A stretch of 64,000 nt of DNA. It comes from Bombilactobacillus bombi (GTDB lineage: Bacteria; Bacillota; Bacilli; Lactobacillales; Lactobacillaceae). Below the pieces are notes generated by a model. It saw only the letters and a list, made by a program, of their open reading frames with translations, was not told the DNA's origin and made no database searches. The translations under genes and the position numbers were made by a program. Every line of letters begins with the position of its first letter. The stretch's first letter is position 1. The DNA is taken from positions 1,116,001 through 1,180,000 of the forward strand of contig NZ_CP031513.1 of NCBI RefSeq assembly GCF_003522965.1. Reading direction: 5' to 3'. Below are positions 1 through 64,000 of the stretch, one piece after another.

Positions 1-2142
1 AATAATATCCAGCATAGACTTATTAACATTATTATTTTCATTAGCTTTTTCAATTAATTCTTCAAAATTATACTTATCAGAATGCAGAATTTGCATAAAG
101 TTTTGATTTGTGGTCCATAATAAAGACAAGATGCTTTCATCAGTTTGCCCACGCAAATCACTTAATAACTTATGTGAAAGCCGTCCCCATCCTTGATAAC
201 GCATATTACTCAAGCGTCGAATCTGTTCATCAGTGTAATTGTAAGGTGAATTTTGCAATTTCAGTTGTAAAATATGATGATCTTCAAAAACTGTCAGCCA
301 AACTACCAATTCTTCTAATTGCACCTGATTGTCGGGATTATCTAAGAAGTCAGCTCCAAAAATCGGTAAAAAGTCGTGATAAGTACTTAAAGAACTATTA
401 AATTTAGTTTCACTGCTTAAACCGCCAACTTTGACATCATTTTCAAAATAACCATTTTCTACTAACCATTTTTTTAAAGATTTAACAGAAACTGATTTTT
501 GTTTTTTAAATAATTCATTATAAATCCGTTGCTTTAACTCCACATCCCAATTAGGACGATAGTCGAGTTTGATTTTATTAAGTTCATTGAGGACTTCATA
601 TTTTTGATATAACAAACTCATTTTAGGTAAAACTGGTTCTCCCAATAAGTAAGTATCAGTTGCCGTCATCCGATTAATAAACTTCATTGAAGATTTTTCT
701 AAATCTACTTTTTCTTGAAAATTCCACGGGTAGATTTTACCTGTAGCTTTGCGGCTCATCCATGCAAACTGACTGCGCTGAGAATCTGTCAATGGTCCAA
801 CATAATAAGGTACTCGAAAACTTAACAAAGAAGTTAATTTATTTTCTTGATCTTTCAAAAAAGGATAATATTGACTTTGATTTTCAATAATCTTTTTTAA
901 TTCTACTAAGTGCAATTGGTAAGGAATAGCTCCATTATCACGTGTGCGTTGTTTGAGTAAATAATTATCATTTTCAATATCTTTTAGAGCTTGTTGCGCT
1001 AACTCGCTTGGTTGAGCATCTTTGAGAAACTTTTTGACAGCTGTATAGAATTTGTCACGATCCATTTTATTATTCTGAATGTAATCAGTATAAAGTTGTC
1101 GTTGCGCACGAGCTTCTTTAGGTTCAGCTTGATGCCACATTTGTTTTAAATCTTGTAATTGCTCATGATGCTGTTCGTACAATTCGACCCAAGAATCACT
1201 CAGATAAGTTTTACCATTTAATATCTTAGCTAAGACGATTTCGTTATAAATTTGATAAATTTTTTCCAATAAGGCATTTTGGGTGTCGGTTAGGATATCT
1301 TGAACTTGTTCTAACTTAGTATCCAAGTTGCTATCGGAAAATTTTAAAGTGAATTCATCTTTAGCAGCCAAGTCAATACCCAAAATAGGAGCTAAGTCTC
1401 CCTTATTCCCTACCAATAACTTTAATAAGGCCGTAATCTTAGGCTTATCTGCTTTAGCATAAGTAAGTTGATTTTGCGCTTTTGTTACCTTAGCGGCAGC
1501 CCCAAGATTCTTATCTAACAAAATCCCTTCAATATCTGTCAAATCAACTTCTAAGCCATAAGCTTCCAAATCTTGACTTAATTCCCCTAAGAGAGCTTGC
1601 AACTGAGCACCAGAACTTTTTAGATGTTCTCCTTGGCTTTCATACAAGAAATTGCCGCGATACTTGATAAGGTTATGAAATGCCAAATATATTAAGCGCA
1701 AATCAAATTTTTGTTCTGGATGGTGAATCATTGCCGAACGTAAATGACTGATAGTAGGATACTTGTCATAAAATTTTTCCTCAGACTCTTGATCATTAAA
1801 GACAATGTGGTTAAATAGTTGATGCTGTTGGTCACCGTGAGCAACCCAAGAATAATTGAGGCGCGCAAAAAATTCTGGATCAATTGGATTAATCTCAGGA
1901 GCAAAAATTTCCTTTAACCATTGTAACCGTTGCTTGCGTCGATTTAATCGCCGCCGTACAGAACGATAACCCCGCCGTTCTTCGGCCGTGTTGCCACCGT
2001 CGAATAAGCGTACTCCTAAAGCGTTTTTCTTTTTTAAAGAAAATAATTGATACTGGTCATCAGTAACAGCCCAGCCGACACTGCTGGTACCAATATCTAG
2101 ACCAATATTATAATTATCGGATTTTTTCTTGTTTAGTCCCAT
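1..2142 (-). CDS. cas9: Cas9 endonuclease, type II-A, N-terminal part (cut by window edge)
   Basis: This gene encodes the RNA-guided DNA endonuclease of a type II CRISPR system. The frame is open for 714 codons from ATG at 2142 to base 1 with no stop, so the C-terminal half lies outside the window. The RuvC-I motif IGLDIGTSSVGWAV sits at about residues 13-26, with the nucleophilic Asp in LDIGTS. The arginine-rich bridge helix (RRGYRSVRRRLNRRK) is at about residues 55-70. REC-lobe blocks like those of S. pyogenes Cas9 follow: HNLIKYRGNFL (about 160), LLKQRTRDNGAIPYQLHL (about 395-412), SFRVPYYVGPL, QFAWMSRK, and MRYQGWGRLSHKLL (about 655). The visible part stops just before RuvC-II, so RuvC-II/III, HNH and the PAM-interacting domain cannot be checked. 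The start has an AAGGAGA ribosome binding site. No cas1, cas2, csn2 or array is visible. Recognition as Cas9 is secure; subtype II-A is inferred from the similarity and the host type. Confidence 0.96.
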   Translation of the reverse strand, partial: MGLNKKKSDNYNIGLDIGTSSVGWAVTDDQYQLFSLKKKNALGVRLFDGGNTAEERRGYRSVRRRLNRRKQRLQWLKEIFAPEINPIDPEFFARLNYSWVAHGDQQHQLFNHIVFNDQESEEKFYDKYPTISHLRSAMIHHPEQKFDLRLIYLAFHNLIKYRGNFLYESQGEHLKSSGAQLQALLGELSQDLEAYGLEVDLTDIEGILLDKNLGAAAKVTKAQNQLTYAKADKPKITALLKLLVGNKGDLAPILGIDLAAKDEFTLKFSDSNLDTKLEQVQDILTDTQNALLEKIYQIYNEIVLAKILNGKTYLSDSWVELYEQHHEQLQDLKQMWHQAEPKEARAQRQLYTDYIQNNKMDRDKFYTAVKKFLKDAQPSELAQQALKDIENDNYLLKQRTRDNGAIPYQLHLVELKKIIENQSQYYPFLKDQENKLTSLLSFRVPYYVGPLTDSQRSQFAWMSRKATGKIYPWNFQEKVDLEKSSMKFINRMTATDTYLLGEPVLPKMSLLYQKYEVLNELNKIKLDYRPNWDVELKQRIYNELFKKQKSVSVKSLKKWLVENGYFENDVKVGGLSSETKFNSSLSTYHDFLPIFGADFLDNPDNQVQLEELVVWLTVFEDHHILQLKLQNSPYNYTDEQIRRLSNMRYQGWGRLSHKLLSDLRGQTDESILSLLWTTNQNFMQILHSDKYNFEELIEKANENNNVNKSMLDII

Positions 2143-2374
2143 AATTGTCTCCTTAGATATTTATTCTTCAATTACCTTAGCAATGTAATTGATTACAATA
2201 ACTATCTAACCATTATAAATAGTCAGATGTCAACTCTTTATAGACCAGCACTTGACAATATAAGGTAAAATAAATAAGTCATTTTCGTCAAATTCGAGTA
2301 TACTTTAACTATTACAAATTGACACTGATAATGTATTTAATTAAACTATTTTTATGTACAGAGGAGGAAATGTT
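2143..2374. promoter_or_regulatory. divergent cas9/asnB promoter region
   Basis: This 230-base spacer separates two divergent genes. On the minus strand a TATAAT -10 lies at 2217-2212, about 70 bases before the cas9 start, with only a weak -35 (TAAAGA at 2240-2235). On the plus strand TATACT at 2299-2304 is a possible -10 for asnB, also with a weak -35. Two TTGACA hexamers (2252-2257, 2319-2324) are not well spaced from any good -10. I see no CRISPR repeat and no anti-repeat that would mark a tracrRNA here. Confidence 0.4.
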
Positions 2375-4333
2375 ATGTGCGGTATTATTGCATTTAGCGA
2401 CCCAACGGTTGCTGATAAAGAAACCACGATTAAATCTATGATGAAAATGATTCAACATCGTGGTCCTAATATCAAAGGTAGCGGTTTATATACTAATGAC
2501 ACAGTGGCCATGGGCTTTCGGCGCTTAAGTGTTATTGACTTAAAGGGTGGTAAGCAGCCTATCTACAATGAAGATCAGTCAATCCTCATTACTTTTAATG
2601 GTGAAATTTATAATTATCAAAAGCTTCGCGATGAATTAATTGCTGCCGGTCACACCTTTACTACTCAAGCCGACACCGAAGTTCTCCTCCATGGCTACGA
2701 AGAATGGGGGATGGACGGCACATTACAAAGAGTGCGCGGAATGTTTGCATACTTAATTTGGGATAATAACAAGCAAACTCTCTATGGTGCACGCGATTTC
2801 TTTGGTATTAAACCTTTATATTACTATCAAAAAGATGAAACTCTCATTGTTGGTTCTGAAATCAAAGCCTTTTTGAAGCATCCTCATTTTCAAAAAGAAC
2901 TCAATCAAGAAGCCTTAAAACCGTTTTTAATGAATCAATATAACGATTTAGATGAAACCTTTTTCAAAAATGTTTACAAATTCCCTGCTGGTCATTGGTT
3001 TGAATTTCATAACCAAGATTTGCAGATTCATCAATATTGGGATGCAAATTATCGAATCAATCACCAGCGTTCTCTGCAACAAACAATTGATGAAATTGAC
3101 CAAACTGTGAAAGATTCTGTAAAATTACACCACATTGCTGATGTCCCAGTGGGCAGTTTCTTATCTGAAGGAGTGGATTCAAGCTATGTAACTGCCGTCT
3201 TGCATCCACAAGAAGTCTTCAGTGTCAACTTTGATAATGGTCCCTATGATGAAGCCAGTGTGGCCAAAGAACTAGCTGATAAAGAAGGCTTGCACTTTAA
3301 TGAAGCTACTGTAAATGGTGATGAGGCCTTTGCTGACTTTGCAGAAATGCAATATCACCTCGATGAACCAGATAGTAATCCTTCAGTTATTCCCTTGTGG
3401 TATCTTTGCCGCCTAGCCCGTAAAAAAGTAACTGTCGCGCTTTCTGGTGAAGGTGCTGATGAATTATTTGCGGGATATGTCAATTACGGCATGCATACTA
3501 AAAACACAGTAGTCAAAGTTTTTGCTGATGGATTACACAAGTTACCGAAAGGTATTCGTTATCATCTGGCCAAAAACTTACAAAAATGCCCTGACTTCCC
3601 AGGTAAAGTTCATCTCTATAGTCAAACAGCCCAACCATCAGAATATTATGTGGGAGAATCTTTGATTTACGATCCGGATCAACCCACTATCTTTACTTCT
3701 AAGCAGGCTAATGATGTCTTACAGCCCCAATATCAAAACGATTTAACAGTTCAAGGCATTTATCAAAAAGACTTTGCTAAAGTTAAGGATGCTGAAGATG
3801 TTAAGCAAATGCAATATATCGACTTACACCACTTTATGTTCAATGATATCTTGCAAAAAGCTGACAAAATTTCAATGGCTCATTCTTTGGAATTGCGTGT
3901 ACCCTTTTTAGACCGTAAAGTAGCAGAACTCGCCAATTCCATTCCTTCAAAAATGTTGATTAATAATCATGATACCAAGTATGCTTTTCGCAAGGCTGCT
4001 AATCGCCATTTGCCAGCAGATTGGGCTAAACGTCCGAAATTAGGTTTCCCTGTACCAATTAAAACTTGGCTGCAAGAAGATAAATATTATCAAAAAGTTA
4101 AAGACCTCTTTAGTGAAGATTGGGTCAATCAAATTTTCGACCAAACTAAGATTTTGCAATTGTTAGATGATAATTATGCCGGTAAAATTGATGGCCGCCG
4201 CCAAGTCTGGAATATTTTTACCTTCTTAACTTGGTACAAACTATACTTTGTTGATTTTGATGCTACTGTTCAAAAATACGAACACCTACAACCAGATGTT
4301 CAACAATTTATGGATAATGGTACCTTAGTTTAA
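2375..4333 (+). CDS. asnB: glutamine-hydrolysing asparagine synthase
   Basis: The enzyme makes asparagine from aspartate, ATP and glutamine in the cytosol. The start is ATG at 2375 rather than the in-frame ATG at 2354. The GAGGAGG ribosome binding site (2361-2367) is correctly placed for 2375, and the product must begin Met-Cys because Cys2 is the N-terminal nucleophile of the class-II amidotransferase domain (MCGIIAF). Glutaminase motifs include QHRGPN, RRLSVIDL, FNGEIYNY and the ADTEVLLHGYEEWG stretch. The synthase domain follows from about residue 215, with the ATP pyrophosphatase loop LSEGVDSS near residue 265, then ALSGEGADELFAGY and LELRVPFLDRK. The loop has Glu where SGG is usual. The length of 652 aa fits the long Gram-positive AsnB/AsnO group. 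It stands alone and is followed by a terminator. Confidence 0.95.
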   Translation: MCGIIAFSDPTVADKETTIKSMMKMIQHRGPNIKGSGLYTNDTVAMGFRRLSVIDLKGGKQPIYNEDQSILITFNGEIYNYQKLRDELIAAGHTFTTQADTEVLLHGYEEWGMDGTLQRVRGMFAYLIWDNNKQTLYGARDFFGIKPLYYYQKDETLIVGSEIKAFLKHPHFQKELNQEALKPFLMNQYNDLDETFFKNVYKFPAGHWFEFHNQDLQIHQYWDANYRINHQRSLQQTIDEIDQTVKDSVKLHHIADVPVGSFLSEGVDSSYVTAVLHPQEVFSVNFDNGPYDEASVAKELADKEGLHFNEATVNGDEAFADFAEMQYHLDEPDSNPSVIPLWYLCRLARKKVTVALSGEGADELFAGYVNYGMHTKNTVVKVFADGLHKLPKGIRYHLAKNLQKCPDFPGKVHLYSQTAQPSEYYVGESLIYDPDQPTIFTSKQANDVLQPQYQNDLTVQGIYQKDFAKVKDAEDVKQMQYIDLHHFMFNDILQKADKISMAHSLELRVPFLDRKVAELANSIPSKMLINNHDTKYAFRKAANRHLPADWAKRPKLGFPVPIKTWLQEDKYYQKVKDLFSEDWVNQIFDQTKILQLLDDNYAGKIDGRRQVWNIFTFLTWYKLYFVDFDATVQKYEHLQPDVQQFMDNGTLV

Positions 4334-4353
4334 AATAATTAAATTAATCTTCG

Positions 4354-4387
4354 AAACCGTTAGGCCAAAATGGTCGAGCGGTTTTTC
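4354..4387 (+). terminator. intrinsic terminator after asnB
   Basis: The arms AAACCG and CGGTTT enclose an inner GGCC/GGTC pairing and are followed by a run of T. It lies 20 bases after the asnB stop codon. Confidence 0.8.
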
Positions 4388-4405
4388 TTATAATTATTAC
4401 AAACA

Positions 4406-4441
4406 AAAAAGCATTGATATTTTTGTATATCAATGCTTTTT
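4406..4441. terminator. bidirectional terminator between asnB and the adhesin gene
   Basis: A near-perfect inverted repeat (AAAAGCATTGATAT and its complement around a TTTTGT loop) has A and T runs on either side. It can stop transcription from both converging genes; the adhesin stop codon is about 13 bases away. Confidence 0.85.
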
Positions 4442-4453
4442 ATATAAGTCTCA

Positions 4454-7400
4454 TTAAATACTATTAACTACTTGCCATTCTAGCTTAGAATGAGGTTGTC
4501 CCATATGCGGATTACGTGGAGCTTGAGTCTCCATGAAAAGTCCCTTACTTTGTTTACCACTTGAATTCCACCACTCATTTGCTAACTTGATATGATGAAC
4601 AGGATCTCCTAAATTAGCTCCTTGTATCTTGCCACTATCATAAATCAAAACAAGATCATTACCGATATAAGAGGTTTTTTTGCCGTCATTATAGCTTAAG
4701 GCATTGTCCCAAAACTCATCATCCATAATTCGAGCATATACTTGAATACCACTACTTTTCCCCACATTAGGATCATAATTCAAAATCAAATTGGACTTAA
4801 CATCATCAACATTAGCAATTTCATATTTCTCATTTTGATTAGCTATTGAAGTATGGCTACCATAGTCAATCGTCTTTGGCACTGTTAGCTGTAAGAACTG
4901 GATACTTCCTTTAGTCTGAGCAGCAATGCTACCAAGGTCAACTGTTGATAAATTGATATTTTTATTATCATTTTCTGTACTTAAAGTAATTGTACCTAAA
5001 GTAATATCGGGTACATCAGTAATTTGGACTTTAGTATAAATTTTGAATTGGATATTCTTTTTAAAATGATTACTTTTGCCATCTACCAACTTAGATAATC
5101 TACGATCACTGGTGTTATAATTTTTACCATATTCAAAATTTGATAATGAAACAGTATTCGTTGGATTATCAAGATCAACAATAACCAACGTACTACCTTT
5201 AATAGCCACTTTATCGTCACCATTTCTAGTAAACTCAAAGTTACTAATGGGGGCTGTATCACTTTTAGGTGTGAAGACATTGTGCTCATAGTAAATCCCC
5301 ATTGGCAATGGTTCATTCCAATCAATGGGTGTATCTTTGGATCTATCATTACGATAATGCAAATCAGGTTTTTTAAAGGTTCTTTCTCCTGTATAACCTG
5401 GAACATTTAAGACATTATAATTATAGGTGTACTCATCAAAGTCCAAAGCTTTAAGTGGAAATTGACCATTTGCATCTATATCAAACGATGGACTTTGGCC
5501 ATTGGCATCATCAGCACCATATAACTTAATAGTATGATTACCTACAATATTAGTTGCCTTCGCAGCAGGAATTTTCCAATCGTCTAAGTCAGTCCAGCTA
5601 GTAACCTTTTGTTGCACGGAATAAGTTGTAGAAGCAGTCGGCTTTTTAGAATCCAACTTATCTGGCAAATTATTTGGATCAGCAAAATACCAACTGTTAA
5701 CTGTTAACGTAGGATCTGCCTTACTTGCATTTTCCTGATATTGTAATGGTATCTGTAAATCTTCTCCTAAGAGATAATAAGAACGTTGCTTTTTAACTTT
5801 ATCGCTATCAATTCGCAAATTTAGTGTTGCCACCTTGATAGTTGATACTTGTGAAGCTTGAAAAGCATATTCTGAGGTAACAGTAATTGTATCGGTTCCT
5901 GTCAAATACTCAATTTTATTATTTGGGTTCTTAGTATTATATTGTTCAAGAACCTTATCAATATCAATTTGATAATTCTTGTTATCTGTATCCCAAGTAA
6001 CTAGACCTTTTACCGTATTATCAAGATATTGCCAACCTTTAGCATCAACATCATTCTTATCCTTATATAGAGCTTTACCTTTAGCAGATAAAGCTGGGAA
6101 TTCTTGATTACCCCAATCGTAGTCATCAGGGGCAATAGGAAACTTGGACGGATTAGGACTTAAAGCTGTGGCCAATGGATCAACAATATCTCTTTCTTCA
6201 TCAGTCTTTGTTCCTAGATCAACAGTTGTTCCATCTTTATGATTCAACACCACATGCAAACGAGCATCAGGATTATTATAATTGCTATTTTGTGAATCAG
6301 TATTTACAATTGGCTTATTTTGCTCTCTATCAGTTATAGTTCCTTTAATAAATCGTTGATCAGGAGTTATCGAAGGATCACCATGTAGTGTGGGTGTTTG
6401 GTCTTGCATTTGTGGACCTGCATCAATAGCAGTTACAGTGATAGAGTCAAATTCACGAATATTTCGTTGTAATCCTGTACCCGGCTGTATCATGCTTTGA
6501 ATTGTTTTACTTAATCTACCCAACGAGCTCTGGTTAGATTCCACGCCCATTTGATTATTTACAGAAGTATCTAGTCCTGTTATCAAGTTAGTACCTCGAA
6601 AGGGTAAATTCAAATATTCAAATGGAGTGGTTTTTAGATTAACTGTGGCATCGCCAAGACCTTGAGATGCCCAAGTATGACCTATAGCTTGTGCCTTAAC
6701 TCCGTGCATTTCAACGACTCCAGTACCATTAACTAAATAAGCCTTTTTATTTTCTTCAGGTGTGACAATCCGGAGTAACTTCGGTTGATAGACGTTGATT
6801 TTGAAAGTACCGGCACCTAAGGTATTTACCATATTAACATTCCCTTGCGCATGAGGAGCAGATAAATCAAATATTCCATCTTTACCAATATAAACATTAG
6901 CACCAGCACCAATTGCTAACAAATTATAGTTGGCAGTTGGCACATTAAGATTCTCAGCTTCAACTAATAAAGCTCCTTCACCAATATTAGCTGTACCACC
7001 TCTAACAGTAATCAGATTAACATTATTCTTTAAAGGAATAGTACTGTTGACATTAATAACTGCATTAGAATCTTTTTCAAAATAAATCCCGCTATCTTTG
7101 TCAGTTCCATTCATATAAAGTCCTATAGCTGCATTAGTATATGATGCCTTTGAATCGTCAGTAGTACCTGCAGGCATTTGTGGCACATCATATTCATAAT
7201 CATAACCAGCAGCTGGATCTTTGGTAGAAATAGTTCTTTTAGCTGATAAGGGGAGTCCATCAGAAATAACATTAAGCTTACTATCTTTCCCCATCTTAAC
7301 TTTAGCACTACCATCACTTAGAGAGAGACCTGCAGACATACCTGAAGCAGGTGGAGCTTCAGGTAAAACATGATCTTCTGTATGAGGGAACAAATTAACA

Positions 7401-8632
7401 GTTGCGCCTTCTTCTAAAATGGCATCACCACTTAGTTGAATCGTATTACCACTATACGTATAACCGTTATATATACAATTCTTTTTAAATACAATATCTT
7501 TTGCTTGAATGTTTTGTTGATCACCACCACCAATAGCATTGGTCTGGCAAATATAATTTTTGCCATCAGGTGCATTATAATCATGTAATGAATAAGCATT
7601 CGTAGTACCAGCAATGTAAATAACAGTGTTAGATGAATTACCGCCGTAAGCAAATTGTGCACCGTAGTAGTTTATATTTCGATAGGTTTCACGAGCATTA
7701 CCAATCGAAGTGTCAAGCAAACCATAATAACTATTACCGTAAACAGTTATATTTTGGTAAGTAATATCTTGATTTTCTCTATCAGCTCTTGGGCCTGATG
7801 ATGGAGTCCAAGTTTGTAAAGTAAACTGTCCTAAATTTAATTTATGATCTTTTCCATCAATTCCATGTCCGTCAATAATTAAATGACTAAAAATTCTTTT
7901 TTGACCTTTTGCATCAGTTTCTTCTTTTTCACTGGGGAATCGTCTTAATACAAAATAAACTGAATTATTGCCCCCAGCTGTGGAAGCAGATGTTGATTGA
8001 ATAACGGCCTCTACTTTTTCGCCTTTATAATTTCTTACATATAATTTAGGTTCATTGTTAGCATTAGGCAGATTAATATCTTTTTCTAAAACAATTTTTG
8101 TTATATCAGAATAACTGTGCTCCTGACCTCGGGCATTAGCACCTTCATTGGCCTGAGCATATTTATATGGAATATGATTATCATCATTCATAACATTTCC
8201 ATGAATATCCACATCATAAGAGCCAAGTAAAGCTTGCAAAAATTGCTTAGCTGTCTGGACATGCGCGATATATCCTCGCACTTTTCTCTTATTACCATAT
8301 CCATCATCTATTTCCTTTAATGGATATTCAGGATCTGGCTCTAAAGCAAATTCATGTGTTTCATCTTCATCTGCAGGCCATTGCCAAGTTCGCAACAAAG
8401 ACGAAGTTTGGCCACTAGGCATATATAAATTAGAAGAGCCTAAATTGGTATTTAAAGTAGATTGGGGATTAACCAAATTATGAAGATTTGTTGTCATATT
8501 TTCGTTGTTGGCAGAGACAGTAATTGGCTTCACTTTCGCCTGCACTGGGTTATTTAAATATTGACAACAACCAATTAATGTTAATACTATTGTCAACACC
8601 AAAATTAAATATTTTGGCTTTGTATATTTCAA
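4454..8632 (-). CDS. large secreted pectate-lyase-like adhesin
   Basis: This is a secreted or cell-surface protein of about 1392 aa. The likely start is TTG at 8632, because GGAGG lies 7 bases upstream; the in-frame ATG at 8650 has no ribosome binding site and contains the GGAGG. A signal peptide follows (MKYTKPKYLILVLTIVLTLIG, ending near NPVQA). Residues of roughly 60-640 resemble the pectate-lyase-like adhesive domain of lactobacilli, a right-handed beta-helix, with phrases such as HLIIDGHGIDG and DITYQNITVYGNSYYG; no catalytic pectate lyase centre is evident. Residues 700-1350 are beta-rich, with Ig-like or bacterial surface modules. No LPxTG motif is present. The C-terminus (SKLEWQVVNSI) vaguely recalls the last motif of WxL cell-wall-binding domains, which is inference only. 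The gene appears monocistronic. A role in adhesion to host or polysaccharide is likely but unproven. Confidence 0.75.
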   Translation of the reverse strand: MKYTKPKYLILVLTIVLTLIGCCQYLNNPVQAKVKPITVSANNENMTTNLHNLVNPQSTLNTNLGSSNLYMPSGQTSSLLRTWQWPADEDETHEFALEPDPEYPLKEIDDGYGNKRKVRGYIAHVQTAKQFLQALLGSYDVDIHGNVMNDDNHIPYKYAQANEGANARGQEHSYSDITKIVLEKDINLPNANNEPKLYVRNYKGEKVEAVIQSTSASTAGGNNSVYFVLRRFPSEKEETDAKGQKRIFSHLIIDGHGIDGKDHKLNLGQFTLQTWTPSSGPRADRENQDITYQNITVYGNSYYGLLDTSIGNARETYRNINYYGAQFAYGGNSSNTVIYIAGTTNAYSLHDYNAPDGKNYICQTNAIGGGDQQNIQAKDIVFKKNCIYNGYTYSGNTIQLSGDAILEEGATVNLFPHTEDHVLPEAPPASGMSAGLSLSDGSAKVKMGKDSKLNVISDGLPLSAKRTISTKDPAAGYDYEYDVPQMPAGTTDDSKASYTNAAIGLYMNGTDKDSGIYFEKDSNAVINVNSTIPLKNNVNLITVRGGTANIGEGALLVEAENLNVPTANYNLLAIGAGANVYIGKDGIFDLSAPHAQGNVNMVNTLGAGTFKINVYQPKLLRIVTPEENKKAYLVNGTGVVEMHGVKAQAIGHTWASQGLGDATVNLKTTPFEYLNLPFRGTNLITGLDTSVNNQMGVESNQSSLGRLSKTIQSMIQPGTGLQRNIREFDSITVTAIDAGPQMQDQTPTLHGDPSITPDQRFIKGTITDREQNKPIVNTDSQNSNYNNPDARLHVVLNHKDGTTVDLGTKTDEERDIVDPLATALSPNPSKFPIAPDDYDWGNQEFPALSAKGKALYKDKNDVDAKGWQYLDNTVKGLVTWDTDNKNYQIDIDKVLEQYNTKNPNNKIEYLTGTDTITVTSEYAFQASQVSTIKVATLNLRIDSDKVKKQRSYYLLGEDLQIPLQYQENASKADPTLTVNSWYFADPNNLPDKLDSKKPTASTTYSVQQKVTSWTDLDDWKIPAAKATNIVGNHTIKLYGADDANGQSPSFDIDANGQFPLKALDFDEYTYNYNVLNVPGYTGERTFKKPDLHYRNDRSKDTPIDWNEPLPMGIYYEHNVFTPKSDTAPISNFEFTRNGDDKVAIKGSTLVIVDLDNPTNTVSLSNFEYGKNYNTSDRRLSKLVDGKSNHFKKNIQFKIYTKVQITDVPDITLGTITLSTENDNKNINLSTVDLGSIAAQTKGSIQFLQLTVPKTIDYGSHTSIANQNEKYEIANVDDVKSNLILNYDPNVGKSSGIQVYARIMDDEFWDNALSYNDGKKTSYIGNDLVLIYDSGKIQGANLGDPVHHIKLANEWWNSSGKQSKGLFMETQAPRNPHMGQPHSKLEWQVVNSI

Positions 8633-8728
8633 AATAAAACCTCCGAACATTTTATTCTAATTTTTATTAAATACCTATAGTACTTTTCACATGACTTTCC
8701 TTAATTATTAAATAAGTATTTATTGAAT

Positions 8729-8917
8729 CTATATCAACATCTCTAAAGGTATTTTGAGGTCGTAATGTAATTTACGAATTTCACTTTGAGTAAAGTCTGC
8801 ATGGTGATTAATTTTGCGATTTGTAGCAGACATTGAGCGCCCGATTGCTTCAGCCACTTTAGACTGCGGTATATGATTGGCCTTTAAATAGCCTAGTAGT
8901 TCGTTGGGTTCTTCCAT
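8729..8917 (-). CDS. small helix-turn-helix protein (62 aa)
   Basis: This is a small DNA-binding protein of the Cro/XRE type. The start is ATG at 8917, preceded by AAAGGA with 9 bases spacing; a GTG start at 8935 lies upstream of that site and is unlikely. The helix-turn-helix is in the middle (IPQSKVAEAIGRSMSATNRK) and is followed by a phage-repressor-like tail (DFTQSEIRKLHYDL). Similar proteins are often phage-derived or plasmid-derived regulators that bind as dimers. It sits alone about 95 bases before the adhesin start on the same strand, so it could regulate that gene, but nothing in the sequence proves this. There is no integrase or other phage gene nearby. Confidence 0.6.
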   Translation of the reverse strand: MEEPNELLGYLKANHIPQSKVAEAIGRSMSATNRKINHHADFTQSEIRKLHYDLKIPLEMLI

Positions 8918-8935
8918 TGATAAAAGTCCTTTCAC

Positions 8936-9290
8936 TATAAATCGTGAATCAAATTAAAATTGGTATTTCATATTTACTAATCACTATGTTGTTCAAATTT
9001 TAATTAGTAAGCTGTTTTTCTCAAAATAAGACACTAAAAAATCACGCTCCGGTTTAGAAAGCGCTTTCTTGAGTCACACCCATTTATCTATCGATAAAAA
9101 GCTTACTCTGTAAAAGATGTTCTAGCATAGGCCTTACTCCAAAATTAATATTTTTCACTCCTTAATTAATATACCGTACAAATAGCTCATTTTCAATTGT
9201 ATTTTAGTAATTATGTGCGCTTAGAGATATTTTTATACTTATAACGCTAAAAAAGATTAGTAATTAGTTTAGTAAAAGGCTGTTATAACA
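8936..9290. other. gene-free AT-rich stretch with one cre-like palindrome
   Basis: No coding frame with a ribosome binding site was seen on either strand. The only clear structure is the perfect 14-base palindrome at 9056-9069, listed separately. Confidence 0.5.
9056..9069. promoter_or_regulatory. cre-like palindrome
   Basis: AGAAAGCGCTTTCT is a perfect palindrome. It matches the CcpA site core (AAAGCGCTTT) but lacks the outer T/A pair of the optimal consensus. It lies about 140 bases upstream of the small HTH gene. CcpA binding is inferred. Confidence 0.4.
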
Positions 9291-9326
9291 ACAAAAACCA
9301 GCTAGTTTAAATTATGCTAGCTGGTA
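9291..9326 (-). terminator. terminator after the MFS gene
   Basis: The arms ACCAGCTAG and CTAGCTGGT enclose an AT loop, and on the minus strand they are followed by TTTTTGTTGT. It lies about 35 bases beyond the MFS stop codon. Confidence 0.8.
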
Positions 9327-9360
9327 CAACTTTATTATTTTATTTAAATTTTTTAAGTGA

Positions 9361-10746
9361 TTAAACTTCTTTATGATTGATTATGACTTTACTCAAAATC
9401 AATAATTCTAAAATAGCTAAAATCAACAATACAATAAATGCATTATGACTACCATTAGCAGTAGCATTACTTACATGGGCTTGATTTTGACTTTGGGCAA
9501 TAATCGCAGCCACAACAGAAGTGCCCATTGCACCTGCAAACTGCTGCAAAGTTGTTAAAATCGCATTCCCATCAGCTTGTTGTTCCACGGTTAAATTCTG
9601 TAGACCACTGGTCATAATATTACCAAAGGCAAATCCAGTTCCTGCCATATAAAGTAAATAAATTAACAAAATGGAAATTAAAGTCAAATGGCGACTAAAG
9701 ATTGTAAATAATAAGACTGCAATAACTGCAAAAGTTGTTCCCATTAAGATTGGTTTGCGTGCACCAAAATGATCCAAAATCTGTCCGCCAAAGGGTGCCA
9801 ATATAGCGCCTAAAGCAGCCCCTGGTAATACCACCAAACCTGCAATCGTTGCTGATTGATGATTTACTAACTGGATATAGTTAGGCAAAATAAAGGAAAT
9901 TCCTAAACCACATAACTGAAAGAAAAAGAAGCTAATTACATGACCAGTAAAACGTGAATTATTCAAAACACCCAAATTTAAAATGGGGGTGGCTACACGA
10001 TTACGATACAAAAGTAAGAACAAACCTAAGATTCCGATTATCCAAGCACCTTATACCTGCCAACTCAAAATTGCAGCCGTTCCTAAATTACTAAATCCTA
10101 AAATTAAACCCGTAAATAATAAGATAATGCTAACAATACTCAACCAATCGACAGGAGTTTTGTGAATAGCACTAACTTGAGTAATTGAGTACCAACCCAA
10201 GAATAAAGATACAATTAAAATTGGTAATAACAAAATAAAAATATAACGCCAGCCTAAACTGTTCACTACTAATCCCCCATAAGTGGGACCAATGGCTGGT
10301 GCAATCGCTGTAATTAAAGAACCAATTCCCATCATCAAACCAATCTTTTCAGCTGGAACTTGTTCTAAAATAATATTAAACATTAAAGGTAAAGCTAATC
10401 CAGTACCTACACCTTGAATCATCCGACCAATTAACAATAACAAAAAGGTTGGCGCTAATGCATCTATAATGGCACCTAATATAAATAACAAATTAGCTGC
10501 CAAAAAAATGGCTTTAGTGGGGAAATTTTTTTTCAAAATGGCGGATAATGGTACAACAATTGCGATTACCAATAAACAACCCGTAGTCATCCACTGAACG
10601 GTAGTTGTATCAACATGAAATTCTTTCATTAATGTGGGAAAAGTGATATTCATTGCAGTTTCTACAATCACTCCACAAAAAGACATAATTCCAGCCGCAA
10701 TCACGGCGGCTAATACACGAGCTGTAATTTTTTTCTTGGTTGTCAT
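9361..10746 (-). pseudogene. MFS drug-efflux pump interrupted by an in-frame stop
   Basis: This is a DHA2/EmrB-type multidrug transporter reading frame of 461 codons, split by one TAA at 10053-10051. The 5' part (231 codons from ATG 10746) holds the first membrane segments, with FHVDTTTVQWMTTGCLLVIA and LLLIGRMIQGVGTGLALPLM. The 3' part continues in exactly the same frame after the TAA (GAWIIGILGLFLLLYRNR...), with further membrane segments to the end. There is no frameshift, so a single base change explains the break. The 3' part has a TTG at 10023 but no convincing ribosome binding site. It lies directly after marR and was probably controlled by it. It could be a sequencing error, readthrough, or a genuine nonsense mutation. 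The start at 10746 has only a weak AGG. Confidence 0.85.
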
Positions 10747-10753
10747 TTGTAAC

Positions 10754-11164
10754 CTACGCTTTCGTATAATATTGCAGAACTTTTTCAAAAATGGCTATTT
10801 CTTCTTTGGTAAAGTGTTGCTGCAGTTGTGCTTGTTGTTGTTGCATATAGTGGCTAATTTGTTGAACTAATTGTTGTCCTTTAACTGTGAGTTGAACTGA
10901 CTTTTGCCGTGCATCAGTTTGTGCAGTTTGACGTTTAATTAGTTGTTTTTTTTCCATACGCTGCAAAATCAAAGTTGCTGTTGAGCGTCGAATGTTGAAT
11001 TCCTTTTCTAAATCCCGCTGTAAGATTTCGCCCGGTATTCGTCCTAAATGATCAATAATGGACATTTGTGTTCCTGTTAAATCGTATTGGCGTGCAAACT
11101 GATCAAACTGGATGGTTAATTGGCGCGCAGCCATTTTTAGCAGTCGTCCGGTATCATGAAGCAT
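10754..11164 (-). CDS. MarR-family transcriptional regulator
   Basis: This is a 136-aa winged-helix regulator. The winged helix is in residues of about 30-105 (MSIIDHLGR, LQRDLEKEFNIRRSTATLIL, KKQLIKRQTAQTDARQKSVQLT), with the typical DxR wing (TDARQK). The C-terminal helix is Gln-rich. Its stop codon is 7 bases from the start of the MFS pump, so the two form one operon, the usual arrangement of a MarR repressor with the efflux pump it controls. The ligand is unknown. A strong promoter overlapping a 20-base palindrome lies just upstream and suggests autoregulation. Confidence 0.9.
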   Translation of the reverse strand: MLHDTGRLLKMAARQLTIQFDQFARQYDLTGTQMSIIDHLGRIPGEILQRDLEKEFNIRRSTATLILQRMEKKQLIKRQTAQTDARQKSVQLTVKGQQLVQQISHYMQQQQAQLQQHFTKEEIAIFEKVLQYYTKA

Positions 11165-11181
11165 AACATCACTCCTTTAAA

Positions 11182-11240
11182 ATCGCTAGCTAGCTAACGA
11201 TAGTACCGTACAATTTATACTTGCTTTTTTGATTTGTCAA
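11182..11240 (-). promoter_or_regulatory. marR promoter with MarR-type operator
   Basis: On the minus strand TTGACA (11240-11235) is 17 bases from TAAATT (11217-11212). Immediately downstream is ATCGCTAGCTAGCTAACGAT (11182-11201), a 20-base palindrome with one mismatched pair, and between them GTACGGTAC. The palindrome covers the expected transcript start, where a repressor would block initiation. Confidence 0.75.
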
Positions 11241-11304
11241 TCATTAAATTACAAATTTTTATCATTTTCCATGCTACAATTAACTTAAGTAAAGGATGGT
11301 AATT

Positions 11305-12135
11305 ATGACAATTAATTTACTTTTTTCGATTGATGATCATTATTTTCAACAAATAAAGACCACTCTATGGTCCATCAAACAAAATTCCGCCCCTCAGCAA
11401 CAATACGATGTTTACGTTTTACAACACCCAGCGTTGTCATCTAACCAAGAGTTAGACCAATTTTGCCGCCAATTGCAGATGCGTTATTTCCCTATTGTGA
11501 TTGAAGATGCCCAGCTATTTGCTCAAGCTCCCACTTCTAAGCGTTATCCACTCACTATTTATTATCGCTTGTTAGCCCATAACTACTTGCCAACTAATCT
11601 TCAACGAATTCTCTATTTAGATGCTGATATTTTATGTATTAATGACTTTTCCCAATTTTATCAATTAGACTTTCAAAACAATCTCTACGCTGCTGCTATT
11701 CATTCTGGGTTAACTGATCTGACTTCAGTTTTTAATAAAGTACGCTTGGATACTTATGAAAGTGAAGGTTATTATAATTCCGGTGTCTTGTTAATGAATT
11801 TAGCAGCCATCCGCCAAACAGTGACCTCTCAAGATATCTTTCAAACTATTAACAATCTGGGGAAATTTTTTTTGTTGCCTGATCAAGACATTCTTAATTA
11901 TCTGTATGGCAAACAAATCTTAACTGTGCCCGATGAGTTGTACAATTATGATACTCGAAAAAAACTCATCTATGAGACTACCAGCGGCGGCCAATATAAT
12001 TTATCTTGGGTTATCCAACATACTGTCTTTTTGCATTATTGCGGCAAAGACAAACCTTGGCAGCATACTTATAAAAGCAATTTTCGAGAGTTATATCTGC
12101 ATTATCAGCACCAAGCACAACAAATCACGCCTTAA
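11305..12135 (+). CDS. family 8 glycosyltransferase
   Basis: The protein probably transfers a hexose from a nucleotide sugar to a cell-surface glycan or protein. It has 276 aa from ATG at 11305; AAAGGATGG just upstream overlaps the alternative ATG at 11296 and fits 11305 better. It begins with a Rossmann-type strand (INLLFSIDDHYFQQ). The metal-binding DxD is in RILYLDADILCI (about residues 100-110), and the family motifs YYNSGVLLMNL and LPDQDILNYLYG follow, with a C-terminal HYCGKDKPW, all as in GT8 (LgtC/GspA type). No signal peptide or membrane segment is seen. It stands alone, and the acceptor cannot be told from the sequence. Confidence 0.88.
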   Translation: MTINLLFSIDDHYFQQIKTTLWSIKQNSAPQQQYDVYVLQHPALSSNQELDQFCRQLQMRYFPIVIEDAQLFAQAPTSKRYPLTIYYRLLAHNYLPTNLQRILYLDADILCINDFSQFYQLDFQNNLYAAAIHSGLTDLTSVFNKVRLDTYESEGYYNSGVLLMNLAAIRQTVTSQDIFQTINNLGKFFLLPDQDILNYLYGKQILTVPDELYNYDTRKKLIYETTSGGQYNLSWVIQHTVFLHYCGKDKPWQHTYKSNFRELYLHYQHQAQQITP

Positions 12136-12163
12136 TTATAGTTAGACTAAAGATAACTTATAC

Positions 12164-12210
12164 AAACTAAAAAGAGGTATGATCATTAGGTCATAACCTC
12201 TTTTTAGTTT
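12164..12210. terminator. bidirectional terminator between GT8 and the CBS gene
   Basis: A long inverted repeat (AAACTAAAAAGAGGT and its complement around a loop of about 16 bases) has A/T runs on both sides. The 3' arm touches the stop codon of the CBS-domain gene on the other strand. Confidence 0.85.
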
Positions 12211-12832
12211 AACGAATAGTAAATCCTGCTTGTTGTAATATTTGTCGTACTTCAACTTTATCTTGGGGATCGACGTGGATTTCAATTACAATTTCTCCTA
12301 AATGTCGTGTAACCATTAAAGTCTGGATATTTACCTTGTTTTGGGTCATTATTTTACCAATCTGCCAAATTACACCAGTGTGATCCTGCTCTATCACTAC
12401 TTGCACAACTTCAGATTTTTGAAAATAATTCGTTATATCTAAGAAGGCATCTAAAATATCATTATTGGTAATCATGCCCACAACATTATCAGCTTGCATG
12501 ACTGGTAAAACTCCAATTTGATGTTGGCGCATTTGATAAATGGCATCTTCCAAAGAAGCATCATAAGCCACGGTTAAGACTTTTTTAGTCATTACTTGCT
12601 CAACTGTCATTTGATTAAAGAGATAATTAACTTCATAAATAGATAAACTAGTAGCATCTGAAGGTGACGCTTGGGCAATTGTGCCAGCTGTAATTAAGCC
12701 GACTAATTGTTTCCCATCAATCACCGGTAAGCGATGGATGTGATTTTCTTCCATTAATTTCACAGCAACATTTATTTTGGTTTGGGGACGAATTGTAATT
12801 ACGTCTTTGGTCATATAATCAGCAACAGTCAT
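12209..12832 (-). CDS. CBS-domain pair with ACT-like C-terminus (AcuB-like)
   Basis: This 207-aa cytosolic protein has two CBS domains, residues of about 1-58 (VADYMTKDVITIRPQ ... HIHRLPVIDGKQLVGLIT) and 74-130 (VEQVMTKKVLTVAY ... IGVLPVMQADNVVGMIT). These are followed by an ACT-like region (about 140-207). CBS pairs bind adenine nucleotides and ACT domains bind amino acids, so it could sense energy state or amino acids. It is the last gene of the branched-chain amino acid transport operon, 2 bases after livF, with its own GGAGG site. That position suggests a regulatory role in branched-chain amino acid uptake, which is inference. It resembles the AcuB group, but no acetoin genes are nearby. 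Confidence 0.8.
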   Translation of the reverse strand: MTVADYMTKDVITIRPQTKINVAVKLMEENHIHRLPVIDGKQLVGLITAGTIAQASPSDATSLSIYEVNYLFNQMTVEQVMTKKVLTVAYDASLEDAIYQMRQHQIGVLPVMQADNVVGMITNNDILDAFLDITNYFQKSEVVQVVIEQDHTGVIWQIGKIMTQNKVNIQTLMVTRHLGEIVIEIHVDPQDKVEVRQILQQAGFTIR

Positions 12833-12834
12833 GG

Positions 12835-13539
12835 TTAACCTCCTAAATAGGCTTTTTGGACAGCAGTATTAGCCAATAATTCTGGACCGGTGCCGTGCAA
12901 ACTGACTTTTCCAGCTGCTAAGACATAAGCGCGATCAGCAATTGCGAGGGCTTTTTTGGCGTTTTGCTCAATTAACAATACTGTCGTTCCTTGTTGTTTA
13001 ATTGCCTGTACAATATTGAATATTTCATTAATAAAAATCGGTGCCAACCCCATTGATGGTTCATCTAAGAGTAATAATTTGGGCCGTGACATCAGTGCGC
13101 GCGCCATAGCTAGCATTTGCTGTTCACCACCTGATAAAGTGGCAGCATCTTGATTTTGCCGCTGCTTTAAAATGGGAAAACGTTTATAAACATTTTGCAA
13201 GGAATCACTAATTTGAGCATGGTCATGTTGTAAAAAAGCTCCCATTTGTAAATTTTCAGCCACTGACAGACCGGCAAAGATATGTCTGCCTTCGGGGACT
13301 TGGGCGATACCTGCAGCCACAATTGCTGGTGCCGATTGGTGTTTTAAGTCTTGTTGTTCATAAGTTATACTTCCTTGAACGGGTTTTAATAATCCCGAAA
13401 TAGTCTTCACAATGGTGGTTTTACCAGCACCATTAGCACCAATCAAGGCCACAATTTCGCCTGTATTAATATGAAAGCTTACATCTTTAACAGCTTGGAT
13501 AGCACCATAATTAACTACTAAATTATCAACTTTGAGCAT
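12835..13539 (-). CDS. livF: branched-chain amino acid ABC transporter, ATPase LivF
   Basis: This is the second ATPase of a high-affinity Leu/Ile/Val importer, 234 aa. The start chosen is ATG at 13539 (MLKVDNLVVNYG), 6 bases after GAGGAGG; ATGs at 13554 and 13545 lie in or before that site. Walker A is GANGAGKTT, the signature is LSGGEQQMLAMARALM, and Walker B is LLLLDEPSMGLAP. The typical LivF phrases AAGIAQVPEGRHIFAGLSVAENL are present. The start overlaps the end of livG, showing translational coupling. Confidence 0.93.
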   Translation of the reverse strand: MLKVDNLVVNYGAIQAVKDVSFHINTGEIVALIGANGAGKTTIVKTISGLLKPVQGSITYEQQDLKHQSAPAIVAAGIAQVPEGRHIFAGLSVAENLQMGAFLQHDHAQISDSLQNVYKRFPILKQRQNQDAATLSGGEQQMLAMARALMSRPKLLLLDEPSMGLAPIFINEIFNIVQAIKQQGTTVLLIEQNAKKALAIADRAYVLAAGKVSLHGTGPELLANTAVQKAYLGG

Positions 13540-14320
13540 ATTCATCCTCCTCACCTAAGTAAGCTTTAATAACGGCGGGATTTTGTTGGATTTGGGCTGG
13601 TGCTCCTTGAGCTAGTAAGGCCCCTTGATCTAGAACATAAATTTTTTCAGCTAAGTTCATTACCAACGACATATCATGTTCAATCAGCAAAATAGTAATA
13701 TGGAAATCGCGTTGAATCATGCGGATTAAAGCAGTTAAATCGGCCGTTTCTTCTGGATTCATCCCGGCAGCGGGCTCATCCAAAAATAAAATTTGCGGTT
13801 TAGTGGCTAAGGCCCGGACAATTTCTAGGCGGCGCTGAATCCCATAAGGCAAATTACGCGCCAGATTATCTGCTTGTGTCTGCAAATCAAAAATTTTTAA
13901 TAATTTAAAAGCTGCAGTGCGCATTTGTTGTTCTGTTCGATAAAAACTGGGCAGCCGTAAAATAGAAGCTAGAAAGTGTTCTTGATATTGATTAGTCAGT
14001 GCAATTAAAACATTATCCAACACACTCAAATCACTAAATAACCGAATATTTTGAAAGGTCCGTGCTAAACCTAAGTTAGCAATTTGTACTGCTGATTTTT
14101 TATTTAAAGCAATCGTCCCTTGATCGCCACGAAGTAAAATTGCTCCGGAAGTTGGTGGAATCACGCCAGTTAGTAAGTTAAATAAGGTCGTTTTGCCTGC
14201 ACCATTGGGACCAATTAAGGCAACTAATTCATTCGTTTCTAACGTTAGCGACACATCCGCCACCGCCGTCAGACCGCCAAAGTTTTTCACAAGGTTATCA
14301 ACTTGTAAAATTGTTGTCAT
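13526..14320 (-). CDS. livG: branched-chain amino acid ABC transporter, ATPase LivG
   Basis: This is the first ATPase of the importer, 264 aa, acting on the inner face of the membrane with LivH and LivM. Walker A is GPNGAGKTTLFNLLTG. The LivG-specific LARTFQNIRLFSDLSVLDNVL follows. The signature region is NLPYGIQRRLEIVRALA, the variant LSGGQ usual in this group, and Walker B is ILFLDEPAAGMNPEE. It overlaps livM by 4 bases at its start and livF at its end. Confidence 0.93.
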   Translation of the reverse strand: MTTILQVDNLVKNFGGLTAVADVSLTLETNELVALIGPNGAGKTTLFNLLTGVIPPTSGAILLRGDQGTIALNKKSAVQIANLGLARTFQNIRLFSDLSVLDNVLIALTNQYQEHFLASILRLPSFYRTEQQMRTAAFKLLKIFDLQTQADNLARNLPYGIQRRLEIVRALATKPQILFLDEPAAGMNPEETADLTALIRMIQRDFHITILLIEHDMSLVMNLAEKIYVLDQGALLAQGAPAQIQQNPAVIKAYLGEEDEYAQS

Positions 14321-15267
14321 GACTTAGCCTCCTTTTTACGTGGAAATAATTTGGTTAATGATAACTCACGCGTGCCTAACAAACCAGTCGGTTTGAAGAC
14401 CATAATCAAGATAAGTGCTAATGAATAAATCACCATTCGCAAAGGCCCAAAGCTTTGCAATACTGTATCCAAAACTCCTAAGACAATTGCCGCTACAAAA
14501 GTTCCAGTTAAACTACCAATTCCGCCTAATACTACAATAATCAAAATCGAAATCGACTCCATAATACCAAAGTTATTAGGTGTAATAGTCTGCAGATAAG
14601 AAGCGTATAGCGAGCCGCCAATTGCTGCTGTAGCTGCCCCTAAAATAAACGCAGCTAATTTCCAAGAAGTCGTCTTAATGCCCATTGATTCAGCAGCTAT
14701 TTCATCTTCTCGTACCGATTTAATAGCTCGACCCGAACGACTATGCACAAAATTAGCAATAACTATCGTAGTTAAACAAACCATAATATAAACAACCGGC
14801 CAAGAAGCAAATTTCGGAATATTGAACATTCCTGATGGACCATTGGTGATTTTTAAATTATTAATAATAATGCGAATAATTTCTGCAGCGCCCATCGTCG
14901 CAATGGCTAAATAATCACCATGTAAACGTAAAGTTGGTACTCCAACAATAATGGCGGCTATTATTGCAATGACTATCCCGACAATTATAGAAACATAAAA
15001 ACTAAAACTATTGGGTTTGGCAGATGTGATAATAGCAGTTGCATACGCACCAATTGCCATAAAGCCAGCATGTCCCAAAGAAAATTGTCCCGAAAAACCA
15101 ACAACCAAATTAAGTCCCATAGCCAAAATAATATTAATTCCAATTACTACTAACATATTTTCCAAAAAGGCGTCGATTACTCCCATTAAAATGAGCGTAT
15201 TCATCAGAACAAAACCAGCAACCATAATCACAAGCCAACTTAGACTATATTTTAAATTTGCTTTCAT
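14317..15267 (-). CDS. livM: branched-chain amino acid ABC permease LivM
   Basis: This integral membrane permease has 316 aa and about nine to ten hydrophobic segments. It carries the LivM phrases NIILAMGLNLVVGFSGQFSLGHAGFMAIGAYA (here in two parts, residues of about 45-76), RLHGDYLAIATMGAAEIIR and GIGSLTGTFVAAIVLGVLD, with the EAA-like cytoplasmic loop SVREDEIAAESMGI that contacts the ATPases. It follows livH by 8 bases. The C-terminus is basic and cytoplasmic (LFPRKKEAKS). Confidence 0.93.
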   Translation of the reverse strand: MKANLKYSLSWLVIMVAGFVLMNTLILMGVIDAFLENMLVVIGINIILAMGLNLVVGFSGQFSLGHAGFMAIGAYATAIITSAKPNSFSFYVSIIVGIVIAIIAAIIVGVPTLRLHGDYLAIATMGAAEIIRIIINNLKITNGPSGMFNIPKFASWPVVYIMVCLTTIVIANFVHSRSGRAIKSVREDEIAAESMGIKTTSWKLAAFILGAATAAIGGSLYASYLQTITPNNFGIMESISILIIVVLGGIGSLTGTFVAAIVLGVLDTVLQSFGPLRMVIYSLALILIMVFKPTGLLGTRELSLTKLFPRKKEAKS

Positions 15268-15275
15268 CTGCTCAC

Positions 15276-16154
15276 CTAAACCTTTTCTTTTTGATTTTTA
15301 CCTAAAATGCCAGCTGGCAGAATTAATAAGATTACAATCAATACTAAATAAACGGCGGCATCTTTGTAGGCTGAAAGCCCAACTGATTGAACTAGAGTTT
15401 CCAAAAGGCCAATGATAAATCCACCTAATGTTGCTCCTGGTATAGAACCAATACCGCCAACAACTGCAGCTACAAAGGCTTTAATTCCGGGAGTCATTCC
15501 CATCAAAGGATCAATTGAGTTATAGTACAATCCAATCAAGACACCGGCTGCACCAGCTAGAGCTGACCCGAGAGCAAAAGTAAAAGATATAGTCCGATCA
15601 AGATTAATACCAACTAATTCGGCTGCATCAGCATCTACCGAAACTGCTCGCATTGCTTTGCCCATTTTGGTTTTCTTGATGACAAATTGCAATGCTATCA
15701 TCAAAATAGCGGCTGTTGCCAAAATTAAAATTTGGATATTAGAAACTAAAACACCACCAATATTGTAATTAACTTGTTTAATTACTTGTGGAAAATCCCG
15801 AGCCGTAGAGCCAAACAAGTAGGCCATCCCATTTTCTAAGAAAAAGGAGACGCCAATTGCCGTAATCAAGGCTGTGATTCGTGGTGCTTGCCGTAAAGGC
15901 CGATAAGCAAAGTATTCAATAATGACCCCACTTACAGCACCTACAATCATTGATGAGATTAAAGCTTCAATAAAATTAAAATGCCAAAGATTGATAGAAT
16001 AATATCCCCAAAATGCACCTAACATATAGATATCGCCATGGGCAAAATTAATCAACTTAATAATGCCATAAACCATCGTATATCCTAGCGCCAAAAGTGC
16101 ATAAATACTTCCTAGCGATAAACCATTAATTAATTGCTGCCCAAAAGTTTGCAC
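15276..16154 (-). CDS. livH: branched-chain amino acid ABC permease LivH
   Basis: This is the second permease, 292 aa, starting with GTG at 16154, which sits 8 bases after GGGAGG. Typical motifs are LINGLSLGSIYALLALGYTM, GIIKLINFAHGDIYMLGA, the EAA-like loop AMRAVSVDADAAELVGINLD, and GGIGSIPGATLGGFIIGLLE. It lies between the binding protein and livM in the same operon. A GTG start with a strong site is usual and needs no special explanation. Confidence 0.93.
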   Translation of the reverse strand: MQTFGQQLINGLSLGSIYALLALGYTMVYGIIKLINFAHGDIYMLGAFWGYYSINLWHFNFIEALISSMIVGAVSGVIIEYFAYRPLRQAPRITALITAIGVSFFLENGMAYLFGSTARDFPQVIKQVNYNIGGVLVSNIQILILATAAILMIALQFVIKKTKMGKAMRAVSVDADAAELVGINLDRTISFTFALGSALAGAAGVLIGLYYNSIDPLMGMTPGIKAFVAAVVGGIGSIPGATLGGFIIGLLETLVQSVGLSAYKDAAVYLVLIVILLILPAGILGKNQKEKV

Positions 16155-16199
16155 ATTCTTGACCTCCCTTACTTATATGAGATAGATTTTTAACATTAA

Positions 16200-17387
16200 C
16201 TATTTAATGGCTACTGAGTCAGCAACTTTCCCATTTTTCAAACTTTCAATCGCAATTGGTTTGGTTGCATTATGATGCTTGTCAATTGTAATTGAGCCTG
16301 TTACACCTTTATAGTTTTTAACTTTGGCCAAACCAGCGGCAATTTTAGTAGAATCAGCTGAATTTTCTTTTTCAATTGCATTTTTAATCATGTAAACTGA
16401 ATCATAAGCCAATGCTGAAAAGGTCGGTGCTTCTTGATGGTAACGTTTATGATAAGCAGTCATAAATCTGCGTGCGGTCGTACTCTTTTGTGCTTGAATG
16501 ATAGAAAATGGTGTTGTGTAGTACACGTTGGAAGCATTTTGAGCACCGGCAATTTTGGCCAATTTAGGATCAGCCATTCCGTCTGTTCCAATAATTGGGA
16601 CTTTAATACCTGCTTGACGGGCTTGCTTGATAATCAATCCAACTTCTGAATAATAACCAGGAACATAAATTGCATCTACATTTTTACTCTTGAAAGAAGT
16701 CAAAACCGCGTTAAAATCTTTGTCTCCTTCAGCAAAAGTTTGACTAGCTGCTATTTCTCCAGGAAAAGCTTTTTTAAAGGCTTTTGCTAGGCCTGTTCCA
16801 TAATCACTAGAATTATCAGTCAAAACGGCTACCTTTTTAGCTTTCAAATTTTCAGCAGCAAACTTAGCAGCTGTACTTCCTTGAAAATCATTTTGATAAC
16901 AAGCACGGAAAACATACGGTTGAACCTTGCCGTTCTTTTGCATTGTAAATCCAGGATCAGTAGCTGAAGGACTTACTGCAGGAACAGCCGCTTTAGTAAT
17001 ATTAGGTGTTTGTGCAGTGCCGGCACTGGTTGTAGCTGGACCGACAATGGAAGTTACTTTATCATTATTGGTCAATTGTGCCGCTACTGAAGCAGAAGTA
17101 CTTGTGGCTGATTTATTATCTTTGATGATGGCTTTGATTTTTTGTTTGTGACCGTTAATTTTGACACCACCATGATGATTAATCTCATCAACTGCTAATT
17201 GAATTCCTTGCTTTTGTTGATTACCATAGCCACCAGCGCCACCGGATAATTCCATGTTGACACCGATTTTGACAGTATTACCACTAGCTTTTACACCCTT
17301 ACTGCCGGTTGAAGCCGTATTGCATCCAGTCAGAAGACTCATTGTCATCACAACTGCTGCAAGACCTCCAATAATTTGTTTTTTCAT
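16200..17387 (-). CDS. livK: branched-chain amino acid binding lipoprotein
   Basis: This is the extracytoplasmic substrate-binding subunit, 395 aa. It has a lipoprotein signal peptide with lipobox LLTGC (Cys at residue 22), then a periplasmic-binding-protein type I fold: VKIGVNMELSGGAGGYGNQQ, QGIQLAVDEINHHGG, VTSIVGPATTSAGTA, AVLTDNSSDYGTGLAKAF, FSALAYDSVYMI. GGGAGGG precedes the ATG. It is the first structural gene of the operon. Its transcript begins with a leader peptide and hairpins ending in an intrinsic terminator only about 50 bases upstream, so its expression is probably set by attenuation. Confidence 0.93.
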   Translation of the reverse strand: MKKQIIGGLAAVVMTMSLLTGCNTASTGSKGVKASGNTVKIGVNMELSGGAGGYGNQQKQGIQLAVDEINHHGGVKINGHKQKIKAIIKDNKSATSTSASVAAQLTNNDKVTSIVGPATTSAGTAQTPNITKAAVPAVSPSATDPGFTMQKNGKVQPYVFRACYQNDFQGSTAAKFAAENLKAKKVAVLTDNSSDYGTGLAKAFKKAFPGEIAASQTFAEGDKDFNAVLTSFKSKNVDAIYVPGYYSEVGLIIKQARQAGIKVPIIGTDGMADPKLAKIAGAQNASNVYYTTPFSIIQAQKSTTARRFMTAYHKRYHQEAPTFSALAYDSVYMIKNAIEKENSADSTKIAAGLAKVKNYKGVTGSITIDKHHNATKPIAIESLKNGKVADSVAIK

Positions 17388-17435
17388 GTTAATCCCTCCC
17401 TGAATTAATAACTAATAAATCTTATCTTAACAACG

Positions 17436-17469
17436 AAGAAAAACCCCATTCGTTAATGAATGGGGTTTT
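17436..17469 (-). terminator. attenuator terminator before livK (segments 3:4)
   Basis: On the minus strand the arms AAACCCCATTC and GAATGGGGTTT, with loop ATTAAC, are followed by TTTCTTC. It is an intrinsic terminator lying between the liv promoter and livK, so it must be suppressed for expression. Confidence 0.88.
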
Positions 17470-17486
17470 GACTCTTAAGTTATATC

Positions 17487-17529
17487 GTCGTTAAGCCCCA
17501 TCATTAAACTAAAACAAGGGCTCAACGAC
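17487..17529 (-). promoter_or_regulatory. liv leader: competing hairpin (segments 1:2)
   Basis: GTCGTTGAGCCC (17529-17518) pairs with GGGGCTTAACGAC (17499-17487) with one mismatch. Segment 2 also contains AATGATGGGG (17505-17496). That stretch can instead pair, with one bulge, with CCCCATTCATT, the 5' half of the terminator, and would act as an antiterminator. The 1:2, 2:3 and 3:4 pairings are the layout of a classical amino-acid attenuator. Which state wins, and when, is inference. Confidence 0.6.
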
Positions 17530-17560
17530 TTGAAATTCTTAGCACACGGCTAACAAATAA

Positions 17561-17656
17561 TCAATGTTGGGTCCTACTGTTTAATAATAAGGCTAAATCT
17601 TGACGCTGAGTGTCTACATCAATAAAAATTATGGATTGGTAAATATTAATCATCAT
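17561..17656 (-). CDS. liv operon leader peptide (31 aa, Ile/Leu-rich)
   Basis: This is a short translated leader at the start of the liv transcript. ATG at 17656 is 7 bases after GAAGGAGG, an excellent ribosome binding site. It begins MMINIYQSIIFIDV and ends QDLALLLNSRTQH before TGA. Ten of 31 residues are Ile, Leu or Val, including ILE pairs and three TTA Leu codons in a row near the end. Such a peptide upstream of a branched-chain amino acid operon and an intrinsic terminator fits ribosome-stalling attenuation. The stop codon is about 32 bases before the first attenuator arm, so the exact mechanism may differ from the enterobacterial model. A small hairpin (TTAGC/GCTAA) lies between. Confidence 0.75.
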   Translation of the reverse strand: MMINIYQSIIFIDVDTQRQDLALLLNSRTQH

Positions 17657-17696
17657 GGTGTAACCTCCTTCAAAGACTTATTAACTAATTGAGCTT

Positions 17697-17725
17697 AGTA
17701 TAAATAAATACTCATCAAGAGTCAA
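17697..17725 (-). promoter_or_regulatory. liv operon promoter
   Basis: TTGACT (17725-17720) and TATACT (17702-17697) are spaced by 17 bases, near-consensus for the housekeeping sigma factor. The transcript would begin about 30 bases before the leader-peptide start codon. Confidence 0.8.
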
Positions 17726-17763
17726 GAACTTTTTAATGTTTTTTTAATAATAATGGGTAATAA

Positions 17764-18069
17764 TTAATATAACTCAATTACCCAATTATCATTATGATTA
17801 TCATTATTAATTTTTTCGGGATGATCTAACAAGTCAACGTTGACTTTGGCAACGTGACCAGCTATTGGTGATTCCAATTCAGTGACTGATTTTGCTCCTT
17901 CAACAGAAACAATCGGATCACCTGCTTGAACTTCTTTTAAGTCGTCGGGAAAATCAACAAAGGACACTTCCCCCACTTCATCTTGGCCAGCAGAATTTAA
18001 GCCTAAACGAATATGTTGATTATCTAATTTTTCCTGCCAAAAATATTGTTCTTCTGTTTTATCTGCCAT
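17764..18069 (-). CDS. gcvH: GcvH-like lipoyl carrier protein
   Basis: This is a 101-aa protein of the glycine-cleavage H family, carrying lipoate on a lysine. The lipoyl motif is VSVEGAKSVTELESPIAGHV (about residues 50-70), with Lys in GAKSV as the attachment site. It is shorter than the usual 125-130 aa. No glycine cleavage gcvT or gcvP genes are in the window. It is the third gene after lplA and the lyase, 3 bases after the lyase stop, with AAAGGAGAA before the ATG. H-like proteins without a cleavage system are known as relay carriers for lipoyl transfer or as carriers in redox-linked modules. Its use here is inferred, not shown. Confidence 0.8.
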   Translation of the reverse strand: MADKTEEQYFWQEKLDNQHIRLGLNSAGQDEVGEVSFVDFPDDLKEVQAGDPIVSVEGAKSVTELESPIAGHVAKVNVDLLDHPEKINNDNHNDNWVIELY

Positions 18070-18071
18070 AA

Positions 18072-19460
18072 CTACTTGTTCTCCTTTATTTGTAATTCCG
18101 GATGATGCTGCTTAAATAATTGCAAAATCTTTTGTACTTTGAATAAAGCATTCGGAATATGTTCTACACTAGGTGTCATAATTGCTTGTAATTCATCAGC
18201 ACTTAAAACCGCGCCAATTCGTGAACTATTCTCAATTACGACTCGCAAAGACTTTCCCTGTGCATCCGCTTCCACGCGCATTTGATACAAAAGATCATGC
18301 GCTTTTTGACGGCCAATCTTAGAAGACATAGCCACCATTAAGGCACCCGAATACATTGTACCATCATCAAGCTGCAAATTGTTACGCATTTTCTCAATAT
18401 TGAATTGTCCTTTAGTGAGTAGGACTAATGCATAATTTAATTGACCGGATAAATACATACAGATTTCAGGCATGGCAACATACAAGTCACGCCAAACGGC
18501 GGTATCTTTTTCTCCACTTACCAACATTTGATCATACATTAAAGTCATTTCATTACGAATAACTGTGCTGAGATTCAACATTGATTCACACATATAAGGT
18601 TCACGTGAAGTAGGAATAACTGTTGAACCTTGGCGTCCAGGAGCATAAGGTTCGCTGAATTCTTGTACTGAAGTTTGGCTCATATATAATAATTCTTTGG
18701 CTAAGCGGCCCAACACTTGCGCGATTTCTGTCAAAAAATGGGTATAATCACAAAAACGCTCCCGTTGCGTATGCCAATACATTTCAGGAGTATTTAAGTT
18801 TAAATATCGGCAAAAGTCTGCTTCCACTTGGTCACTATGATCGCCAACCATTGTTGACAAACCGTCCCCATTGGCTAAACTGCCACAAAAACTTTGGGGA
18901 GCCTGTTGTTCAAGTTTGGTTAATAAATTTTCTAAATCATTTAAAAAAACACCTAATTTAAATCCTAAGGTTGTATAAGCTCCATAAGTTCGATGAGCAA
19001 TAGCGGCACAAAGATCTTGCTGATGGGCTGCTACTAGTTGACTTAGACGTTGGCAAATGCGCTGTACATAATCAACAATGAGTTGGTGCGCTTGCTTTAA
19101 CTGCAATACATAAGCAGTATCTTCAATATCTTCACTAGCAGCCCCGTAATGAAGATACTGACCACCTTCATGTTGAAAAAATGGTTGCACATATTCAATT
19201 AATCCGGCCAAAAAGTGCCCATTGCGGGCTACTGCTAAGCGCAATTTCCGTAAATCAAAGTTTTTAGGCTGCATAACTTCTTTAATTTCGACTACTGCTT
19301 CTTGGGGAATTTTGTGATTATCAGCCATCGCTTGTGCTAAAGCAATTTCAGTTTGACAGATTACCGCCAAACGATTCTCATCTGTCCAAATTGCCCGCAT
19401 CCGTGCCGTAGAATATTCATTTTGATTAAAAATAGAACCTAACATTTCTCCACTAGCCAT
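18072..19460 (-). CDS. divergent fumarase/adenylosuccinate-lyase superfamily protein
   Basis: This is a 462-aa mostly helical protein of the class that removes fumarate or related leaving groups (adenylosuccinate lyase, CMLE, fumarase). Recognisable parts are ARMRAIWTDENRLAVICQTE near the N-terminus and YLHYGAASEDIEDTAYVLQL (about 105-125), which is the region that in lyases carries TSxDIxDT. The signature loop reads QGSTVIPTSREPYMCE (about residue 285-300) in place of GSSxMPxKxNP: Ser is kept, but Met, Lys and Asn are lost. The start chosen is ATG 19460, after AAGAGGTG and overlapping lplA by 8 bases; an upstream ATG at 19517 has no site. It sits between lipoate ligase and a lipoyl carrier. 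The substrate is unknown, and annotation as purB would be misleading. Confidence 0.75.
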   Translation of the reverse strand: MASGEMLGSIFNQNEYSTARMRAIWTDENRLAVICQTEIALAQAMADNHKIPQEAVVEIKEVMQPKNFDLRKLRLAVARNGHFLAGLIEYVQPFFQHEGGQYLHYGAASEDIEDTAYVLQLKQAHQLIVDYVQRICQRLSQLVAAHQQDLCAAIAHRTYGAYTTLGFKLGVFLNDLENLLTKLEQQAPQSFCGSLANGDGLSTMVGDHSDQVEADFCRYLNLNTPEMYWHTQRERFCDYTHFLTEIAQVLGRLAKELLYMSQTSVQEFSEPYAPGRQGSTVIPTSREPYMCESMLNLSTVIRNEMTLMYDQMLVSGEKDTAVWRDLYVAMPEICMYLSGQLNYALVLLTKGQFNIEKMRNNLQLDDGTMYSGALMVAMSSKIGRQKAHDLLYQMRVEADAQGKSLRVVIENSSRIGAVLSADELQAIMTPSVEHIPNALFKVQKILQLFKQHHPELQIKENK

Positions 19461-20517
19461 AATGCACCTCTTCTTGTTTAGTTGGATCCAATATGACATT
19501 GGCCAAATCTTCAGCACTCAAAGCTCCAATATTAGTTTTTAAATCACTTTGATTCAAAGCTTCTATTAGGTTAGCTTTTTGCAATGGTACTCCCACTAAG
19601 TTACGTTCAATAACTGTCAAATCACCAGAAGCCAAGGAAAAGTCACCATAAATTTGACAATGTGAGATTACTCCCCGATCCACTGAAAAACTAATCTCCA
19701 CTGTGCCAAAATCAGCAAAATGCTGAGCATGGAAATATTCATCTTCTTGATTATTTTCGCCATAAACCCACTTAGGATCACCATATTTGGATTTACCTAA
19801 AGCCACCAAATTCTGCCAATCAGCATCTGTAAATTTATAAGTTGGAATTTGACTTAAATCATCTGTTTTAAAAGCAAATTTTAAAAATAAATCTCGAATT
19901 TCAGGCAAAGTAATATTTTGATATTTGGGTTTAAAGTAAGAACGAATATTAGTGACCCGACTATGCACGGATTTGACACCCTTTGAACGTAACTTAGCTT
20001 GTAATGGATGTAATGCTCGACTAGCATTTTCTAAATCGACATCAATCATCAAAGTACCACCACAGGAAAAACGATTGCCAATCTTTAATGAAGACATCCC
20101 CGAAAACTTTTTCCCATCTACAGTCAAGTCATTACGACCACCCATTTTGGCAGGTACGCCTAATTCATGTAACACTTCTAAAGCAGTCTGTGCGTACAAC
20201 GGGAAATTTTGATAGTTATTTCCATTGTCACTGTCGATGTAGCCATATGTTAAATTGCCTTGATCAACATAAACAGCGCCACCACCAGCACCACGCCGTG
20301 TTAATTCAATGTTGTGTTCTCGTAAATAATCTAAATTAACTTCTGCATAAATATTTTGATTAACTCCACAAATCACAATCGGTGTTTGCGGCTGGAAAAA
20401 CATCAACAATTTTTCATCACCAAATTTAGTTTGGGTTTCCAAAAATTCTGAAGTTGCCTGATTCACATAGGGATATTTTAAATACTTCTCACCATCACTC
20501 ATATCGACATATAACAT
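19453..20517 (-). CDS. lplA: lipoate-protein ligase A
   Basis: The enzyme activates lipoate with ATP and transfers it to the lysine of lipoyl domains. It has 354 aa, the two-domain form. The catalytic domain (1-245) has the RRGAGGGAVYVDQGNLTYGYI region (about residues 72-92), GGRNDLTVDGKKFSGMSSL with the catalytic Lys, and GGTLMIDVDL. The accessory domain follows (about 260-350). ATG at 20517 follows AAGGAGG. It is the first gene of a three-gene operon whose last gene encodes a possible lipoyl acceptor. A cre-like palindrome lies 20 bases upstream. Confidence 0.92.
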   Translation of the reverse strand: MLYVDMSDGEKYLKYPYVNQATSEFLETQTKFGDEKLLMFFQPQTPIVICGVNQNIYAEVNLDYLREHNIELTRRGAGGGAVYVDQGNLTYGYIDSDNGNNYQNFPLYAQTALEVLHELGVPAKMGGRNDLTVDGKKFSGMSSLKIGNRFSCGGTLMIDVDLENASRALHPLQAKLRSKGVKSVHSRVTNIRSYFKPKYQNITLPEIRDLFLKFAFKTDDLSQIPTYKFTDADWQNLVALGKSKYGDPKWVYGENNQEDEYFHAQHFADFGTVEISFSVDRGVISHCQIYGDFSLASGDLTVIERNLVGVPLQKANLIEALNQSDLKTNIGALSAEDLANVILDPTKQEEVHYG

Positions 20518-20535
20518 AACTTTACCTCCTTGATA

Positions 20536-20549
20536 AATAAGCGCTTACA
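20536..20549. promoter_or_regulatory. cre-like site before lplA
   Basis: AATAAGCGCTTACA contains the 10-base palindrome TAAGCGCTTA and matches most of the CcpA consensus. It lies next to the ribosome binding site of lplA, where binding would repress. CcpA binding is inferred. Confidence 0.4.
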
Positions 20550-20603
20550 ACAACATTTTACTCTACTTTTTTGAAATCAGATACATAAAGACTCTAATCA
20601 GCT

Positions 20604-20641
20604 CACAAAAAAATTGTGATCTCCAATGAGCATCACAATTA
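20604..20641 (-). terminator. terminator after the EIIC-like gene
   Basis: The arms AATTGTGAT and ATCACAATT are followed on the minus strand by TTTTTTG. It separates the panE/EIIC unit from the lplA operon. Confidence 0.8.
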
Positions 20642-20652
20642 GTATTAAAATT

Positions 20653-21741
20653 TTATTCACCTAAATAAGCAAAAGCCTGTTTTTCATCATAAAGATGCAA
20701 TACTTTGCTATATACAAAACGGCTTACCAAAGCACCAATAATAGGTATAACGAACCACACAATCACTGCTGTAAAGAGATTAATACTCATTTTACCAACA
20801 TCTAAAGAAGCCAGAGGTCCAACTAAGCCAACTAAACCAAATCCAGCTGAAGCCGGAGTACCAGCAACTTGCAAAAGTGCGACCGGAATCGCAGAAATAA
20901 TAGCTGTTGTCATAACGGGTAATAAGATGATTGGATAGCGAAATAGGTTAGGAATCATCATTTTCATTGCTCCCAAAGCCACTGCCAGCGTCACTCCAGA
21001 CTTATTAGTTCTCCAAGAATGCACCACTAAGACAATCGTAGTAGCAGCCACTCCCATAGCTGCAGCCCCAGCAGAAATACCATTTAACTGGATAGCCATA
21101 CCAATCGCTACTGTGGAAATCGGTGTAATAATTAACAACGCAAACATACAAGCAATCAAAATACACATAACAATAGGTTGAAAGTTAGTAAAAGAATTAA
21201 TTAAATCTCCAATCCAAGTGGTGATTTTGGCAATAAAAGGTAAGATCAAATAACCAATCCAACTAGCACCGCCACCAATTAAGATTGGACCTAACACAAT
21301 CTTAACCGAGCCTAATTTGTCCCCAATAATCAACGTCATCCAAACAGCCAAAGCAGCCGTAATCATCGTGTTAATTAAATCACCAGTTCCAGCAGAAACG
21401 TAAACTCCTGGAACCTTATTCGCTGGATTGACAATTGCTGGATTAAATTTAGTAACCCCGGAACCCACATAGGCAGCTGCAGCTACTGTAGCAATATCTA
21501 CTGGAGTTAATTTAAACTGATATGCAATCAAAGCACCAATCAATAACGGCGTTGCGCATTGAAAAATAACCAAAACTTGATTTAAAGATAAAACCCAAGC
21601 ACTATTACCAAATAATTTTAAAATAGCAGACACAACAGCATTAGGAATTAGTCCAACAATAATCCCAGTGGCAGTTCCTGCCAATACATTATTAAAAAAA
21701 GTTTTAACATTATGTTGTGGTGACGCCGTGGTTGCATTCAT
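20653..21741 (-). CDS. PfoR/EIIC-2-like membrane protein
   Basis: This is a very hydrophobic 362-aa protein with about nine membrane segments. It resembles the PTS_EIIC_2/PfoR family: GIIVGLIPNAVVSAILKLFG, ATPLLIGALIAYQFKLTPVDI, AAAAYVGSGV, and FGLVGLVGPLASL near the end. Despite the name it has no PTS phosphorylation domains, and no EIIA or EIIB gene is nearby, so sugar PTS transport is unlikely to be its actual job. PfoR was described as a regulator in clostridia; for most members the substrate is unknown. It is 11 bases downstream of panE with its own AAGGAG site, so the two form one operon. Confidence 0.75.
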   Translation of the reverse strand: MNATTASPQHNVKTFFNNVLAGTATGIIVGLIPNAVVSAILKLFGNSAWVLSLNQVLVIFQCATPLLIGALIAYQFKLTPVDIATVAAAAYVGSGVTKFNPAIVNPANKVPGVYVSAGTGDLINTMITAALAVWMTLIIGDKLGSVKIVLGPILIGGGASWIGYLILPFIAKITTWIGDLINSFTNFQPIVMCILIACMFALLIITPISTVAIGMAIQLNGISAGAAAMGVAATTIVLVVHSWRTNKSGVTLAVALGAMKMMIPNLFRYPIILLPVMTTAIISAIPVALLQVAGTPASAGFGLVGLVGPLASLDVGKMSINLFTAVIVWFVIPIIGALVSRFVYSKVLHLYDEKQAFAYLGE

Positions 21742-21752
21742 AATTAATCTCC

Positions 21753-22691
21753 TTATTTATTCAACAACTGCTCCTTAGCATGGATGAGTTGTGTAATTAA
21801 GGCACAGTAGGGAGTCGCGATACCATATTCTTGTCCTCTGCGCCAAACAGCCCCATTAATAAAATCAATTTCAGTGTTACGATGGTTCTTAATTAAATCT
21901 TGATACATAGAAGGATAATGATCCGCAATATCAGCAGTAAAAGTTTCCGCTACATGCTCAAAAACTTCTGCTTGGTCTAAGTCAATGCCTTCATGAGCGG
22001 CTACAGCGGCAAATTCGGCAATAATCGCTTTTAATAACGCCTCAGATTCTTTAGTTTGACCTAATTCACCAATGTTGCAATCTAAAATAGAACAAAGCGT
22101 ATTCAAAGTTCCATTAACACAAGCTTTACGCCAAATGGAATAGCTGACATTATCACTATATTTAGGATTTAAGCCGGCCGCTGCAAAAACTTGTTCGACT
22201 TCTAAAGCAAAATCTTTATCCACAGCAGCAAAATTTTGTAATTCAACATTGCCATTACCAAATAAAGTTGCTTGGCCTGGTCCTGCTAGTCCTGCTGTCC
22301 ACATCGTAATACCCAAAATTAAATGCTCTTCGGAGACATATTTTTTTAAAATTTCTTCATGGCCCATACCATTTAATAAACATAAGACATAAGTTTGTGG
22401 ACTAATCAAAGATTGGGCTTTTTGAAAAGCTTCATCTAGTTGATTCGACTTAGTAAAAGCAATAATTAAATCAGGTTGGTAATCCTGTAATTGATCTACT
22501 TCATCTAAAGCATAAATTGGCATTTTGCTTTGGACATGTTTACCATTAAAGTCTGCTTGTAAACCATGTGCTTTAATGGCTTCTACATTAGGTTGCCAAC
22601 CATCAATTAGAGTAACCTCATTGCCGCTATGTTTTAACATTAAAGCAAAGCGGCTGCCCATGGCCCCAACACCAACAATTGCAATCTTCAT
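21753..22691 (-). CDS. panE: 2-dehydropantoate 2-reductase family protein
   Basis: This is an NAD(P)H-dependent reductase, 312 aa, of the ketopantoate reductase family. The Rossmann motif VGVGAMGSRFALML is at residues of about 6-19. The catalytic Lys lies in SIWRKACVNGTLNTLCSI (about 187-204), the family KxxxN pattern, and the C-terminal domain has HRNTEIDFINGAVWRRGQ. In lactic acid bacteria, members also reduce branched 2-oxo acids to D-2-hydroxy acids, so the substrate need not be ketopantoate. No pan genes are near. GGAGGG precedes the ATG, and the next gene encodes a membrane protein. Confidence 0.88.
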   Translation of the reverse strand: MKIAIVGVGAMGSRFALMLKHSGNEVTLIDGWQPNVEAIKAHGLQADFNGKHVQSKMPIYALDEVDQLQDYQPDLIIAFTKSNQLDEAFQKAQSLISPQTYVLCLLNGMGHEEILKKYVSEEHLILGITMWTAGLAGPGQATLFGNGNVELQNFAAVDKDFALEVEQVFAAAGLNPKYSDNVSYSIWRKACVNGTLNTLCSILDCNIGELGQTKESEALLKAIIAEFAAVAAHEGIDLDQAEVFEHVAETFTADIADHYPSMYQDLIKNHRNTEIDFINGAVWRRGQEYGIATPYCALITQLIHAKEQLLNK

Positions 22692-22862
22692 TTGTTATCC
22701 CTCCATATTTATCATTTAATCTTAATGTGATATACAAGATGATAATTTGGTAAACTCATTATTAAACGCCAATTATAATGAGTTTTTATTAATTATCTTT
22801 AATTTAAATTAAATTAAATTCTAACAGGAATTCAAAAATTGTCAATTAATTTTTTTCAAAAA

Positions 22863-22908
22863 AAACGCTCTAACAAATTATATATATTTATAATCTGTTA
22901 GAACGTTT
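22863..22908 (-). terminator. terminator after the BspA-like gene
   Basis: AACGCTCTAACA with AATTATATA pairs with its complement to form a long AT-rich stem. On the minus strand it ends in CGTTTTTTT, just after the BspA-like stop codon. Confidence 0.75.
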
Positions 22909-22910
22909 TA

Positions 22911-25802
22911 TTAAGGTGCATCTTTCAAGGTGTAAGTGATAGTACTATGGTATTGCTTACCATAATGCAGCCAAGGATACACAGTATTTAAATTTAACTT
23001 AGCTTTATAAGTCCACGGATAATCAATTCCTGAATTACTGGTAGTACTATAAATAACTTGTGGTGACTTTGTTAAAGTTATGGCCTTATTGCTATCATAC
23101 AAAACAATATGGGCAGATAATATATCTTGATCAGTCTTCAAATCAGTGGCAGCTGCCATTACTTGCCAAAATTTACCATTATGACCATAACGGCGATCTA
23201 AGACTTTATAAGTTTGGCTTTGACCGTTATTAAATTCGTAATTAACATTATTAGTTAATGTCGCTTTCAAATCAAATTTTTGCGGATATTCAACCAAACT
23301 CAATCCCGCCGCAATTGGTTGCCAAATCCAAGTTCTAATCTTAGTAGGTTGATTAGAACTTCCATAAACAAAGTACGTCAAATCATAAGATGAATGAGTA
23401 TCCCCACTCGGATTTATTTCTTTTTCATTGGATTTTACTTCCTGCCATTTACCAGTACTAGCGGTAATATAACTATGATTTAATTCAGTATGAGCATTCC
23501 CAGTTTCATCATCAGGAAACAGCGACGGAAAATCACTATTTACAGGAACTTCACTCAAGGTCACACTGTTTTGTGATTTAGCAGTTGGACTTAAAACTAC
23601 ATTAGTTCCCAAAGTCATCTTCCACAAACTATTATCATATGCAAGCATACTGTCATTATCTGCCTGCCGTAAATTTAAATGACTTAAATCTAAAGTTTGT
23701 AAATTATTACAGCCCAATAAAGCTTGCTTAGCATTTATTAATTTATCCGAATCATCATTATTTAAAGTGGCTTTTTGTAAGTTACCATCATAAATAAACA
23801 TCCCTTCGATTGTCGTGGCGTTTTTCATATGCCAATTTTCTATTCCCTGCACTTCTTGTAAATGACGACAACTTGCAAACATCAAGCTAAAATCAGTTAC
23901 ATTAGACACATCTATATCTTTAGTGGTGACCGCTTCTAAATCGTCATCGTAAGCAAACATGGACTTCATATTAGTAATTTGAGCACCGTTAAAGCTGGAC
24001 AAATCGAGGTTTTGAAGCTTTTTACAGGAGCCAAACATTCCTTCCACATCAGCCACCTTAGCAGCATTCCATTGATCAGTTCCTGTAATTGAAACCAAAT
24101 TCTCACAGCCAAAAAACATGTAGCGCAAGCCTCTAGTGATTTCTGTTTGTGAATCCGAAGAAGTCGACAAAGTATTATTGACCTTGGAAATATCAAAGCC
24201 TTGCAAATTTAGACTTTTTAAGTTGCTATCATAGGCAAACATATATGACATGTTCTCAGCACTAGGAGTTTTCCAATTTTCAATTCCTTTAATTTCCTCT
24301 AGCTTATTGCAAGCATAAAACATCTTACTAAAATCTTTAATATTTTTCGCATCAAAGCCCTTCGTATTCACTACTGTTAAAGCACTATCCCCTGCAAACA
24401 TTAAACTCATATCTGTGACATTAGAAACATCAAAATTAGTTAAATCTAATTTTCCCAAGTTCGAATCATAAGAAAACATATTATTCATATCTTGAGCAGC
24501 AGAAGTAGTCCAATTATCTAGACCATCAATTGCCGTTAATTTACTACAGCCAGTAAACATTTGACTAAAATCAGTCACCTTATTTACTTGAAATTGGGAA
24601 ACATTCAGGCTTTGTAAAGATTCATCTTGATCAAACATATGTGACATGTCTTTGGCATTGGGGGTCGTCCATTGGTCTAAGCCTGTGATAAGCTCTAACT
24701 TATTGCAACTAGCGAACATTGTACTGAAATTAGTGACTTGTGAAACATCCCATTGAGAAACATCGAGATGAGCGATAGCCCGATCATAAGAAAACATATT
24801 CGACATATCAAGAGCATTTTTAGTATTCCAATTTTCTATGCCCTCGATTGTAGTTACTGCTTTACAACCATTAAAAACTGCATAGAAATTTTGAACATGG
24901 GAAACATCAAAGTGGCTAACATTAATTGTTTGTAAAGATTCATCTTGATCAAACATATTTCTGATTTCTAACAATTTAGAAGAGGCATTTGGACTGTAGA
25001 AATGTCTTAAATCCAACGTCTTTAACAGTGGACATTTTTGAAACATTGCGACCATCGACTCAGCTGCAGGAGTTTGCCACTGATCTAGACCTTTAATCTC
25101 AGTTAAAGCATCACAGCCGGAAAACAGATAATCAAAATTAACAACTTTATCCACCTTAAATCCAGCTAAATCTAGAGTTGTTAAACTTTTATCACTACTA
25201 AACATACTACGAAGATCTGTCACATTAGAAACATCTAACTTATCCAATCCTGATATTGACGTTAAATTTGTCATTCCTGAAAACATATATGAAGTATTGG
25301 TAAAGTTAGCAATTTTATCTTTAATATTTACTTGTGTGATCTCTTCCAGATGGTCTTTCCAAGGCCACGATTGATTATCATTGATATTAGTTGGCTGTTT
25401 TAAGGCATCGGTTATTGTTAATACACCTTTATCATCAAGCGACCACCCTGGTCCACTAGCCGGAGTAGCTCGGACTAATCGAGCTATCGGAATTGGTTTA
25501 GTTAAGGTAGTAAGTACCGAGATTGACGGTTGGGTTTTGGGCAATTGGGTTAATTGACTAATAGCAGGTAAAGTTTTATCAGTAGCAATTATGATAGACG
25601 AATCAGATTGTACTTGTGCTTTCACAACGATATTTGAAACAGGACACCAATAATATACGAAGAACCCTATTAAAAAGAAAAAAAACTTCCAAAAATCAGA
25701 TTTCATCATTATCAATGAGGAAAGTATTTTTGGGAGAGAAACTGACCAATTAGTCATGATAAGATGATTATAATTAGTAGTTCGCGGTCGTTCATCTGAC
25801 AT
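22911..25802 (-). CDS. BspA-like leucine-rich-repeat surface protein
   Basis: This is a secreted or wall-associated protein of 963 aa. The start is ATG 25802, 6 bases after GAGGAGG; an in-frame ATG at 25817 lies upstream of that site. An unusually long N-terminal region precedes a hydrophobic segment (WKFFFFLIGFFVYYW), the likely secretion signal. From about residue 100 to 720 there are about 18-20 repeats of the DUF285/BspA type, with alternating phrases such as MFSGMTNLTSISGLD and LDVSNVTDMSLMFAGD. The last 230 residues are beta-rich and end STITYTLKDAP, resembling the terminal motif of WxL domains, which bind peptidoglycan non-covalently. No LPxTG motif is present. Adhesion to host or other cells is the usual role of the family. 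Confidence 0.85.
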   Translation of the reverse strand: MSDERPRTTNYNHLIMTNWSVSLPKILSSLIMMKSDFWKFFFFLIGFFVYYWCPVSNIVVKAQVQSDSSIIIATDKTLPAISQLTQLPKTQPSISVLTTLTKPIPIARLVRATPASGPGWSLDDKGVLTITDALKQPTNINDNQSWPWKDHLEEITQVNIKDKIANFTNTSYMFSGMTNLTSISGLDKLDVSNVTDLRSMFSSDKSLTTLDLAGFKVDKVVNFDYLFSGCDALTEIKGLDQWQTPAAESMVAMFQKCPLLKTLDLRHFYSPNASSKLLEIRNMFDQDESLQTINVSHFDVSHVQNFYAVFNGCKAVTTIEGIENWNTKNALDMSNMFSYDRAIAHLDVSQWDVSQVTNFSTMFASCNKLELITGLDQWTTPNAKDMSHMFDQDESLQSLNVSQFQVNKVTDFSQMFTGCSKLTAIDGLDNWTTSAAQDMNNMFSYDSNLGKLDLTNFDVSNVTDMSLMFAGDSALTVVNTKGFDAKNIKDFSKMFYACNKLEEIKGIENWKTPSAENMSYMFAYDSNLKSLNLQGFDISKVNNTLSTSSDSQTEITRGLRYMFFGCENLVSITGTDQWNAAKVADVEGMFGSCKKLQNLDLSSFNGAQITNMKSMFAYDDDLEAVTTKDIDVSNVTDFSLMFASCRHLQEVQGIENWHMKNATTIEGMFIYDGNLQKATLNNDDSDKLINAKQALLGCNNLQTLDLSHLNLRQADNDSMLAYDNSLWKMTLGTNVVLSPTAKSQNSVTLSEVPVNSDFPSLFPDDETGNAHTELNHSYITASTGKWQEVKSNEKEINPSGDTHSSYDLTYFVYGSSNQPTKIRTWIWQPIAAGLSLVEYPQKFDLKATLTNNVNYEFNNGQSQTYKVLDRRYGHNGKFWQVMAAATDLKTDQDILSAHIVLYDSNKAITLTKSPQVIYSTTSNSGIDYPWTYKAKLNLNTVYPWLHYGKQYHSTITYTLKDAP

Positions 25803-25985
25803 AATGAACCTCCTCATAACTCTAAAATAATTTTTGAAATAAAAAATTTATATTTAAAACTGTAGAAAATGCTTTATTAAAAAGACATCTTTATTATTTT
25901 AAAGTCACTTTAAGTCTATTATATCATTATAAAAACTTAATAAATAAATATTTTTTTCTTAAATAATTCCCCTTATACAAAAAAT

Positions 25986-26017
25986 AAAAAAACAGCCCGC
26001 TAAACGGGCTGTTTTTA
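25986..26017. terminator. terminator after the peptidase gene
   Basis: The arms AAAACAGCCCG and CGGGCTGTTTTT enclose a TAAA loop. On the minus strand it ends in a long T run 8 bases beyond the peptidase stop. Confidence 0.88.
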
Positions 26018-26024
26018 GGATTTG

Positions 26025-27176
26025 TTAATGATTTACAGTGAATTTTTGCCAAAAAGCGCGGGCAAATTTTTCATAAAATTTACATCCTAATAAATATTTA
26101 TCAATAGAAACAAATTCGTTAGGTTGATGATCCGTTGTACCATCAGCTGGTCCCACAATAATAATCGGTAAATTAAGGACATGATGATATTCAGAAGCAT
26201 CTGTAGCACCCATGCCTGCTGTCAAATCACCTTGCAATTGAAATTGTTCTTGCAAAACTTGACTAGCTAATTGTGCTAATGCGGTTTGCCCTTGGTTTGG
26301 CAATGGCGGTTCGGGATAACTATAAGTAATCTTTAATTGTGCTCCTTGTGAATTTAAATGGTGCACAATGTCATCTAATTGCTGCATTACTAACTCATTG
26401 GGATAAGCGGGAATGGTCCTAATATTTCCTGTTAACCAGGCATGTGCTGGCACAGTATTAATTTGTGCACCTCCTTGGATTTGACTCACTACATGGGTTA
26501 ATGAACCTAAGATTTCATCTACTTGATTATCTTGACTTAAAGTTATTTGTGCCTGATGCACAAACTCTACTAATGGTAAAATTGCGTTTTTACCTAAACT
26601 AGGCTGCGAAGAATGCACACTTTTACCTAGTGATTCCACTCTATAATCAATAACTCCCTTGTGAGTCACTCGAATGTGCAAATCAGTAGGTTCGCCAATC
26701 ACTAAGCCTTGTAATTCACTAGCATAACCAGCTTCGGTCAATTGTGCAGCTCCATATTCACCGGTTTCTTCACCGACAGAAGCTAATAAACGAATCCGTC
26801 CGTCTAAAGGCTGTTTACCATCTAGCAAATCTAACATTGCCACTACCATGGCAGCTAAGCCCGACTTCATATCACTAGCGCCTCGCCCATAAAGCTTGCC
26901 ATCTTTCATAGTGGCAGTAAAGGGGGGATAATCCCAATCTTTACTAGAATCAACAGCTACTACATCTTCATGCCCAGAAAAACCTAACAAGGGACCATGA
27001 TCACCAATAGTCACCACTAAATTGTCACGTCCAGGTGCATAACGGACACGTTGAATCTGTGCTGGATAACCCGCGAATAAATCAGCTAAATAATCAGCCA
27101 CTTGTGCTTCTTGGTCATTAATTGAAGGAATCGCAATTAAATCTGATAAAATTTTTAGAGCTCGTGTTTTTTCCAT
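26025..27176 (-). CDS. ArgE/DapE-family metallopeptidase (M20)
   Basis: This is a 383-aa zinc hydrolase removing acyl groups from amino acids or cleaving small peptides. The metal-binding motifs are LLGFSGHEDVVAVD (His and Asp near 75-80), GRGASDMKSGLAAMV (metal Asp), and SVGEETGEYGAA (catalytic Glu-Glu). A late His is in TDHQPNEFVS. The dimerisation domain has RVTHKGVIDYRVES and HSSQPSLGKNA. It could be succinyl-diaminopimelate desuccinylase or an acetylornithine-type deacylase; no lysine or early arginine biosynthesis genes flank it. It follows the glnQ-type ATPase by 9 bases, so it is probably cotranscribed with the amino-acid importer, suggesting it processes an imported compound. Confidence 0.85.
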   Translation of the reverse strand: MEKTRALKILSDLIAIPSINDQEAQVADYLADLFAGYPAQIQRVRYAPGRDNLVVTIGDHGPLLGFSGHEDVVAVDSSKDWDYPPFTATMKDGKLYGRGASDMKSGLAAMVVAMLDLLDGKQPLDGRIRLLASVGEETGEYGAAQLTEAGYASELQGLVIGEPTDLHIRVTHKGVIDYRVESLGKSVHSSQPSLGKNAILPLVEFVHQAQITLSQDNQVDEILGSLTHVVSQIQGGAQINTVPAHAWLTGNIRTIPAYPNELVMQQLDDIVHHLNSQGAQLKITYSYPEPPLPNQGQTALAQLASQVLQEQFQLQGDLTAGMGATDASEYHHVLNLPIIIVGPADGTTDHQPNEFVSIDKYLLGCKFYEKFARAFWQKFTVNH

Positions 27177-27185
27177 ATTAACCCC

Positions 27186-27947
27186 CTAAGCTTCCAAAAT
27201 CTTTGCTAAAAAGTCTTGTGCCCGTTCCGTTTGTGGATGAGCAAAAAATTCTTGCGGGGAATTAGTTTCTTGAATATAGCCATCAGCCATAAACCAAACT
27301 TGGTTGGCAACATTCTTCGCAAAACCCATTTCATGAGTTACTACCACCATGGTCATTCCTTCAGTGGCCAAATCTTGCATAACCTTTAAAACTTCACCAA
27401 CCATTTCGGGATCTAAAGCAGAAGTTGGCTCATCAAAAAGCATAACCTTGGGATTCATCGCCAAAGCCCGCGCAATGGCAACCCGTTGTTGTTGTCCTCC
27501 TGACAAGTTATTAGGAAAAGCTTCTGCCTTGTCTGCCAAACCAACTTGTTGGAGTAATTTTTGCGCTAATTGAGTTGCGTCTTCTTCCGTCATCCCTTTA
27601 ACTTTCATCGGGGCCAGTTTTAAATTTTCTAAGACACTTTTATGTGGAAACAGATTAAAATTCTGAAATACCATTCCCATTTGTTGCCGCAATTGATCTA
27701 AATTTTGGTCATCTAAAGCCGTCAATTCATCGCCTTCAAAAAAGACTTTCCCAGCAGTGGGTTTATCGAGAAGATTTAAACATCTTAAAAAGGTACTTTT
27801 GCCGGCACCAGAAGGTCCAATTAAACAAATTACTTGCCCATCATAAACATTTTCACTGATATCTTTTAATACTTCATTTTTACCAAAAGTTTTCTTTAAG
27901 TGTTCAACTGCAATCACTGGTGTTGCTTTTTCTTCATTATTATTCAT
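27186..27947 (-). CDS. glnQ: polar amino acid ABC transporter ATPase
   Basis: This is a 253-aa ATPase of the glutamine/polar amino acid uptake class. Walker A is [18 protein letters not shown], the Q-loop is [16 protein letters not shown], the signature is [18 protein letters not shown], and Walker B is [16 protein letters not shown]. The start chosen is ATG 27947 after AAGGAAG; it overlaps the end of glnPH by 8 bases (ATGAATAA), typical translational coupling. An in-frame ATG at 27965 lies before that site. Confidence 0.93.
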
Positions 27948-29448
27948 GTGACATCTTCCTTTCAAAGTGTTTCATTAACCGTGAAATTCCAAAAGTAATA
28001 ATAAAGTATAAAATCATCGTAATCACTAATGGCATTACACCCCGATAAGTATCAGCTTGTACAATCTTGGATTGATAAATTAAATCTTTTACCCCAATAA
28101 CTGAAACAATAGAACTTTCCTTAATTAAAGAAACAAATTCATTACCCAAAGCCGGCCAAATATTCTTCATTGCCTGTGGCAAAATAATATATTTCATCGT
28201 CATTGATCTGGACATCCCTAAAGAACGCGAAGCTTCGGTTTGTCCTACTGGGATTGAATTAATACCTGAACGGATAACCTCAGCCACATAAGCCGCTGAA
28301 TTCAACGATACCGCAATAATTCCGGACAAAAGCGCAGGAATATTAACAACTAGCCCTAAACCAAAGTAAACAAACAATAATTGAACCATTAAAGGTGTGC
28401 CCCGAACAAATTCAATATAAGCTGTAGCAATTCCAATTGCCACCTTACTATGACTCAACCGCATCAAAGCTAAAATAATCCCAAGTAAAAAGCCGAAGAA
28501 TACTGAAATAGCTGAAATAAAGATGGTATAGCCTAAACCGGCAATAAAGAAGTCTTTATAAGCCCACATTGAATTACTGGATTTAGCTGCTGCTTTTTTA
28601 TTTTTATTAGCTTTAAAACTGCCGGTAGTCATATACTTACCTGCTTCAGGTAGGTATTTTTTATTGATTAAATTTTTAGCTTTAATTTCTGTAATGGATT
28701 GATTAGCTGCATTTACTAACGATTGTGCCCCTTTAGGAAAAGCAATAGCGGTCCCCGGAACTTTAATTTTGAATTTTGCATCTACCGCCGTTAAACCATT
28801 GGTATTATTCGCATAAGCCTCCGCTGAAGCCTGATCTAAGACTACGGCTGCTACTTTGTGCGTTTGCAAAGCTAAAATTAAATCTGTAATCTTATCCATA
28901 CCTTTTAACGTGGACTTTTTAGCTTGATTTTTAACTAAGTTATATTGAATAGATCCTGTTTGTGCCCCAACACCTTGGCCGGCTAAATCTTTATAGGTCT
29001 TATATTTACCCTTGTCACCTTCATGGATAACCATATACATCCCACCATGAAAATAAACATCACTGAAATCAACACTCTGAGCCCGTTTAGCTGTCTTACT
29101 CATCCCAGCCATGGCCATATCAATTTTGCCCGTTTGTAAAGCGACCAGTAAAGAATCAAAATCCATGGACTTAACAACTAATTTCACACCCAAATCTTGA
29201 GCGATTTTTTTGGCAATGGCGACATCCATTCCTACAATTTTGGACTTACCATGAGCCATAAACTCATAAGGGGGAAAGTCAGGACTTGTCCCCATAACTA
29301 AAGTTCCCTTGTCTTTAACCTTCTGTAAATATTGATCATTAGCTGGTGGAACATTATTGTCAGCTGCTTGTACTAAAGTAGTACCCAAACTACTAATAAA
29401 GAAAACTGTTGCTAATATAACTGTTAGCCATTGCCGAAATTTTTTCAT
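27940..29448 (-). CDS. fused substrate-binding protein and permease (GlnPH-type)
   Basis: This single 502-aa chain combines the two non-ATPase parts of a polar amino acid importer. It has a signal peptide ([18 protein letters not shown] ... VQA, residues 1-28) and a type-3 solute-binding domain (about 45-275: [48 protein letters not shown]). The permease domain follows (about 300-500), with the EAA loop [27 protein letters not shown]. This fusion is common in lactic acid bacteria. The substrate may be Gln, Glu, Asn, Arg or another polar amino acid; it cannot be fixed here. The transcript starts with a leader carrying a short peptide and two terminators. Confidence 0.92.
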
Positions 29449-29540
29449 TATGCTACTCCTTTAAAGGTTATTAATTATTTTAATTATTATGTGCTGTTTG
29501 GTACTTGGGATAATGCATCTAACTACCTCAGCTTTCTTAA

Positions 29541-29577
29541 AAATAAAAAAGAGGAAGCCCACAATGAGGCTTCCCCG
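29541..29577 (-). terminator. second leader terminator before glnPH
   Basis: On the minus strand GGAAGCC pairs with GGCTTCC across an ATTGTG-type loop and is followed by TCTTTTTTATTTTT. It lies about 90 bases before the glnPH start, downstream of the first terminator. The same arrangement occurs before trpX. Confidence 0.85.
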
Positions 29578-29587
29578 GTTAACCAAA

Positions 29588-29622
29588 GAAAAAGCCTGCA
29601 TGTGAGAATCCATGCAGACTTA
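29588..29622 (-). terminator. first leader terminator before glnPH
   Basis: On the minus strand GTCTGCATG pairs with CATGCAGGC around GATTCTCA and is followed by TTTTTCTTTG. A block of about 38 bases including this hairpin is identical to the one at 34213-34250 before trpX. Confidence 0.88.
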
Positions 29623-29640
29623 GCTATTACAAGAGAATGA

Positions 29641-29710
29641 AGTCGGCATGAACACGAACTGACGTCTCAGGTCGCATCCATCCAAAACGGAATCAACCCG
29701 AGTGTTACCG
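29641..29710 (-). ncRNA. conserved structured leader element (copy A)
   Basis: This is the region between the leader-peptide stop and the first terminator. It shares long identical stretches with copy B at 34261-34332, including GGATGCGACCTGAG, CAGTTCGT and TTCATGCCG, all read on the minus strand. The stop-codon region (AGCCGGTAA) can pair with the downstream CATGCCG, and GGGTT can pair with GACCT, suggesting a folded RNA. It is not a T-box by eye, since I found no TGGNACCGCG. Function as part of an attenuator is inferred. Confidence 0.55.
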
Positions 29711-29755
29711 GCTTCGCAGGCGGATATTCAATTGTGATAAATATGAATTAATCAT
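29705..29755 (-). CDS. leader peptide before glnPH (16 aa)
   Basis: ATG at 29755 is preceded by AAGGAGAAAGG. The peptide is MINSYLSQLNIRLRSR, ending AGC CGG TAA. It is the counterpart of MINSNVQLNARWQSR before trpX. The shared frame (MINS...QLN.R..SR*) and strong ribosome binding sites argue that both are translated. The variable codons just before SR (CTG CGA here) may be what the ribosome senses; this peptide holds three Arg codons. Confidence 0.7.
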   Translation of the reverse strand: MINSYLSQLNIRLRSR

Positions 29756-29791
29756 TGCCCTTTCTCCTTAACCTTGTCTAATTAGTTTTTA

Positions 29792-29820
29792 ATTTTACGG
29801 GAAGTGAATGATTCTGTCAA
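29792..29820 (-). promoter_or_regulatory. promoter of the glnPH leader
   Basis: TTGACA (29820-29815) is 17 bases from TAAAAT (29797-29792), a near-consensus promoter about 35 bases before the leader-peptide start. Confidence 0.85.
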
Positions 29821-29957
29821 GCATTTTTTGAATTTAAAATAATAATTAAAAGTATTTTACAATCTAGTTTGCTTGGAACAATACCAAAGATTAGCCCCCA
29901 TTAGTAACTTATCTTAAGATTTAACGTGTTTCTAAATTCGAGGGTAATATATGTAAC

Positions 29958-29990
29958 AAGTCATCTTCAGTAGTATTTGAAGATGACTTA
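29958..29990. terminator. terminator after the aldehyde dehydrogenase gene
   Basis: A perfect 12-base inverted repeat (AAGTCATCTTCA around GTAGTATT) lies about 12 bases past the dehydrogenase stop on the minus strand. The T tract is modest. Confidence 0.7.
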
Positions 29991-30000
29991 AAATATTTAC

Positions 30001-31365
30001 TTAAGGTTTTAAAACTAAATGTTGATTGACAAAAGCATCAATTCCTAAATCACTCAATTCCCGACCATATCCAGAATTCTTGATACCGCCAAAAGGCATA
30101 TCGGGTGTAGACGACCAGCCAGCATTGATGAAGGACATCCCTGTTTCAACTTGTGCTGCTACTTTTTCTGCATGCTGTAAATCACTTGAGAAAACAGTCC
30201 CACCTAAGCCATAGCTGGAATCATTGGCCAATTGGATGGCTTCTGCTTCATTTTGTACACGATATACGGAAGCTACTGGACCAAATAATTCTTGATTAAA
30301 AATTGGATTATCATGACTAATATCCGTTAAGATAGTAGGTTGGAAGAATTGTCCTGGCAAGTCTACTGGTTCGTTACCGTAATAAACTTTAGCACCTGCG
30401 GCCACAGCTGTATCAACTTGTGCCTGTAATTTTTCTTTGGCGCTCTTTGAAGATAGTGGTGCTAAAGTTGTAGTTTCAGCCATAGGATCACCCATTTTCA
30501 CTTGACTGAAAGCTGTCTTTAACATTTCTAAGAATTGATCATACATACTATCCATCACAATAAAGCGCTTGGAAGAGGTGCAAACTTGTCCCGCATTAAA
30601 TAAACGAGCTTGCGGTACAACTTTTTGTAGTTCATCCCAATTTGCATCATCTAAAACAATAAAAGCATCATTACCACCTAATTCTAAGGTTGACTTCTTT
30701 AAATTTTGACCTGCAGTAGCAGCAATTGATGTTCCTGCTCGTTCAGAACCAGTTAAGCACACACCCGCAACTCGTGGATCAGCAATCGCGGTAGCTACTT
30801 GATCATAATTAATAAATAAGTTAGTCAAAGTCCCTGCGGGTGCACCTGATTCTGCGACTAAATCTGCAAACATTTGAACAGACATTGGACAAATAGAAGC
30901 AGATTTTAAAATCATTGGATTTCCAACCATAATATTAGGAGCTAAGACTCGCATTACTTGATATAATGGGAAATTCCACGGTTCAACAGCAACAATCACC
31001 CCAGTTGCTTGTTTTAGATAATAAGCATCACCAAATTTAGTTTTTAGAGGTACAGGTTGCAATAACTCTGCTCCATGTTCGGCATAGTATTGGGCAATCC
31101 AAATACATAAATCTACTTCGCCTTGAGCTTCTGTTAATAACTTTCCCATATCATAAGTCATAGCTCGAGCTAAGTCGTCGCGCTTTTTTTGCATTAAATC
31201 AGCAATATTTTGTAAGATTTTGCTCCGACTTTCTGGCTTTTCTTGGCGCCATTGTTGATATAATTGATGACCTGTCGCTAAGGCCTGCTCTAAATCAGCA
31301 TCGGAAGCATTAGGATATTCTTTTAAAGTTTCATTTGTATATGGATAAATAGTTTTATAAGCCAT
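30001..31365 (-). CDS. NAD(P)-dependent aldehyde/succinate-semialdehyde dehydrogenase
   Basis: This is a 454-aa aldehyde dehydrogenase. The catalytic Glu is in LELGGNDAFIV (about residue 230) and the catalytic Cys in FNAGQVCTSSKRF (about 265). The cofactor-binding phrases VEPWNFPLYQ and GVCLTGSERAG are present, as is the C-terminal PFGGIKNSGYGRELS. Its length and sequence fit the GabD-type short group often annotated as succinate-semialdehyde dehydrogenase. It stands alone between two amino-acid transporters. AAAGGAGAG precedes the ATG. A weak cre-like sequence lies about 90 bases upstream. Confidence 0.88.
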   Translation of the reverse strand: MAYKTIYPYTNETLKEYPNASDADLEQALATGHQLYQQWRQEKPESRSKILQNIADLMQKKRDDLARAMTYDMGKLLTEAQGEVDLCIWIAQYYAEHGAELLQPVPLKTKFGDAYYLKQATGVIVAVEPWNFPLYQVMRVLAPNIMVGNPMILKSASICPMSVQMFADLVAESGAPAGTLTNLFINYDQVATAIADPRVAGVCLTGSERAGTSIAATAGQNLKKSTLELGGNDAFIVLDDANWDELQKVVPQARLFNAGQVCTSSKRFIVMDSMYDQFLEMLKTAFSQVKMGDPMAETTTLAPLSSKSAKEKLQAQVDTAVAAGAKVYYGNEPVDLPGQFFQPTILTDISHDNPIFNQELFGPVASVYRVQNEAEAIQLANDSSYGLGGTVFSSDLQHAEKVAAQVETGMSFINAGWSSTPDMPFGGIKNSGYGRELSDLGIDAFVNQHLVLKP

Positions 31366-31455
31366 TGTTACTCTCCTTTATTTACACCAAAATTACAATC
31401 CTTGGTACGACCGCTAAAACAATTGTTGCGTACCAATTCTATTCTTATTATATGA

Positions 31456-31469
31456 TGCAAACGCTTAAA
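31456..31469. promoter_or_regulatory. weak cre-like sequence before the dehydrogenase
   Basis: TGCAAACGCTTAAA matches the CcpA site at most conserved positions but has two mismatches. It is a candidate only. Confidence 0.3.
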
Positions 31470-31499
31470 AGTAACTAATGATGCTTGTTAATCAACTAA

Positions 31500-32264
31500 C
31501 TATTCTTGAAAATAATCATAAAGCTGCTGGGCAGTTAGGGCCTTTTTAGCAGGTCCGCTAAAGTCAGCTTGAATTTGTCCTTGACTTAAAACTAATAAAC
31601 GATTGCCATATTGCAGCGCATCTTCTAATTGATGAGTAATCATCAATGCAGTTAAATTATCCGTTTGAATGTGCTCATTGGTGGCTTGCATTAATGTCGC
31701 ACTAGTATGTGGATCTAAAGCTGCTGTATGTTCATCAAGCAAGATAATATCAGGACGTTTTAAAACAGCCATTAAAAAACTCAAAGCTTGTCGTTGTCCT
31801 CCGGATAAAGATCCTGTCGCTGTATCTAAGTGAGTTTCTAAGCCGTTATTCATTGTTGTTGCTAACTCATGAAAATGATTTAAATGCTGCTTTAAATGGC
31901 GTGGCCGCAAAGTCCGATGTTCACCACGTTTCGTGGCTAATAACAAATTTTCTGCGACTGTCATTCGAGGAGCAGTACCCATTTTAGGATCTTGAAAAAC
32001 ACGACTGAGAAATTTAGTATGTTGTTCTTCTGACATTTTGGTAATATCTTTTCCGTTATGCAAAATCTGCCCGGCATTTACTGGCAGTAGGCCACTAATC
32101 ACATTAAACAAAGTTGATTTACCAGCTCCATTAGTTCCCACTAAGGTAATAAAATCACCTTGATTAATTTGTAAATTGATGTGCTTTAAAATTGTGGTTT
32201 CTTGTGCAGTACCACGATTAACAACTGTACTAACATTTTTTAACTCCAAAATTGGCTTAGTCAT
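31500..32264 (-). CDS. ABC transporter ATPase (TrpZ-type)
   Basis: This 254-aa ATPase belongs to an importer of the TrpXYZ class. Walker A is GTNGAGKSTLFNVISG, the signature region is TGSLSGGQRQALSFLMAVL, and Walker B is IILLDEHTAALDP, with His in place of the usual Pro in DEP. HQL is the switch. It overlaps the permease gene by 8 bases. In related bacteria this class imports tryptophan or other aromatic amino acids. Substrate assignment relies on the family and on a Trp codon in the leader. Confidence 0.88.
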   Translation of the reverse strand: MTKPILELKNVSTVVNRGTAQETTILKHINLQINQGDFITLVGTNGAGKSTLFNVISGLLPVNAGQILHNGKDITKMSEEQHTKFLSRVFQDPKMGTAPRMTVAENLLLATKRGEHRTLRPRHLKQHLNHFHELATTMNNGLETHLDTATGSLSGGQRQALSFLMAVLKRPDIILLDEHTAALDPHTSATLMQATNEHIQTDNLTALMITHQLEDALQYGNRLLVLSQGQIQADFSGPAKKALTAQQLYDYFQE

Positions 32265-33156
32265 AATGGCGCACCCCTTTTAACAAAGTAGTTTTTAAGC
32301 GTAAATGTTTTTCTAATTGCGGCAGCATCATACAAATAGCCAAGACTAAAGAAGACAATAAATTTAAATCATTAGCATTAAATCCAAGCTGCAAGACGGC
32401 CAATAATAATAGCCGATAAACAATACTTCCTAAAGTCACCGCAATAAGGCGTTGGTTTAAAGTTAGCTCGCCAAAAATCACTTCCCCAATAATAATTGAT
32501 GCTAAAGCAATTACAATAGTACCAATACCCATATTAATGTCGGCGTAACCATTGCTTTGAGCAATCAAAGCTCCACAAACACCAACCAAGCCATTAGAAA
32601 TCATTAATCCCATAATGACCATGCTGTCAGTCTTGATTCCTAATGATTTGGCCATTTGGTCATTATCACCAGTAGCAATAAATGCTTGTCCCCATTGTGT
32701 TTGCAAGACAAAAATCAAAGCTAAGGTAATCACTAAGATAATTATCATCCCGACTATGACACTATCAAAATATTGTGGTAATCCTTGTAAAAATTTGCCG
32801 CTAAATAACGTTTTTTGACCTAATAACGATATATTGGATTTACCCATAATGCGCAAGTTAATCGAATATGCGGCTGTCATTACCAAAATTCCAGCTAGTA
32901 AACTGGGGATTTTGCCTTTGGTATATAGTAGACCTGTAATCAATCCTGCTAAAACGCCCACTCCAAAAGCTAATAATGTAGCCATTATAGGAGACACGCC
33001 ATGTGTTATAGCTGTCACTGCTGTAGCAGCTCCTAACGGAAAAGTTCCCTCAACTGTCATATCTGCAAAATTTAAAATCCGAAACGTTAGATACAATCCT
33101 AATCCTAATAATGCCCATAAAAGGCCTTGGCCAATGGCCGAAACTACTAAATTCAT
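32257..33156 (-). CDS. ABC transporter permease (TrpY-type)
   Basis: This 299-aa membrane permease has about eight to nine hydrophobic segments and resembles the BPD_transp_2 group. Phrases are GLGLYLTFRILNFADMTVEGTF in the N-terminal part, LLAGILVMTAAYSINLRIMG, and the cytoplasmic loop TGDNDQMAKSLGIKTDSMVI, which contacts the ATPase. It overlaps trpX by one base (TAATG) and the ATPase by 8 bases, so the three genes are a tight operon. Confidence 0.88.
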   Translation of the reverse strand: MNLVVSAIGQGLLWALLGLGLYLTFRILNFADMTVEGTFPLGAATAVTAITHGVSPIMATLLAFGVGVLAGLITGLLYTKGKIPSLLAGILVMTAAYSINLRIMGKSNISLLGQKTLFSGKFLQGLPQYFDSVIVGMIIILVITLALIFVLQTQWGQAFIATGDNDQMAKSLGIKTDSMVIMGLMISNGLVGVCGALIAQSNGYADINMGIGTIVIALASIIIGEVIFGELTLNQRLIAVTLGSIVYRLLLLAVLQLGFNANDLNLLSSLVLAICMMLPQLEKHLRLKTTLLKGVRHYD

Positions 33157-34148
33157 TATTTAATAACCTCCCCTTTAGTTTGTGCTTCTTTTAAGAAGCG
33201 TTTAGGTACCTGCAAGCCTAATTTTTGGGCTTGCTTTAAGTTAACTACCGGATCTCCATGGCGCACATATTCAATCGGTGTGGTAGCTGGTTGCTTTTTA
33301 CCCTGCAAAATTGCTGCTGTTAAGTGTCCTCCAATAATGCCTAATTTGTATTGGTTAATACTATAAGTAGCTACGCCACCTTGTTTGACCATGGTATCCA
33401 CAGCAGGAAAAACTGGCTTGTGTACAGCATCTGAATTTTTCACTAGCGTCTGCATCGCTCCTGCAATCACATTATCTGCAGGTACAATCACAGCATCTAC
33501 ATGTTGCAACATCTCTTGGGAAACTTGATTCAAATCATTGCTGTTGGCAATTGAATATGATTTGAGAGGGATTTTCATTTCGCGAGCTTTTTGGACGATT
33601 AACTTGTGCTCAGCTACAGCCGAACTATCACTAGAAGTATAAATAACGCCCAAAGTCTGCAAATGTGGTAAGAATTCTTTAATTAACCGTAACTGATCGG
33701 CTACAGGTGATAAGTTTGAAACACCCGTAATATTACCGCCTGGGCGCTTAAAATTATGAACTAAGCCGGCAGCCTTAGGATCTGTGACAGCTCCCAACAC
33801 TAAGGGGATTTTTTTAGTGGCATTGGCAAGTGACTGTGAAGCGGGAGTCGTAATTCCTACTACAACGTTGGAATTTTCATTAACTAATTTGGAGGCCATA
33901 GTTTTCAGATTACTTTGATCACCTTGAGCATTTTGATAATCAATATCCACATTCTTGCCATTGTGATAACCCTTTTGTGCTAATCCCGCCGTAAAACCTT
34001 CTTGAATTTGATCTAATGCGGGATGATGCATCAAAGTTAAGACACCCACGCGCGGTTTAGCTTGCGCATTTAGCTGTCCACCTTCATTAAAAAAGGCAAC
34101 TACTAAAAATGCTGCTAGAATTCCAATTAATGCTACCATTCTTTTCAT
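33156..34148 (-). CDS. trpX: ABC substrate-binding protein (TrpX-type)
   Basis: This 330-aa exported binding protein has an N-terminal hydrophobic signal (MVALIGILAAFLVVAFF) and lacks a lipobox Cys, so it is either secreted with an uncleaved anchor or processed after NAQA. The PF04392-type fold shows in RVGVLTLMHHPALDQIQEGF, NVVVGITTPASQSLANAT, IPLVLGAVTDPKAAGLV and VIVPADNVIAGAMQTLV. It heads the operon with the permease and ATPase. Upstream lie a consensus promoter, a leader peptide with one Trp codon, a structured element and two terminators, which implies attenuation control. Tryptophan as substrate is inferred. Confidence 0.87.
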   Translation of the reverse strand: MKRMVALIGILAAFLVVAFFNEGGQLNAQAKPRVGVLTLMHHPALDQIQEGFTAGLAQKGYHNGKNVDIDYQNAQGDQSNLKTMASKLVNENSNVVVGITTPASQSLANATKKIPLVLGAVTDPKAAGLVHNFKRPGGNITGVSNLSPVADQLRLIKEFLPHLQTLGVIYTSSDSSAVAEHKLIVQKAREMKIPLKSYSIANSNDLNQVSQEMLQHVDAVIVPADNVIAGAMQTLVKNSDAVHKPVFPAVDTMVKQGGVATYSINQYKLGIIGGHLTAAILQGKKQPATTPIEYVRHGDPVVNLKQAQKLGLQVPKRFLKEAQTKGEVIK

Positions 34149-34173
34149 TTTATTATTCCCATCCTTTCCAAAA

Positions 34174-34205
34174 TAAAAGAGGAGCCCACAAGAGGCTCCT
34201 CTTTA
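34174..34205 (-). terminator. second leader terminator before trpX
   Basis: On the minus strand AGAGGAGCC pairs with GGCTCCTCT around TCTTGTG and is followed by TTTATTTT. It lies about 25 bases before the trpX start. Confidence 0.87.
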
Positions 34206-34214
34206 AAAAAACAA

Positions 34215-34250
34215 AGAAAAAGCCTGCATGTGAGAATCCATGCAGACTTT
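34215..34250 (-). terminator. first leader terminator before trpX
   Basis: This is the same hairpin as at 29588-29622 (GTCTGCATG/CATGCAGGC with loop GATTCTCA), followed by TTTTTCTTTG. The identity extends over about 38 bases. Confidence 0.88.
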
Positions 34251-34260
34251 AAAATTATGG

Positions 34261-34332
34261 AGATTAGCCGGCATGAATACGAACTGAAACCTCAGGTCGC
34301 ATCCATGACGGAATTAACCCAAGTTACCGGCT
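34261..34332 (-). ncRNA. conserved structured leader element (copy B)
   Basis: This is the homologue of copy A at 29641-29710. Here AGCCGG at the leader stop codon pairs perfectly with CCGGCT downstream of CATG, closing a domain. That domain contains GGGTT/GACCT and a CTGAGGTTTCAG stem-loop. Because the stem uses the last codons of the leader peptide, a ribosome there would open it. Function is inferred. Confidence 0.55.
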
Positions 34333-34371
34333 TTGCCAACGAGCATTTAACTGTACATTTGAGTTAATCAT
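34324..34371 (-). CDS. leader peptide before trpX (15 aa)
   Basis: ATG at 34371 follows GGGAGAA. The peptide is MINSNVQLNARWQSR and ends AGC CGG TAA. The single Trp codon (TGG) lies four codons before the stop and aligns with a Leu codon in the glnPH leader. With a Trp-type transporter downstream, stalling at TGG is an attractive regulatory signal. Confidence 0.72.
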   Translation of the reverse strand: MINSNVQLNARWQSR

Positions 34372-34405
34372 GACTATTCTCCCTTTCATATCTGATTTAA
34401 GGGAA

Positions 34406-34434
34406 ATTATAAAGACAAAAGCAATACTTGTCAA
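34406..34434 (-). promoter_or_regulatory. promoter of the trpX leader
   Basis: TTGACA (34434-34429) and TATAAT (34411-34406) are separated by 17 bases, a perfect consensus promoter. High initiation with downstream attenuation fits the two terminators. Confidence 0.92.
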
Positions 34435-34442
34435 CTATTAAT

Positions 34443-34856
34443 TTATTTTTTTAAACTTTGATATTGTTCATCACTAACTGGTTCTAACCATTCAGGAGTT
34501 CCCGCTGTAATCGCAATATGTGAAAACCAGCTATCTTGAGTGGCTCCGTGCCAATGTTTGACACCATCATGCGTTACAACAACATCTCCTGGCACTAAAT
34601 ATTGAGCTGGCTTGCCTTCTTCTTGATACCAGCCTGTACCACCAGTCACTAACAAAATTTGGTAACCTGCACGATGGATATGCCAATTATTGCGACAACC
34701 GGGCTCAAAAGTAACATTTCCCACAGTGACATTAACTTCAGGATCACTAACTAAAGTATTTAAATAACTTTGTCCTACAAAATATTGGGCTAAAGCATCA
34801 TTTTTTGCTCCTAAATTAAAGATAACGCCATTTTTTATATTTTCATTTTCTGCCAT
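34443..34856 (-). CDS. single-domain cupin protein
   Basis: This is a 137-aa cupin barrel. The metal-binding motif is NNWHIHRAGYQILLV (two His, then Gln where Glu is common) at about residues 57-70, and the second motif PGDVVVTHDGVKHWHGA carries further His. It resembles small Mn-binding cupins that are often next to MerR regulators or carboxymuconolactone decarboxylases and have unknown substrates; some homologues act as hydroxynitrile lyases. It follows merR by about 77 bases on the same strand and is probably cotranscribed or controlled by it. Confidence 0.82.
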   Translation of the reverse strand: MAENENIKNGVIFNLGAKNDALAQYFVGQSYLNTLVSDPEVNVTVGNVTFEPGCRNNWHIHRAGYQILLVTGGTGWYQEEGKPAQYLVPGDVVVTHDGVKHWHGATQDSWFSHIAITAGTPEWLEPVSDEQYQSLKK

Positions 34857-34933
34857 TTTAATTACTCCTTTTTCATATTGTTACGGATTTTGACAAATTC
34901 CAGCAATGAAACCTGCAATACTAACGCACAAAA

Positions 34934-35380
34934 TTAAGATTCCTTCTTAAATTTTTGTAAATACTGCGCAAAAGATTCATCATCGGAAATTGTACATTGG
35001 AGTTTGCCATCATACCAATCAATTTTATGATTGACAATTTCTAAATTGTGCTGCAAATCAGAAATTTGCTTGTTAGCACGTTGACGAACTTTTTCCAATA
35101 GTTGCTTGCGTTTCGCAATTGTTTGATCACCTTCTGCACGCCAAGTAACATACTCTTTCATTTCACTCATTGTCATTCCAGTGCCTTTTAAATGCAATAA
35201 AAAGCCCAACCAGCTCACATCTTGTTCAGTATAATAACGGCGATTAGCATCATCTCTTTTAGGGATAATTAACCCTTCTTGCTCATAAAAGCGCAAAGTA
35301 TATGTTGACAATCCTACTAATTGGGCGAACTCACCAATCGTAAAAGTCTTTTGCAGATTAGATTTCATTGCTGTCGTCAA
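34934..35380 (-). CDS. MerR-family transcriptional regulator
   Basis: This is a 148-aa MerR regulator. The winged helix is at the N-terminus (FTIGEFAQLVGLSTYTLRFYEQEGLIIPKRDDANRRYY, here in residues of about 14-51). The coiled-coil dimerisation helix follows (about 85-125). The C-terminus has a single Cys (GKLQCTISDDE). The likely start is TTG at 35380, 8 bases after AAGGAGG; the first ATG at 35368 is too far from that site. Its own promoter has the 19-base spacer and central palindrome typical of MerR targets, so autoactivation is likely. The inducer is unknown. Confidence 0.88.
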   Translation of the reverse strand: MTTAMKSNLQKTFTIGEFAQLVGLSTYTLRFYEQEGLIIPKRDDANRRYYTEQDVSWLGFLLHLKGTGMTMSEMKEYVTWRAEGDQTIAKRKQLLEKVRQRANKQISDLQHNLEIVNHKIDWYDGKLQCTISDDESFAQYLQKFKKES

Positions 35381-35408
35381 ATATATATCCTCCTTAAATA
35401 GCAATTTT

Positions 35409-35439
35409 AGTTTATTACTTAGAGTCGACTCGAAGTCAA
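35409..35439 (-). promoter_or_regulatory. MerR-type promoter with operator in a 19-base spacer
   Basis: TTGACT (35439-35434) and TAAACT (35414-35409) are separated by 19 bases. Between and overlapping the -35 lies ACTTAGAGTCGACTCGAAGT (35417-35436), a palindrome with one mismatched pair. The lengthened spacer with a central dyad is the hallmark of promoters activated by MerR-family DNA distortion. Confidence 0.8.
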
Positions 35440-35511
35440 GCGTTAATTAATCATTTGAAACGTTTTCTTTAATATTATGTTACTATGAATGGGTAGAGGT
35501 GGGTGATTAAC

Positions 35512-36186
35512 ATGGAAAATGTTTTTAATAAATTTTTTAATGACTATGATGATTGGTATCAAACTCCAGTTGGGCAATTTGTTGATCAAGCAGAAACTCA
35601 AACACTAGTCAAATTATTGCAGCCAAAAGCCCAGCAAAAAATTTTAGATGTCGGCTGTGGCATTGGCAATTTCACAATTAAACTAGCTCAACAAGACTGT
35701 CAAGTAACTGGAGTCGATATTGCACCTAACATGTTGCAACAAGCACGACAAAAGTTACAGCAGCAACAACTCACTGCACAATTAAAAATCATGAATGTTG
35801 AAAAATTGTCTTTTTTAGATAATAGCTTTAATGCAGCTTTTTCCATGGCGGCTTTTGAATTTATTAATAATATCCAAAGCGCTTACCAAGAAATGTGGCG
35901 AGTGGTACAACCTGGTGGTCATATTGTTATTGGTACTATTCAAAAAAATGGCTCTTGGGCTAATTTTTATGAAAGCCCCGCTTGTCATGGAACTGCTTAC
36001 GAATTTGCCCACTTTTGGACTGCGGAACAATTAATTGCTTTGGATCCAAAACATTTTGTTCAACAAAAAGATTGCTTATTCTTACCACCCAATCTTCCCG
36101 AAAATAATTACAATTTAAAAGCTGACCAAAATGCAATGCAAACAACTAATATAGGGGGATTCACATGTCTACTATTCCAAAAATAA
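35512..36186 (+). CDS. class I SAM-dependent methyltransferase
   Basis: This 224-aa cytosolic methyltransferase has motif I LDVGCGIGNFTIKLA (residues of about 46-60), motif II VTGVDIAPNML, and AAFSMAAFEFIN plus EMWRVVQPGGHIVIGTI, as in Methyltransf_11/25. ATG 35512 fits GAGGTGGG 8 bases upstream; a GTG at 35503 overlaps that site. The substrate is unknown. The next gene starts inside its end (22-base overlap), so the two are translationally coupled. Confidence 0.88.
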   Translation: MENVFNKFFNDYDDWYQTPVGQFVDQAETQTLVKLLQPKAQQKILDVGCGIGNFTIKLAQQDCQVTGVDIAPNMLQQARQKLQQQQLTAQLKIMNVEKLSFLDNSFNAAFSMAAFEFINNIQSAYQEMWRVVQPGGHIVIGTIQKNGSWANFYESPACHGTAYEFAHFWTAEQLIALDPKHFVQQKDCLFLPPNLPENNYNLKADQNAMQTTNIGGFTCLLFQK

Positions 36187-36428
36187 GTTGTCAAATTAGT
36201 TTTTATCCTTTAGGTGATACTGATTACAACACAACTATCAAACAAGTTTTAGATATCATTCACAATTCTGATATCACCGCTGAAGTTAATGATATGGCAA
36301 CCATTTTACGTGGTGAGGCACCAAAAATCTTTAATTTGTTACAGCAAATTACTACAAAAATGGATACAAACAATGTCCATTATGTCATCACAACTACGAT
36401 TTCTAATACCTGTGGCTGCGAATTATAA
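36165..36428 (+). CDS. YkoF/MTH1187-type thiamine-binding-like protein
   Basis: This is an 87-aa protein that resembles the DUF77/YkoF-related family of small ferredoxin-like folds that bind thiamine or its pyrimidine part. ISCQISFYPLGDTDYNTTIKQ at the start and the central SDITAEVNDMATILRGE show the family pattern, and HYVITTTISNTCG ends it with a CxC at the C-terminus (CGC). Members are usually near thiamine transport genes; none is in view. It overlaps the methyltransferase gene and has GGGGGA before its ATG. The function is uncertain. Confidence 0.7.
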   Translation: MSTIPKISCQISFYPLGDTDYNTTIKQVLDIIHNSDITAEVNDMATILRGEAPKIFNLLQQITTKMDTNNVHYVITTTISNTCGCEL

Positions 36429-36633
36429 TTTAATATAGCTAGCAGCAGATTAAAAGTCTACCTACTCTTTAAAATACTATTACCCTATTTTCACTTTTAA
36501 ACAAATACACAATAGCAAGTTATGCTCATACTTTTGACTAGTTTGAAAATAATTATTGTAATTTAGGATATTTCTTATTAAATATAATTTGTATTGTCAC
36601 AGTTAATATTTATTAGAGAGGCCACGATATATA

Positions 36634-37572
36634 ATGAATCGAGTTAATCAACTTTTAGGTACTAAATATCCTATTATTCAAGGAGCCATGGCTCAATTAG
36701 CTACCGCCCAACTAGCAGCAGCTGTTTCAAATGCTGGAGGTTTGGGAATTATTGCTGCAGGTGGTAAAACTCCTGACGAAGTGCGGGAACAAATTCACGA
36801 AGCTCGTCAATTAACTGATAACAATTTTGGTGTCAATCTTATGTTAATGGATCCTAATTCTCCTAAGATTGCTCAAGTGATTGTTGAAGAACAAGTTCCT
36901 ATTATTACGACGGGTGCAGGAACACCTAAAAAATTAATGCCAGTTATGAAGGCTAATGGTATCAAAGTTATTCCAGTCATTCCCAATGTTGAATTAGCAG
37001 TTAAAATGGAACAATTGGGTGTTGACGCGGTAGTTGCCGAAGGAATGGAAGCAGGTGGTCATATTGGGCAATTAACTTCTCAAGTATTATGGCCTCAAGT
37101 AAGTGATGCAGTTTCTATTCCAGTAATTGCTGCAGGTGGGATTGCTGATGGACGTGGAATTGTTGATGCCTTTGTCGATGGCGCAGAAGGAGTGCAATTG
37201 GGAACATTATTCTCAATAGCCAAAGAAAGTCCTGTCGGACCTAAATGGCGCCAAGCAATTATTGAAGCAACAGATACTTCAACAATTATTACTGGCTTGT
37301 CTTTAAGCGCTCCAGTAAGATCCTTAAAAAATAAAATGACTTTGAAATTTAGTGAATTAGAAAGAAACGCCCAGAACCGTGAAGAGTTAGAAACTATTGC
37401 AGTTGGTGGCTTAAAGAAAGCAGTTTTTGATGATGATGTAGAAACTGGTTCTTTAATGGCCGGCCAAATTTCAGGGATGATTAAGGAAGCTAAAACTTGC
37501 AGAGAAATTATTGAAGATTTATTTAATGATGCCAATGCAGTCACAAATAAAGTTCAATCGCCTTTATTTTAA
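36634..37572 (+). CDS. FabK/nitronate monooxygenase-like flavoprotein
   Basis: This is a 312-aa FMN-binding TIM-barrel protein. It carries NRVNQLLGTKYPIIQGAMAQ, SNAGGLGIIAAGG, EGMEAGGHIGQLTS and AAGGIADGRGIVDAFVDGAE, the shared pattern of FabK enoyl-ACP reductases and 2-nitropropane dioxygenases. FabK is usually within a fatty-acid cluster; here no fab genes are near, so nitronate detoxification or another oxidation is as likely. AGAGAGG lies upstream of the ATG. The gene is single and followed by a weak hairpin. About 200 bases upstream are AT-rich without recognised features. Confidence 0.85.
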   Translation: MNRVNQLLGTKYPIIQGAMAQLATAQLAAAVSNAGGLGIIAAGGKTPDEVREQIHEARQLTDNNFGVNLMLMDPNSPKIAQVIVEEQVPIITTGAGTPKKLMPVMKANGIKVIPVIPNVELAVKMEQLGVDAVVAEGMEAGGHIGQLTSQVLWPQVSDAVSIPVIAAGGIADGRGIVDAFVDGAEGVQLGTLFSIAKESPVGPKWRQAIIEATDTSTIITGLSLSAPVRSLKNKMTLKFSELERNAQNREELETIAVGGLKKAVFDDDVETGSLMAGQISGMIKEAKTCREIIEDLFNDANAVTNKVQSPLF

Positions 37573-37593
37573 ACAATATAGTTAACACTCAAC

Positions 37594-37626
37594 AAGGCTG
37601 AGATAGATAGTGGTTTCAGCTTTTCT
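37594..37626 (+). terminator. weak terminator after the FabK-like gene
   Basis: AAGGCTGA pairs with TCAGCTT with one bulge and is followed by TTTTCTT, about 20 bases after the stop. Confidence 0.5.
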
Positions 37627-37729
37627 TCGCCCATAATTGCAACTGTTTAATGCCCTTTATAATATCTTGGTTTCTACTGAATTTTCCTTAAAGTAGCTTT
37701 AATCTACATAAGACAATTCTAAAAAAACG

Positions 37730-37773
37730 TTGCATATTATCAAAATTTTATTTTATAATTTCAATAAATTGAA
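37730..37773 (+). promoter_or_regulatory. argGH promoter with palindrome at the start site
   Basis: TTGCAT (37730-37735) and TATAAT (37754-37759) are 18 bases apart. TTCAATAAATTGAA (37760-37773), a palindrome, follows the -10 directly. ArgR boxes are AT-rich imperfect palindromes of similar form, so this may be the arginine operator; that is inference. Confidence 0.6.
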
Positions 37774-37787
37774 TGGAGTGAGATATT

Positions 37788-39008
37788 ATGGCAAAAGATA
37801 AAATCGTTTTAGCATATTCTGGCGGGTTGGATACTTCTGTTGAAATCGCCTGGTTGAAAAACAAAGGTTATGATGTCATTGCTTGTTGTATTGACGTTGG
37901 TGAAGGTAAAGATTTAGAAAAAATCAAAGAAAAGGGCTTGGCAGTTGGTGCTGTAGAATCTGTGGTCATCGATGCTAAAGAAGAATTTGCCCAAGAATAT
38001 TGCTTACCGGCTTTACAAAGTCATGCTTATTATGAAGACAAATATCCTTTAGTTTCAGCGTTATCAAGACCTCTCATTGTTAAAATTTTAGTCGAAGTTG
38101 CCAAAAAGTATGGTGCCGTTGCGATTGCCCACGGCTGCACTGGTAAAGGTAATGATCAAGTACGTTTTGACGTTGGTATTCGGGCCTTAGCACCTGAAAT
38201 GAAAATTGAAGATCCTATTCGTGAAACTCATTGGTCACGAGAAGAAGAAATTGATTACGCCAAAGAAAATGGGATTCCTGTACCAATTAATAAAAAAAGC
38301 CCCTATTCGATTGACGAAAACCTTTGGGGAAGAGCTAACGAGTGCGGGATTTTAGAAGATCCTTGGGCTAGTGCTCCCGCAGATGCTTATGACCGCAGTG
38401 TTGATATTAAAGATGCTCCCGATGAACCCGAAATTATCACAATTAGTTTTGAGCAAGGTGTACCAGTCAAATTAAATGACGAAAAATTATCACTGGCTAG
38501 TTTAATTATGAAACTAGATAAAATTGCTGGCAAACATGGTATTGGCCGAATTGATCATGTGGAAAATCGTTTGATTGGTATTAAATCACGCGAAATTTAT
38601 GAATGCCCTGCAGCTACAGTTTTATTAACTGCTCACAAAGATATTGAAGATATCACATTAGATAAAACTTTAGATCATTTTAAACCTATTGTAGAAAAAG
38701 AAATTGCCGAATTAATTTATAATGGACTTTGGTTCTCACCGTTAATGGATAGCTTGTTGGCTTTCATTAAAACCAGCCAAAAAGACGTCAATGGTATTGT
38801 TCGCGTTAAACTCTTTAAAGGAAATGTTATTTGTGAAGGCCGCAAATCACCAAACTCTTTATATGATGAGAAGCTTGCTACTTATACAGCAGCTGATGAA
38901 TTTGACCAAGAAGCTGCTTTAGGATTTATTAAACTCTATGGTTTACCAACACAAGTATATGCTCAAGTTCACCAAAAACAGGCAGGACAAAGCAATGGCC
39001 ACAAATAA
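37788..39008 (+). CDS. argG: argininosuccinate synthase
   Basis: The enzyme joins citrulline and aspartate using ATP, the penultimate step of arginine synthesis. It has 406 aa. The ATP pyrophosphatase loop [15 protein letters not shown] is at residues 9-23, with [17 protein letters not shown] at about 110-127 and [14 protein letters not shown] at about 170. The length is normal. The preceding GAATGGAGTGAG supplies the ribosome binding site. argH overlaps its end by 14 bases. No other arg genes are in view, so citrulline must come from elsewhere. Confidence 0.96.
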
Positions 39009-40383
39009 ACTTTGGGGGGGCCGTTTTGAAGCCAGTGGTGATGAAAATATTGATGCTTTTGGCGCTTCCATTAACTTTGACCAGCTTATGGCTGCTGAAG
39101 ATTTGCAAGGATCATTGGCCCATGTGGAAATGTTGCAAGACACCAATATTATCCCTGAAACTGATGCTAAACAAATTATTCAAGGCTTAAAAAGCCTACA
39201 ACAACAACTAGCCACTGGTAAACTTAAATTTGATACTACTAACGAAGACATTCATATGAATATCGAAGCCCTTTTGACTAAAGAGATTGGACCTGTAGCT
39301 GGTAAACTGCACACTGCTCGCAGTCGCAATGATCAAGTGGCAACTGACTTTCATCTGTATCTCAAAAAGCGCTTGCCCAAAATCATTCAAACTATTCAAG
39401 AACTACAAAGAGTTTTAGTAACCAAAGCTGAAGCAAATATTGAAACCATCATGCCTGGTTATACCCATCTCCAACACGCACAGCCAATTTCTTATGGTCA
39501 TTATTTAATGGCATACTTTTATATGTTGCAAAGAGATGTAGAACGCTTTGAATTCAACCAACAACACACCAATTTATCACCTTTAGGAGCAGCAGCGCTA
39601 GCTGGTACTACTTTTCCAATCGATCGCCAACAAACAACTCGCAAGTTAGGATTTGATAAGCCTTACTCCAATTCATTAGATGCAGTGTCAGATCGTGATT
39701 TTGCGTTAGAATTTTTAAGTAATGCTGCGATTTTAATGGTGCATCTCTCACGTCTATGTGAGGAAATCGTTCTTTGGTCTTCATATGAATTTGGCTATTT
39801 GGAATTGTCCGATCAGTATTCTACAGGTAGTTCCATTATGCCTCAAAAAAAGAATCCTGATATGGCCGAATTAATTCGGGGCAAATCAGGACGTGTTTTT
39901 GGAGATTTATTCGGACTTTTGACAGTCATGAAGTCTCTGCCTTTAGCATATAATAAAGATATGCAAGAAGACAAGGAAGGTACTTTTGATGCGGTTAAAA
40001 CTATTATTCCCAGTTTAAAAATATTGGCTGGAATGTTGGACACTGCCCAAGTTAATTCTGAAAAAATGGCCGCAGCCACAGAAAAAGATTTTTCCAATGC
40101 TACTGAATTAGCAGATTACTTAGCAGTAAAGGGAATTCCCTTTCGCCAAGCACATGCTCTTGTTGGCCAATTAGTCCTAGAAGGTCTCAAAACTGGCGTA
40201 ACTTTGCAAGAAATACCACTCAGCAAATATCAAGAAATTATGCCTGAGATTGGCTCAGACGTGTATCATGATTTACAATCAAAAATTGCGGTCGAACGAC
40301 GGCAATCACTAGGTGGAACGAGTTTTGCTCAAGTCAAACACCAAATTGCTGAAGCTAAGAAAATTTTAGATAAAATTGATTAA
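38995..40383 (+). CDS. argH: argininosuccinate lyase
   Basis: The enzyme splits argininosuccinate to arginine and fumarate. It has 462 aa from ATG 38995 ([20 protein letters not shown]); the in-frame ATG at 38938 is deep inside argG and is not used. The superfamily signature is [16 protein letters not shown] (about residues 275-290), with the conserved [15 protein letters not shown] (about 105-119) and [15 protein letters not shown]. The 14-base overlap with argG gives translational coupling. A strong terminator follows. Confidence 0.96.
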
Positions 40384-40394
40384 ATGATAATTAT

Positions 40395-40429
40395 AAAAAA
40401 CAGTTAGGAAATATCCTAGCTGTTTTTTT
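40395..40429 (+). terminator. terminator after argH
   Basis: The arms AAAAAACAG-TAGGA and TCCTA-CTGTTTTTTT enclose AATA. It is GC-poor but has a long T run, about 12 bases after argH. Confidence 0.85.
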
Positions 40430-40467
40430 ACATATAACTTAAAATAATAATCAAGTATATCTTTTTA

Positions 40468-41718
40468 TTAATGAACTTTCTTAATCATAAGAATTAGAAT
40501 CGCTCCAAATAAACACATAATCCCAGCTATTGGAAAAATAAATTTATATCCGCTTTCTGCAATGATTATCGAAGCAACTATTGGTCCAAAAACTTGCCCT
40601 AAAGAATTGGCTAAGTTAACAATTCCTAAATCCTTGGCAGAATTTTCTGAACTCGGTAAAACTGAAACATTTAATGCTTGATCAACAGAATTATACATTC
40701 CCATTGCAGACCCACTTAGGGCTGCATATGCAAACATTGTCCATGGTAAAGGCTCTATGGCTGGAATAACAGCACCTATTCCCATTACTACAGTAGAAAC
40801 AGCAACTAATAATTTCAAACTATGAAATTTATCAGCAAGAGGTCCTCCAAGGATTGCAAAAAATACACCAGTAATAAGTAATATTATGGACATAATTGAT
40901 AAATTATGAGTTGCATTAGCTGAAGAAAGATTCATATAATCTACAAAAATATATAATTGATATCCAGTAATAACATATTGTGCTGAAACAAATAACAGTT
41001 TACCAAACACAGCTAGATAAAAATCACGAACATCACCATGAATTGGAAAAATAAATGCTTCTAGTAATTCGGATCCCTTAAGTTTCTTTACTTTATCTCC
41101 TTTGTTACTTCCATCACCTACTAAAATTAATCCTAAAATAGTAAAAATAACTTCAAGTATCATAAAAACATAAATACCACTGTTAATTTTAGTAATGTAT
41201 TGAGAAGCAATCATAGTACCTACTGGAGCACCAATATTCATTCCAACCCCATAAAAAGCTGAAATTGATCCTCTATATTTTTTTGGTGCCTTATCTGCAA
41301 TAAAAGCAACTATTGGTGCAACCATTGAATTCAGTGCAATTTGAAAAAGTGACCAATTTACGATAATTCCAGTAATAGTTTTAACTTTTGTTAAGAAAAA
41401 AAAGCAAATCAATGTAGTAATCATACCCAAAACAATCCAAGGATTTCTTTTTCCCCAACGGCTAACAGTTAAGTCAGAAAGTGCGCCTTCAATAATATTT
41501 GCGATTGTAGCAACTATCATCGCAATAGTTGCTAACAATGCAACAATCTGAACTTTTTGATCAGGTGCTATCTGCTGAATTTTGGCCGGCAAAAGTGTAG
41601 AATTAACTCCTAAGTAAGGTATTAACCATCCAAGCAAACAAAACAAAAGTCCAAAACCCAATCGATATGGAAATTTATTTTTTGATTCATCTTCAATGGC
41701 TAATTGACTTTTATCCAT
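40468..41718 (-). CDS. sugar/oligosaccharide transporter (MFS/GPH type)
   Basis: This is a 416-aa membrane protein with about 12 segments. The MFS loop between segments 2 and 3 reads GALSDLTVSRWGKRNPWIVLG (about residues 78-98), as in GPH/SLC45-type glycoside transporters. A related transporter is encoded at 48088, with a similar N-terminus (LIPYLGVNSTLLPAKIQ against LGPYVAINSLFLPALVQ). It lies 128 bases downstream of the GH120-like beta-xylosidase gene on the same strand, so its substrate is probably a xylo-oligosaccharide or xyloside. GAGAGGA precedes the ATG. Confidence 0.82.
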   Translation of the reverse strand: MDKSQLAIEDESKNKFPYRLGFGLLFCLLGWLIPYLGVNSTLLPAKIQQIAPDQKVQIVALLATIAMIVATIANIIEGALSDLTVSRWGKRNPWIVLGMITTLICFFFLTKVKTITGIIVNWSLFQIALNSMVAPIVAFIADKAPKKYRGSISAFYGVGMNIGAPVGTMIASQYITKINSGIYVFMILEVIFTILGLILVGDGSNKGDKVKKLKGSELLEAFIFPIHGDVRDFYLAVFGKLLFVSAQYVITGYQLYIFVDYMNLSSANATHNLSIMSIILLITGVFFAILGGPLADKFHSLKLLVAVSTVVMGIGAVIPAIEPLPWTMFAYAALSGSAMGMYNSVDQALNVSVLPSSENSAKDLGIVNLANSLGQVFGPIVASIIIAESGYKFIFPIAGIMCLFGAILILMIKKVH

Positions 41719-41846
41719 ATTTATATCCTCTCAATAATAAACTAAAGCTTATATTTGACAATTAATTTAAAAAGAAGAAAAACCACTTAAAATAATTCAT
41801 AAATACAACATTGATAATTAAATTTTATCAATATATTTTATATTTT

Positions 41847-43856
41847 TTAATTATTCCATAATGCGTTATTTAAATTTTCAATTGAAGCAAACGGACCAGG
41901 CATTGTTGAAAGTCCACGATGATTTCCAAAATAGTCTTCATCAAATGTAATATCATCCCCATTAGGCATTTCAAAACGTTGTTCTGGTTCAAATGCTTTT
42001 CCTAAAATATCAGTGTTAATAATACCATCTTCAAAATTTCCAAGGAAATCATATAGATTAGTTTTAATAAGAACATGTGTATCATTCTCAATTAATTTAA
42101 CTTCTATTTTATCTTTATTATTTACAATATTATGTGTTTCTTTTTTCCAAGCTTGAGCACCATTAAAATATACATTACCCTTAGCCCAAATAGGTAAATG
42201 TTCAAATTGTGCAGATTGAAGTTCGACCATATCATTCCCTTGAGCAGCCTTACCTTCTATTTTTTTAAATGGTTTATACCATTCTTCATAGGTGGGATAA
42301 TCATCAAATACTGCTGTACCTACTATTTCGTTTTCCTCTGGTGATGGGTTAGTAGCAGGCCATTTTTGAATGAATATGTTATTATAAAAACGATTATCAC
42401 CATGTAGTATTGTTTGAAATCCTGCAACTTCTGTACGATGTGGAATATGATATGGAGTAAATCTAGGTTGAATAGGACCTTTCCCAGGATAATCAGTTCC
42501 TTCTCCAACAAGAGTAAAGGAGCCTAAAATCAAATTATGAACAATGGCTAAACCTTGTGTTGGAATCTTTAAGGAATTTTTGGATAAAAGTAAATTATTA
42601 TCTATTAGTGTTGGTCCATGGCTAACCTCAATCCAAATATCTTGACTAGTCATTGCCCCATTCAAACGCGGAGCTGTACCATTTGGAGCATAATTATGAT
42701 CAAATAAATTTTGAGTAATACGTGTTCCTTGTGCTTCCCAATCACACCATAATCCCATAGTCGTATGGTCAAATCTGTTACGTCGAATAATTACATCAAT
42801 AGCAGCATGCAGTTTAATACCAGCAATTTCAGCACCTGCTAATTCCTGCATATTATTAATATGATGAATATGGTTATCTTCAATTACACTAAAAACTGCA
42901 CCTTGACGTCCAACAATACCATCTTGTTCACAATCATGGATGTTACAACGCCGAATAATATGATGACCAATTTTTTCTTTTAGCCAACCATGATATTGTC
43001 CACGACAAACTGCGTCTCTTTCCATTTGTGTAGGACTTTTAACATGTTTATAGGTAAAATATTGATCATTTTCTGGATCTCTGTATTTACCCAAAGAAAT
43101 GCCTGCGCAACGGCTGTGACTAATATCACAATCTTCAATAATCCATCCTTTAGACCAATGAGGACCAATCATACCATCTTGATAAGACGCAGGAGGTGCC
43201 CAAGTGGTAGCTGCTTTATTAATATTAAAGCCACTCACAGTAATATAATTAACTCCTGTTTTTTGCGGCCAAAAAGCTTCTCGACGAACATTAATTTCAA
43301 CTTTTTCTTTATTAGGGTCTTTATCTTGAAAATTAGCATAAATAATTGTTGTATTCGTATCTTTATTTTGTTCTGTATACCATTTAAATACTGAATTTTT
43401 AGGATTCCACGATTTATCATATATTTTTGCATTAATACATTCATTTAGTGATGATGTCTCATAAAATTGGATATCATTCATATACACTGCACCTGTATGC
43501 TTATTAACAGAGCCCATATACCAATCACCCATTACATAGGTTGTATATGGATTATATGATCCAAACAAACTATTGTTAATATAAGTAACCCATACCCCTC
43601 CTTGATAGCGTTTCCAATTATTTGCCTCTTCAGCACCAGTTATAACCGCTTTTAATGGCTCAACACTTTTATAAATTATACGTTGGTCACGGGTACCAGA
43701 ATTCATCGGATTAACGTTTTCATGATATATACCAGGAAACACAATAATCTCATCACCAGGCATAGCAACTTTAGCTGCACTATTAATTAATTTATAAGGA
43801 GTTTTCTTTGAACCATTACCATCTCTAGTAGCTTTTGCATTAACATATATCTTCAA
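41847..43856 (-). CDS. GH120-like beta-xylosidase (right-handed beta-helix)
   Basis: This 669-aa protein has no signal peptide and so is probably cytoplasmic. The start is TTG 43856, 9 bases after AAAGGAGA; the ATG at 43877 lies before that site. The N-terminus (YVNAKATRDGNGSKKTPYK, AAKVAMPGDEIIVFPGIYHE) and repeated strand phrases are those of a parallel beta-helix. The conserved blocks MGLWCDWEAQGTRITQNLF (Asp372) and DIWIEVSHGPTLIDNNLL (Glu410) match, as I recall them, the catalytic Asp and Glu regions of family 120 beta-xylosidases. It would release xylose from xylo-oligosaccharides. A XylR-type palindrome lies just upstream and a transporter gene follows. Pectate lyase is an alternative reading but less likely in this locus. 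Confidence 0.72.
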   Translation of the reverse strand: MKIYVNAKATRDGNGSKKTPYKLINSAAKVAMPGDEIIVFPGIYHENVNPMNSGTRDQRIIYKSVEPLKAVITGAEEANNWKRYQGGVWVTYINNSLFGSYNPYTTYVMGDWYMGSVNKHTGAVYMNDIQFYETSSLNECINAKIYDKSWNPKNSVFKWYTEQNKDTNTTIIYANFQDKDPNKEKVEINVRREAFWPQKTGVNYITVSGFNINKAATTWAPPASYQDGMIGPHWSKGWIIEDCDISHSRCAGISLGKYRDPENDQYFTYKHVKSPTQMERDAVCRGQYHGWLKEKIGHHIIRRCNIHDCEQDGIVGRQGAVFSVIEDNHIHHINNMQELAGAEIAGIKLHAAIDVIIRRNRFDHTTMGLWCDWEAQGTRITQNLFDHNYAPNGTAPRLNGAMTSQDIWIEVSHGPTLIDNNLLLSKNSLKIPTQGLAIVHNLILGSFTLVGEGTDYPGKGPIQPRFTPYHIPHRTEVAGFQTILHGDNRFYNNIFIQKWPATNPSPEENEIVGTAVFDDYPTYEEWYKPFKKIEGKAAQGNDMVELQSAQFEHLPIWAKGNVYFNGAQAWKKETHNIVNNKDKIEVKLIENDTHVLIKTNLYDFLGNFEDGIINTDILGKAFEPEQRFEMPNGDDITFDEDYFGNHRGLSTMPGPFASIENLNNALWNN

Positions 43857-43892
43857 AATAAGATTTCTCCTTTCCAAAAAGTAAATTATATG

Positions 43893-43917
43893 TTAGTTTG
43901 TTTAAAATACTAACTAA
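43893..43917 (-). promoter_or_regulatory. XylR-type operator before the GH120 gene
   Basis: This 25-base imperfect palindrome starts TTAGTTTGTTTAAA and ends ACTAACTAA. The left half equals the half-site of described XylR operators in Bacillus and lactobacilli (TTAGTTTGTTT). Related boxes are at 46310, 49374 and 53493. Confidence 0.7.
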
Positions 43918-44272
43918 CATATAAACAAATCCTAACATTGGAAAGTAATAATGTCAATATATTAAAATCACTTTGCATTACATATTTTTATAATATAATT
44001 AATAGTTTTTCAAGAATTCAGGATTTTTTTATTATTAAAATAAACAATTAACTTCTTAAGTATCACAAAGCAACTACAATCTTTCATATCTGCTTAAATT
44101 ATCTACCAACTCAATATCTATATTTCATTATTTAGCAAAAAATGATTTAAAAGCTAGGAACATTTTGCCATCTATGCTGAATCAGTATCTTTTATCTTTG
44201 TTATATAAAATTCAAAAATAGCGTTCAATCTTGCAGTTAATTTAATTAATACATAACAGAACTCATATAAAC
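43918..44272. other. gene-free AT-rich stretch
   Basis: No coding frame with a plausible start is seen. It must contain the promoter for the GH120 gene on the minus strand, but I could not single out a convincing -35/-10 pair. Confidence 0.4.
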
Positions 44273-44316
44273 AAAAATCTACTGAATTAGATTAAATATT
44301 GATTCAGTAGATTTTT
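44273..44316 (-). terminator. terminator after the SDR gene
   Basis: AAAAATCTACTGAAT pairs with its complement around TCAATATTTAATCT-type loop sequence. T runs are present on both strands, and it lies 40 bases past the SDR stop. Confidence 0.75.
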
Positions 44317-44355
44317 ACTAAGTGAATTCTAAATAATTAACTCTTAAGGAGATTT

Positions 44356-45180
44356 TTATGAATTAATTATATAACCTCCATCGACAATTAATTCTTCTCC
44401 TGTTACAAATTTGGATTCATCAGAAGCTAAATATAGATAAGCGTAGCCAATATCTGAAGCATCTGCTACATATGGTGGCAAAACTGCATTGCCTTTTTGG
44501 ACTTTGCTCATTTCTTCTTTTGTGCTAGCTCCTACACTCTTAGTGAAAGTCATTCCTGGACGATCGTCATTAGATTTTTGAGTTCCAAAAAATTTCTTAG
44601 TCATGCTGGTAAAAGTTACTCCTGGATGAACTGAGTTAACACGGATACTATCTTTACCAAATTCTTGAGCAGCAAATTTAGTAATTGAACGTACAGCACC
44701 TTTGGCAGCACTATAAGCAGCACCATTGCCGTTCCCACCAACAAGAGCACCGATAGATGAAGTGTTGACAATGGAACCGTCACCATTCTTTTGCATAATA
44801 GGAATTACTGCCTTCATACCTAGCCAAACACCAGTCGAATCAATGTTCATAACTTTATTCCAAGTCTCAAGATCAGTATCAAGAATACCAGCAGAATTAT
44901 GAGTACCCGCATTATTAACTAAGATATTAATTTTACCGTACAATTTAACGGTCTGATCCACAACATCCTTCCAGCCTGCAGGGTCAGCTACGTCTAGTTT
45001 CATAGCTGCAGCTGTTCCACCGTTCTCTTTAATATCAGCAACAGCTTTATTAAGCTTATCTTCAACTACATCTGTTAGAACAACACTAGCACCTTCTCTA
45101 GCAAAAATCTGTGCTCCAGCTAGACCCATACCACTAGCAGCTCCAGTAATAATTGCAACCTTATCATCCAAACGTCCCAT
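44356..45180 (-). CDS. short-chain dehydrogenase/reductase
   Basis: This 274-aa classical SDR has the nucleotide motif TGAASGMG (residues of about 13-20), NNAG (about 88-91), catalytic Ser in NTSSIG, and the YSAAK Tyr-Lys pair (about 156-160). The C-terminus is FVTGEELIVDGGY. An insertion of about 25 residues (TQKSNDDRPGMTFTKSVGA) makes it longer than the usual 250 aa. An Asp near the end of strand 2 (LTDVVED) favours NAD over NADP. The substrate is unknown; the location in the xylose region suggests a sugar or polyol, which is inference. AAAGGAG precedes the ATG and a good cre site lies upstream. Confidence 0.85.
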   Translation of the reverse strand: MGRLDDKVAIITGAASGMGLAGAQIFAREGASVVLTDVVEDKLNKAVADIKENGGTAAAMKLDVADPAGWKDVVDQTVKLYGKINILVNNAGTHNSAGILDTDLETWNKVMNIDSTGVWLGMKAVIPIMQKNGDGSIVNTSSIGALVGGNGNGAAYSAAKGAVRSITKFAAQEFGKDSIRVNSVHPGVTFTSMTKKFFGTQKSNDDRPGMTFTKSVGASTKEEMSKVQKGNAVLPPYVADASDIGYAYLYLASDESKFVTGEELIVDGGYIINS

Positions 45181-45246
45181 ATATAAAAACTCCTTTCTTA
45201 AAATATTTTTCTTTACACAGTTATTATATATTCTCTTATATACTTC

Positions 45247-45260
45247 TGAAAGCGTTTACT
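45247..45260 (-). promoter_or_regulatory. cre site before the SDR gene
   Basis: TGAAAGCGTTTACT matches the CcpA consensus (TGWAANCGNTNWCA) at every position except the last. It lies 67 bases upstream of the SDR start, so carbon catabolite control is likely. Confidence 0.65.
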
Positions 45261-45448
45261 CTTATGACCTTTTTAATTTATAATCTATTATTACAAACTG
45301 TAGTACCTGTATATTTCAATTATAGATTGTATTAATTATTTTCGAGCAAATTTTAAAGAAGTTGTCACTAATTAAACATTAGAAATATTTAGATTATAAT
45401 TTGTAATACAGATATAATAGAATTTCTACTTAATATTTAAGCCACTAA

Positions 45449-46270
45449 TTATTTAGATTGTAATATCTTGTCTTGGCGAATTTGTAAAGGTAATTTACCA
45501 TACATATTTTTAAATAAATTTCTTGCTGTTCGTTGATTTGTTAATCCATTTTTATCCATTAATTGTTTGATTGATATATTAGAAGATAAAAGATCTTGAT
45601 ACAATGATGCTAGTCTTAAACGATAAATATATTGAATAATTGTAATTCCTGTTTGTTGTTTAAATATTCTTGACAAATAGCTTGAATTATAACCAAATTT
45701 ATTGGCCAAAATATTTACACTTAAATGTTCTACATAGTGTTCATTGATATAAACAATAATTTCTTTGAGACTGCTTGTACTTTGTAAAAGTGGATTTGTA
45801 TCATCAGTGAAATTTAAAATTAATTCTTTCATAATTAATAGGATAATTACTCCTAAGTCAAACAAATATCCTTTATAACCTTGTTTAACTAAAGAATTAA
45901 TTTTAAGTAACAATCCAAATATTTGTTTATAAGCTTTTGAATAACACTTCGTAATTTCAAAATTAATATTTTCAGGATGAGGATAATAATTTTCAATAAA
46001 TTTTAAAGGAACTTGTAATACTAAGGACTGATTAGGAATGTTTTCTACTGCATGTACCACTCCTGAGGGAACTACTATAAATTGTTGGGGATTAACAATT
46101 TGTTCTTTACCATTAAACATAAAAGTTAGTCGTCCAGAAATGACTCCCACTATTTCAATACTACTATGCCAATGAAAGGGTACATAACCATTATTTCTAA
46201 CTAAAGATTCATAAAAGCGAATCCCAATATCAAAATTTGTAATCACATTTTCATGATGAAGTTTACTCAT
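45449..46270 (-). CDS. AraC-family regulator with N-terminal cupin
   Basis: This is a 273-aa regulator. The N-terminal cupin ligand domain (about residues 15-110) has GYVPFHWHSSIEIVGVISG and QQFIVVPSGVVHAVEN. The C-terminal double helix-turn-helix (about 170-270) has LSVNILANKFGYNSSYLSRIFKQQTG. It is divergent from the GH43 gene across 147 bases, so it may activate the xylo-oligosaccharide genes in response to a sugar. The second HTH is somewhat degenerate. GGGGGAA precedes the ATG. Confidence 0.87.
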   Translation of the reverse strand: MSKLHHENVITNFDIGIRFYESLVRNNGYVPFHWHSSIEIVGVISGRLTFMFNGKEQIVNPQQFIVVPSGVVHAVENIPNQSLVLQVPLKFIENYYPHPENINFEITKCYSKAYKQIFGLLLKINSLVKQGYKGYLFDLGVIILLIMKELILNFTDDTNPLLQSTSSLKEIIVYINEHYVEHLSVNILANKFGYNSSYLSRIFKQQTGITIIQYIYRLRLASLYQDLLSSNISIKQLMDKNGLTNQRTARNLFKNMYGKLPLQIRQDKILQSK

Positions 46271-46309
46271 TTTATTCCCCCAAAATATTACATTTATTAC
46301 TTTATTAAG

Positions 46310-46368
46310 TTAGTTTATTTACTAATCCAACTTATAGTATTGCTCTGTATCATCCGGCAACATATGAT
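46310..46368 (+). promoter_or_regulatory. GH43 operon promoter with XylR-type box
   Basis: The box at 46310-46334 (TTAGTTTATTTA ... CCAACTTA) matches the GH120 box at 18 of 25 positions. It is followed by TTGCTC (46340-46345), a 17-base spacer and TATGAT (46363-46368). A second TATACT at 46395 is too near the ribosome binding site to be useful. Confidence 0.55.
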
Positions 46369-46417
46369 ATAGCTGTTATCTAAATAACAATTATTATACT
46401 ATAAGGAGCATAAATAT

Positions 46418-48088
46418 ATGACATTAATAAAAAATCCGATAATTTCAGGTATGGCGCCAGATCCCTCAATTATTCGTGTAAACAATGATTATTATCTAGC
46501 TACTTCAACATTTCATTGGAAGCCAGCAATTCAAATTTTCCATTCTACAGATTTATGTAATTGGAATTTAATTACTTACGCATTAACTAATAACAAAATT
46601 GATTTGCGTGGAACAAATACACCTGCTGGTATTTGGGCTCCTCATTTATCGTTCGATACTCAAACACAAAAATTTTGGTTAGTGTATTCACATATGCAAA
46701 ATATGGCAGGTAGAGAATTTAATGCTGAATCATTTGCTATTTGGGCAAATGATATTAAAGGTCCTTGGTCTCAACCACTTTACCTAACTTCTATAGGTTT
46801 TGATCCTTCCCTTTTTCACGATGATGATGGTAAGCACTATTTATCTATTCTAGAATGGGAAACTCGGAGTGGTTATCCTTCTCCTGGCAATATTGTAATT
46901 GCTGAAGTAAATTTAAAAACAGGACAACTTATAGGAACGTGGAAGCGGGTCACTACTGGATTTACTAGTCGAGGTTGTGTAGAAGCTCCTCAAATTTATA
47001 AACATCATGGCTTTTATTACTTACTTGTTGCTGCTGGTGGAACTGGATATGCTCATGATGTAGAAATTGGTCGGTCTCAAAAAATATTAGGACCTTATGA
47101 ACCAAATCCTAGTGGTGAACCGATTATTACTTCATCACCCCATCATTTGTTTTCTAAAGGAGACCCGGATGCTGGACATTTTGAAATGTATAATCCACAT
47201 ACTGACATCCAAAAATCTGGTCATGGATCTTTAGTTCAAACTACTACTGGTGAATATTATATTGCACATCTAATGTCTCGTCCTCTACCTCAAACTAAGC
47301 TTAATCCTCTTGGACGTGAAACTTCATTGCAAAAAATGATATGGACTAATAATAACTGGTTACAAATGGCTGATGGTTCAAATTTAGCAAAATCTCAAGT
47401 TGAAATTTCACAAGCGGTTAAACAAAATAAGACTGATAATATTAATGATGATTTTAAAAAAAATCATTATGATTTGCGTTTTATGACTCCCTATCGAGAA
47501 CAAAACCCATCCTGGGTTAATACTACAGAACATCCTGGATTTTTACGTATTTATGGTGGCAATTCTTTATTTTCTAAATATAATCCAACTATTATGGCAA
47601 CTCGTGCTACTGCTTTTGAATACCAAATACAAACCAAAGTGCTTTTTAATCCTGTACATTATTCTCAATCGGCTGGCGTTGGATTATATTATGATTCTGA
47701 TAATTGGTTATATGCTCGTATTTGTCAAACAGATAACGAAAAGCAAACTTGTTTACAAGTTATACAAGCCAAATTAGGTCAACGTATTGATAATATTTTT
47801 GATCAAGTTTTAATACCCCATAATAAAGCAGAAATTAGAATTAAATATTATTTTGGAATTGCAACAGTATTTTATCGATTATCAAAAGAAAAAGTATGGC
47901 AACAATTAGGATCAGAATTTGATGTTAAATATTTATCTGATGAAGGAGTAAATGGTACTCCTGGAGAAATAGGTGGTTTTACGGGACTATTCAACTTTAT
48001 TGGTGCTGTTGATGCATATCAAAAACAATCTTTTGCCGATTTTGACTATTATTCTGTAATTAATCAAGTTTCTGGAGGCAATAAATAA
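46418..48088 (+). CDS. GH43 beta-xylosidase
   Basis: This 556-aa cytoplasmic glycoside hydrolase releases xylose from the non-reducing end of xylo-oligosaccharides. The five-bladed propeller (about 1-330) carries the three catalytic carboxylates: Asp15 (MAPDPS, base), Asp129 (GFDPSLFHDDDG, pKa modulator) and Glu189 (RGCVEAPQIYKHHG, acid). The C-terminal beta-sandwich (about 345-550) is typical of subfamily 11 XynB enzymes, whose usual length is 530-560 aa. AAGGAGCA lies before the ATG. The downstream transporter start overlaps its stop (TAATG), so the two are coupled. Confidence 0.92.
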   Translation: MTLIKNPIISGMAPDPSIIRVNNDYYLATSTFHWKPAIQIFHSTDLCNWNLITYALTNNKIDLRGTNTPAGIWAPHLSFDTQTQKFWLVYSHMQNMAGREFNAESFAIWANDIKGPWSQPLYLTSIGFDPSLFHDDDGKHYLSILEWETRSGYPSPGNIVIAEVNLKTGQLIGTWKRVTTGFTSRGCVEAPQIYKHHGFYYLLVAAGGTGYAHDVEIGRSQKILGPYEPNPSGEPIITSSPHHLFSKGDPDAGHFEMYNPHTDIQKSGHGSLVQTTTGEYYIAHLMSRPLPQTKLNPLGRETSLQKMIWTNNNWLQMADGSNLAKSQVEISQAVKQNKTDNINDDFKKNHYDLRFMTPYREQNPSWVNTTEHPGFLRIYGGNSLFSKYNPTIMATRATAFEYQIQTKVLFNPVHYSQSAGVGLYYDSDNWLYARICQTDNEKQTCLQVIQAKLGQRIDNIFDQVLIPHNKAEIRIKYYFGIATVFYRLSKEKVWQQLGSEFDVKYLSDEGVNGTPGEIGGFTGLFNFIGAVDAYQKQSFADFDYYSVINQVSGGNK

Positions 48089-49332
48089 TGAAAAAAATAA
48101 CTATTCCACTTAAACGATTAATTCCCGGATTAATAATTGGACCAGCTAGTTGGTTAGGACCGTATGTAGCAATTAATAGTTTATTTCTACCAGCTTTAGT
48201 TCAGCATATCGATGCTGCTCACAAAGTTAATTTAATTGCCCTACTTTCAACATGTGGTATGATTGTTGCTGCTTTATCAAATATGTTAGCTGGAGCTTTA
48301 TCTGATCGAACAAGATCAAGATTTGGCCAAAGAACACCTTGGATTATCGGTGGAGCTCTTGTTTTTTCTTTAACTATGATTATAGCATCTTTTGCTACCA
48401 CCATGGTATATTTATTATGCTTTTGGATGATTGGACAAATTTCTCTGAATTTTATTGTTGCACCAATGGTAGCATGGATTGATTTTGCACCAGATGATGG
48501 TAAAGGTGTAGCATCTTCTGCCTATGGCGGATTAGGTATGGCTTTAGGAAATAATGGTTTTAATGTTTTAGCAGCCATGTTTTTAAGTAAATTTAGATTA
48601 GGATTTATTATTTTTGGTATTTTCACAACGATTGGAACAATAATTGCAGTATTACTTGTTAGAGAACCGTCAAATTTAACATCTAAAATAAGGCCCAATC
48701 AGAAAAAAAACAAAAAGCAAAAAATTCATTTTCACGATTTGAGAACCATTTTCCCCAAATGGTCAATTGGACGTGATTACTACCTTGCCTTAATCGGCAA
48801 ATTGTTCCAAGGTGTAGGCAATTTTGCAATAACAGGTTATATTTTATATATTATGACTGATTTTTTACATCGAGGAAGTCAAACGCAAAGTTCAATTCAA
48901 TGGATTAATACTATTATGTTAATTATTGGAATTGCTATGGGATTTATTGCTGGGCCAATTGCTGATAAATATAAAATTTTAAAATACCCTGTAGGATTTT
49001 CAACAATTTTACTAGCAATTGCTGCTATATCTTTATTCTTATTAAGAAACAATTGGGGTATTATAATTTATGCAATTACTGCAGGTTTTGGTATGGGAAT
49101 TTGGAATTCTTTAGATAATTTATTAAATTTAGAAGTTATTCCTGACAAAGATAGAGTAGCTTTTTTCTTGGGTATTTATAACTTAGGTAATACCATAACT
49201 CAGGCTTTAGCACCAGTAATAGCAGCTTTAGTAATTTCACACTTTGGATTTTCTGCTATTTTCTTCGTATCTTTTACATTTTCACTGATTGGCGGTATAT
49301 CCATGCTTTGTATTAAATCGGTTAAAAAATAA
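48088..49332 (+). CDS. xylo-oligosaccharide/xyloside transporter (MFS/GPH type)
   Basis: This is a 414-aa membrane transporter with about 12 segments. The loop GALSDRTRSRFGQRTPWIIGG (about residues 70-90) is typical of GPH/SLC45-type carriers. It is a paralogue of the transporter at 40468. Its start overlaps the stop of the GH43 beta-xylosidase by one base, so it probably imports the substrate of that enzyme. A symport mechanism is known of the family, not shown here. xylA follows after 82 bases with its own promoter. Confidence 0.85.
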   Translation: MKKITIPLKRLIPGLIIGPASWLGPYVAINSLFLPALVQHIDAAHKVNLIALLSTCGMIVAALSNMLAGALSDRTRSRFGQRTPWIIGGALVFSLTMIIASFATTMVYLLCFWMIGQISLNFIVAPMVAWIDFAPDDGKGVASSAYGGLGMALGNNGFNVLAAMFLSKFRLGFIIFGIFTTIGTIIAVLLVREPSNLTSKIRPNQKKNKKQKIHFHDLRTIFPKWSIGRDYYLALIGKLFQGVGNFAITGYILYIMTDFLHRGSQTQSSIQWINTIMLIIGIAMGFIAGPIADKYKILKYPVGFSTILLAIAAISLFLLRNNWGIIIYAITAGFGMGIWNSLDNLLNLEVIPDKDRVAFFLGIYNLGNTITQALAPVIAALVISHFGFSAIFFVSFTFSLIGGISMLCIKSVKK

Positions 49333-49337
49333 GTATA

Positions 49338-49398
49338 TTGACATGTGAGTTAAAAGCTATTATATTTTAATAGAAAGTTCGTATTAAAAACCAACCAA
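49338..49398 (+). promoter_or_regulatory. xylA promoter with XylR-type box
   Basis: TTGACA (49338-49343) and TATATT (49361-49366) are 17 bases apart. The box at 49374-49398 (AAAGTTCGTATT ... CCAACCAA) overlaps the expected transcript start and matches the inverse of the GH120 box at 18 of 25 positions. A repressor there would block initiation. Confidence 0.75.
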
Positions 49399-49414
49399 AT
49401 AAAGGAGAAACATA

Positions 49415-50755
49415 ATGTCATATTGGAATGTAGATAAAATTAAATATATTGGAACTAAAAAAAGCTTAAAATCTGGGCTGGGATTTCAGTACTATAATCC
49501 GGATGAAATTATTGGTGGCAAAAAAATGCGCGATTGGTTGCGTTTTTCAGTAGCTTATTGGCATACATTTGATCAACGTTTAGTTGATCCTTTCGGTGAT
49601 GGTACAGCAATGCGTCCTTATGATAAATATCAAGATCCAATGGATCAAGCTTTAGCCAAAGTGGATGCAGCGTTTGAGTTTTATGACAAACTTGGTGTTG
49701 ACTATCTAGCCTTTCATGATCGGGATTTAGCTCCTGAAGGTGATACTCTCCGTGAAACTAACCGTAATCTCGATAAAGTTGTTGATAAAATTGTTGAATA
49801 TCAAAAAACTACTGGCATGAAAGTTTTGTGGAACACTTCTAATATGTTTAACAATCCTCGTTTTGTCGCTGGTGCTGCTACTTCTCCGTACGCTGATATT
49901 TTTGCATATAGTGCAGCCCAATTAAAACATAGCTTAGAAATTGGTAAACGTGTCAATGCAGAAAATTATGTCTTCTGGGGTGGACGCGAAGGTTATGAAT
50001 CTTTATGGAATACTGATATGAAACTTGAGCAAGAACATGCAGCTAAGTTCTTTCACATGGCTAAAGACTATGCTAACGAAATTGGCTTTACAGCTCAAAT
50101 GCTATTAGAACCTAAACCTAAAGAACCAACAACTCATCAATATGACTTTGATGCAGCCACAACGATTGCTTTCATGAAAGAATATAATCTCGATCAAGAT
50201 TTCAAGTTAAATCTTGAAGGTAATCACGCCAATTTGGCAGGACATACTTACCAACATGAAATTCGTGTTGCCCGTGATGCTGGTTTACTAGGATCTTTGG
50301 ATGCCAATCAAGGAGATAAGTTAATTGGTTGGGATATTGATGAATATCCTTCCAATCTTTATGAAACTGTGGCTGCCATGTATGAAGTAGTTCAAGAAGG
50401 AAGCATTGGTCCTTGTGGTGGTTTGAACTTTGACGCCAAACCACGTCGCTCCTCTTTTGAACCTAATGACTTATTCTATGGTCATATTGTTGGAATGGAT
50501 AGCTTTGCCGCTGGCTTACGTGTTGCACTAAAATTAAAAGAAGACCACGTGCTAGATGATATTGTCAAAAATCGCTACAATTCTTATAATACTGGTATTG
50601 GTGCGCAGATTGAAGCTGGACAAGTTAATTTTGCTGATCTAGAAAAATATAGCCTCGACAAGACTCAAGCACAATTGCGTGCAGCAACTCATTCTGATCA
50701 TTTGGAACAAATTAAAGATACTATCAATCATTATATTATTGAAACATTAAGTTAA
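49415..50755 (+). CDS. xylA: xylose isomerase
   Basis: The enzyme converts D-xylose to D-xylulose with two divalent metals. It has 446 aa, the long class II form. Catalytic His-Asp are in [13 protein letters not shown] (about residues 98-110), with [30 protein letters not shown] (here about 170-195), the metal ligands in LLEPKPKEP and [15 protein letters not shown], and [27 protein letters not shown] precedes the ATG. It is cotranscribed with xylB 17 bases downstream. Confidence 0.97.
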
Positions 50756-50772
50756 TTAAACTAGGTGGAATT

Positions 50773-52281
50773 ATGGAAAAATATGTTTTGGGAGTTGATT
50801 TAGGCACTAGTGCTGTGAAAGTAGCGGCCATTACTAAGAATGGAATCATTGCTGCACAGCAAAGTAGTTCTTATCCCCTATCTCATCCTCAAGTGGGTTT
50901 TAGCGAACAAGATCCGCAAGATTGGGTTACTGGTACTACAGCCGCTATTCATAAATTACTTGCTCAAGATCACATTGCACCAACAGCTATTGCTGGTCTC
51001 AGTTTTTCAGGTCAAATGCACGGTTTAGTATTATTAGATCACAATAATCAAGTTTTGCGGCCTGCAATTTTGTGGGATGATACTAGAACTTCCAAGCAAC
51101 GACAAGAAATTGAAACCAAAATGGGCCATAAATTTATTCAAATCACCCATAACCAGCCACTAGAGGGTTTTACTCTTCCTAAATTACTTTGGGTACAAGA
51201 AAACGAACCTGAAATTTGGCAGCAAGCAACGACCTTCTTACTTCCCAAAGATTATGTGCGTTATTGTATGACTGGCAAGTTAGCCACTGATTATTCTGAT
51301 GCTACTGGAACCGTCATGCTTGATATTGATACTCAATCTTGGAGTAAAGAGATTTGTGATACTTTTAATATTTCTTTATCTATCTGTCCACCATTATTGC
51401 ATTCCAGTGAGCTAGCTGGTCACATTACTGATGCTTATGCCAAAACATCTGGCCTTCAAGCCAACATGCCTGTGTTTGCTGGAGCCGCTGATAATGCAAC
51501 TAGTGCCCTGGGAGCTGGTATTCTTCAAACTAACACTGTTTTATCTAGCATTGGAACTTCAGGAGTAGTTTTAAAATATGAAAGCAATGCCCAAACTAAC
51601 TATCAAGGAGTACTACAGTTTGAAGATCATGCTATTAATGATGCTTATTATTCAATGGGTGTAACTTTGGCCGCGGGTGATTCCTTAAATTGGTTTAAAA
51701 AAACTTTTTATCCTCAAACTGATTTTGTCCAAATGATACAAGATGCTGAACATTCAACACTAGGTGCTCATGGTTTATTATATACACCCTATTTAATTGG
51801 TGAACGTGCTCCTTACGCTGATGCTAAAATTCGCGGCAGTTTTATTGGTGTTGATAGTAGTCATGTTCGTGGTGATTTTGTGCGTGCCGTCTTGGAAGGT
51901 ATTATTTTTAGTTTTGAAGATCTTATGCAAATATATGCGTCTCACAATAATATGTTCGATACTGTAATTTCCATTGGTGGTGGTGCCAAAAGTCCCTTAT
52001 GGCTGCAAATTCAGGCTGATATCTTTAATAAAAAGGTTGTGAGTTTGGCCAATGAGCAGACTGCCAGTTTAGGAGCAGCAATGCTTGCAACAGTGGGATT
52101 AGGTTGGTATCCTGATTTTATCAGTTGTACAGAAAATTTTGTTAAAGTTAAAACAACCTATAATCCAATCCCCGAACATGTTAGCCAATACCATGAACTA
52201 TATGAGATTTATCATCAAATTTATTCTCAAACTAAAGACTTAAGTTCTAGATTAATCGACTTTAGACAAAAAAATAAATAA
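50773..52281 (+). CDS. xylB: xylulokinase
   Basis: The enzyme phosphorylates D-xylulose to xylulose-5-phosphate, the entry to the phosphoketolase or pentose phosphate route. It has 502 aa and is an FGGY carbohydrate kinase. The N-terminal ATPase fold begins [14 protein letters not shown], the substrate region is [15 protein letters not shown], and ILWDDTRT carries the LWxDxR motif. The C-terminal FGGY domain has [22 protein letters not shown] and [26 protein letters not shown] lies before the ATG. A terminator shared with xylR follows. Confidence 0.95.
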
Positions 52282-52291
52282 TTTCTACAAT

Positions 52292-52320
52292 AATAGTCCT
52301 CGAAAATTTCGAGGACTATT
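52292..52320. terminator. bidirectional terminator between xylB and xylR
   Basis: AATAGTCCTCGAAA pairs perfectly with its complement, with T runs on both strands. The xylR stop codon is inside the far arm. Confidence 0.85.
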
Positions 52321-53470
52321 TATTTTTATAAGAAAATTTCAAATTATAATCATCCAAATTTAAAACGTGATGATTAATTAAAGAAGCTGCACCTAAGAGA
52401 TTAGCATAATTGGAATTAGCAATTAAATATAATTGTGGATTCATTTTTAATTGTTGTGTTTGCAATTCAATTTCATCAAAGAGCGCTGGTAATTCCTCTA
52501 GTAAAGGCGAACTCAAATAAATCTCTTCAGGAGCAAAAGCAACTGAAACATTAAATAAAATCCGAACAATACCGTGGATAAAGTCTTGTAAAGCATTATT
52601 CACATCCGCATCTTTATCTCTAGCTAAAGATACTACATCTTTTCTTTCTATCCTATTATCATTTTTTAGTTGACGGACCCGCTCAACAATGGCATCTTCT
52701 GAACAAATGTTTTCTACTTTGATATCTTGATTCAACATCATTAAACTGCGGCCAATTTCACCAGCAGCTCCCTGGAAGCCACGGTAAATTTGTTGATTCA
52801 AAATAATCCCTGCACCAATTCCTTTATGGATGCTCACACAAATCAAATTTGCTTTATTATATTCATTGTTGAAATCATGTTCAAAAATTGCTGCTAGGTT
52901 GGCTTCATTTTCTAATAATACGGGAACGCCATATTGCTCACAATAGCGCTGTTGCAGGTCAATATTTTCCATATCTAAAAAAGGAGAACTAATTACTTTT
53001 TGTTCATCAACAATGCCATGAATTGAAAAAGCTATTCCTAACAACCCATTCTTGGTATCATCATAGTACTTAATTTCATTAATTTGCTCATCGACGATTT
53101 TTAAAATGTCACTAACTTGAGAACTTGGATTTTTAATGCGACGATAATAAAAATCCCGACAATTTAAATAGTTAGCCATAATGTGTAAATGCTTATAACC
53201 TAAATCAATACTAATTGTATAGCCGTATTTTTCGTTAAGGGCTACTAAAATCGGCTTACGGCCACCGCTTTTGGAGGCTTGACCGATTCCAATTTCTTTT
53301 AAATAACCTTGATGCTCAATTTCATTATATAAAGACGTAATGGATGATTTATTCATATCCAAATTACGCGCAATATCGATTCGCGAAATCGGAGAATTAT
53401 TAATAATTTGTTGTAATACGAGATTAAGATTTTTTTGATGGAACGATTGTTTTTTTGATATTCCAGCCAT
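52316..53470 (-). CDS. xylR: xylose repressor XylR (ROK family)
   Basis: This 384-aa ROK repressor has an N-terminal winged helix (SRIDIARNLDMNKSSITSLYNEIE, about residues 22-46). The sugar-binding ROK domain follows: KYGYTISIDLGYKHLHI (about 85-101), VLLENEANLAAIFEHD (about 178-193), and GIGAGIILNQQIYRGFQGAAGEIG (about 215-240). The Cys-rich zinc motif of ROK kinases is absent, as in XylR repressors. Xylose would release it from DNA. It is convergent with xylB. A similar operator is found in front of its own gene. Confidence 0.92.
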   Translation of the reverse strand: MAGISKKQSFHQKNLNLVLQQIINNSPISRIDIARNLDMNKSSITSLYNEIEHQGYLKEIGIGQASKSGGRKPILVALNEKYGYTISIDLGYKHLHIMANYLNCRDFYYRRIKNPSSQVSDILKIVDEQINEIKYYDDTKNGLLGIAFSIHGIVDEQKVISSPFLDMENIDLQQRYCEQYGVPVLLENEANLAAIFEHDFNNEYNKANLICVSIHKGIGAGIILNQQIYRGFQGAAGEIGRSLMMLNQDIKVENICSEDAIVERVRQLKNDNRIERKDVVSLARDKDADVNNALQDFIHGIVRILFNVSVAFAPEEIYLSSPLLEELPALFDEIELQTQQLKMNPQLYLIANSNYANLLGAASLINHHVLNLDDYNLKFSYKNK

Positions 53471-53492
53471 GCGGACCTCACTTAAATTTTAC

Positions 53493-53517
53493 ATAGTTGG
53501 TTTAATTATACAACTTA
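53493..53517 (-). promoter_or_regulatory. XylR-type box before xylR
   Basis: ATAGTTGGTTTAA followed by ATACAACTTA is an imperfect palindrome (AGTTG/CAACT) matching the GH120 box at about 16 of 25 positions. It lies about 23 bases before the xylR start, fitting autorepression. Confidence 0.5.
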
Positions 53518-53566
53518 TTTAAAAGAGCACAAATAAAGTTACAGCATTAAAAGCCAGCACACTATT

Positions 53567-53794
53567 TCATTTCTCCACTCCCAAAAGCCAACGCCAAAAT
53601 TTTAAACTCCATCGATCAAATACAAAGGCCACAATTGCACCAATAAACGCGATTGTATACGAATGTTCATCAGTAAAAGTTGGAAACAGCGTATCCATAA
53701 CTATTAAATAAATTATTCCAACCACAATAATATTAAAATTAAACCGTAGTATCAAAGCCCCAATTGTCAACAAATTATCCAGAATTCTTACCAA
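53567..53794 (-). CDS. small membrane protein (75 aa)
   Basis: This is a hydrophobic protein with two predicted membrane segments (FNIIVVGIIYLIVMDTLF and HSYTIAFIGAIVAFVFDRW). The start is TTG at 53794, 9 bases after AAAGGAGA, and overlaps the end of the next upstream gene by 7 bases. I do not recognise a family. Its coupling to the exported protein before it suggests they act together at the membrane. Confidence 0.6.
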   Translation of the reverse strand: MVRILDNLLTIGALILRFNFNIIVVGIIYLIVMDTLFPTFTDEHSYTIAFIGAIVAFVFDRWSLKFWRWLLGVEK

Positions 53795-54630
53795 TCTTCA
53801 TTATCTCCTTTTTGCGCGTTTTGATGCTCTTGCCAATAACCATACATGTAGCCTTCCTCAAATTCACCGTCCACATTGCGCCGATTGTAATCGTCATAAC
53901 CTCCACCGCGATCATCATGCAATCCTTCAAGTGAAATCACAACAAACCAAATAATAAGTGCAAAAGACCATAAGCTCAATAATGTATCCCATTCTAAATT
54001 CCCCCACTGCACTTTGTTATGCCGTTGAATAAAATTATTGTATTTATGCACAACTTTCATTAGTCGGCGATTATTATTAATCTTTCGAGGTGCTAATCTA
54101 TGCAAATACCACAATTGAAAATCACCTATAGGCACATTCTCATTGCTGGCTAATGCTACGCAATTTTGTCCATTTACTGGATAAACTATCACAATATTAA
54201 CTTGGTCATTGATGTGCTCATTGTGTTTTTGAATTTGATCGGCATGTTTTTGAGCAGTTTCTTCTTCTTCGTAGTCATCATAATCAGTGGAGTCAATCTC
54301 AGGAACTTTTGGTATAGTGTTTTCGACAGTATCCGAGCGATATTCTTCTAAATTAGAATTATCTTTGTACATATTTTTTAATTTTTTATTATCATAAATA
54401 CGCCAATCACTAGGTACTTTTCGATAGGTGCGTACCCAAATTTGTTGCGGATGCGGCAATTGAGCTAATTTTTGATTTAAGTCGTGAATCGCCTGGATAT
54501 CTGCAGGTGTTAAGATTTGTTGCTGGTCGCGCACTTGATATTCGGCACGGACTGATTGAACCTGCATCAAGTAAAAAATACTTATAACAAAAGCAAATAA
54601 AATAATAAAACGTTCAATTTTAAACTTCAT
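53788..54630 (-). CDS. exported membrane protein, TPM-like
   Basis: This is a 280-aa protein with a signal or anchor segment (FIILFAFVISIFYLMQV). An extracellular domain resembles TPM/DUF5104-type proteins (QQILTPADIQAIHDLNQKLAQ; VNIVIVYPVNGQNCVALASNENV). A membrane segment follows at about 213-235 (LLSLWSFALIIWFVVISL). The C-terminal tail is Gly/Tyr/Asp/Glu-rich (DDRGGGYDDYNRRN). An acidic stretch (DSTDYDDYEEEE) lies in the middle. AAAGGA precedes the ATG. The function is unknown; it is coupled to the small membrane protein. Confidence 0.6.
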   Translation of the reverse strand: MKFKIERFIILFAFVISIFYLMQVQSVRAEYQVRDQQQILTPADIQAIHDLNQKLAQLPHPQQIWVRTYRKVPSDWRIYDNKKLKNMYKDNSNLEEYRSDTVENTIPKVPEIDSTDYDDYEEEETAQKHADQIQKHNEHINDQVNIVIVYPVNGQNCVALASNENVPIGDFQLWYLHRLAPRKINNNRRLMKVVHKYNNFIQRHNKVQWGNLEWDTLLSLWSFALIIWFVVISLEGLHDDRGGGYDDYNRRNVDGEFEEGYMYGYWQEHQNAQKGDNEDW

Positions 54631-54666
54631 AAAATCAGTTTCCTTTATAATATTGCTAGCAATACA

Positions 54667-55656
54667 TTATTCATCATCACGACCCTTAGGTTCATCACCA
54701 AAGGTGTAAGTATCCATAATTTGGGCCTGGCGTCGTTGCAAGTAAGCATTATTATCAAACCATATTCCAGCACCGGAAGCCATCATTGCTACGGGTACTT
54801 GCTGTCCATCAAAATACCGATAACGTAAATAAATATCATTGCCCACGCCAGCAGTCTGTTGAGCAGTCCGGACGTTTAACCATTGGGGCGTAGTTGTTGT
54901 ATAGTAATCTAAGCGCAAATCTTGGGCGTTAGTTAAATCAAAATTTTCTATATTATGAGTAGTCTGATCTTGCCAATACCAGGTATGCCGATAAGCACTT
55001 GGAATTTGCTGTTGGGCAATTTGAGCCGCTGCATCTTGATTTAATTCATTATCCGAATGACTCACTGGAATTTTACCAGTTAAAATTTTCGCAAAGCCTT
55101 GCTGTAGTTCAACATTTTGGGAATCATACAAATAAATTAAATCGCCCTTATCTTTACTAGCTTCAAAGACAAGGGGATGACCATTATGAATTGTAAAAAA
55201 ATATGTTTCAGCCAGTGTAGTGTTTTCACTAGCAACAGCAACTACTTGATATTCTCCTTGTTTGTCACCTTTAGGTGACCACTGTAAAGCTATTGGCAAA
55301 GCCCCCCAATTTACTTTGTCTTGCAATTGGCCATTAATTAATACATCTGGAAAAACATTATCTCGATAGCTCGGCTTTTTACCATCATATGTACCTAAAT
55401 AAGATTGAGCCATCTTGGTTTGCCATTGCTGCATAAAGGCTGATAATTCTTGATTTTTATCATTATTCCAAAGAGTTTGCACATGTGCACTTGGATTTGT
55501 TGAATTTTTAGGGTGCTTTTTTGTTTGGGGGGATTTTTTTGCAGGCTGTTGAGTTGTTGGTTGTTGATGTGCCGGCGTTGACGCTTTTTCTTGTGGCCGA
55601 CAGCCCACCATTGATGAGAACGCTAACAAAAACATTATTTTAGCAATCATTTTCAT
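54667..55656 (-). CDS. DUF4767-like lipoprotein
   Basis: This 329-aa lipoprotein has a signal peptide with lipobox SMVGC (Cys at residue 19). A Pro/Lys/Gln/Thr-rich linker (about 20-60) precedes a domain resembling DUF4767 of lactic acid bacteria (ELSAFMQQWQTKMAQSYLGTY and PDVLINGQLQDKVNWG, LQWSPKGDKQGEYQVVA). The C-terminal part (about 195-325) appears to be a second related or different domain. It is anchored to the outer face of the membrane. The role is unknown. It is on the same strand as the two exported proteins, 36 bases upstream of them, and may be in one operon. Confidence 0.7.
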   Translation of the reverse strand: MKMIAKIMFLLAFSSMVGCRPQEKASTPAHQQPTTQQPAKKSPQTKKHPKNSTNPSAHVQTLWNNDKNQELSAFMQQWQTKMAQSYLGTYDGKKPSYRDNVFPDVLINGQLQDKVNWGALPIALQWSPKGDKQGEYQVVAVASENTTLAETYFFTIHNGHPLVFEASKDKGDLIYLYDSQNVELQQGFAKILTGKIPVSHSDNELNQDAAAQIAQQQIPSAYRHTWYWQDQTTHNIENFDLTNAQDLRLDYYTTTTPQWLNVRTAQQTAGVGNDIYLRYRYFDGQQVPVAMMASGAGIWFDNNAYLQRRQAQIMDTYTFGDEPKGRDDE

Positions 55657-55700
55657 TTTAATAGCTCCATTTGCTTGTTATAAGTCAAGTTTAGCATAAT

Positions 55701-55740
55701 AAAAAAGCCAATCCCATGATAAATTTATCTGAGATTGGCA
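55701..55740 (-). terminator. terminator after sbcC
   Basis: On the minus strand GCCAATC pairs with GATTGGC around AT-rich sequence and is followed by TTTTTTATT. It lies a few bases past the sbcC stop. Confidence 0.8.
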
Positions 55741-55747
55741 ATAATTA

Positions 55748-58700
55748 TTAGGCGGGAACAATAATTTGCGCGGTACTTTTGCCTTGTCCTTGTGTAGTTA
55801 CTTTGATTTGGTAAGGGATGCGTTCTTGCAATAACGTGACATGACTGATAATGCCAATCATGCGGCTGCTGCTTTCAATATTTTGTAAAGCGTCTAAAGC
55901 AGTAGCTAAAGAGTCTTGATCCAAAGAACCAAATCCTTCATCAATAAAGAGCGTATCAATCTTAATTCCACCAGATTCATTTTGAATCACTTCTCCTAAA
56001 GCTAACGCCAAACTTAAAGCCGCAATAAAACTTTCACCACCAGACAGGGTATGAACACTGCGCTTTTGGCCGACATTATCATCATAAACATCAATTTCCA
56101 GACCGGTATTTTTTTGGAAAGTACCAATTTCTTTATGCAAAGTTAAGAAATAACGACCAGAACTTAATTGTTGTAAATGCTCATTTGCTACTTGCAAAAT
56201 TTCCACCAGTTGTGCTCGCAAGACATAACGTTCTAAGCCTAACTTAGCTTCACCACGACCATTTACTGTTTCTACTAAGAGTTGTAATTCATTAATATCT
56301 GCTTGTTGGCCAGCAATTTGCTGCAAACTTTGTTCCACAGCTTGTAAGTGCGCATCATTAAGATTAATTTGATCGCGTTCTTGATTATAAGTCTGGCGAG
56401 CTGTTTGCAGTTGTTGTTCTGCCCGTTGTAACTGGTCCTTAGCTACGGTTAAATCAACTGGTTGTTGGTCACCAATGATTTTTTGTAATTCTTCAGCCTT
56501 GGTCTGGACTTGCAAAAGTTCTTGTTGATAAGTATTCAATTGTTGCTCATACTGTGGCAATTGTGGTAATTGTTCTAACAATTGCACTAATATCTGCCAA
56601 TCACTTGTTTGCAATTGCGCCTGTAATGCCTGTGTCAGTTGTGCTTGGATTTGTTGTAATTGGGTATTTGTTTGTTGATAATCTTGTTGAATGTGATCTT
56701 GAGAAGCTTTGGCAGCAGCTAATTGTTGCTCAGTTTGTTGTAATTTTTGAGTATTAGTTTGCACTGTAGTTTCATAGTCTTTTATTGCTTGTTGCAACTG
56801 CTGTAAATATTTATCTAAAGCCTGCAAATTAGGATAATCAGCCGGTAATTGTTGCTTAGCATCAGCAAGTTGGACTTGCAGTTTTTGATATTCCGTTTGT
56901 TGTTGCTGCAATTGTGTCACGGCAATTTCAACTGTTGGTTCTAAAGTCTTTAATTGCTGCTGAATTTGGTCTAATTGCTGATTTTGAGCGGTTAATTGGG
57001 TGCGCTGAGTTTGTAACCTAGTTAATTGAATCTGTTGTTGATCCAAAGCTGCTTGTAAGTTAGTAATAATATCAATTAGTTGTTCAGGAATGACAGTTAT
57101 TAATTGGTGTTGTGCTAGTTTTTGTTTTAAATCTGTTAAATCTTGCTGCCATTGTGTCGTTGCTTGAGTTAATTGTTGCTGCTTTTCTTTTAAAGCTGAC
57201 TCTAATTCTGATTGTTTAGCTGTTTGGGTGCGCAATTTTTCTTCGGCACTTTTTACTTGTTCATTAGATACGGCTTGAACTGTATTGATAGTTGCTGGCT
57301 GAGGATGTTCAATACTTCCACAAATTGGACAAGGAGTTCCTGGTTCTAATTGTGCGACCAAGTTTGCAATTTGACTTTCCAGCCATTGATTATGCAGTTG
57401 TTGGTAACTAGCTTCTAATGCTGCCACTTGATCTTTTGCAGTGACAAGATTTTTTTGTGCTTGAGTAATTTGGTTTGTTAATTTTTGATTCTTTTGTTGC
57501 GCAGTTTGTAATTTATCAGCCTGTTGTTGTAAATTAAGCAATTGACTTTGGTCTTGCTGGACTTGATGTAATTGTTCAACAATCGTTGGTAATTCTGCAA
57601 CAGCTTGGGTGAGTGCAGCTTGTTCTTGTTGTAGCTGTTGTTGCTGCTGGTGCAATGCATCTACTTGTTGTTGACTAGCTGTCAAAGCATTTTGGGACTT
57701 AGTCAATTTGGTTTGTAATTGTTCAACTTGTGCAAAGGCTGGCCGTTGATTCTTTAATAAGGGTTGCTCTTGCAAACGTTGATCTTGTAAGGGTTTTTGC
57801 GCTGTTAATTGTTGTTGTTCTTGTTGTAATTGACTTTGCTGTTGTTCAGTCGTAGTGATTGTTTGTGTTAATTGTTGTAATTGTTCTTGTTTCGTTGTCA
57901 TTGCAGTCTGTAATTCTTGGTAATGACGATAATCACTTTGTTGACTTTGAGCCCACTTTAATTGAGCAATTAATTGTTGCTTTTGCTTCATCGCTTCAGA
58001 TTGCCCTATCAAATCGCTTAAGCGCTGTTGCTGAGCTTTTAAATCTTGCCAGCGTTGATTTTGTTTTTGAGCATCATGGTAAGAGGTTTGCTGTTGTTGA
58101 TATTGTTGTTCTAATTGTTGCTGTTGTGTTTCTAAAGTTGCCAAAGTTTGATGAGCGGTAGTTTGTTGTTCTTTTAGTAGTTTTAATTGTTGCTGTGGAT
58201 TTAAGTCAGTTAAATTTTCTGGTGGTTGGTTCCAAGTAACTTTAGCCAATTCTGAAGTTATAGCGGTTTGCCATTGCTGTTGCTGATTTTTCTGTTCTTT
58301 AAGTTGATTATTCAAAACTTCGCTCCAGCGTTGGTATAAGCCAGTTTTGAAAATTTGCCGCAAGACTCCTTCTTTGTCTTTACTATCAGCCATCAAAAAG
58401 CGCCGAAAATCCCCTTGTGGTAATAAAACAATCTGCACAAATTGTTTACGACTTAATTGCAGAACACTTTCAATTTTGATACTAATATCTTTTAATTTAT
58501 TAATTTCTGCAATTTTGGTATCAGCTCGAAAGATCTCTAAACGGCCAGTGCTTTCGTACACTTTTTGTCCTGAACCGCGTTTTTTGGCTAGTGTTTGTTT
58601 GGGCTGACGCATTACATGATAAATTAAATCTTGATGCTCAAATTCTAAATCTACTTGTGTCGGTGTTCGATCATCAGCAAAGTCAGAACGCAAGCTTTCT

Positions 58701-58885
58701 GGCTTACGATCATCACTAATGCCTTCGCCATAAAGAGCAAAAGTCAAAGCATCAAAAATAGTAGTTTTTCCACAACCTGTGCGTCCTGAAATCAAAAAAA
58801 TATCCGTAGCAGCCAGTTTAGTAAAATCTAAACTTTGTTTGGCATATGGGCCGAAGTTTTGCATAACTAATTTTAACGGTTTCAA
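55748..58885 (-). CDS. sbcC: nuclease SbcCD subunit C (SMC-like ATPase)
   Basis: This is the ATPase arm of the SbcCD complex, which cuts hairpins and blocked ends during repair. It has 1045 aa, starting with TTG at 58885, directly after the sbcD stop and 8 bases after GGAGG. The N-terminal Walker A is GRTGCGKTTIFDALTFAL (about 32-49). A very Gln-rich coiled coil (about 175-860) has the zinc hook PGTPCPICGSIEHP in the middle (about 520). The C-terminal signature is TLSGGESFIAALSLALALGE and Walker B is TLFIDEGFGSLDQDSL. The Gln richness of the coil is unusual in degree but leaves the frame intact. Confidence 0.95.
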   Translation of the reverse strand: MKPLKLVMQNFGPYAKQSLDFTKLAATDIFLISGRTGCGKTTIFDALTFALYGEGISDDRKPESLRSDFADDRTPTQVDLEFEHQDLIYHVMRQPKQTLAKKRGSGQKVYESTGRLEIFRADTKIAEINKLKDISIKIESVLQLSRKQFVQIVLLPQGDFRRFLMADSKDKEGVLRQIFKTGLYQRWSEVLNNQLKEQKNQQQQWQTAITSELAKVTWNQPPENLTDLNPQQQLKLLKEQQTTAHQTLATLETQQQQLEQQYQQQQTSYHDAQKQNQRWQDLKAQQQRLSDLIGQSEAMKQKQQLIAQLKWAQSQQSDYRHYQELQTAMTTKQEQLQQLTQTITTTEQQQSQLQQEQQQLTAQKPLQDQRLQEQPLLKNQRPAFAQVEQLQTKLTKSQNALTASQQQVDALHQQQQQLQQEQAALTQAVAELPTIVEQLHQVQQDQSQLLNLQQQADKLQTAQQKNQKLTNQITQAQKNLVTAKDQVAALEASYQQLHNQWLESQIANLVAQLEPGTPCPICGSIEHPQPATINTVQAVSNEQVKSAEEKLRTQTAKQSELESALKEKQQQLTQATTQWQQDLTDLKQKLAQHQLITVIPEQLIDIITNLQAALDQQQIQLTRLQTQRTQLTAQNQQLDQIQQQLKTLEPTVEIAVTQLQQQQTEYQKLQVQLADAKQQLPADYPNLQALDKYLQQLQQAIKDYETTVQTNTQKLQQTEQQLAAAKASQDHIQQDYQQTNTQLQQIQAQLTQALQAQLQTSDWQILVQLLEQLPQLPQYEQQLNTYQQELLQVQTKAEELQKIIGDQQPVDLTVAKDQLQRAEQQLQTARQTYNQERDQINLNDAHLQAVEQSLQQIAGQQADINELQLLVETVNGRGEAKLGLERYVLRAQLVEILQVANEHLQQLSSGRYFLTLHKEIGTFQKNTGLEIDVYDDNVGQKRSVHTLSGGESFIAALSLALALGEVIQNESGGIKIDTLFIDEGFGSLDQDSLATALDALQNIESSSRMIGIISHVTLLQERIPYQIKVTTQGQGKSTAQIIVPA

Positions 58886-60016
58886 CTATTTCTCCTCCTG
58901 ATTAGCAATTTTCAAAGCTGCAGCAGCCCATTTCTTTTGCTGGTCGGTTAGCGGTTCTTGGGCAATATGCTCATAAAAATCACTTAATAAATCTAAGGGA
59001 TCTTGTTGTTGAAGTTGCTGCCGCTTTTCACCTTGATAAGCAAATTGCTCTACAAAACCTTCTGCACGATTCAAAGAAATAATACGCGGATAAATTGTGC
59101 GCAATTGCGTTAAGACATTGGGAATCGGTTTGGTATCAGTCAAAGTAATCCCAAAATAATCTGTTAATTGATATTGCTGATAAAATTCTGGTTGAGTTAA
59201 TTCCGCAAAACTAGCCGTGAGTTGTTGTACATCATGTAACGGCGAGAGTGGTTTAAAAGTTATTGTTTGCGTATCTGTATCTACCAGATAAACGCCCTTC
59301 TTTTGGTGAGCTTCAGATAATGAAAATTTCACTGGTGAACCCGAATAGCGTGCTTGGGGAGCCTGCAATGCATCTTTGCCATGTAAATGACCTAAGGCTA
59401 CATAATCAAAATCTGATAATAATGATAATGGTACTGAAGCTAAGCCTCCTACAGTTAATTGCGTTTCGGAATCTGTCTGAGCACTACCATTCACAAAAAA
59501 ATGAGCCACTAAAATGTGAGTTTTCCCCGGGGTAAAGTGGGTTTTCATTTCGGCAATCACTGCAGCAACACTTTGATCTAAATGCTGCAAAGATTCGTCT
59601 TGAAAATATTGTTGAGCTGCAAAAGGTTCAAAATATGGTAATAAAAAAATCTGGGTATCAGCTAATTCAATGGGCGTAAACGCTTGCTCTAGCTGAGTAT
59701 ATAAATAAAAGTTAGTTCGTGGAAACCACGGTGTGCCAGTAGCTAAACGGATATTACTATCATGATTGCCCGAAATAGCATAAATGGGAAACTTATCTGT
59801 CAAATTCAATTGTTGAAGCATTCGATTTAATTGTTGCACTGCTGCCTCCGCAGGCGCACTGCGGTCATATAAATCCCCGGCAATGATAATACCATCAACG
59901 TGCTCACTTTGAGCAATCGTTTCAATTTGTTGAAAAGCATAATCTTGCTCTTCTGTTAAGTCAAATCCGTGCAACCGTCGGCCAATATGCCAATCAGCAG
60001 TATGCAAAAAACGCAT
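58886..60016 (-). CDS. sbcD: nuclease SbcCD subunit D
   Basis: This is the Mn-dependent nuclease subunit, 376 aa. The calcineurin-type metallophosphoesterase motifs are FLHTADWHIGRRLHG (residues 3-17), IIIAGDLYDRSAP (about 43-55), ISGNHDSNIRL (about 82-92), HILVAHFFVNG and ALGHLHGKD. The C-terminal capping domain follows (about 280-375). AGGAGG lies before the ATG. It is immediately followed by sbcC without a gap, the usual SbcDC order. Confidence 0.95.
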   Translation of the reverse strand: MRFLHTADWHIGRRLHGFDLTEEQDYAFQQIETIAQSEHVDGIIIAGDLYDRSAPAEAAVQQLNRMLQQLNLTDKFPIYAISGNHDSNIRLATGTPWFPRTNFYLYTQLEQAFTPIELADTQIFLLPYFEPFAAQQYFQDESLQHLDQSVAAVIAEMKTHFTPGKTHILVAHFFVNGSAQTDSETQLTVGGLASVPLSLLSDFDYVALGHLHGKDALQAPQARYSGSPVKFSLSEAHQKKGVYLVDTDTQTITFKPLSPLHDVQQLTASFAELTQPEFYQQYQLTDYFGITLTDTKPIPNVLTQLRTIYPRIISLNRAEGFVEQFAYQGEKRQQLQQQDPLDLLSDFYEHIAQEPLTDQQKKWAAAALKIANQEEK

Positions 60017-60034
60017 CTTTTTTCCTCCTAATTA

Positions 60035-61054
60035 TTAATTTAACGAAATAGCATCATTAGAAATTTCCAAGGTCGTGCGTGTGATTTCAGTTTGATTGAC
60101 TACTAATTTCATCGTATTGAATGCCAATCCTTGACAAGTCTGTACGTAAAGTTGGCGTTGGGTCAAGTCATAGCCCACCCAATAGCGCGTATAATCACTT
60201 ACCGGACTTTGGGCGTGTCCATGTTCTAAGCCTCTGGGAATCATGGCAGTTTTTAAGACTGAATAGAGTTGATTAATCCCATCCACTGCTGTAAAACTGT
60301 CCAAATTATGCGCCAGCAAAGCTGCGCGAACAAAACGGGAAGGTGAAGTATAATCCCCTGGCAAGCCAAACATCCCGTAACCGGTGCCAGTCTCAATGGG
60401 CCTTAATGTTAGGCGGTCATTATAAACTTTTTTACTTTTGATCGGATCAACATTGGTTAATTTTAAATAGTTCCGTAAATTAGTTAAGTGCCAATCATAT
60501 TCAGGACTATTAGTCATCACCCCAATACTGTCATAAAGCTTAAATCCGCCTTGGTCAGTTGGTTCGATAATCACGCTATCATTGGTTTCATCAACAAACA
60601 TATAATGTCCAGGCAATTGTAAACGCTGTTGACCTCGCCGATAGGGATGATGCAATAAGCCATATTCTTGAATATGAGCCTTAATCTCAGCCACACTGGA
60701 AAAACTAGTCAACACAAAAGTCACAAATTCTTCGCCTAATAAGGGCTGTAGTTGACGTGCTTGTAATTGTTCAGCTTCTGCATGCGTGCTCTCCATTAAA
60801 ACTTGTAAGCCACCAGCTAAACCAGCTGCATTAATACCATCAAACACATTAAAGTTATCGGCCGCACACAGCCCCATCATCGAATATTTACTTGTCCATG
60901 GCTGTAATTGACTGGCAATTATAGCTCCACAAGGAATATTAATAATGTCAACATCAATCCCTGGATCCTCACCAAACATTCCGAGATTCATATCCATTGT
61001 CCGACCCCAAAAGACTTGTCCATTATCAGCATGAATCGCAATACTAGTACACAT
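60035..61054 (-). CDS. choloylglycine hydrolase-family amidase
   Basis: This Ntn hydrolase of the bile salt hydrolase/penicillin V acylase family has 339 aa. The start is ATG 61054, 8 bases after GGAGG, giving Met-Cys-Thr-Ser. After Met removal Cys1 is the nucleophile, and Arg17 and Asp20 (VFWGRTMDM) are the other conserved active-site residues. The Asn/Arg region reads GVMTNSPEYDWHLTNLRNYL, the pattern common in YxeI-like linear amide hydrolases rather than in well-studied bile salt hydrolases. Bile salts, penicillin V or N-acyl homoserine lactones are all possible substrates. It lies just downstream of hsdR on the same strand. Confidence 0.85.
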   Translation of the reverse strand: MCTSIAIHADNGQVFWGRTMDMNLGMFGEDPGIDVDIINIPCGAIIASQLQPWTSKYSMMGLCAADNFNVFDGINAAGLAGGLQVLMESTHAEAEQLQARQLQPLLGEEFVTFVLTSFSSVAEIKAHIQEYGLLHHPYRRGQQRLQLPGHYMFVDETNDSVIIEPTDQGGFKLYDSIGVMTNSPEYDWHLTNLRNYLKLTNVDPIKSKKVYNDRLTLRPIETGTGYGMFGLPGDYTSPSRFVRAALLAHNLDSFTAVDGINQLYSVLKTAMIPRGLEHGHAQSPVSDYTRYWVGYDLTQRQLYVQTCQGLAFNTMKLVVNQTEITRTTLEISNDAISLN

Positions 61055-61095
61055 CGTTGGCCTCCTTGCTCCCAATAAAAAGTAAGCAGTTAATT

Positions 61096-64000
61096 TTAAC
61101 TGTGTTGCATTAAAGGCTGAATCTTATCAAAATAATATTTACCAACTTCTTGTCGAACTTGTTGCTTCCACTGCAATAAATTAGTTAAATCAGTTTGAGG
61201 ATAAGCACTCTTAAACTCTTGAAAAGCTGATTTATCAACTAAATCATTCATTCCTCGTTGTTGTTGTACATCTGCATCTGGATCATAATTAGCCATCACA
61301 TAGCGCAAGCTTTCATAATTAACCTTATAGCGCTGAGCAAAATCTTGCATTATCCGTTGACTTTCCTGATCAATTAATTGTTCCAAAATCTGATCTACTT
61401 GTTGATCAGTGTACTGTTGGGGAGTTTGTTGCACTCGCAGCCATAATGAACGGATAATATCAGCTAATGGTTTATTAGTCTGTGCTAAATCATCAATATA
61501 TTCACTAATTTTATCGAAGTCCTTTTTATCAACTTGAACAATTGATTCTGATTGATTATCAGGAATATATGCTTGAATTAAAGCTAAAATATAACGCTCA
61601 TCGACTTCTTTAGTATGAAAGGATTCCAACTCATATTCATCATCAACTGGTGAATCTGATTCATTGATTTCTTCGCTATTAGTCCGCAATTGTTCAATGA
61701 CATTTTCATAAGTGCCACGCAAAGCTTCTAATTGTTCAACATCAATATCATCTAATTGTACGCGTTCTGCGGGTGGAAGTTGATCTTGGTGATCTAATTC
61801 GTCATAAGTTTGAATGGCCGTAAAACTCTTATCAAAATCTTGAAAAGCACGCACAAATTGTTTTTGTTCGGCAACTGTCGCTTGTAAAAGAGTCGCACCA
61901 GCATCTGGTTGTTGTAAATATTTATCCAAAGCCTTACGAGCAGTCACATAATGTTTGCGAGAAGTTGACCAATCAGGAGCCAAAATTGTACTGGTTCCTC
62001 CATGTGAATAAAGCTTTAGTGCGTTATCAATGTCTTTACTAAAAGTATCGGGATATTGAAAAGTGACAATCTGTCCCCAAGTTTTACCGCGGTCATAAAT
62101 TCGATTAGTTCTGGAAAAAGCTTGAATCAAATTTTGCGGATTTAATGGAGGACGGTCCAGATATAAAGCTGCCAAGTTCGGAGCATCAAAGCCAGTTAAA
62201 AGCCGATCAACTACAATAACTAAATCTAATTGTTGCCCTGGCAGTTGATATTGTCTTTTTTTGTGGGCTAAACGATCATTGACATTGCGATTATAAGCTG
62301 CCAATTCTCCCATCGAAAAGTTGGTTTGAAACATTTTATTATAATCAGCTAAAGATTGTTTCATTTCGTCTTGATTAGCTTGTGATTCAGCTTCATTTTG
62401 AGAAATTGAGTACGTAATTGCTATCCGTGGAAAGTCAGGCGCCACTTGTAATACTCGCTTGGGCACTTCTCCTTGAGCAATAGCCTCTTTAAAGAGACGA
62501 TAATACTTTTGAGCTTGTTTAATTGAAGAAGTAGTAAAAATAGCTGAATAGCGATGTCCATTCATTAAACCTTGCTTGCGATAAGCTAATTTTAAGACTT
62601 TTTGTACTACTGTGTGCATATGTTCTGGTGAAGCGTAAACACTATCTAACTGGGATGTATTAGATTCATCTTGAGTGCTCAAGCTTCCCTGATTTTCAAT
62701 TTTAAATCCTAAAACTGCTTGATCCCGAATAGCATCTTCAATTGTATAAGTATGCAGTACCGGACCATATAATTGTTCTGTGGTTCGGGCATCTTGTCCA
62801 TTTTCTGCACGGGCATTTTCGGCAAAAATAGGTGTCCCGGTAAAGCCATACCACAAAGGTTGACGCGTAAAGAACTTATCTAATTCCCGTTTTTGCGTCG
62901 GCGTCACCGCGCGATGACATTCATCCACAATGAACGCTAAGCGCAAATTCTTTAATTGTGCGTATTGCTGGGTAGCTAAAGTGTCACTTTCTAAACGTTT
63001 AAAAATTGCTTGTAGTTTTTGGCGGGTAGTAACTACCACATTGCGTTGACCATCTGTTAATTGTTCTGCTAAATCGTAACTGTTATTGGTTTCATTGACA
63101 CTAATTGTATCATTGCTGGCATAAGTCTGAAAAGCAGCAGTCGTCTGCATATCTAAATCTTTGCGGTCTATTAAAAAAATCGTCTTTTGCAAAGCAGGAA
63201 TTTGCAACAGATTACGTGCCACCTTGTAAGAAGTCAAAGTTTTCCCCGAGCCAGTGGTATGCCAAATATAGCCGGATTGACCTTGGCGTGAGGCTGCAAA
63301 AATGGCTTGAATTGCATGAATTTGATATGGCCGCAATAAAATGAGTCGGTGAGCTTCACTATCTAAAACCGTGTAATCAGCAATCATCTTATGAGCTGTC
63401 GGAATTGATAACACTTGCTGAGCAAAATCAAGATAATTATCTACTAAGTTGTTGTCAGCATCCACCCATGATGTTAAAAACTGAGCATTCAGTTTTTGTC
63501 CAGCGGAAATATAGCGTGTGCTGGTTCCATTAGTAACTACAAACATTTGCACAAAACAAAAAATATCAGTGAATTTACCTTCATTAATATACTTTTGAAT
63601 TTGATGGAAAGCTTTCATATAAGGCTGTTGGGGTGTCTTTAATTCGATATGAATCAAAGGCAAGCCATTAATTAACAGTGAAACATCAAATCTACGATCT
63701 TGATCCAAGACCAAATTTTTCGGTACTTGAACTTGATGCACTACTTCGTAAACCGAGGATCCACCCGAAATATTCGTATTGTCTAACACTAATAAGTTGG
63801 CATCTGGCAAACTGGAATCTTCCCGTTTTAAATGAAGATGCACCTGACGATTAGCTCCTACTAATACCGACGCCGCTCGATAAAAGTTAGGTTGCACCAA
63901 TTGGGATTGAATTGTGTCTTTTTCTGTGGGAGTGAGGTCAACATCCGCTAATTGATCTTGATTATTAGCAGTTAAAATCCGAAAAAAATTCTCCCATAAT
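61096..64000 (-). CDS. hsdR: type I restriction enzyme, subunit R (5' end cut by window)
   Basis: This is the DNA-translocating and cleaving subunit of a type I restriction system. An ATG at 63900 is not the true start: the frame continues open to the right edge (LWENFFRILTANNQ and TPTEKDTIQSQM), matching the normal N-terminus of HsdR, so the beginning lies beyond base 64000. The PD-(D/E)xK nuclease has FDVSLLINGLPLIHIELKTP. The superfamily 2 helicase motifs are WHTTGSGKTLTSYK (Walker A), IVDECHRAV (DECH box), FTGTPIF, DRLLTGFDAP and QAFSRTNRIYD. The C-terminal helical region (about 700-968 visible residues) contacts the methylase. hsdM and hsdS are not in view and may lie upstream. Confidence 0.95.
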   Translation of the reverse strand, partial: LWENFFRILTANNQDQLADVDLTPTEKDTIQSQLVQPNFYRAASVLVGANRQVHLHLKREDSSLPDANLLVLDNTNISGGSSVYEVVHQVQVPKNLVLDQDRRFDVSLLINGLPLIHIELKTPQQPYMKAFHQIQKYINEGKFTDIFCFVQMFVVTNGTSTRYISAGQKLNAQFLTSWVDADNNLVDNYLDFAQQVLSIPTAHKMIADYTVLDSEAHRLILLRPYQIHAIQAIFAASRQGQSGYIWHTTGSGKTLTSYKVARNLLQIPALQKTIFLIDRKDLDMQTTAAFQTYASNDTISVNETNNSYDLAEQLTDGQRNVVVTTRQKLQAIFKRLESDTLATQQYAQLKNLRLAFIVDECHRAVTPTQKRELDKFFTRQPLWYGFTGTPIFAENARAENGQDARTTEQLYGPVLHTYTIEDAIRDQAVLGFKIENQGSLSTQDESNTSQLDSVYASPEHMHTVVQKVLKLAYRKQGLMNGHRYSAIFTTSSIKQAQKYYRLFKEAIAQGEVPKRVLQVAPDFPRIAITYSISQNEAESQANQDEMKQSLADYNKMFQTNFSMGELAAYNRNVNDRLAHKKRQYQLPGQQLDLVIVVDRLLTGFDAPNLAALYLDRPPLNPQNLIQAFSRTNRIYDRGKTWGQIVTFQYPDTFSKDIDNALKLYSHGGTSTILAPDWSTSRKHYVTARKALDKYLQQPDAGATLLQATVAEQKQFVRAFQDFDKSFTAIQTYDELDHQDQLPPAERVQLDDIDVEQLEALRGTYENVIEQLRTNSEEINESDSPVDDEYELESFHTKEVDERYILALIQAYIPDNQSESIVQVDKKDFDKISEYIDDLAQTNKPLADIIRSLWLRVQQTPQQYTDQQVDQILEQLIDQESQRIMQDFAQRYKVNYESLRYVMANYDPDADVQQQRGMNDLVDKSAFQEFKSAYPQTDLTNLLQWKQQVRQEVGKYYFDKIQPLMQHS

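Follow-up and report, generated by a model that had tools for sequence, protein, structure and literature searches.

Homologous leaders before glnPH and trpX of Bombilactobacillus bombi as probable leader-peptide attenuators related to the orphan RF04312 'trpB motif'

Enterobacterial attenuators of the trpL and hisL type combine alternating helices and a terminator with a leader peptide that contains codons for the amino acid under regulation. In the Firmicutes, His attenuators with His-run leader peptides have been described before hisS/hisZ or his operons, Peptostreptococcaceae included (PMC9413887; Naville and Gautheret, 2010, PMC2965389); the portions of these papers available to us draw no link to RF04312 or to Trp, Phe, Tyr or Leu leaders. 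RF04312, the 'trpB motif', was introduced as an orphan and a strong riboswitch candidate whose ligand and function were not known (Narunsky et al., 2024, PMC11109978). As far as the accessible text of that paper goes, its authors speculated on direct ligand binding, left open whether a riboswitch, a protein or an attenuator is at work, and did not mention a uORF. Within the one literature library searched, RF04312 was not found by name, 'trpB motif' was not found outside PMC11109978, and RWQSR was not found together with 'leader peptide'.

The window analysed here (64,000 nucleotides) contains two homologous leaders on the minus strand, element A before glnPH and element B before trpX, each with a promoter, a uORF of 15-16 codons, a hairpin and tandem terminators (Table 1). 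They share 76% identity across ~200 nt (BLAST, E 1.9e-32). A reading made from the sequence alone had described this shared architecture, with consensus promoters, short peptides, an identical 38-base surround of terminator 1 and second terminators that differ in sequence at the same place. All of these pieces were recovered, and the longest identity is indeed exactly 38 nt, spanning terminator 1 (starts 29584 and 34212). Their promoters, near 29820 and 34434, mark the start of the elements and lie beyond the ranges given to them in that reading, which also lacked the strand, the Trp codon, the helix of the uORF tail and the possible coupling of the terminators. A and B are the only strong copies in the genome, both by BLAST and by R1, a covariance model built from Lactobacillaceae elements only; the third R1 match in the genome has E 0.09, and a weak R1 match within trpX (33716-33828, E 0.003) was taken as chance. 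The likeness of A and B is not itself due to chance, since a BLAST relative at E ≤ 0.001 occurs in 36 of 201 genomes drawn from the Lactobacillaceae (source genome included).

Table 1. Positions of the features of elements A and B and of the adjoining genes.
Feature	Position	Strand	Basis
B promoter TTGACA-17-TATAAT	34406..34434	-	read directly
B uORF MINSNVQLNARWQSR, then stop	34324..34371	-	relatives have like endings
B Trp codon TGG, proposed sensor codon	34336..34338	-	W near end in 140/143 leaders of TrpX-like genes
B segment 0, within uORF start; partner segment 1	34359..34368	-	permutation test; MFE
B P0 5' strand AGCCGG (Ser-Arg codons)	34327..34332	-	covariation, permutation
B segment 1, directly 3' of stop codon; partner segment 2	34310..34322	-	covariation, permutation, folding
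B segment 2, P1 left arm	34292..34307	-	covariation; RF04312 match
B segment 3, P1 right arm, also antiterminator 5' arm	34270..34287	-	covariation
B P0 3' strand CCGGCT	34266..34271	-	covariation
B segment 4, terminator 1 left arm	34239..34249	-	covariation
B segment 5, terminator 1 right arm	34220..34230	-	covariation, permutation
B segment 6, terminator 2 left arm; complements segment 5	34194..34204	-	group permutation
B segment 7, terminator 2 right arm	34176..34186	-	folding etc.
trpX, Trp ABC transporter binding protein	33156..34148	-	NCBIfam NF041285, 445.8 bits (cut-off 390); Pfam
Permease after trpX	32257..33156	-	Pfam
ATPase after trpX	31500..32264	-	Pfam
A promoter TTGACA-17-TAAAAT	29792..29820	-	read directly
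A uORF MINSYLSQLNIRLRSR, then stop	29705..29755	-	NIRLRS[RQ] in all six A-type leaders seen
A CTG codon at B's Trp position, candidate sensor	29717..29719	-	codon rarity
A segment 0, within uORF start	29745..29752	-	complements segment 1 by eye; group test
A P0 5' strand GAAGCCGG	29708..29715	-	partner 29639-29646; covariation
A segment 1	29689..29703	-	covariation, folding
A segment 2, P1 left arm	29666..29681	-	covariation
A segment 3, P1 right arm	29645..29662	-	covariation
A P0 3' strand CCGACTTC	29639..29646	-	covariation
A segment 4, terminator 1 left arm	29611..29621	-	covariation
A segment 5, terminator 1 right arm	29592..29602	-	covariation
A segment 6, terminator 2 left arm; its AAGCCT complements AGGCTT in segment 5	29565..29576	-	
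A segment 7, terminator 2 right arm	29551..29560	-	read directly
glnPH-type fused binding protein/permease	27940..29448	-	Pfam
ATPase after glnPH	27186..27965	-	Pfam
M20 deacylase after glnPH	26025..27176	-	Pfam

B matches RF04312 with 49.7 bits (E 3.3e-6) and A with 30.3 bits (E 0.026), both below the gathering cut-off of 59 bits, which is exceeded by two Lactobacillaceae BLAST relatives of B (G005, 60.1; G045, 86.6, the latter being locus L051). Conversely, R1 recovers 40 of 59 RF04312 loci at E ≤ 0.01 and misses 19. The layout is shared with RF04312, P1 being followed by a terminator with the antiterminator within the right arm of P1, and the likeness extends to the association with amino-acid importer and trpB genes. 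Judged from sequence, A and B are divergent relatives of RF04312. The sequence-only reading had recognised no T-box or known riboswitch and had named a significant match to a T-box or another known Rfam family as grounds for giving up its proposal; in the window neither a T-box nor any other Rfam model scores above its threshold, whereas the sub-threshold matches to RF04312 partly fulfil that condition. They widen the finding rather than refute it, because the family had, in the published text accessible to us, no known ligand or function. A phylum-wide RF04312 scan matched 5 of 398 genomes, including the unresolved L050 and the doubtful L049, which reads as two plain terminators and is not a convincing member. 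Another locus, L200, followed by what we take to be a TetR-type gene, was treated as a false positive and omitted from the uORF test, remaining in the other sets based on 203 elements.

These 203 elements comprise 170 among the RF04312 matches listed, picked for genus spread and not exhaustive, and 33 found by BLAST or as A-type. A uORF was required to have an ATG, an SD match of at least 4, 10-30 codons and a stop codon at most 48 nt from P1, a rule set after a first reading of the leaders. Comparison under this rule found a uORF in 165 of 167 nonredundant RF04312 elements sampled among the matches listed (118 of class W, 25 F/Y, 9 H, 6 L and 7 unclassed); any such ORF occurred in 7.5% of 3340 dinucleotide shuffles and in 4 of 133 windows farther upstream. 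The codons match the downstream genes: in the same sample, W is present in 140/143 leaders of the TrpX-like cluster and 5/5 of the TrpB cluster, HHH-type leaders precede 8/8 HisS-like genes and one HisZ-like gene, and Phe, Tyr or Leu codons are found in 26/27 leaders of Na+ symporters (L081 carries only two Phe). The aroE leader reads YYFSYFR. Gene clusters were named from one representative each; hisZ was rejected as a name for the eight-gene His cluster, for which NCBIfam indicated a hisS-like protein in the one representative checked. One attenuator criterion, a uORF with a ribosome-binding site and codons of the regulated amino acid, is met, with the amino acid of A uncertain.

Leader class, as far as sequence trees can tell, is found to follow transporter phylogeny. 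Among the symporters, Leu leaders form one clade (100/100) and Tyr leaders another (90/91). Within the TrpX cluster, a quick tree places three proteins with F/Y leaders in a clade separate from 39 sampled W rows, and one of the three, with a score of 336, falls short of the TrpX cut-off of 390. Taxonomy partly confounds the match between codons and genes, and the automated ORF choice was wrong for L022, which is absent from folding versions 2 and 3 and entered the partner permutations with the wrong ORF. The HHH class may be the published His attenuators (PMC9413887; PMC2965389). Together with the caveat of the RF04312 authors, those attenuators, as far as the available portions of these sources go, anticipate part of our reading.

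A and B are very probably transcription attenuators driven by leader-peptide translation, a statement made without expression or ribosome data. With the amino acid in good supply, the ribosome would reach the stop codon and leave; the uORF tail could then pair with the stretch 3' of P1 (helix P0), P1 (2:3) would form, and terminator 1 (4:5) and terminator 2 (6:7) would end transcription. Under scarcity, we infer that the ribosome halts at the sensor codon and covers the P0 strand. Positioned between segments 0 and 1, it would keep segment 1 free, so that 1:2 forms and 3 pairs with 4 as antiterminator; segment 5, thus freed, may pair with 6, and the inferred readthrough would reach the importer genes. 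Through 5:6 a single stalled ribosome could disarm both terminators. Leader-peptide codons, alternating helices and a terminator are shared with the trpL and hisL type, from which A and B differ in the longer ladder (0:1 to 6:7), the uORF-tail helix P0 and two terminators apparently in one ladder, and B also in its single Trp codon.

Comparative support for these helices comes from an alignment of 42 Lactobacillaceae elements (L043 and L119 dropped as duplicates, L121 not included); a second alignment had 41, with L115 also removed. In the 42 elements, double-change cells numbered 65 for P1, 35 for the terminator and 17 for P0 (each 0/500 shuffles), 11 for the antiterminator (1/500) and 6 for 1:2 (24/500); in this last helix double changes are few, and the pairs bearing them are not above shuffles (231/500). 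Partner permutations, uncorrected for kinship, favour P0, 1:2, P1, 3:4 and 5:6 in all three groups tested (Lactobacillaceae, other Lactobacillales and the order of genome G559), with 33 control tests at z -1.9 to 3.0. In other Lactobacillales the support for 3:4 is weak (48/2000 permutations), and in the order of G559 helix 0:1 does not pass (67/1000). Mutually exclusive terminator and antiterminator helices are, on this comparative evidence, kept by covariation, which satisfies a second attenuator criterion. Translation-coupled attenuation of amino-acid importers, as that reading had it, gains support from these alternative helices and from the gene-matched uORF codons.

Folding with a ribosome was clear only in its third version, which disallowed pairs spanning the ribosome and took whichever of the first and last sensor codons did better: in 198 of 202 elements 1:2 gained at least 2 pairs with the ribosome on the sensor rather than the stop codon, the reverse in none. 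Version 1, which scored 3:4, gave 72/181 (reverse 3) and version 2, on 1:2, gave 155/200 (reverse 4), B being flat in both; relative to no ribosome, 1:2 gained in just 91/202 (reverse 2). In equilibrium folding of B the antiterminator is absent in every state because P1 is very strong, and its switch would therefore need to be kinetic. Folding is consistent with the inferred stalling for most elements, and for B in helix 1:2 only.

Could the RNA sense something other than a stalled ribosome? Direct recognition of an amino acid or a related compound by P1 with its conserved loop would fit the good conservation of P1 and the standing of RF04312 as a strong riboswitch candidate in the accessible text (PMC11109978). 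We consider this highly improbable, given that one fold would have to serve at least five amino acids while the variable part is the uORF codon run, that uORFs with codons fitting the gene are located 5' of the matched motif, and that a ligand pocket leaves the uORF-tail helix unexplained. A T-box binding uncharged tRNA can practically be dismissed: S. suis trpX, with the same gene and order and the same signal as B, has a Trp T-box, described in the part of that report available to us as a 461-nt tRNA-binding RNA (PMC9382623), but B has no Rfam T-box match, the window none at gathering score and neither leader any to E 10. Very doubtful, too, is a TnaC-like arrest peptide, in which nascent peptide and free Trp rather than uncharged tRNA would stall the ribosome. 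The ending [LV]N..WQSR-stop, with its single Trp codon, is indeed widely conserved in Lactobacillaceae; the residue after W nevertheless varies (Q, R, H, N, K) in other Lactobacillales, leaders of the other classes have the sensed residue in runs, pairing in P0 constrains the Ser-Arg codons, and induction of an importer by excess Trp would, we infer, make little sense. B most likely senses Trp through its one TGG codon, and we conclude that RF04312 is a family of amino-acid leader-peptide attenuators with Trp, His, Phe, Tyr or Leu codons.

The inferred coupling of the two terminators is supported less firmly. In each of the three groups the elements' own 5:6 pairing exceeds that of permuted partners (0/2000 every time), and a fixed strong terminator would presumably depress the gene even when induced. 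Terminator 2 could still act independently, for instance as a fixed leak limiter, its complementarity to terminator 1 stemming from duplication; we doubt this but regard it as a serious possibility. In the order of G559 it often resembles a copy of terminator 1, by the rule applied none was found in 9/44, 43/115 and 21/44 elements of the three groups, and element by element 5:6 beats dinucleotide shuffles (p ≤ 0.05) in only 5/35 and 15/72 Lactobacillales elements, the former being Lactobacillaceae; taken alone, it is not significant in A (p 0.27) or B (p 0.94). With some reservation, we favour RF04312 as a single re-codable attenuator family of Firmicutes (and, from the literature, Fusobacteria), in which a few swapped uORF codons set the specificity of one ladder and one stalled ribosome would topple 1:2, 3:4 and 5:6, disarming two serial terminators. 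If true, one sensor working two terminators would be an unusual attenuation wiring, and an orphan riboswitch candidate with > 900 members would become a leader-peptide attenuator instead of the object of a ligand hunt. Leader codons would also label the substrates of uncharacterised amino-acid transporters, predicted to be Leu, Phe or Tyr for the Na+ symporter clades and Tyr/Phe for the clade near TrpX.

What A senses can only be inferred, and the meaning of its codons is uncertain. Leu is perhaps the first guess, because a rare codon, CTG (used for 3% of the 502 Leu codons counted across 12 ORFs of the window), occupies the Trp position, as it does in all six A-type leaders seen. Arg, our second guess, is possible although unlikely: the leader has three Arg codons (R-L-R-S-R), and downstream lies an importer of the polar amino-acid type with an ArgE/DapE-family deacylase; against it, RWQSR leaders likewise contain a pair of Arg codons, CGA, at 16% of 118 Arg codons, is not rare, and one A-type leader adjoins an OppA-type gene. 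For the glnPH product, no substrate-specific NCBIfam model above its cut-off was found among the 25 matches listed. GlnPH orthologues are uninformative, since in three genomes of the genus (L243-L245) they lack a leader of this kind and match no Rfam family at its gathering score. A and B would capture a change of specificity between neighbouring operons in one genome; the A-type derivative, with its RLRSR leader, was seen only within the source genus.

A common architecture had been proposed for the two elements by the sequence-only reading, and it is borne out: A, the leader element before glnPH, and B, its homologue before trpX, lie on the minus strand and each has a near-consensus promoter, a leader-peptide open reading frame (uORF) with a ribosome-binding site, the hairpin P1 and two terminators. 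The likeness claimed for the terminators holds as well, in that terminator 1 has 38 bases identical between A and B and the second terminators differ in sequence. B is followed by trpX, whose product exceeds the cut-off of the NCBI curated model (445.8 bits vs 390), and by its permease and ATPase genes; A is followed by genes for a fused GlnPH-type protein, a GlnQ-type ATPase and an M20 deacylase. A and B are the only strong copies in this genome, and the same leader pattern is present in a genome of the same genus (G131). A weak match inside trpX to R1, our covariance model built from Lactobacillaceae elements, was set down to chance. The repeat ORF in the table adjoins the importer cluster, and the argG/argH-like genes lie a few kilobases from A, whose uORF has three Arg codons.

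Further features of the window and their positions
Feature	Positions	Strand	Remark
R1 match inside trpX	33716-33828	minus	23.6 bits, E 0.003
968-residue ORF of repeated LDVSNVTDMSxMF-like units	22911-25817	minus	presumably BspA/DUF285 type
Genes taken to be argG and argH-like	37788-40383

An Rfam search of the window at gathering scores gave no match, and to that extent the earlier view of an unrecognised element stands. At a relaxed threshold, however, RF04312 (the 'trpB motif') matches both B (49.7 bits, E 3.3e-6) and A (30.3 bits, E 0.026). Neither is a formal member, since both fall below the 59-bit gathering cut-off. Nonetheless, the link is firm, because two Lactobacillaceae BLAST relatives of B exceed that cut-off (G005, 60.1 bits; G045, 86.6 bits) and R1, although trained on Lactobacillaceae elements only, recovers 40 of 59 RF04312 loci that come from different families and a further order (E <= 0.01). 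RF04312 occurs in 160/295 Lactobacillales genomes at E <= 0.001 (52 above the cut-off) and in 29/147 genomes of the order of genome G559 (none above it), and is scarce when genomes are sampled evenly across the phylum (5/398 genomes, three trusted). The accessible part of its description presents it as a strong riboswitch candidate of Firmicutes and Fusobacteria with unknown ligand, for which neither a protein factor nor a classic attenuator could be excluded (PMC11109978).

Inspection of the DNA upstream of the matches revealed a qualifying uORF in 165 of 167 nonredundant RF04312 elements. The rule (ATG start, 10-30 codons, a Shine-Dalgarno match, end at most 48 nt from P1) was fixed only after an initial reading of the leaders; of 3340 dinucleotide shuffles 7.5% satisfied it, as did 4/133 windows farther upstream. 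The ends of the peptides contain Trp (RWQSR, WQNWRR) or, in other classes, His (IHHHH), Phe (FFFSFFR), Tyr (YYFNYYR) or Leu (LLLLANLR). On this evidence, which is of sequence alone, the uORF is the missing part of RF04312.

The uORF codons fit the downstream genes, although with some untidy cases. We read 203 elements (170 loci chosen for genus spread among the matches listed, and 33 BLAST-found or fetched A-type loci), with genes clustered by BLAST and clusters named from one representative each. A TrpX-like binding protein follows 143 of them, with W within the last ten residues in 140; the remaining three, from three families, carry Tyr/Phe runs, and their proteins form a clade separate from 39 sampled W rows in a quick tree (L121 is on a long branch). 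One of these proteins reaches 336 where the TrpX model requires 390. W is found in 5/5 leaders of the TrpB cluster, the leaders of the HisS-like cluster are of HHH type in 8/8 cases, as is that of one HisZ-like gene, and an aroE gene has the leader YYFSYFR. Leaders of Na+ symporters are of Phe, Tyr or Leu class in 26/27 cases (L081 has two Phe only); on the symporter tree the Leu leaders form one clade (100/100), as do the Tyr leaders (90/91), and 3 changes account for all labels, where shuffled labels need 12.5 on average. Among the untidy cases are five permease leaders (L106, L211, L216, L220, L222; the L220 permease domain is BPD_transp_2) whose ends read VVFNSQF[RI] or much like it and lack any long run of one codon. 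Two nominally branched-chain BrnQ-type genes (L086, which exceeds the TIGR00796 cut-off, and L090) are preceded by Tyr/Phe-run leaders, which suggests an aromatic substrate for these carriers.

Five helices were scored over 42 aligned Lactobacillaceae elements for pairing, double-change cells and shuffles reaching as high: P0, in which the uORF tail pairs with the bases that follow P1 (79.8%, 17, 0/500); 1:2 (88.3%, 6, 24/500); P1, or 2:3 (90.9%, 65, 0/500); the 3:4 antiterminator (88.8%, 11, 1/500); and the terminator (91.8%, 35, 0/500). Scored by the number of pairs with double changes, 1:2 was no better than shuffled (231/500) and the terminator only slightly better (90/500). Pairing falls to 21-54% when the partners are slid, a comparison biased in favour of our structures because they were drawn from B and the consensus. 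Permuting partners in three groups supported P0, 1:2, P1 and 5:6 (0/2000 each) and also 3:4 (0, 48 and 0 of 2000). Support for 0:1 was confined to Lactobacillales (z -6.4 and -11.4), the order of G559 giving z -1.4. In 33 control tests, which used partners that the structures do not predict, z ranged from -1.9 to 3.0. Neither permutations nor controls were corrected for kinship.

These helices could form a ladder of two alternative sets (P0, 0:1, 2:3, 4:5, 6:7 against 1:2, 3:4, 5:6). A ribosome at the sensor codon would hide the P0 strand and sit between segments 0 and 1, leaving 1 free, while one at the stop codon would cover segment 1. This geometry assumes a footprint that extends 18 nt upstream and 12 nt downstream of the first base of the A-site codon. 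Masking this footprint only gave weaker results (3:4, 72/181, reverse 3; 1:2, 155/200, reverse 4), and the rule was altered after B was seen to fail; the final rule forbids pairing across the ribosome and takes the better of the first and last sensor codon. With it, 198/202 elements are predicted to gain at least two 1:2 pairs when the ribosome is on the sensor rather than the stop codon (reverse 0), and 144/181 to gain 3:4 pairs (reverse 2). Compared with no ribosome, the sensor-codon ribosome gains 3:4 in 144/181 (reverse 0) and 1:2 in only 91/202 (reverse 2). B has 11.5, 2.6 and 0.3 pairs of 1:2 (stalled, at stop, free) and zero of 3:4 owing to its very stable P1; its switch would need to be kinetic. 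A has 15.1, 6.7 and 14.8 pairs of 1:2 and no 3:4 score; the 3:4 values of two relatives are 8.0, 0.1, 0.5 (L111) and 0.1, 1.4, 0.0 (L110).

Terminator 2 (6:7) was found in 35/44 Lactobacillaceae, 72/115 other Lactobacillales and 23/44 elements of the order of G559, counts that depend on the search rule. In many elements its left arm and the right arm of terminator 1 (4:5) are complementary while the sequences vary (AGGCT/AGCCT, CGGAC/GTCCG), and own 5:6 pairs exceed permuted ones in all three groups. Single elements beat dinucleotide shuffles (p <= 0.05) in 5/35, 15/72 and 20/23 cases, respectively; in the last group many second terminators look like copies of the first. We lean, with considerable reserve, towards coupling of the two terminators.

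Leader-peptide attenuation is an old kind of control. What is new, and yet without experiment, is the assignment of RF04312 as a leader-peptide family with re-codable specificity, together with the uORF-tail helix and the possible two-terminator coupling. Our search of one literature collection found no paper that assigns RF04312 a leader peptide or function. His leaders of Firmicutes are already published, as the available portions of two papers indicate (PMC2965389, PMC9413887), and the HHH class may be the same. In Streptococcus, trpX is under T-box control according to an excerpt of PMC9382623.

For A, the first guess is that it senses Leu: a CTG occupies the position of the TGG of B, and across 12 ORFs of the window only 3% of Leu codons are CTG. 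Arg instead remains possible. The six A-type leaders seen, in four genomes of the genus, each read NIRLRS[RQ]. Such a leader precedes GlnPH in all four, and one genome has extra copies before a second GlnPH-like gene and an OppA-type gene.

The highest RF04312 score among the matches listed, 86.6 bits, belongs to a WQSR Trp leader (L051, in G045); the longest ORF found after it is a reverse transcriptase (Pfam RVT_1) and not trpX, perhaps a group II intron inserted into the operon. One genome of the same genus as the window (G047) has two Trp leaders (L253 and L259), each ahead of its own trpX-like gene.
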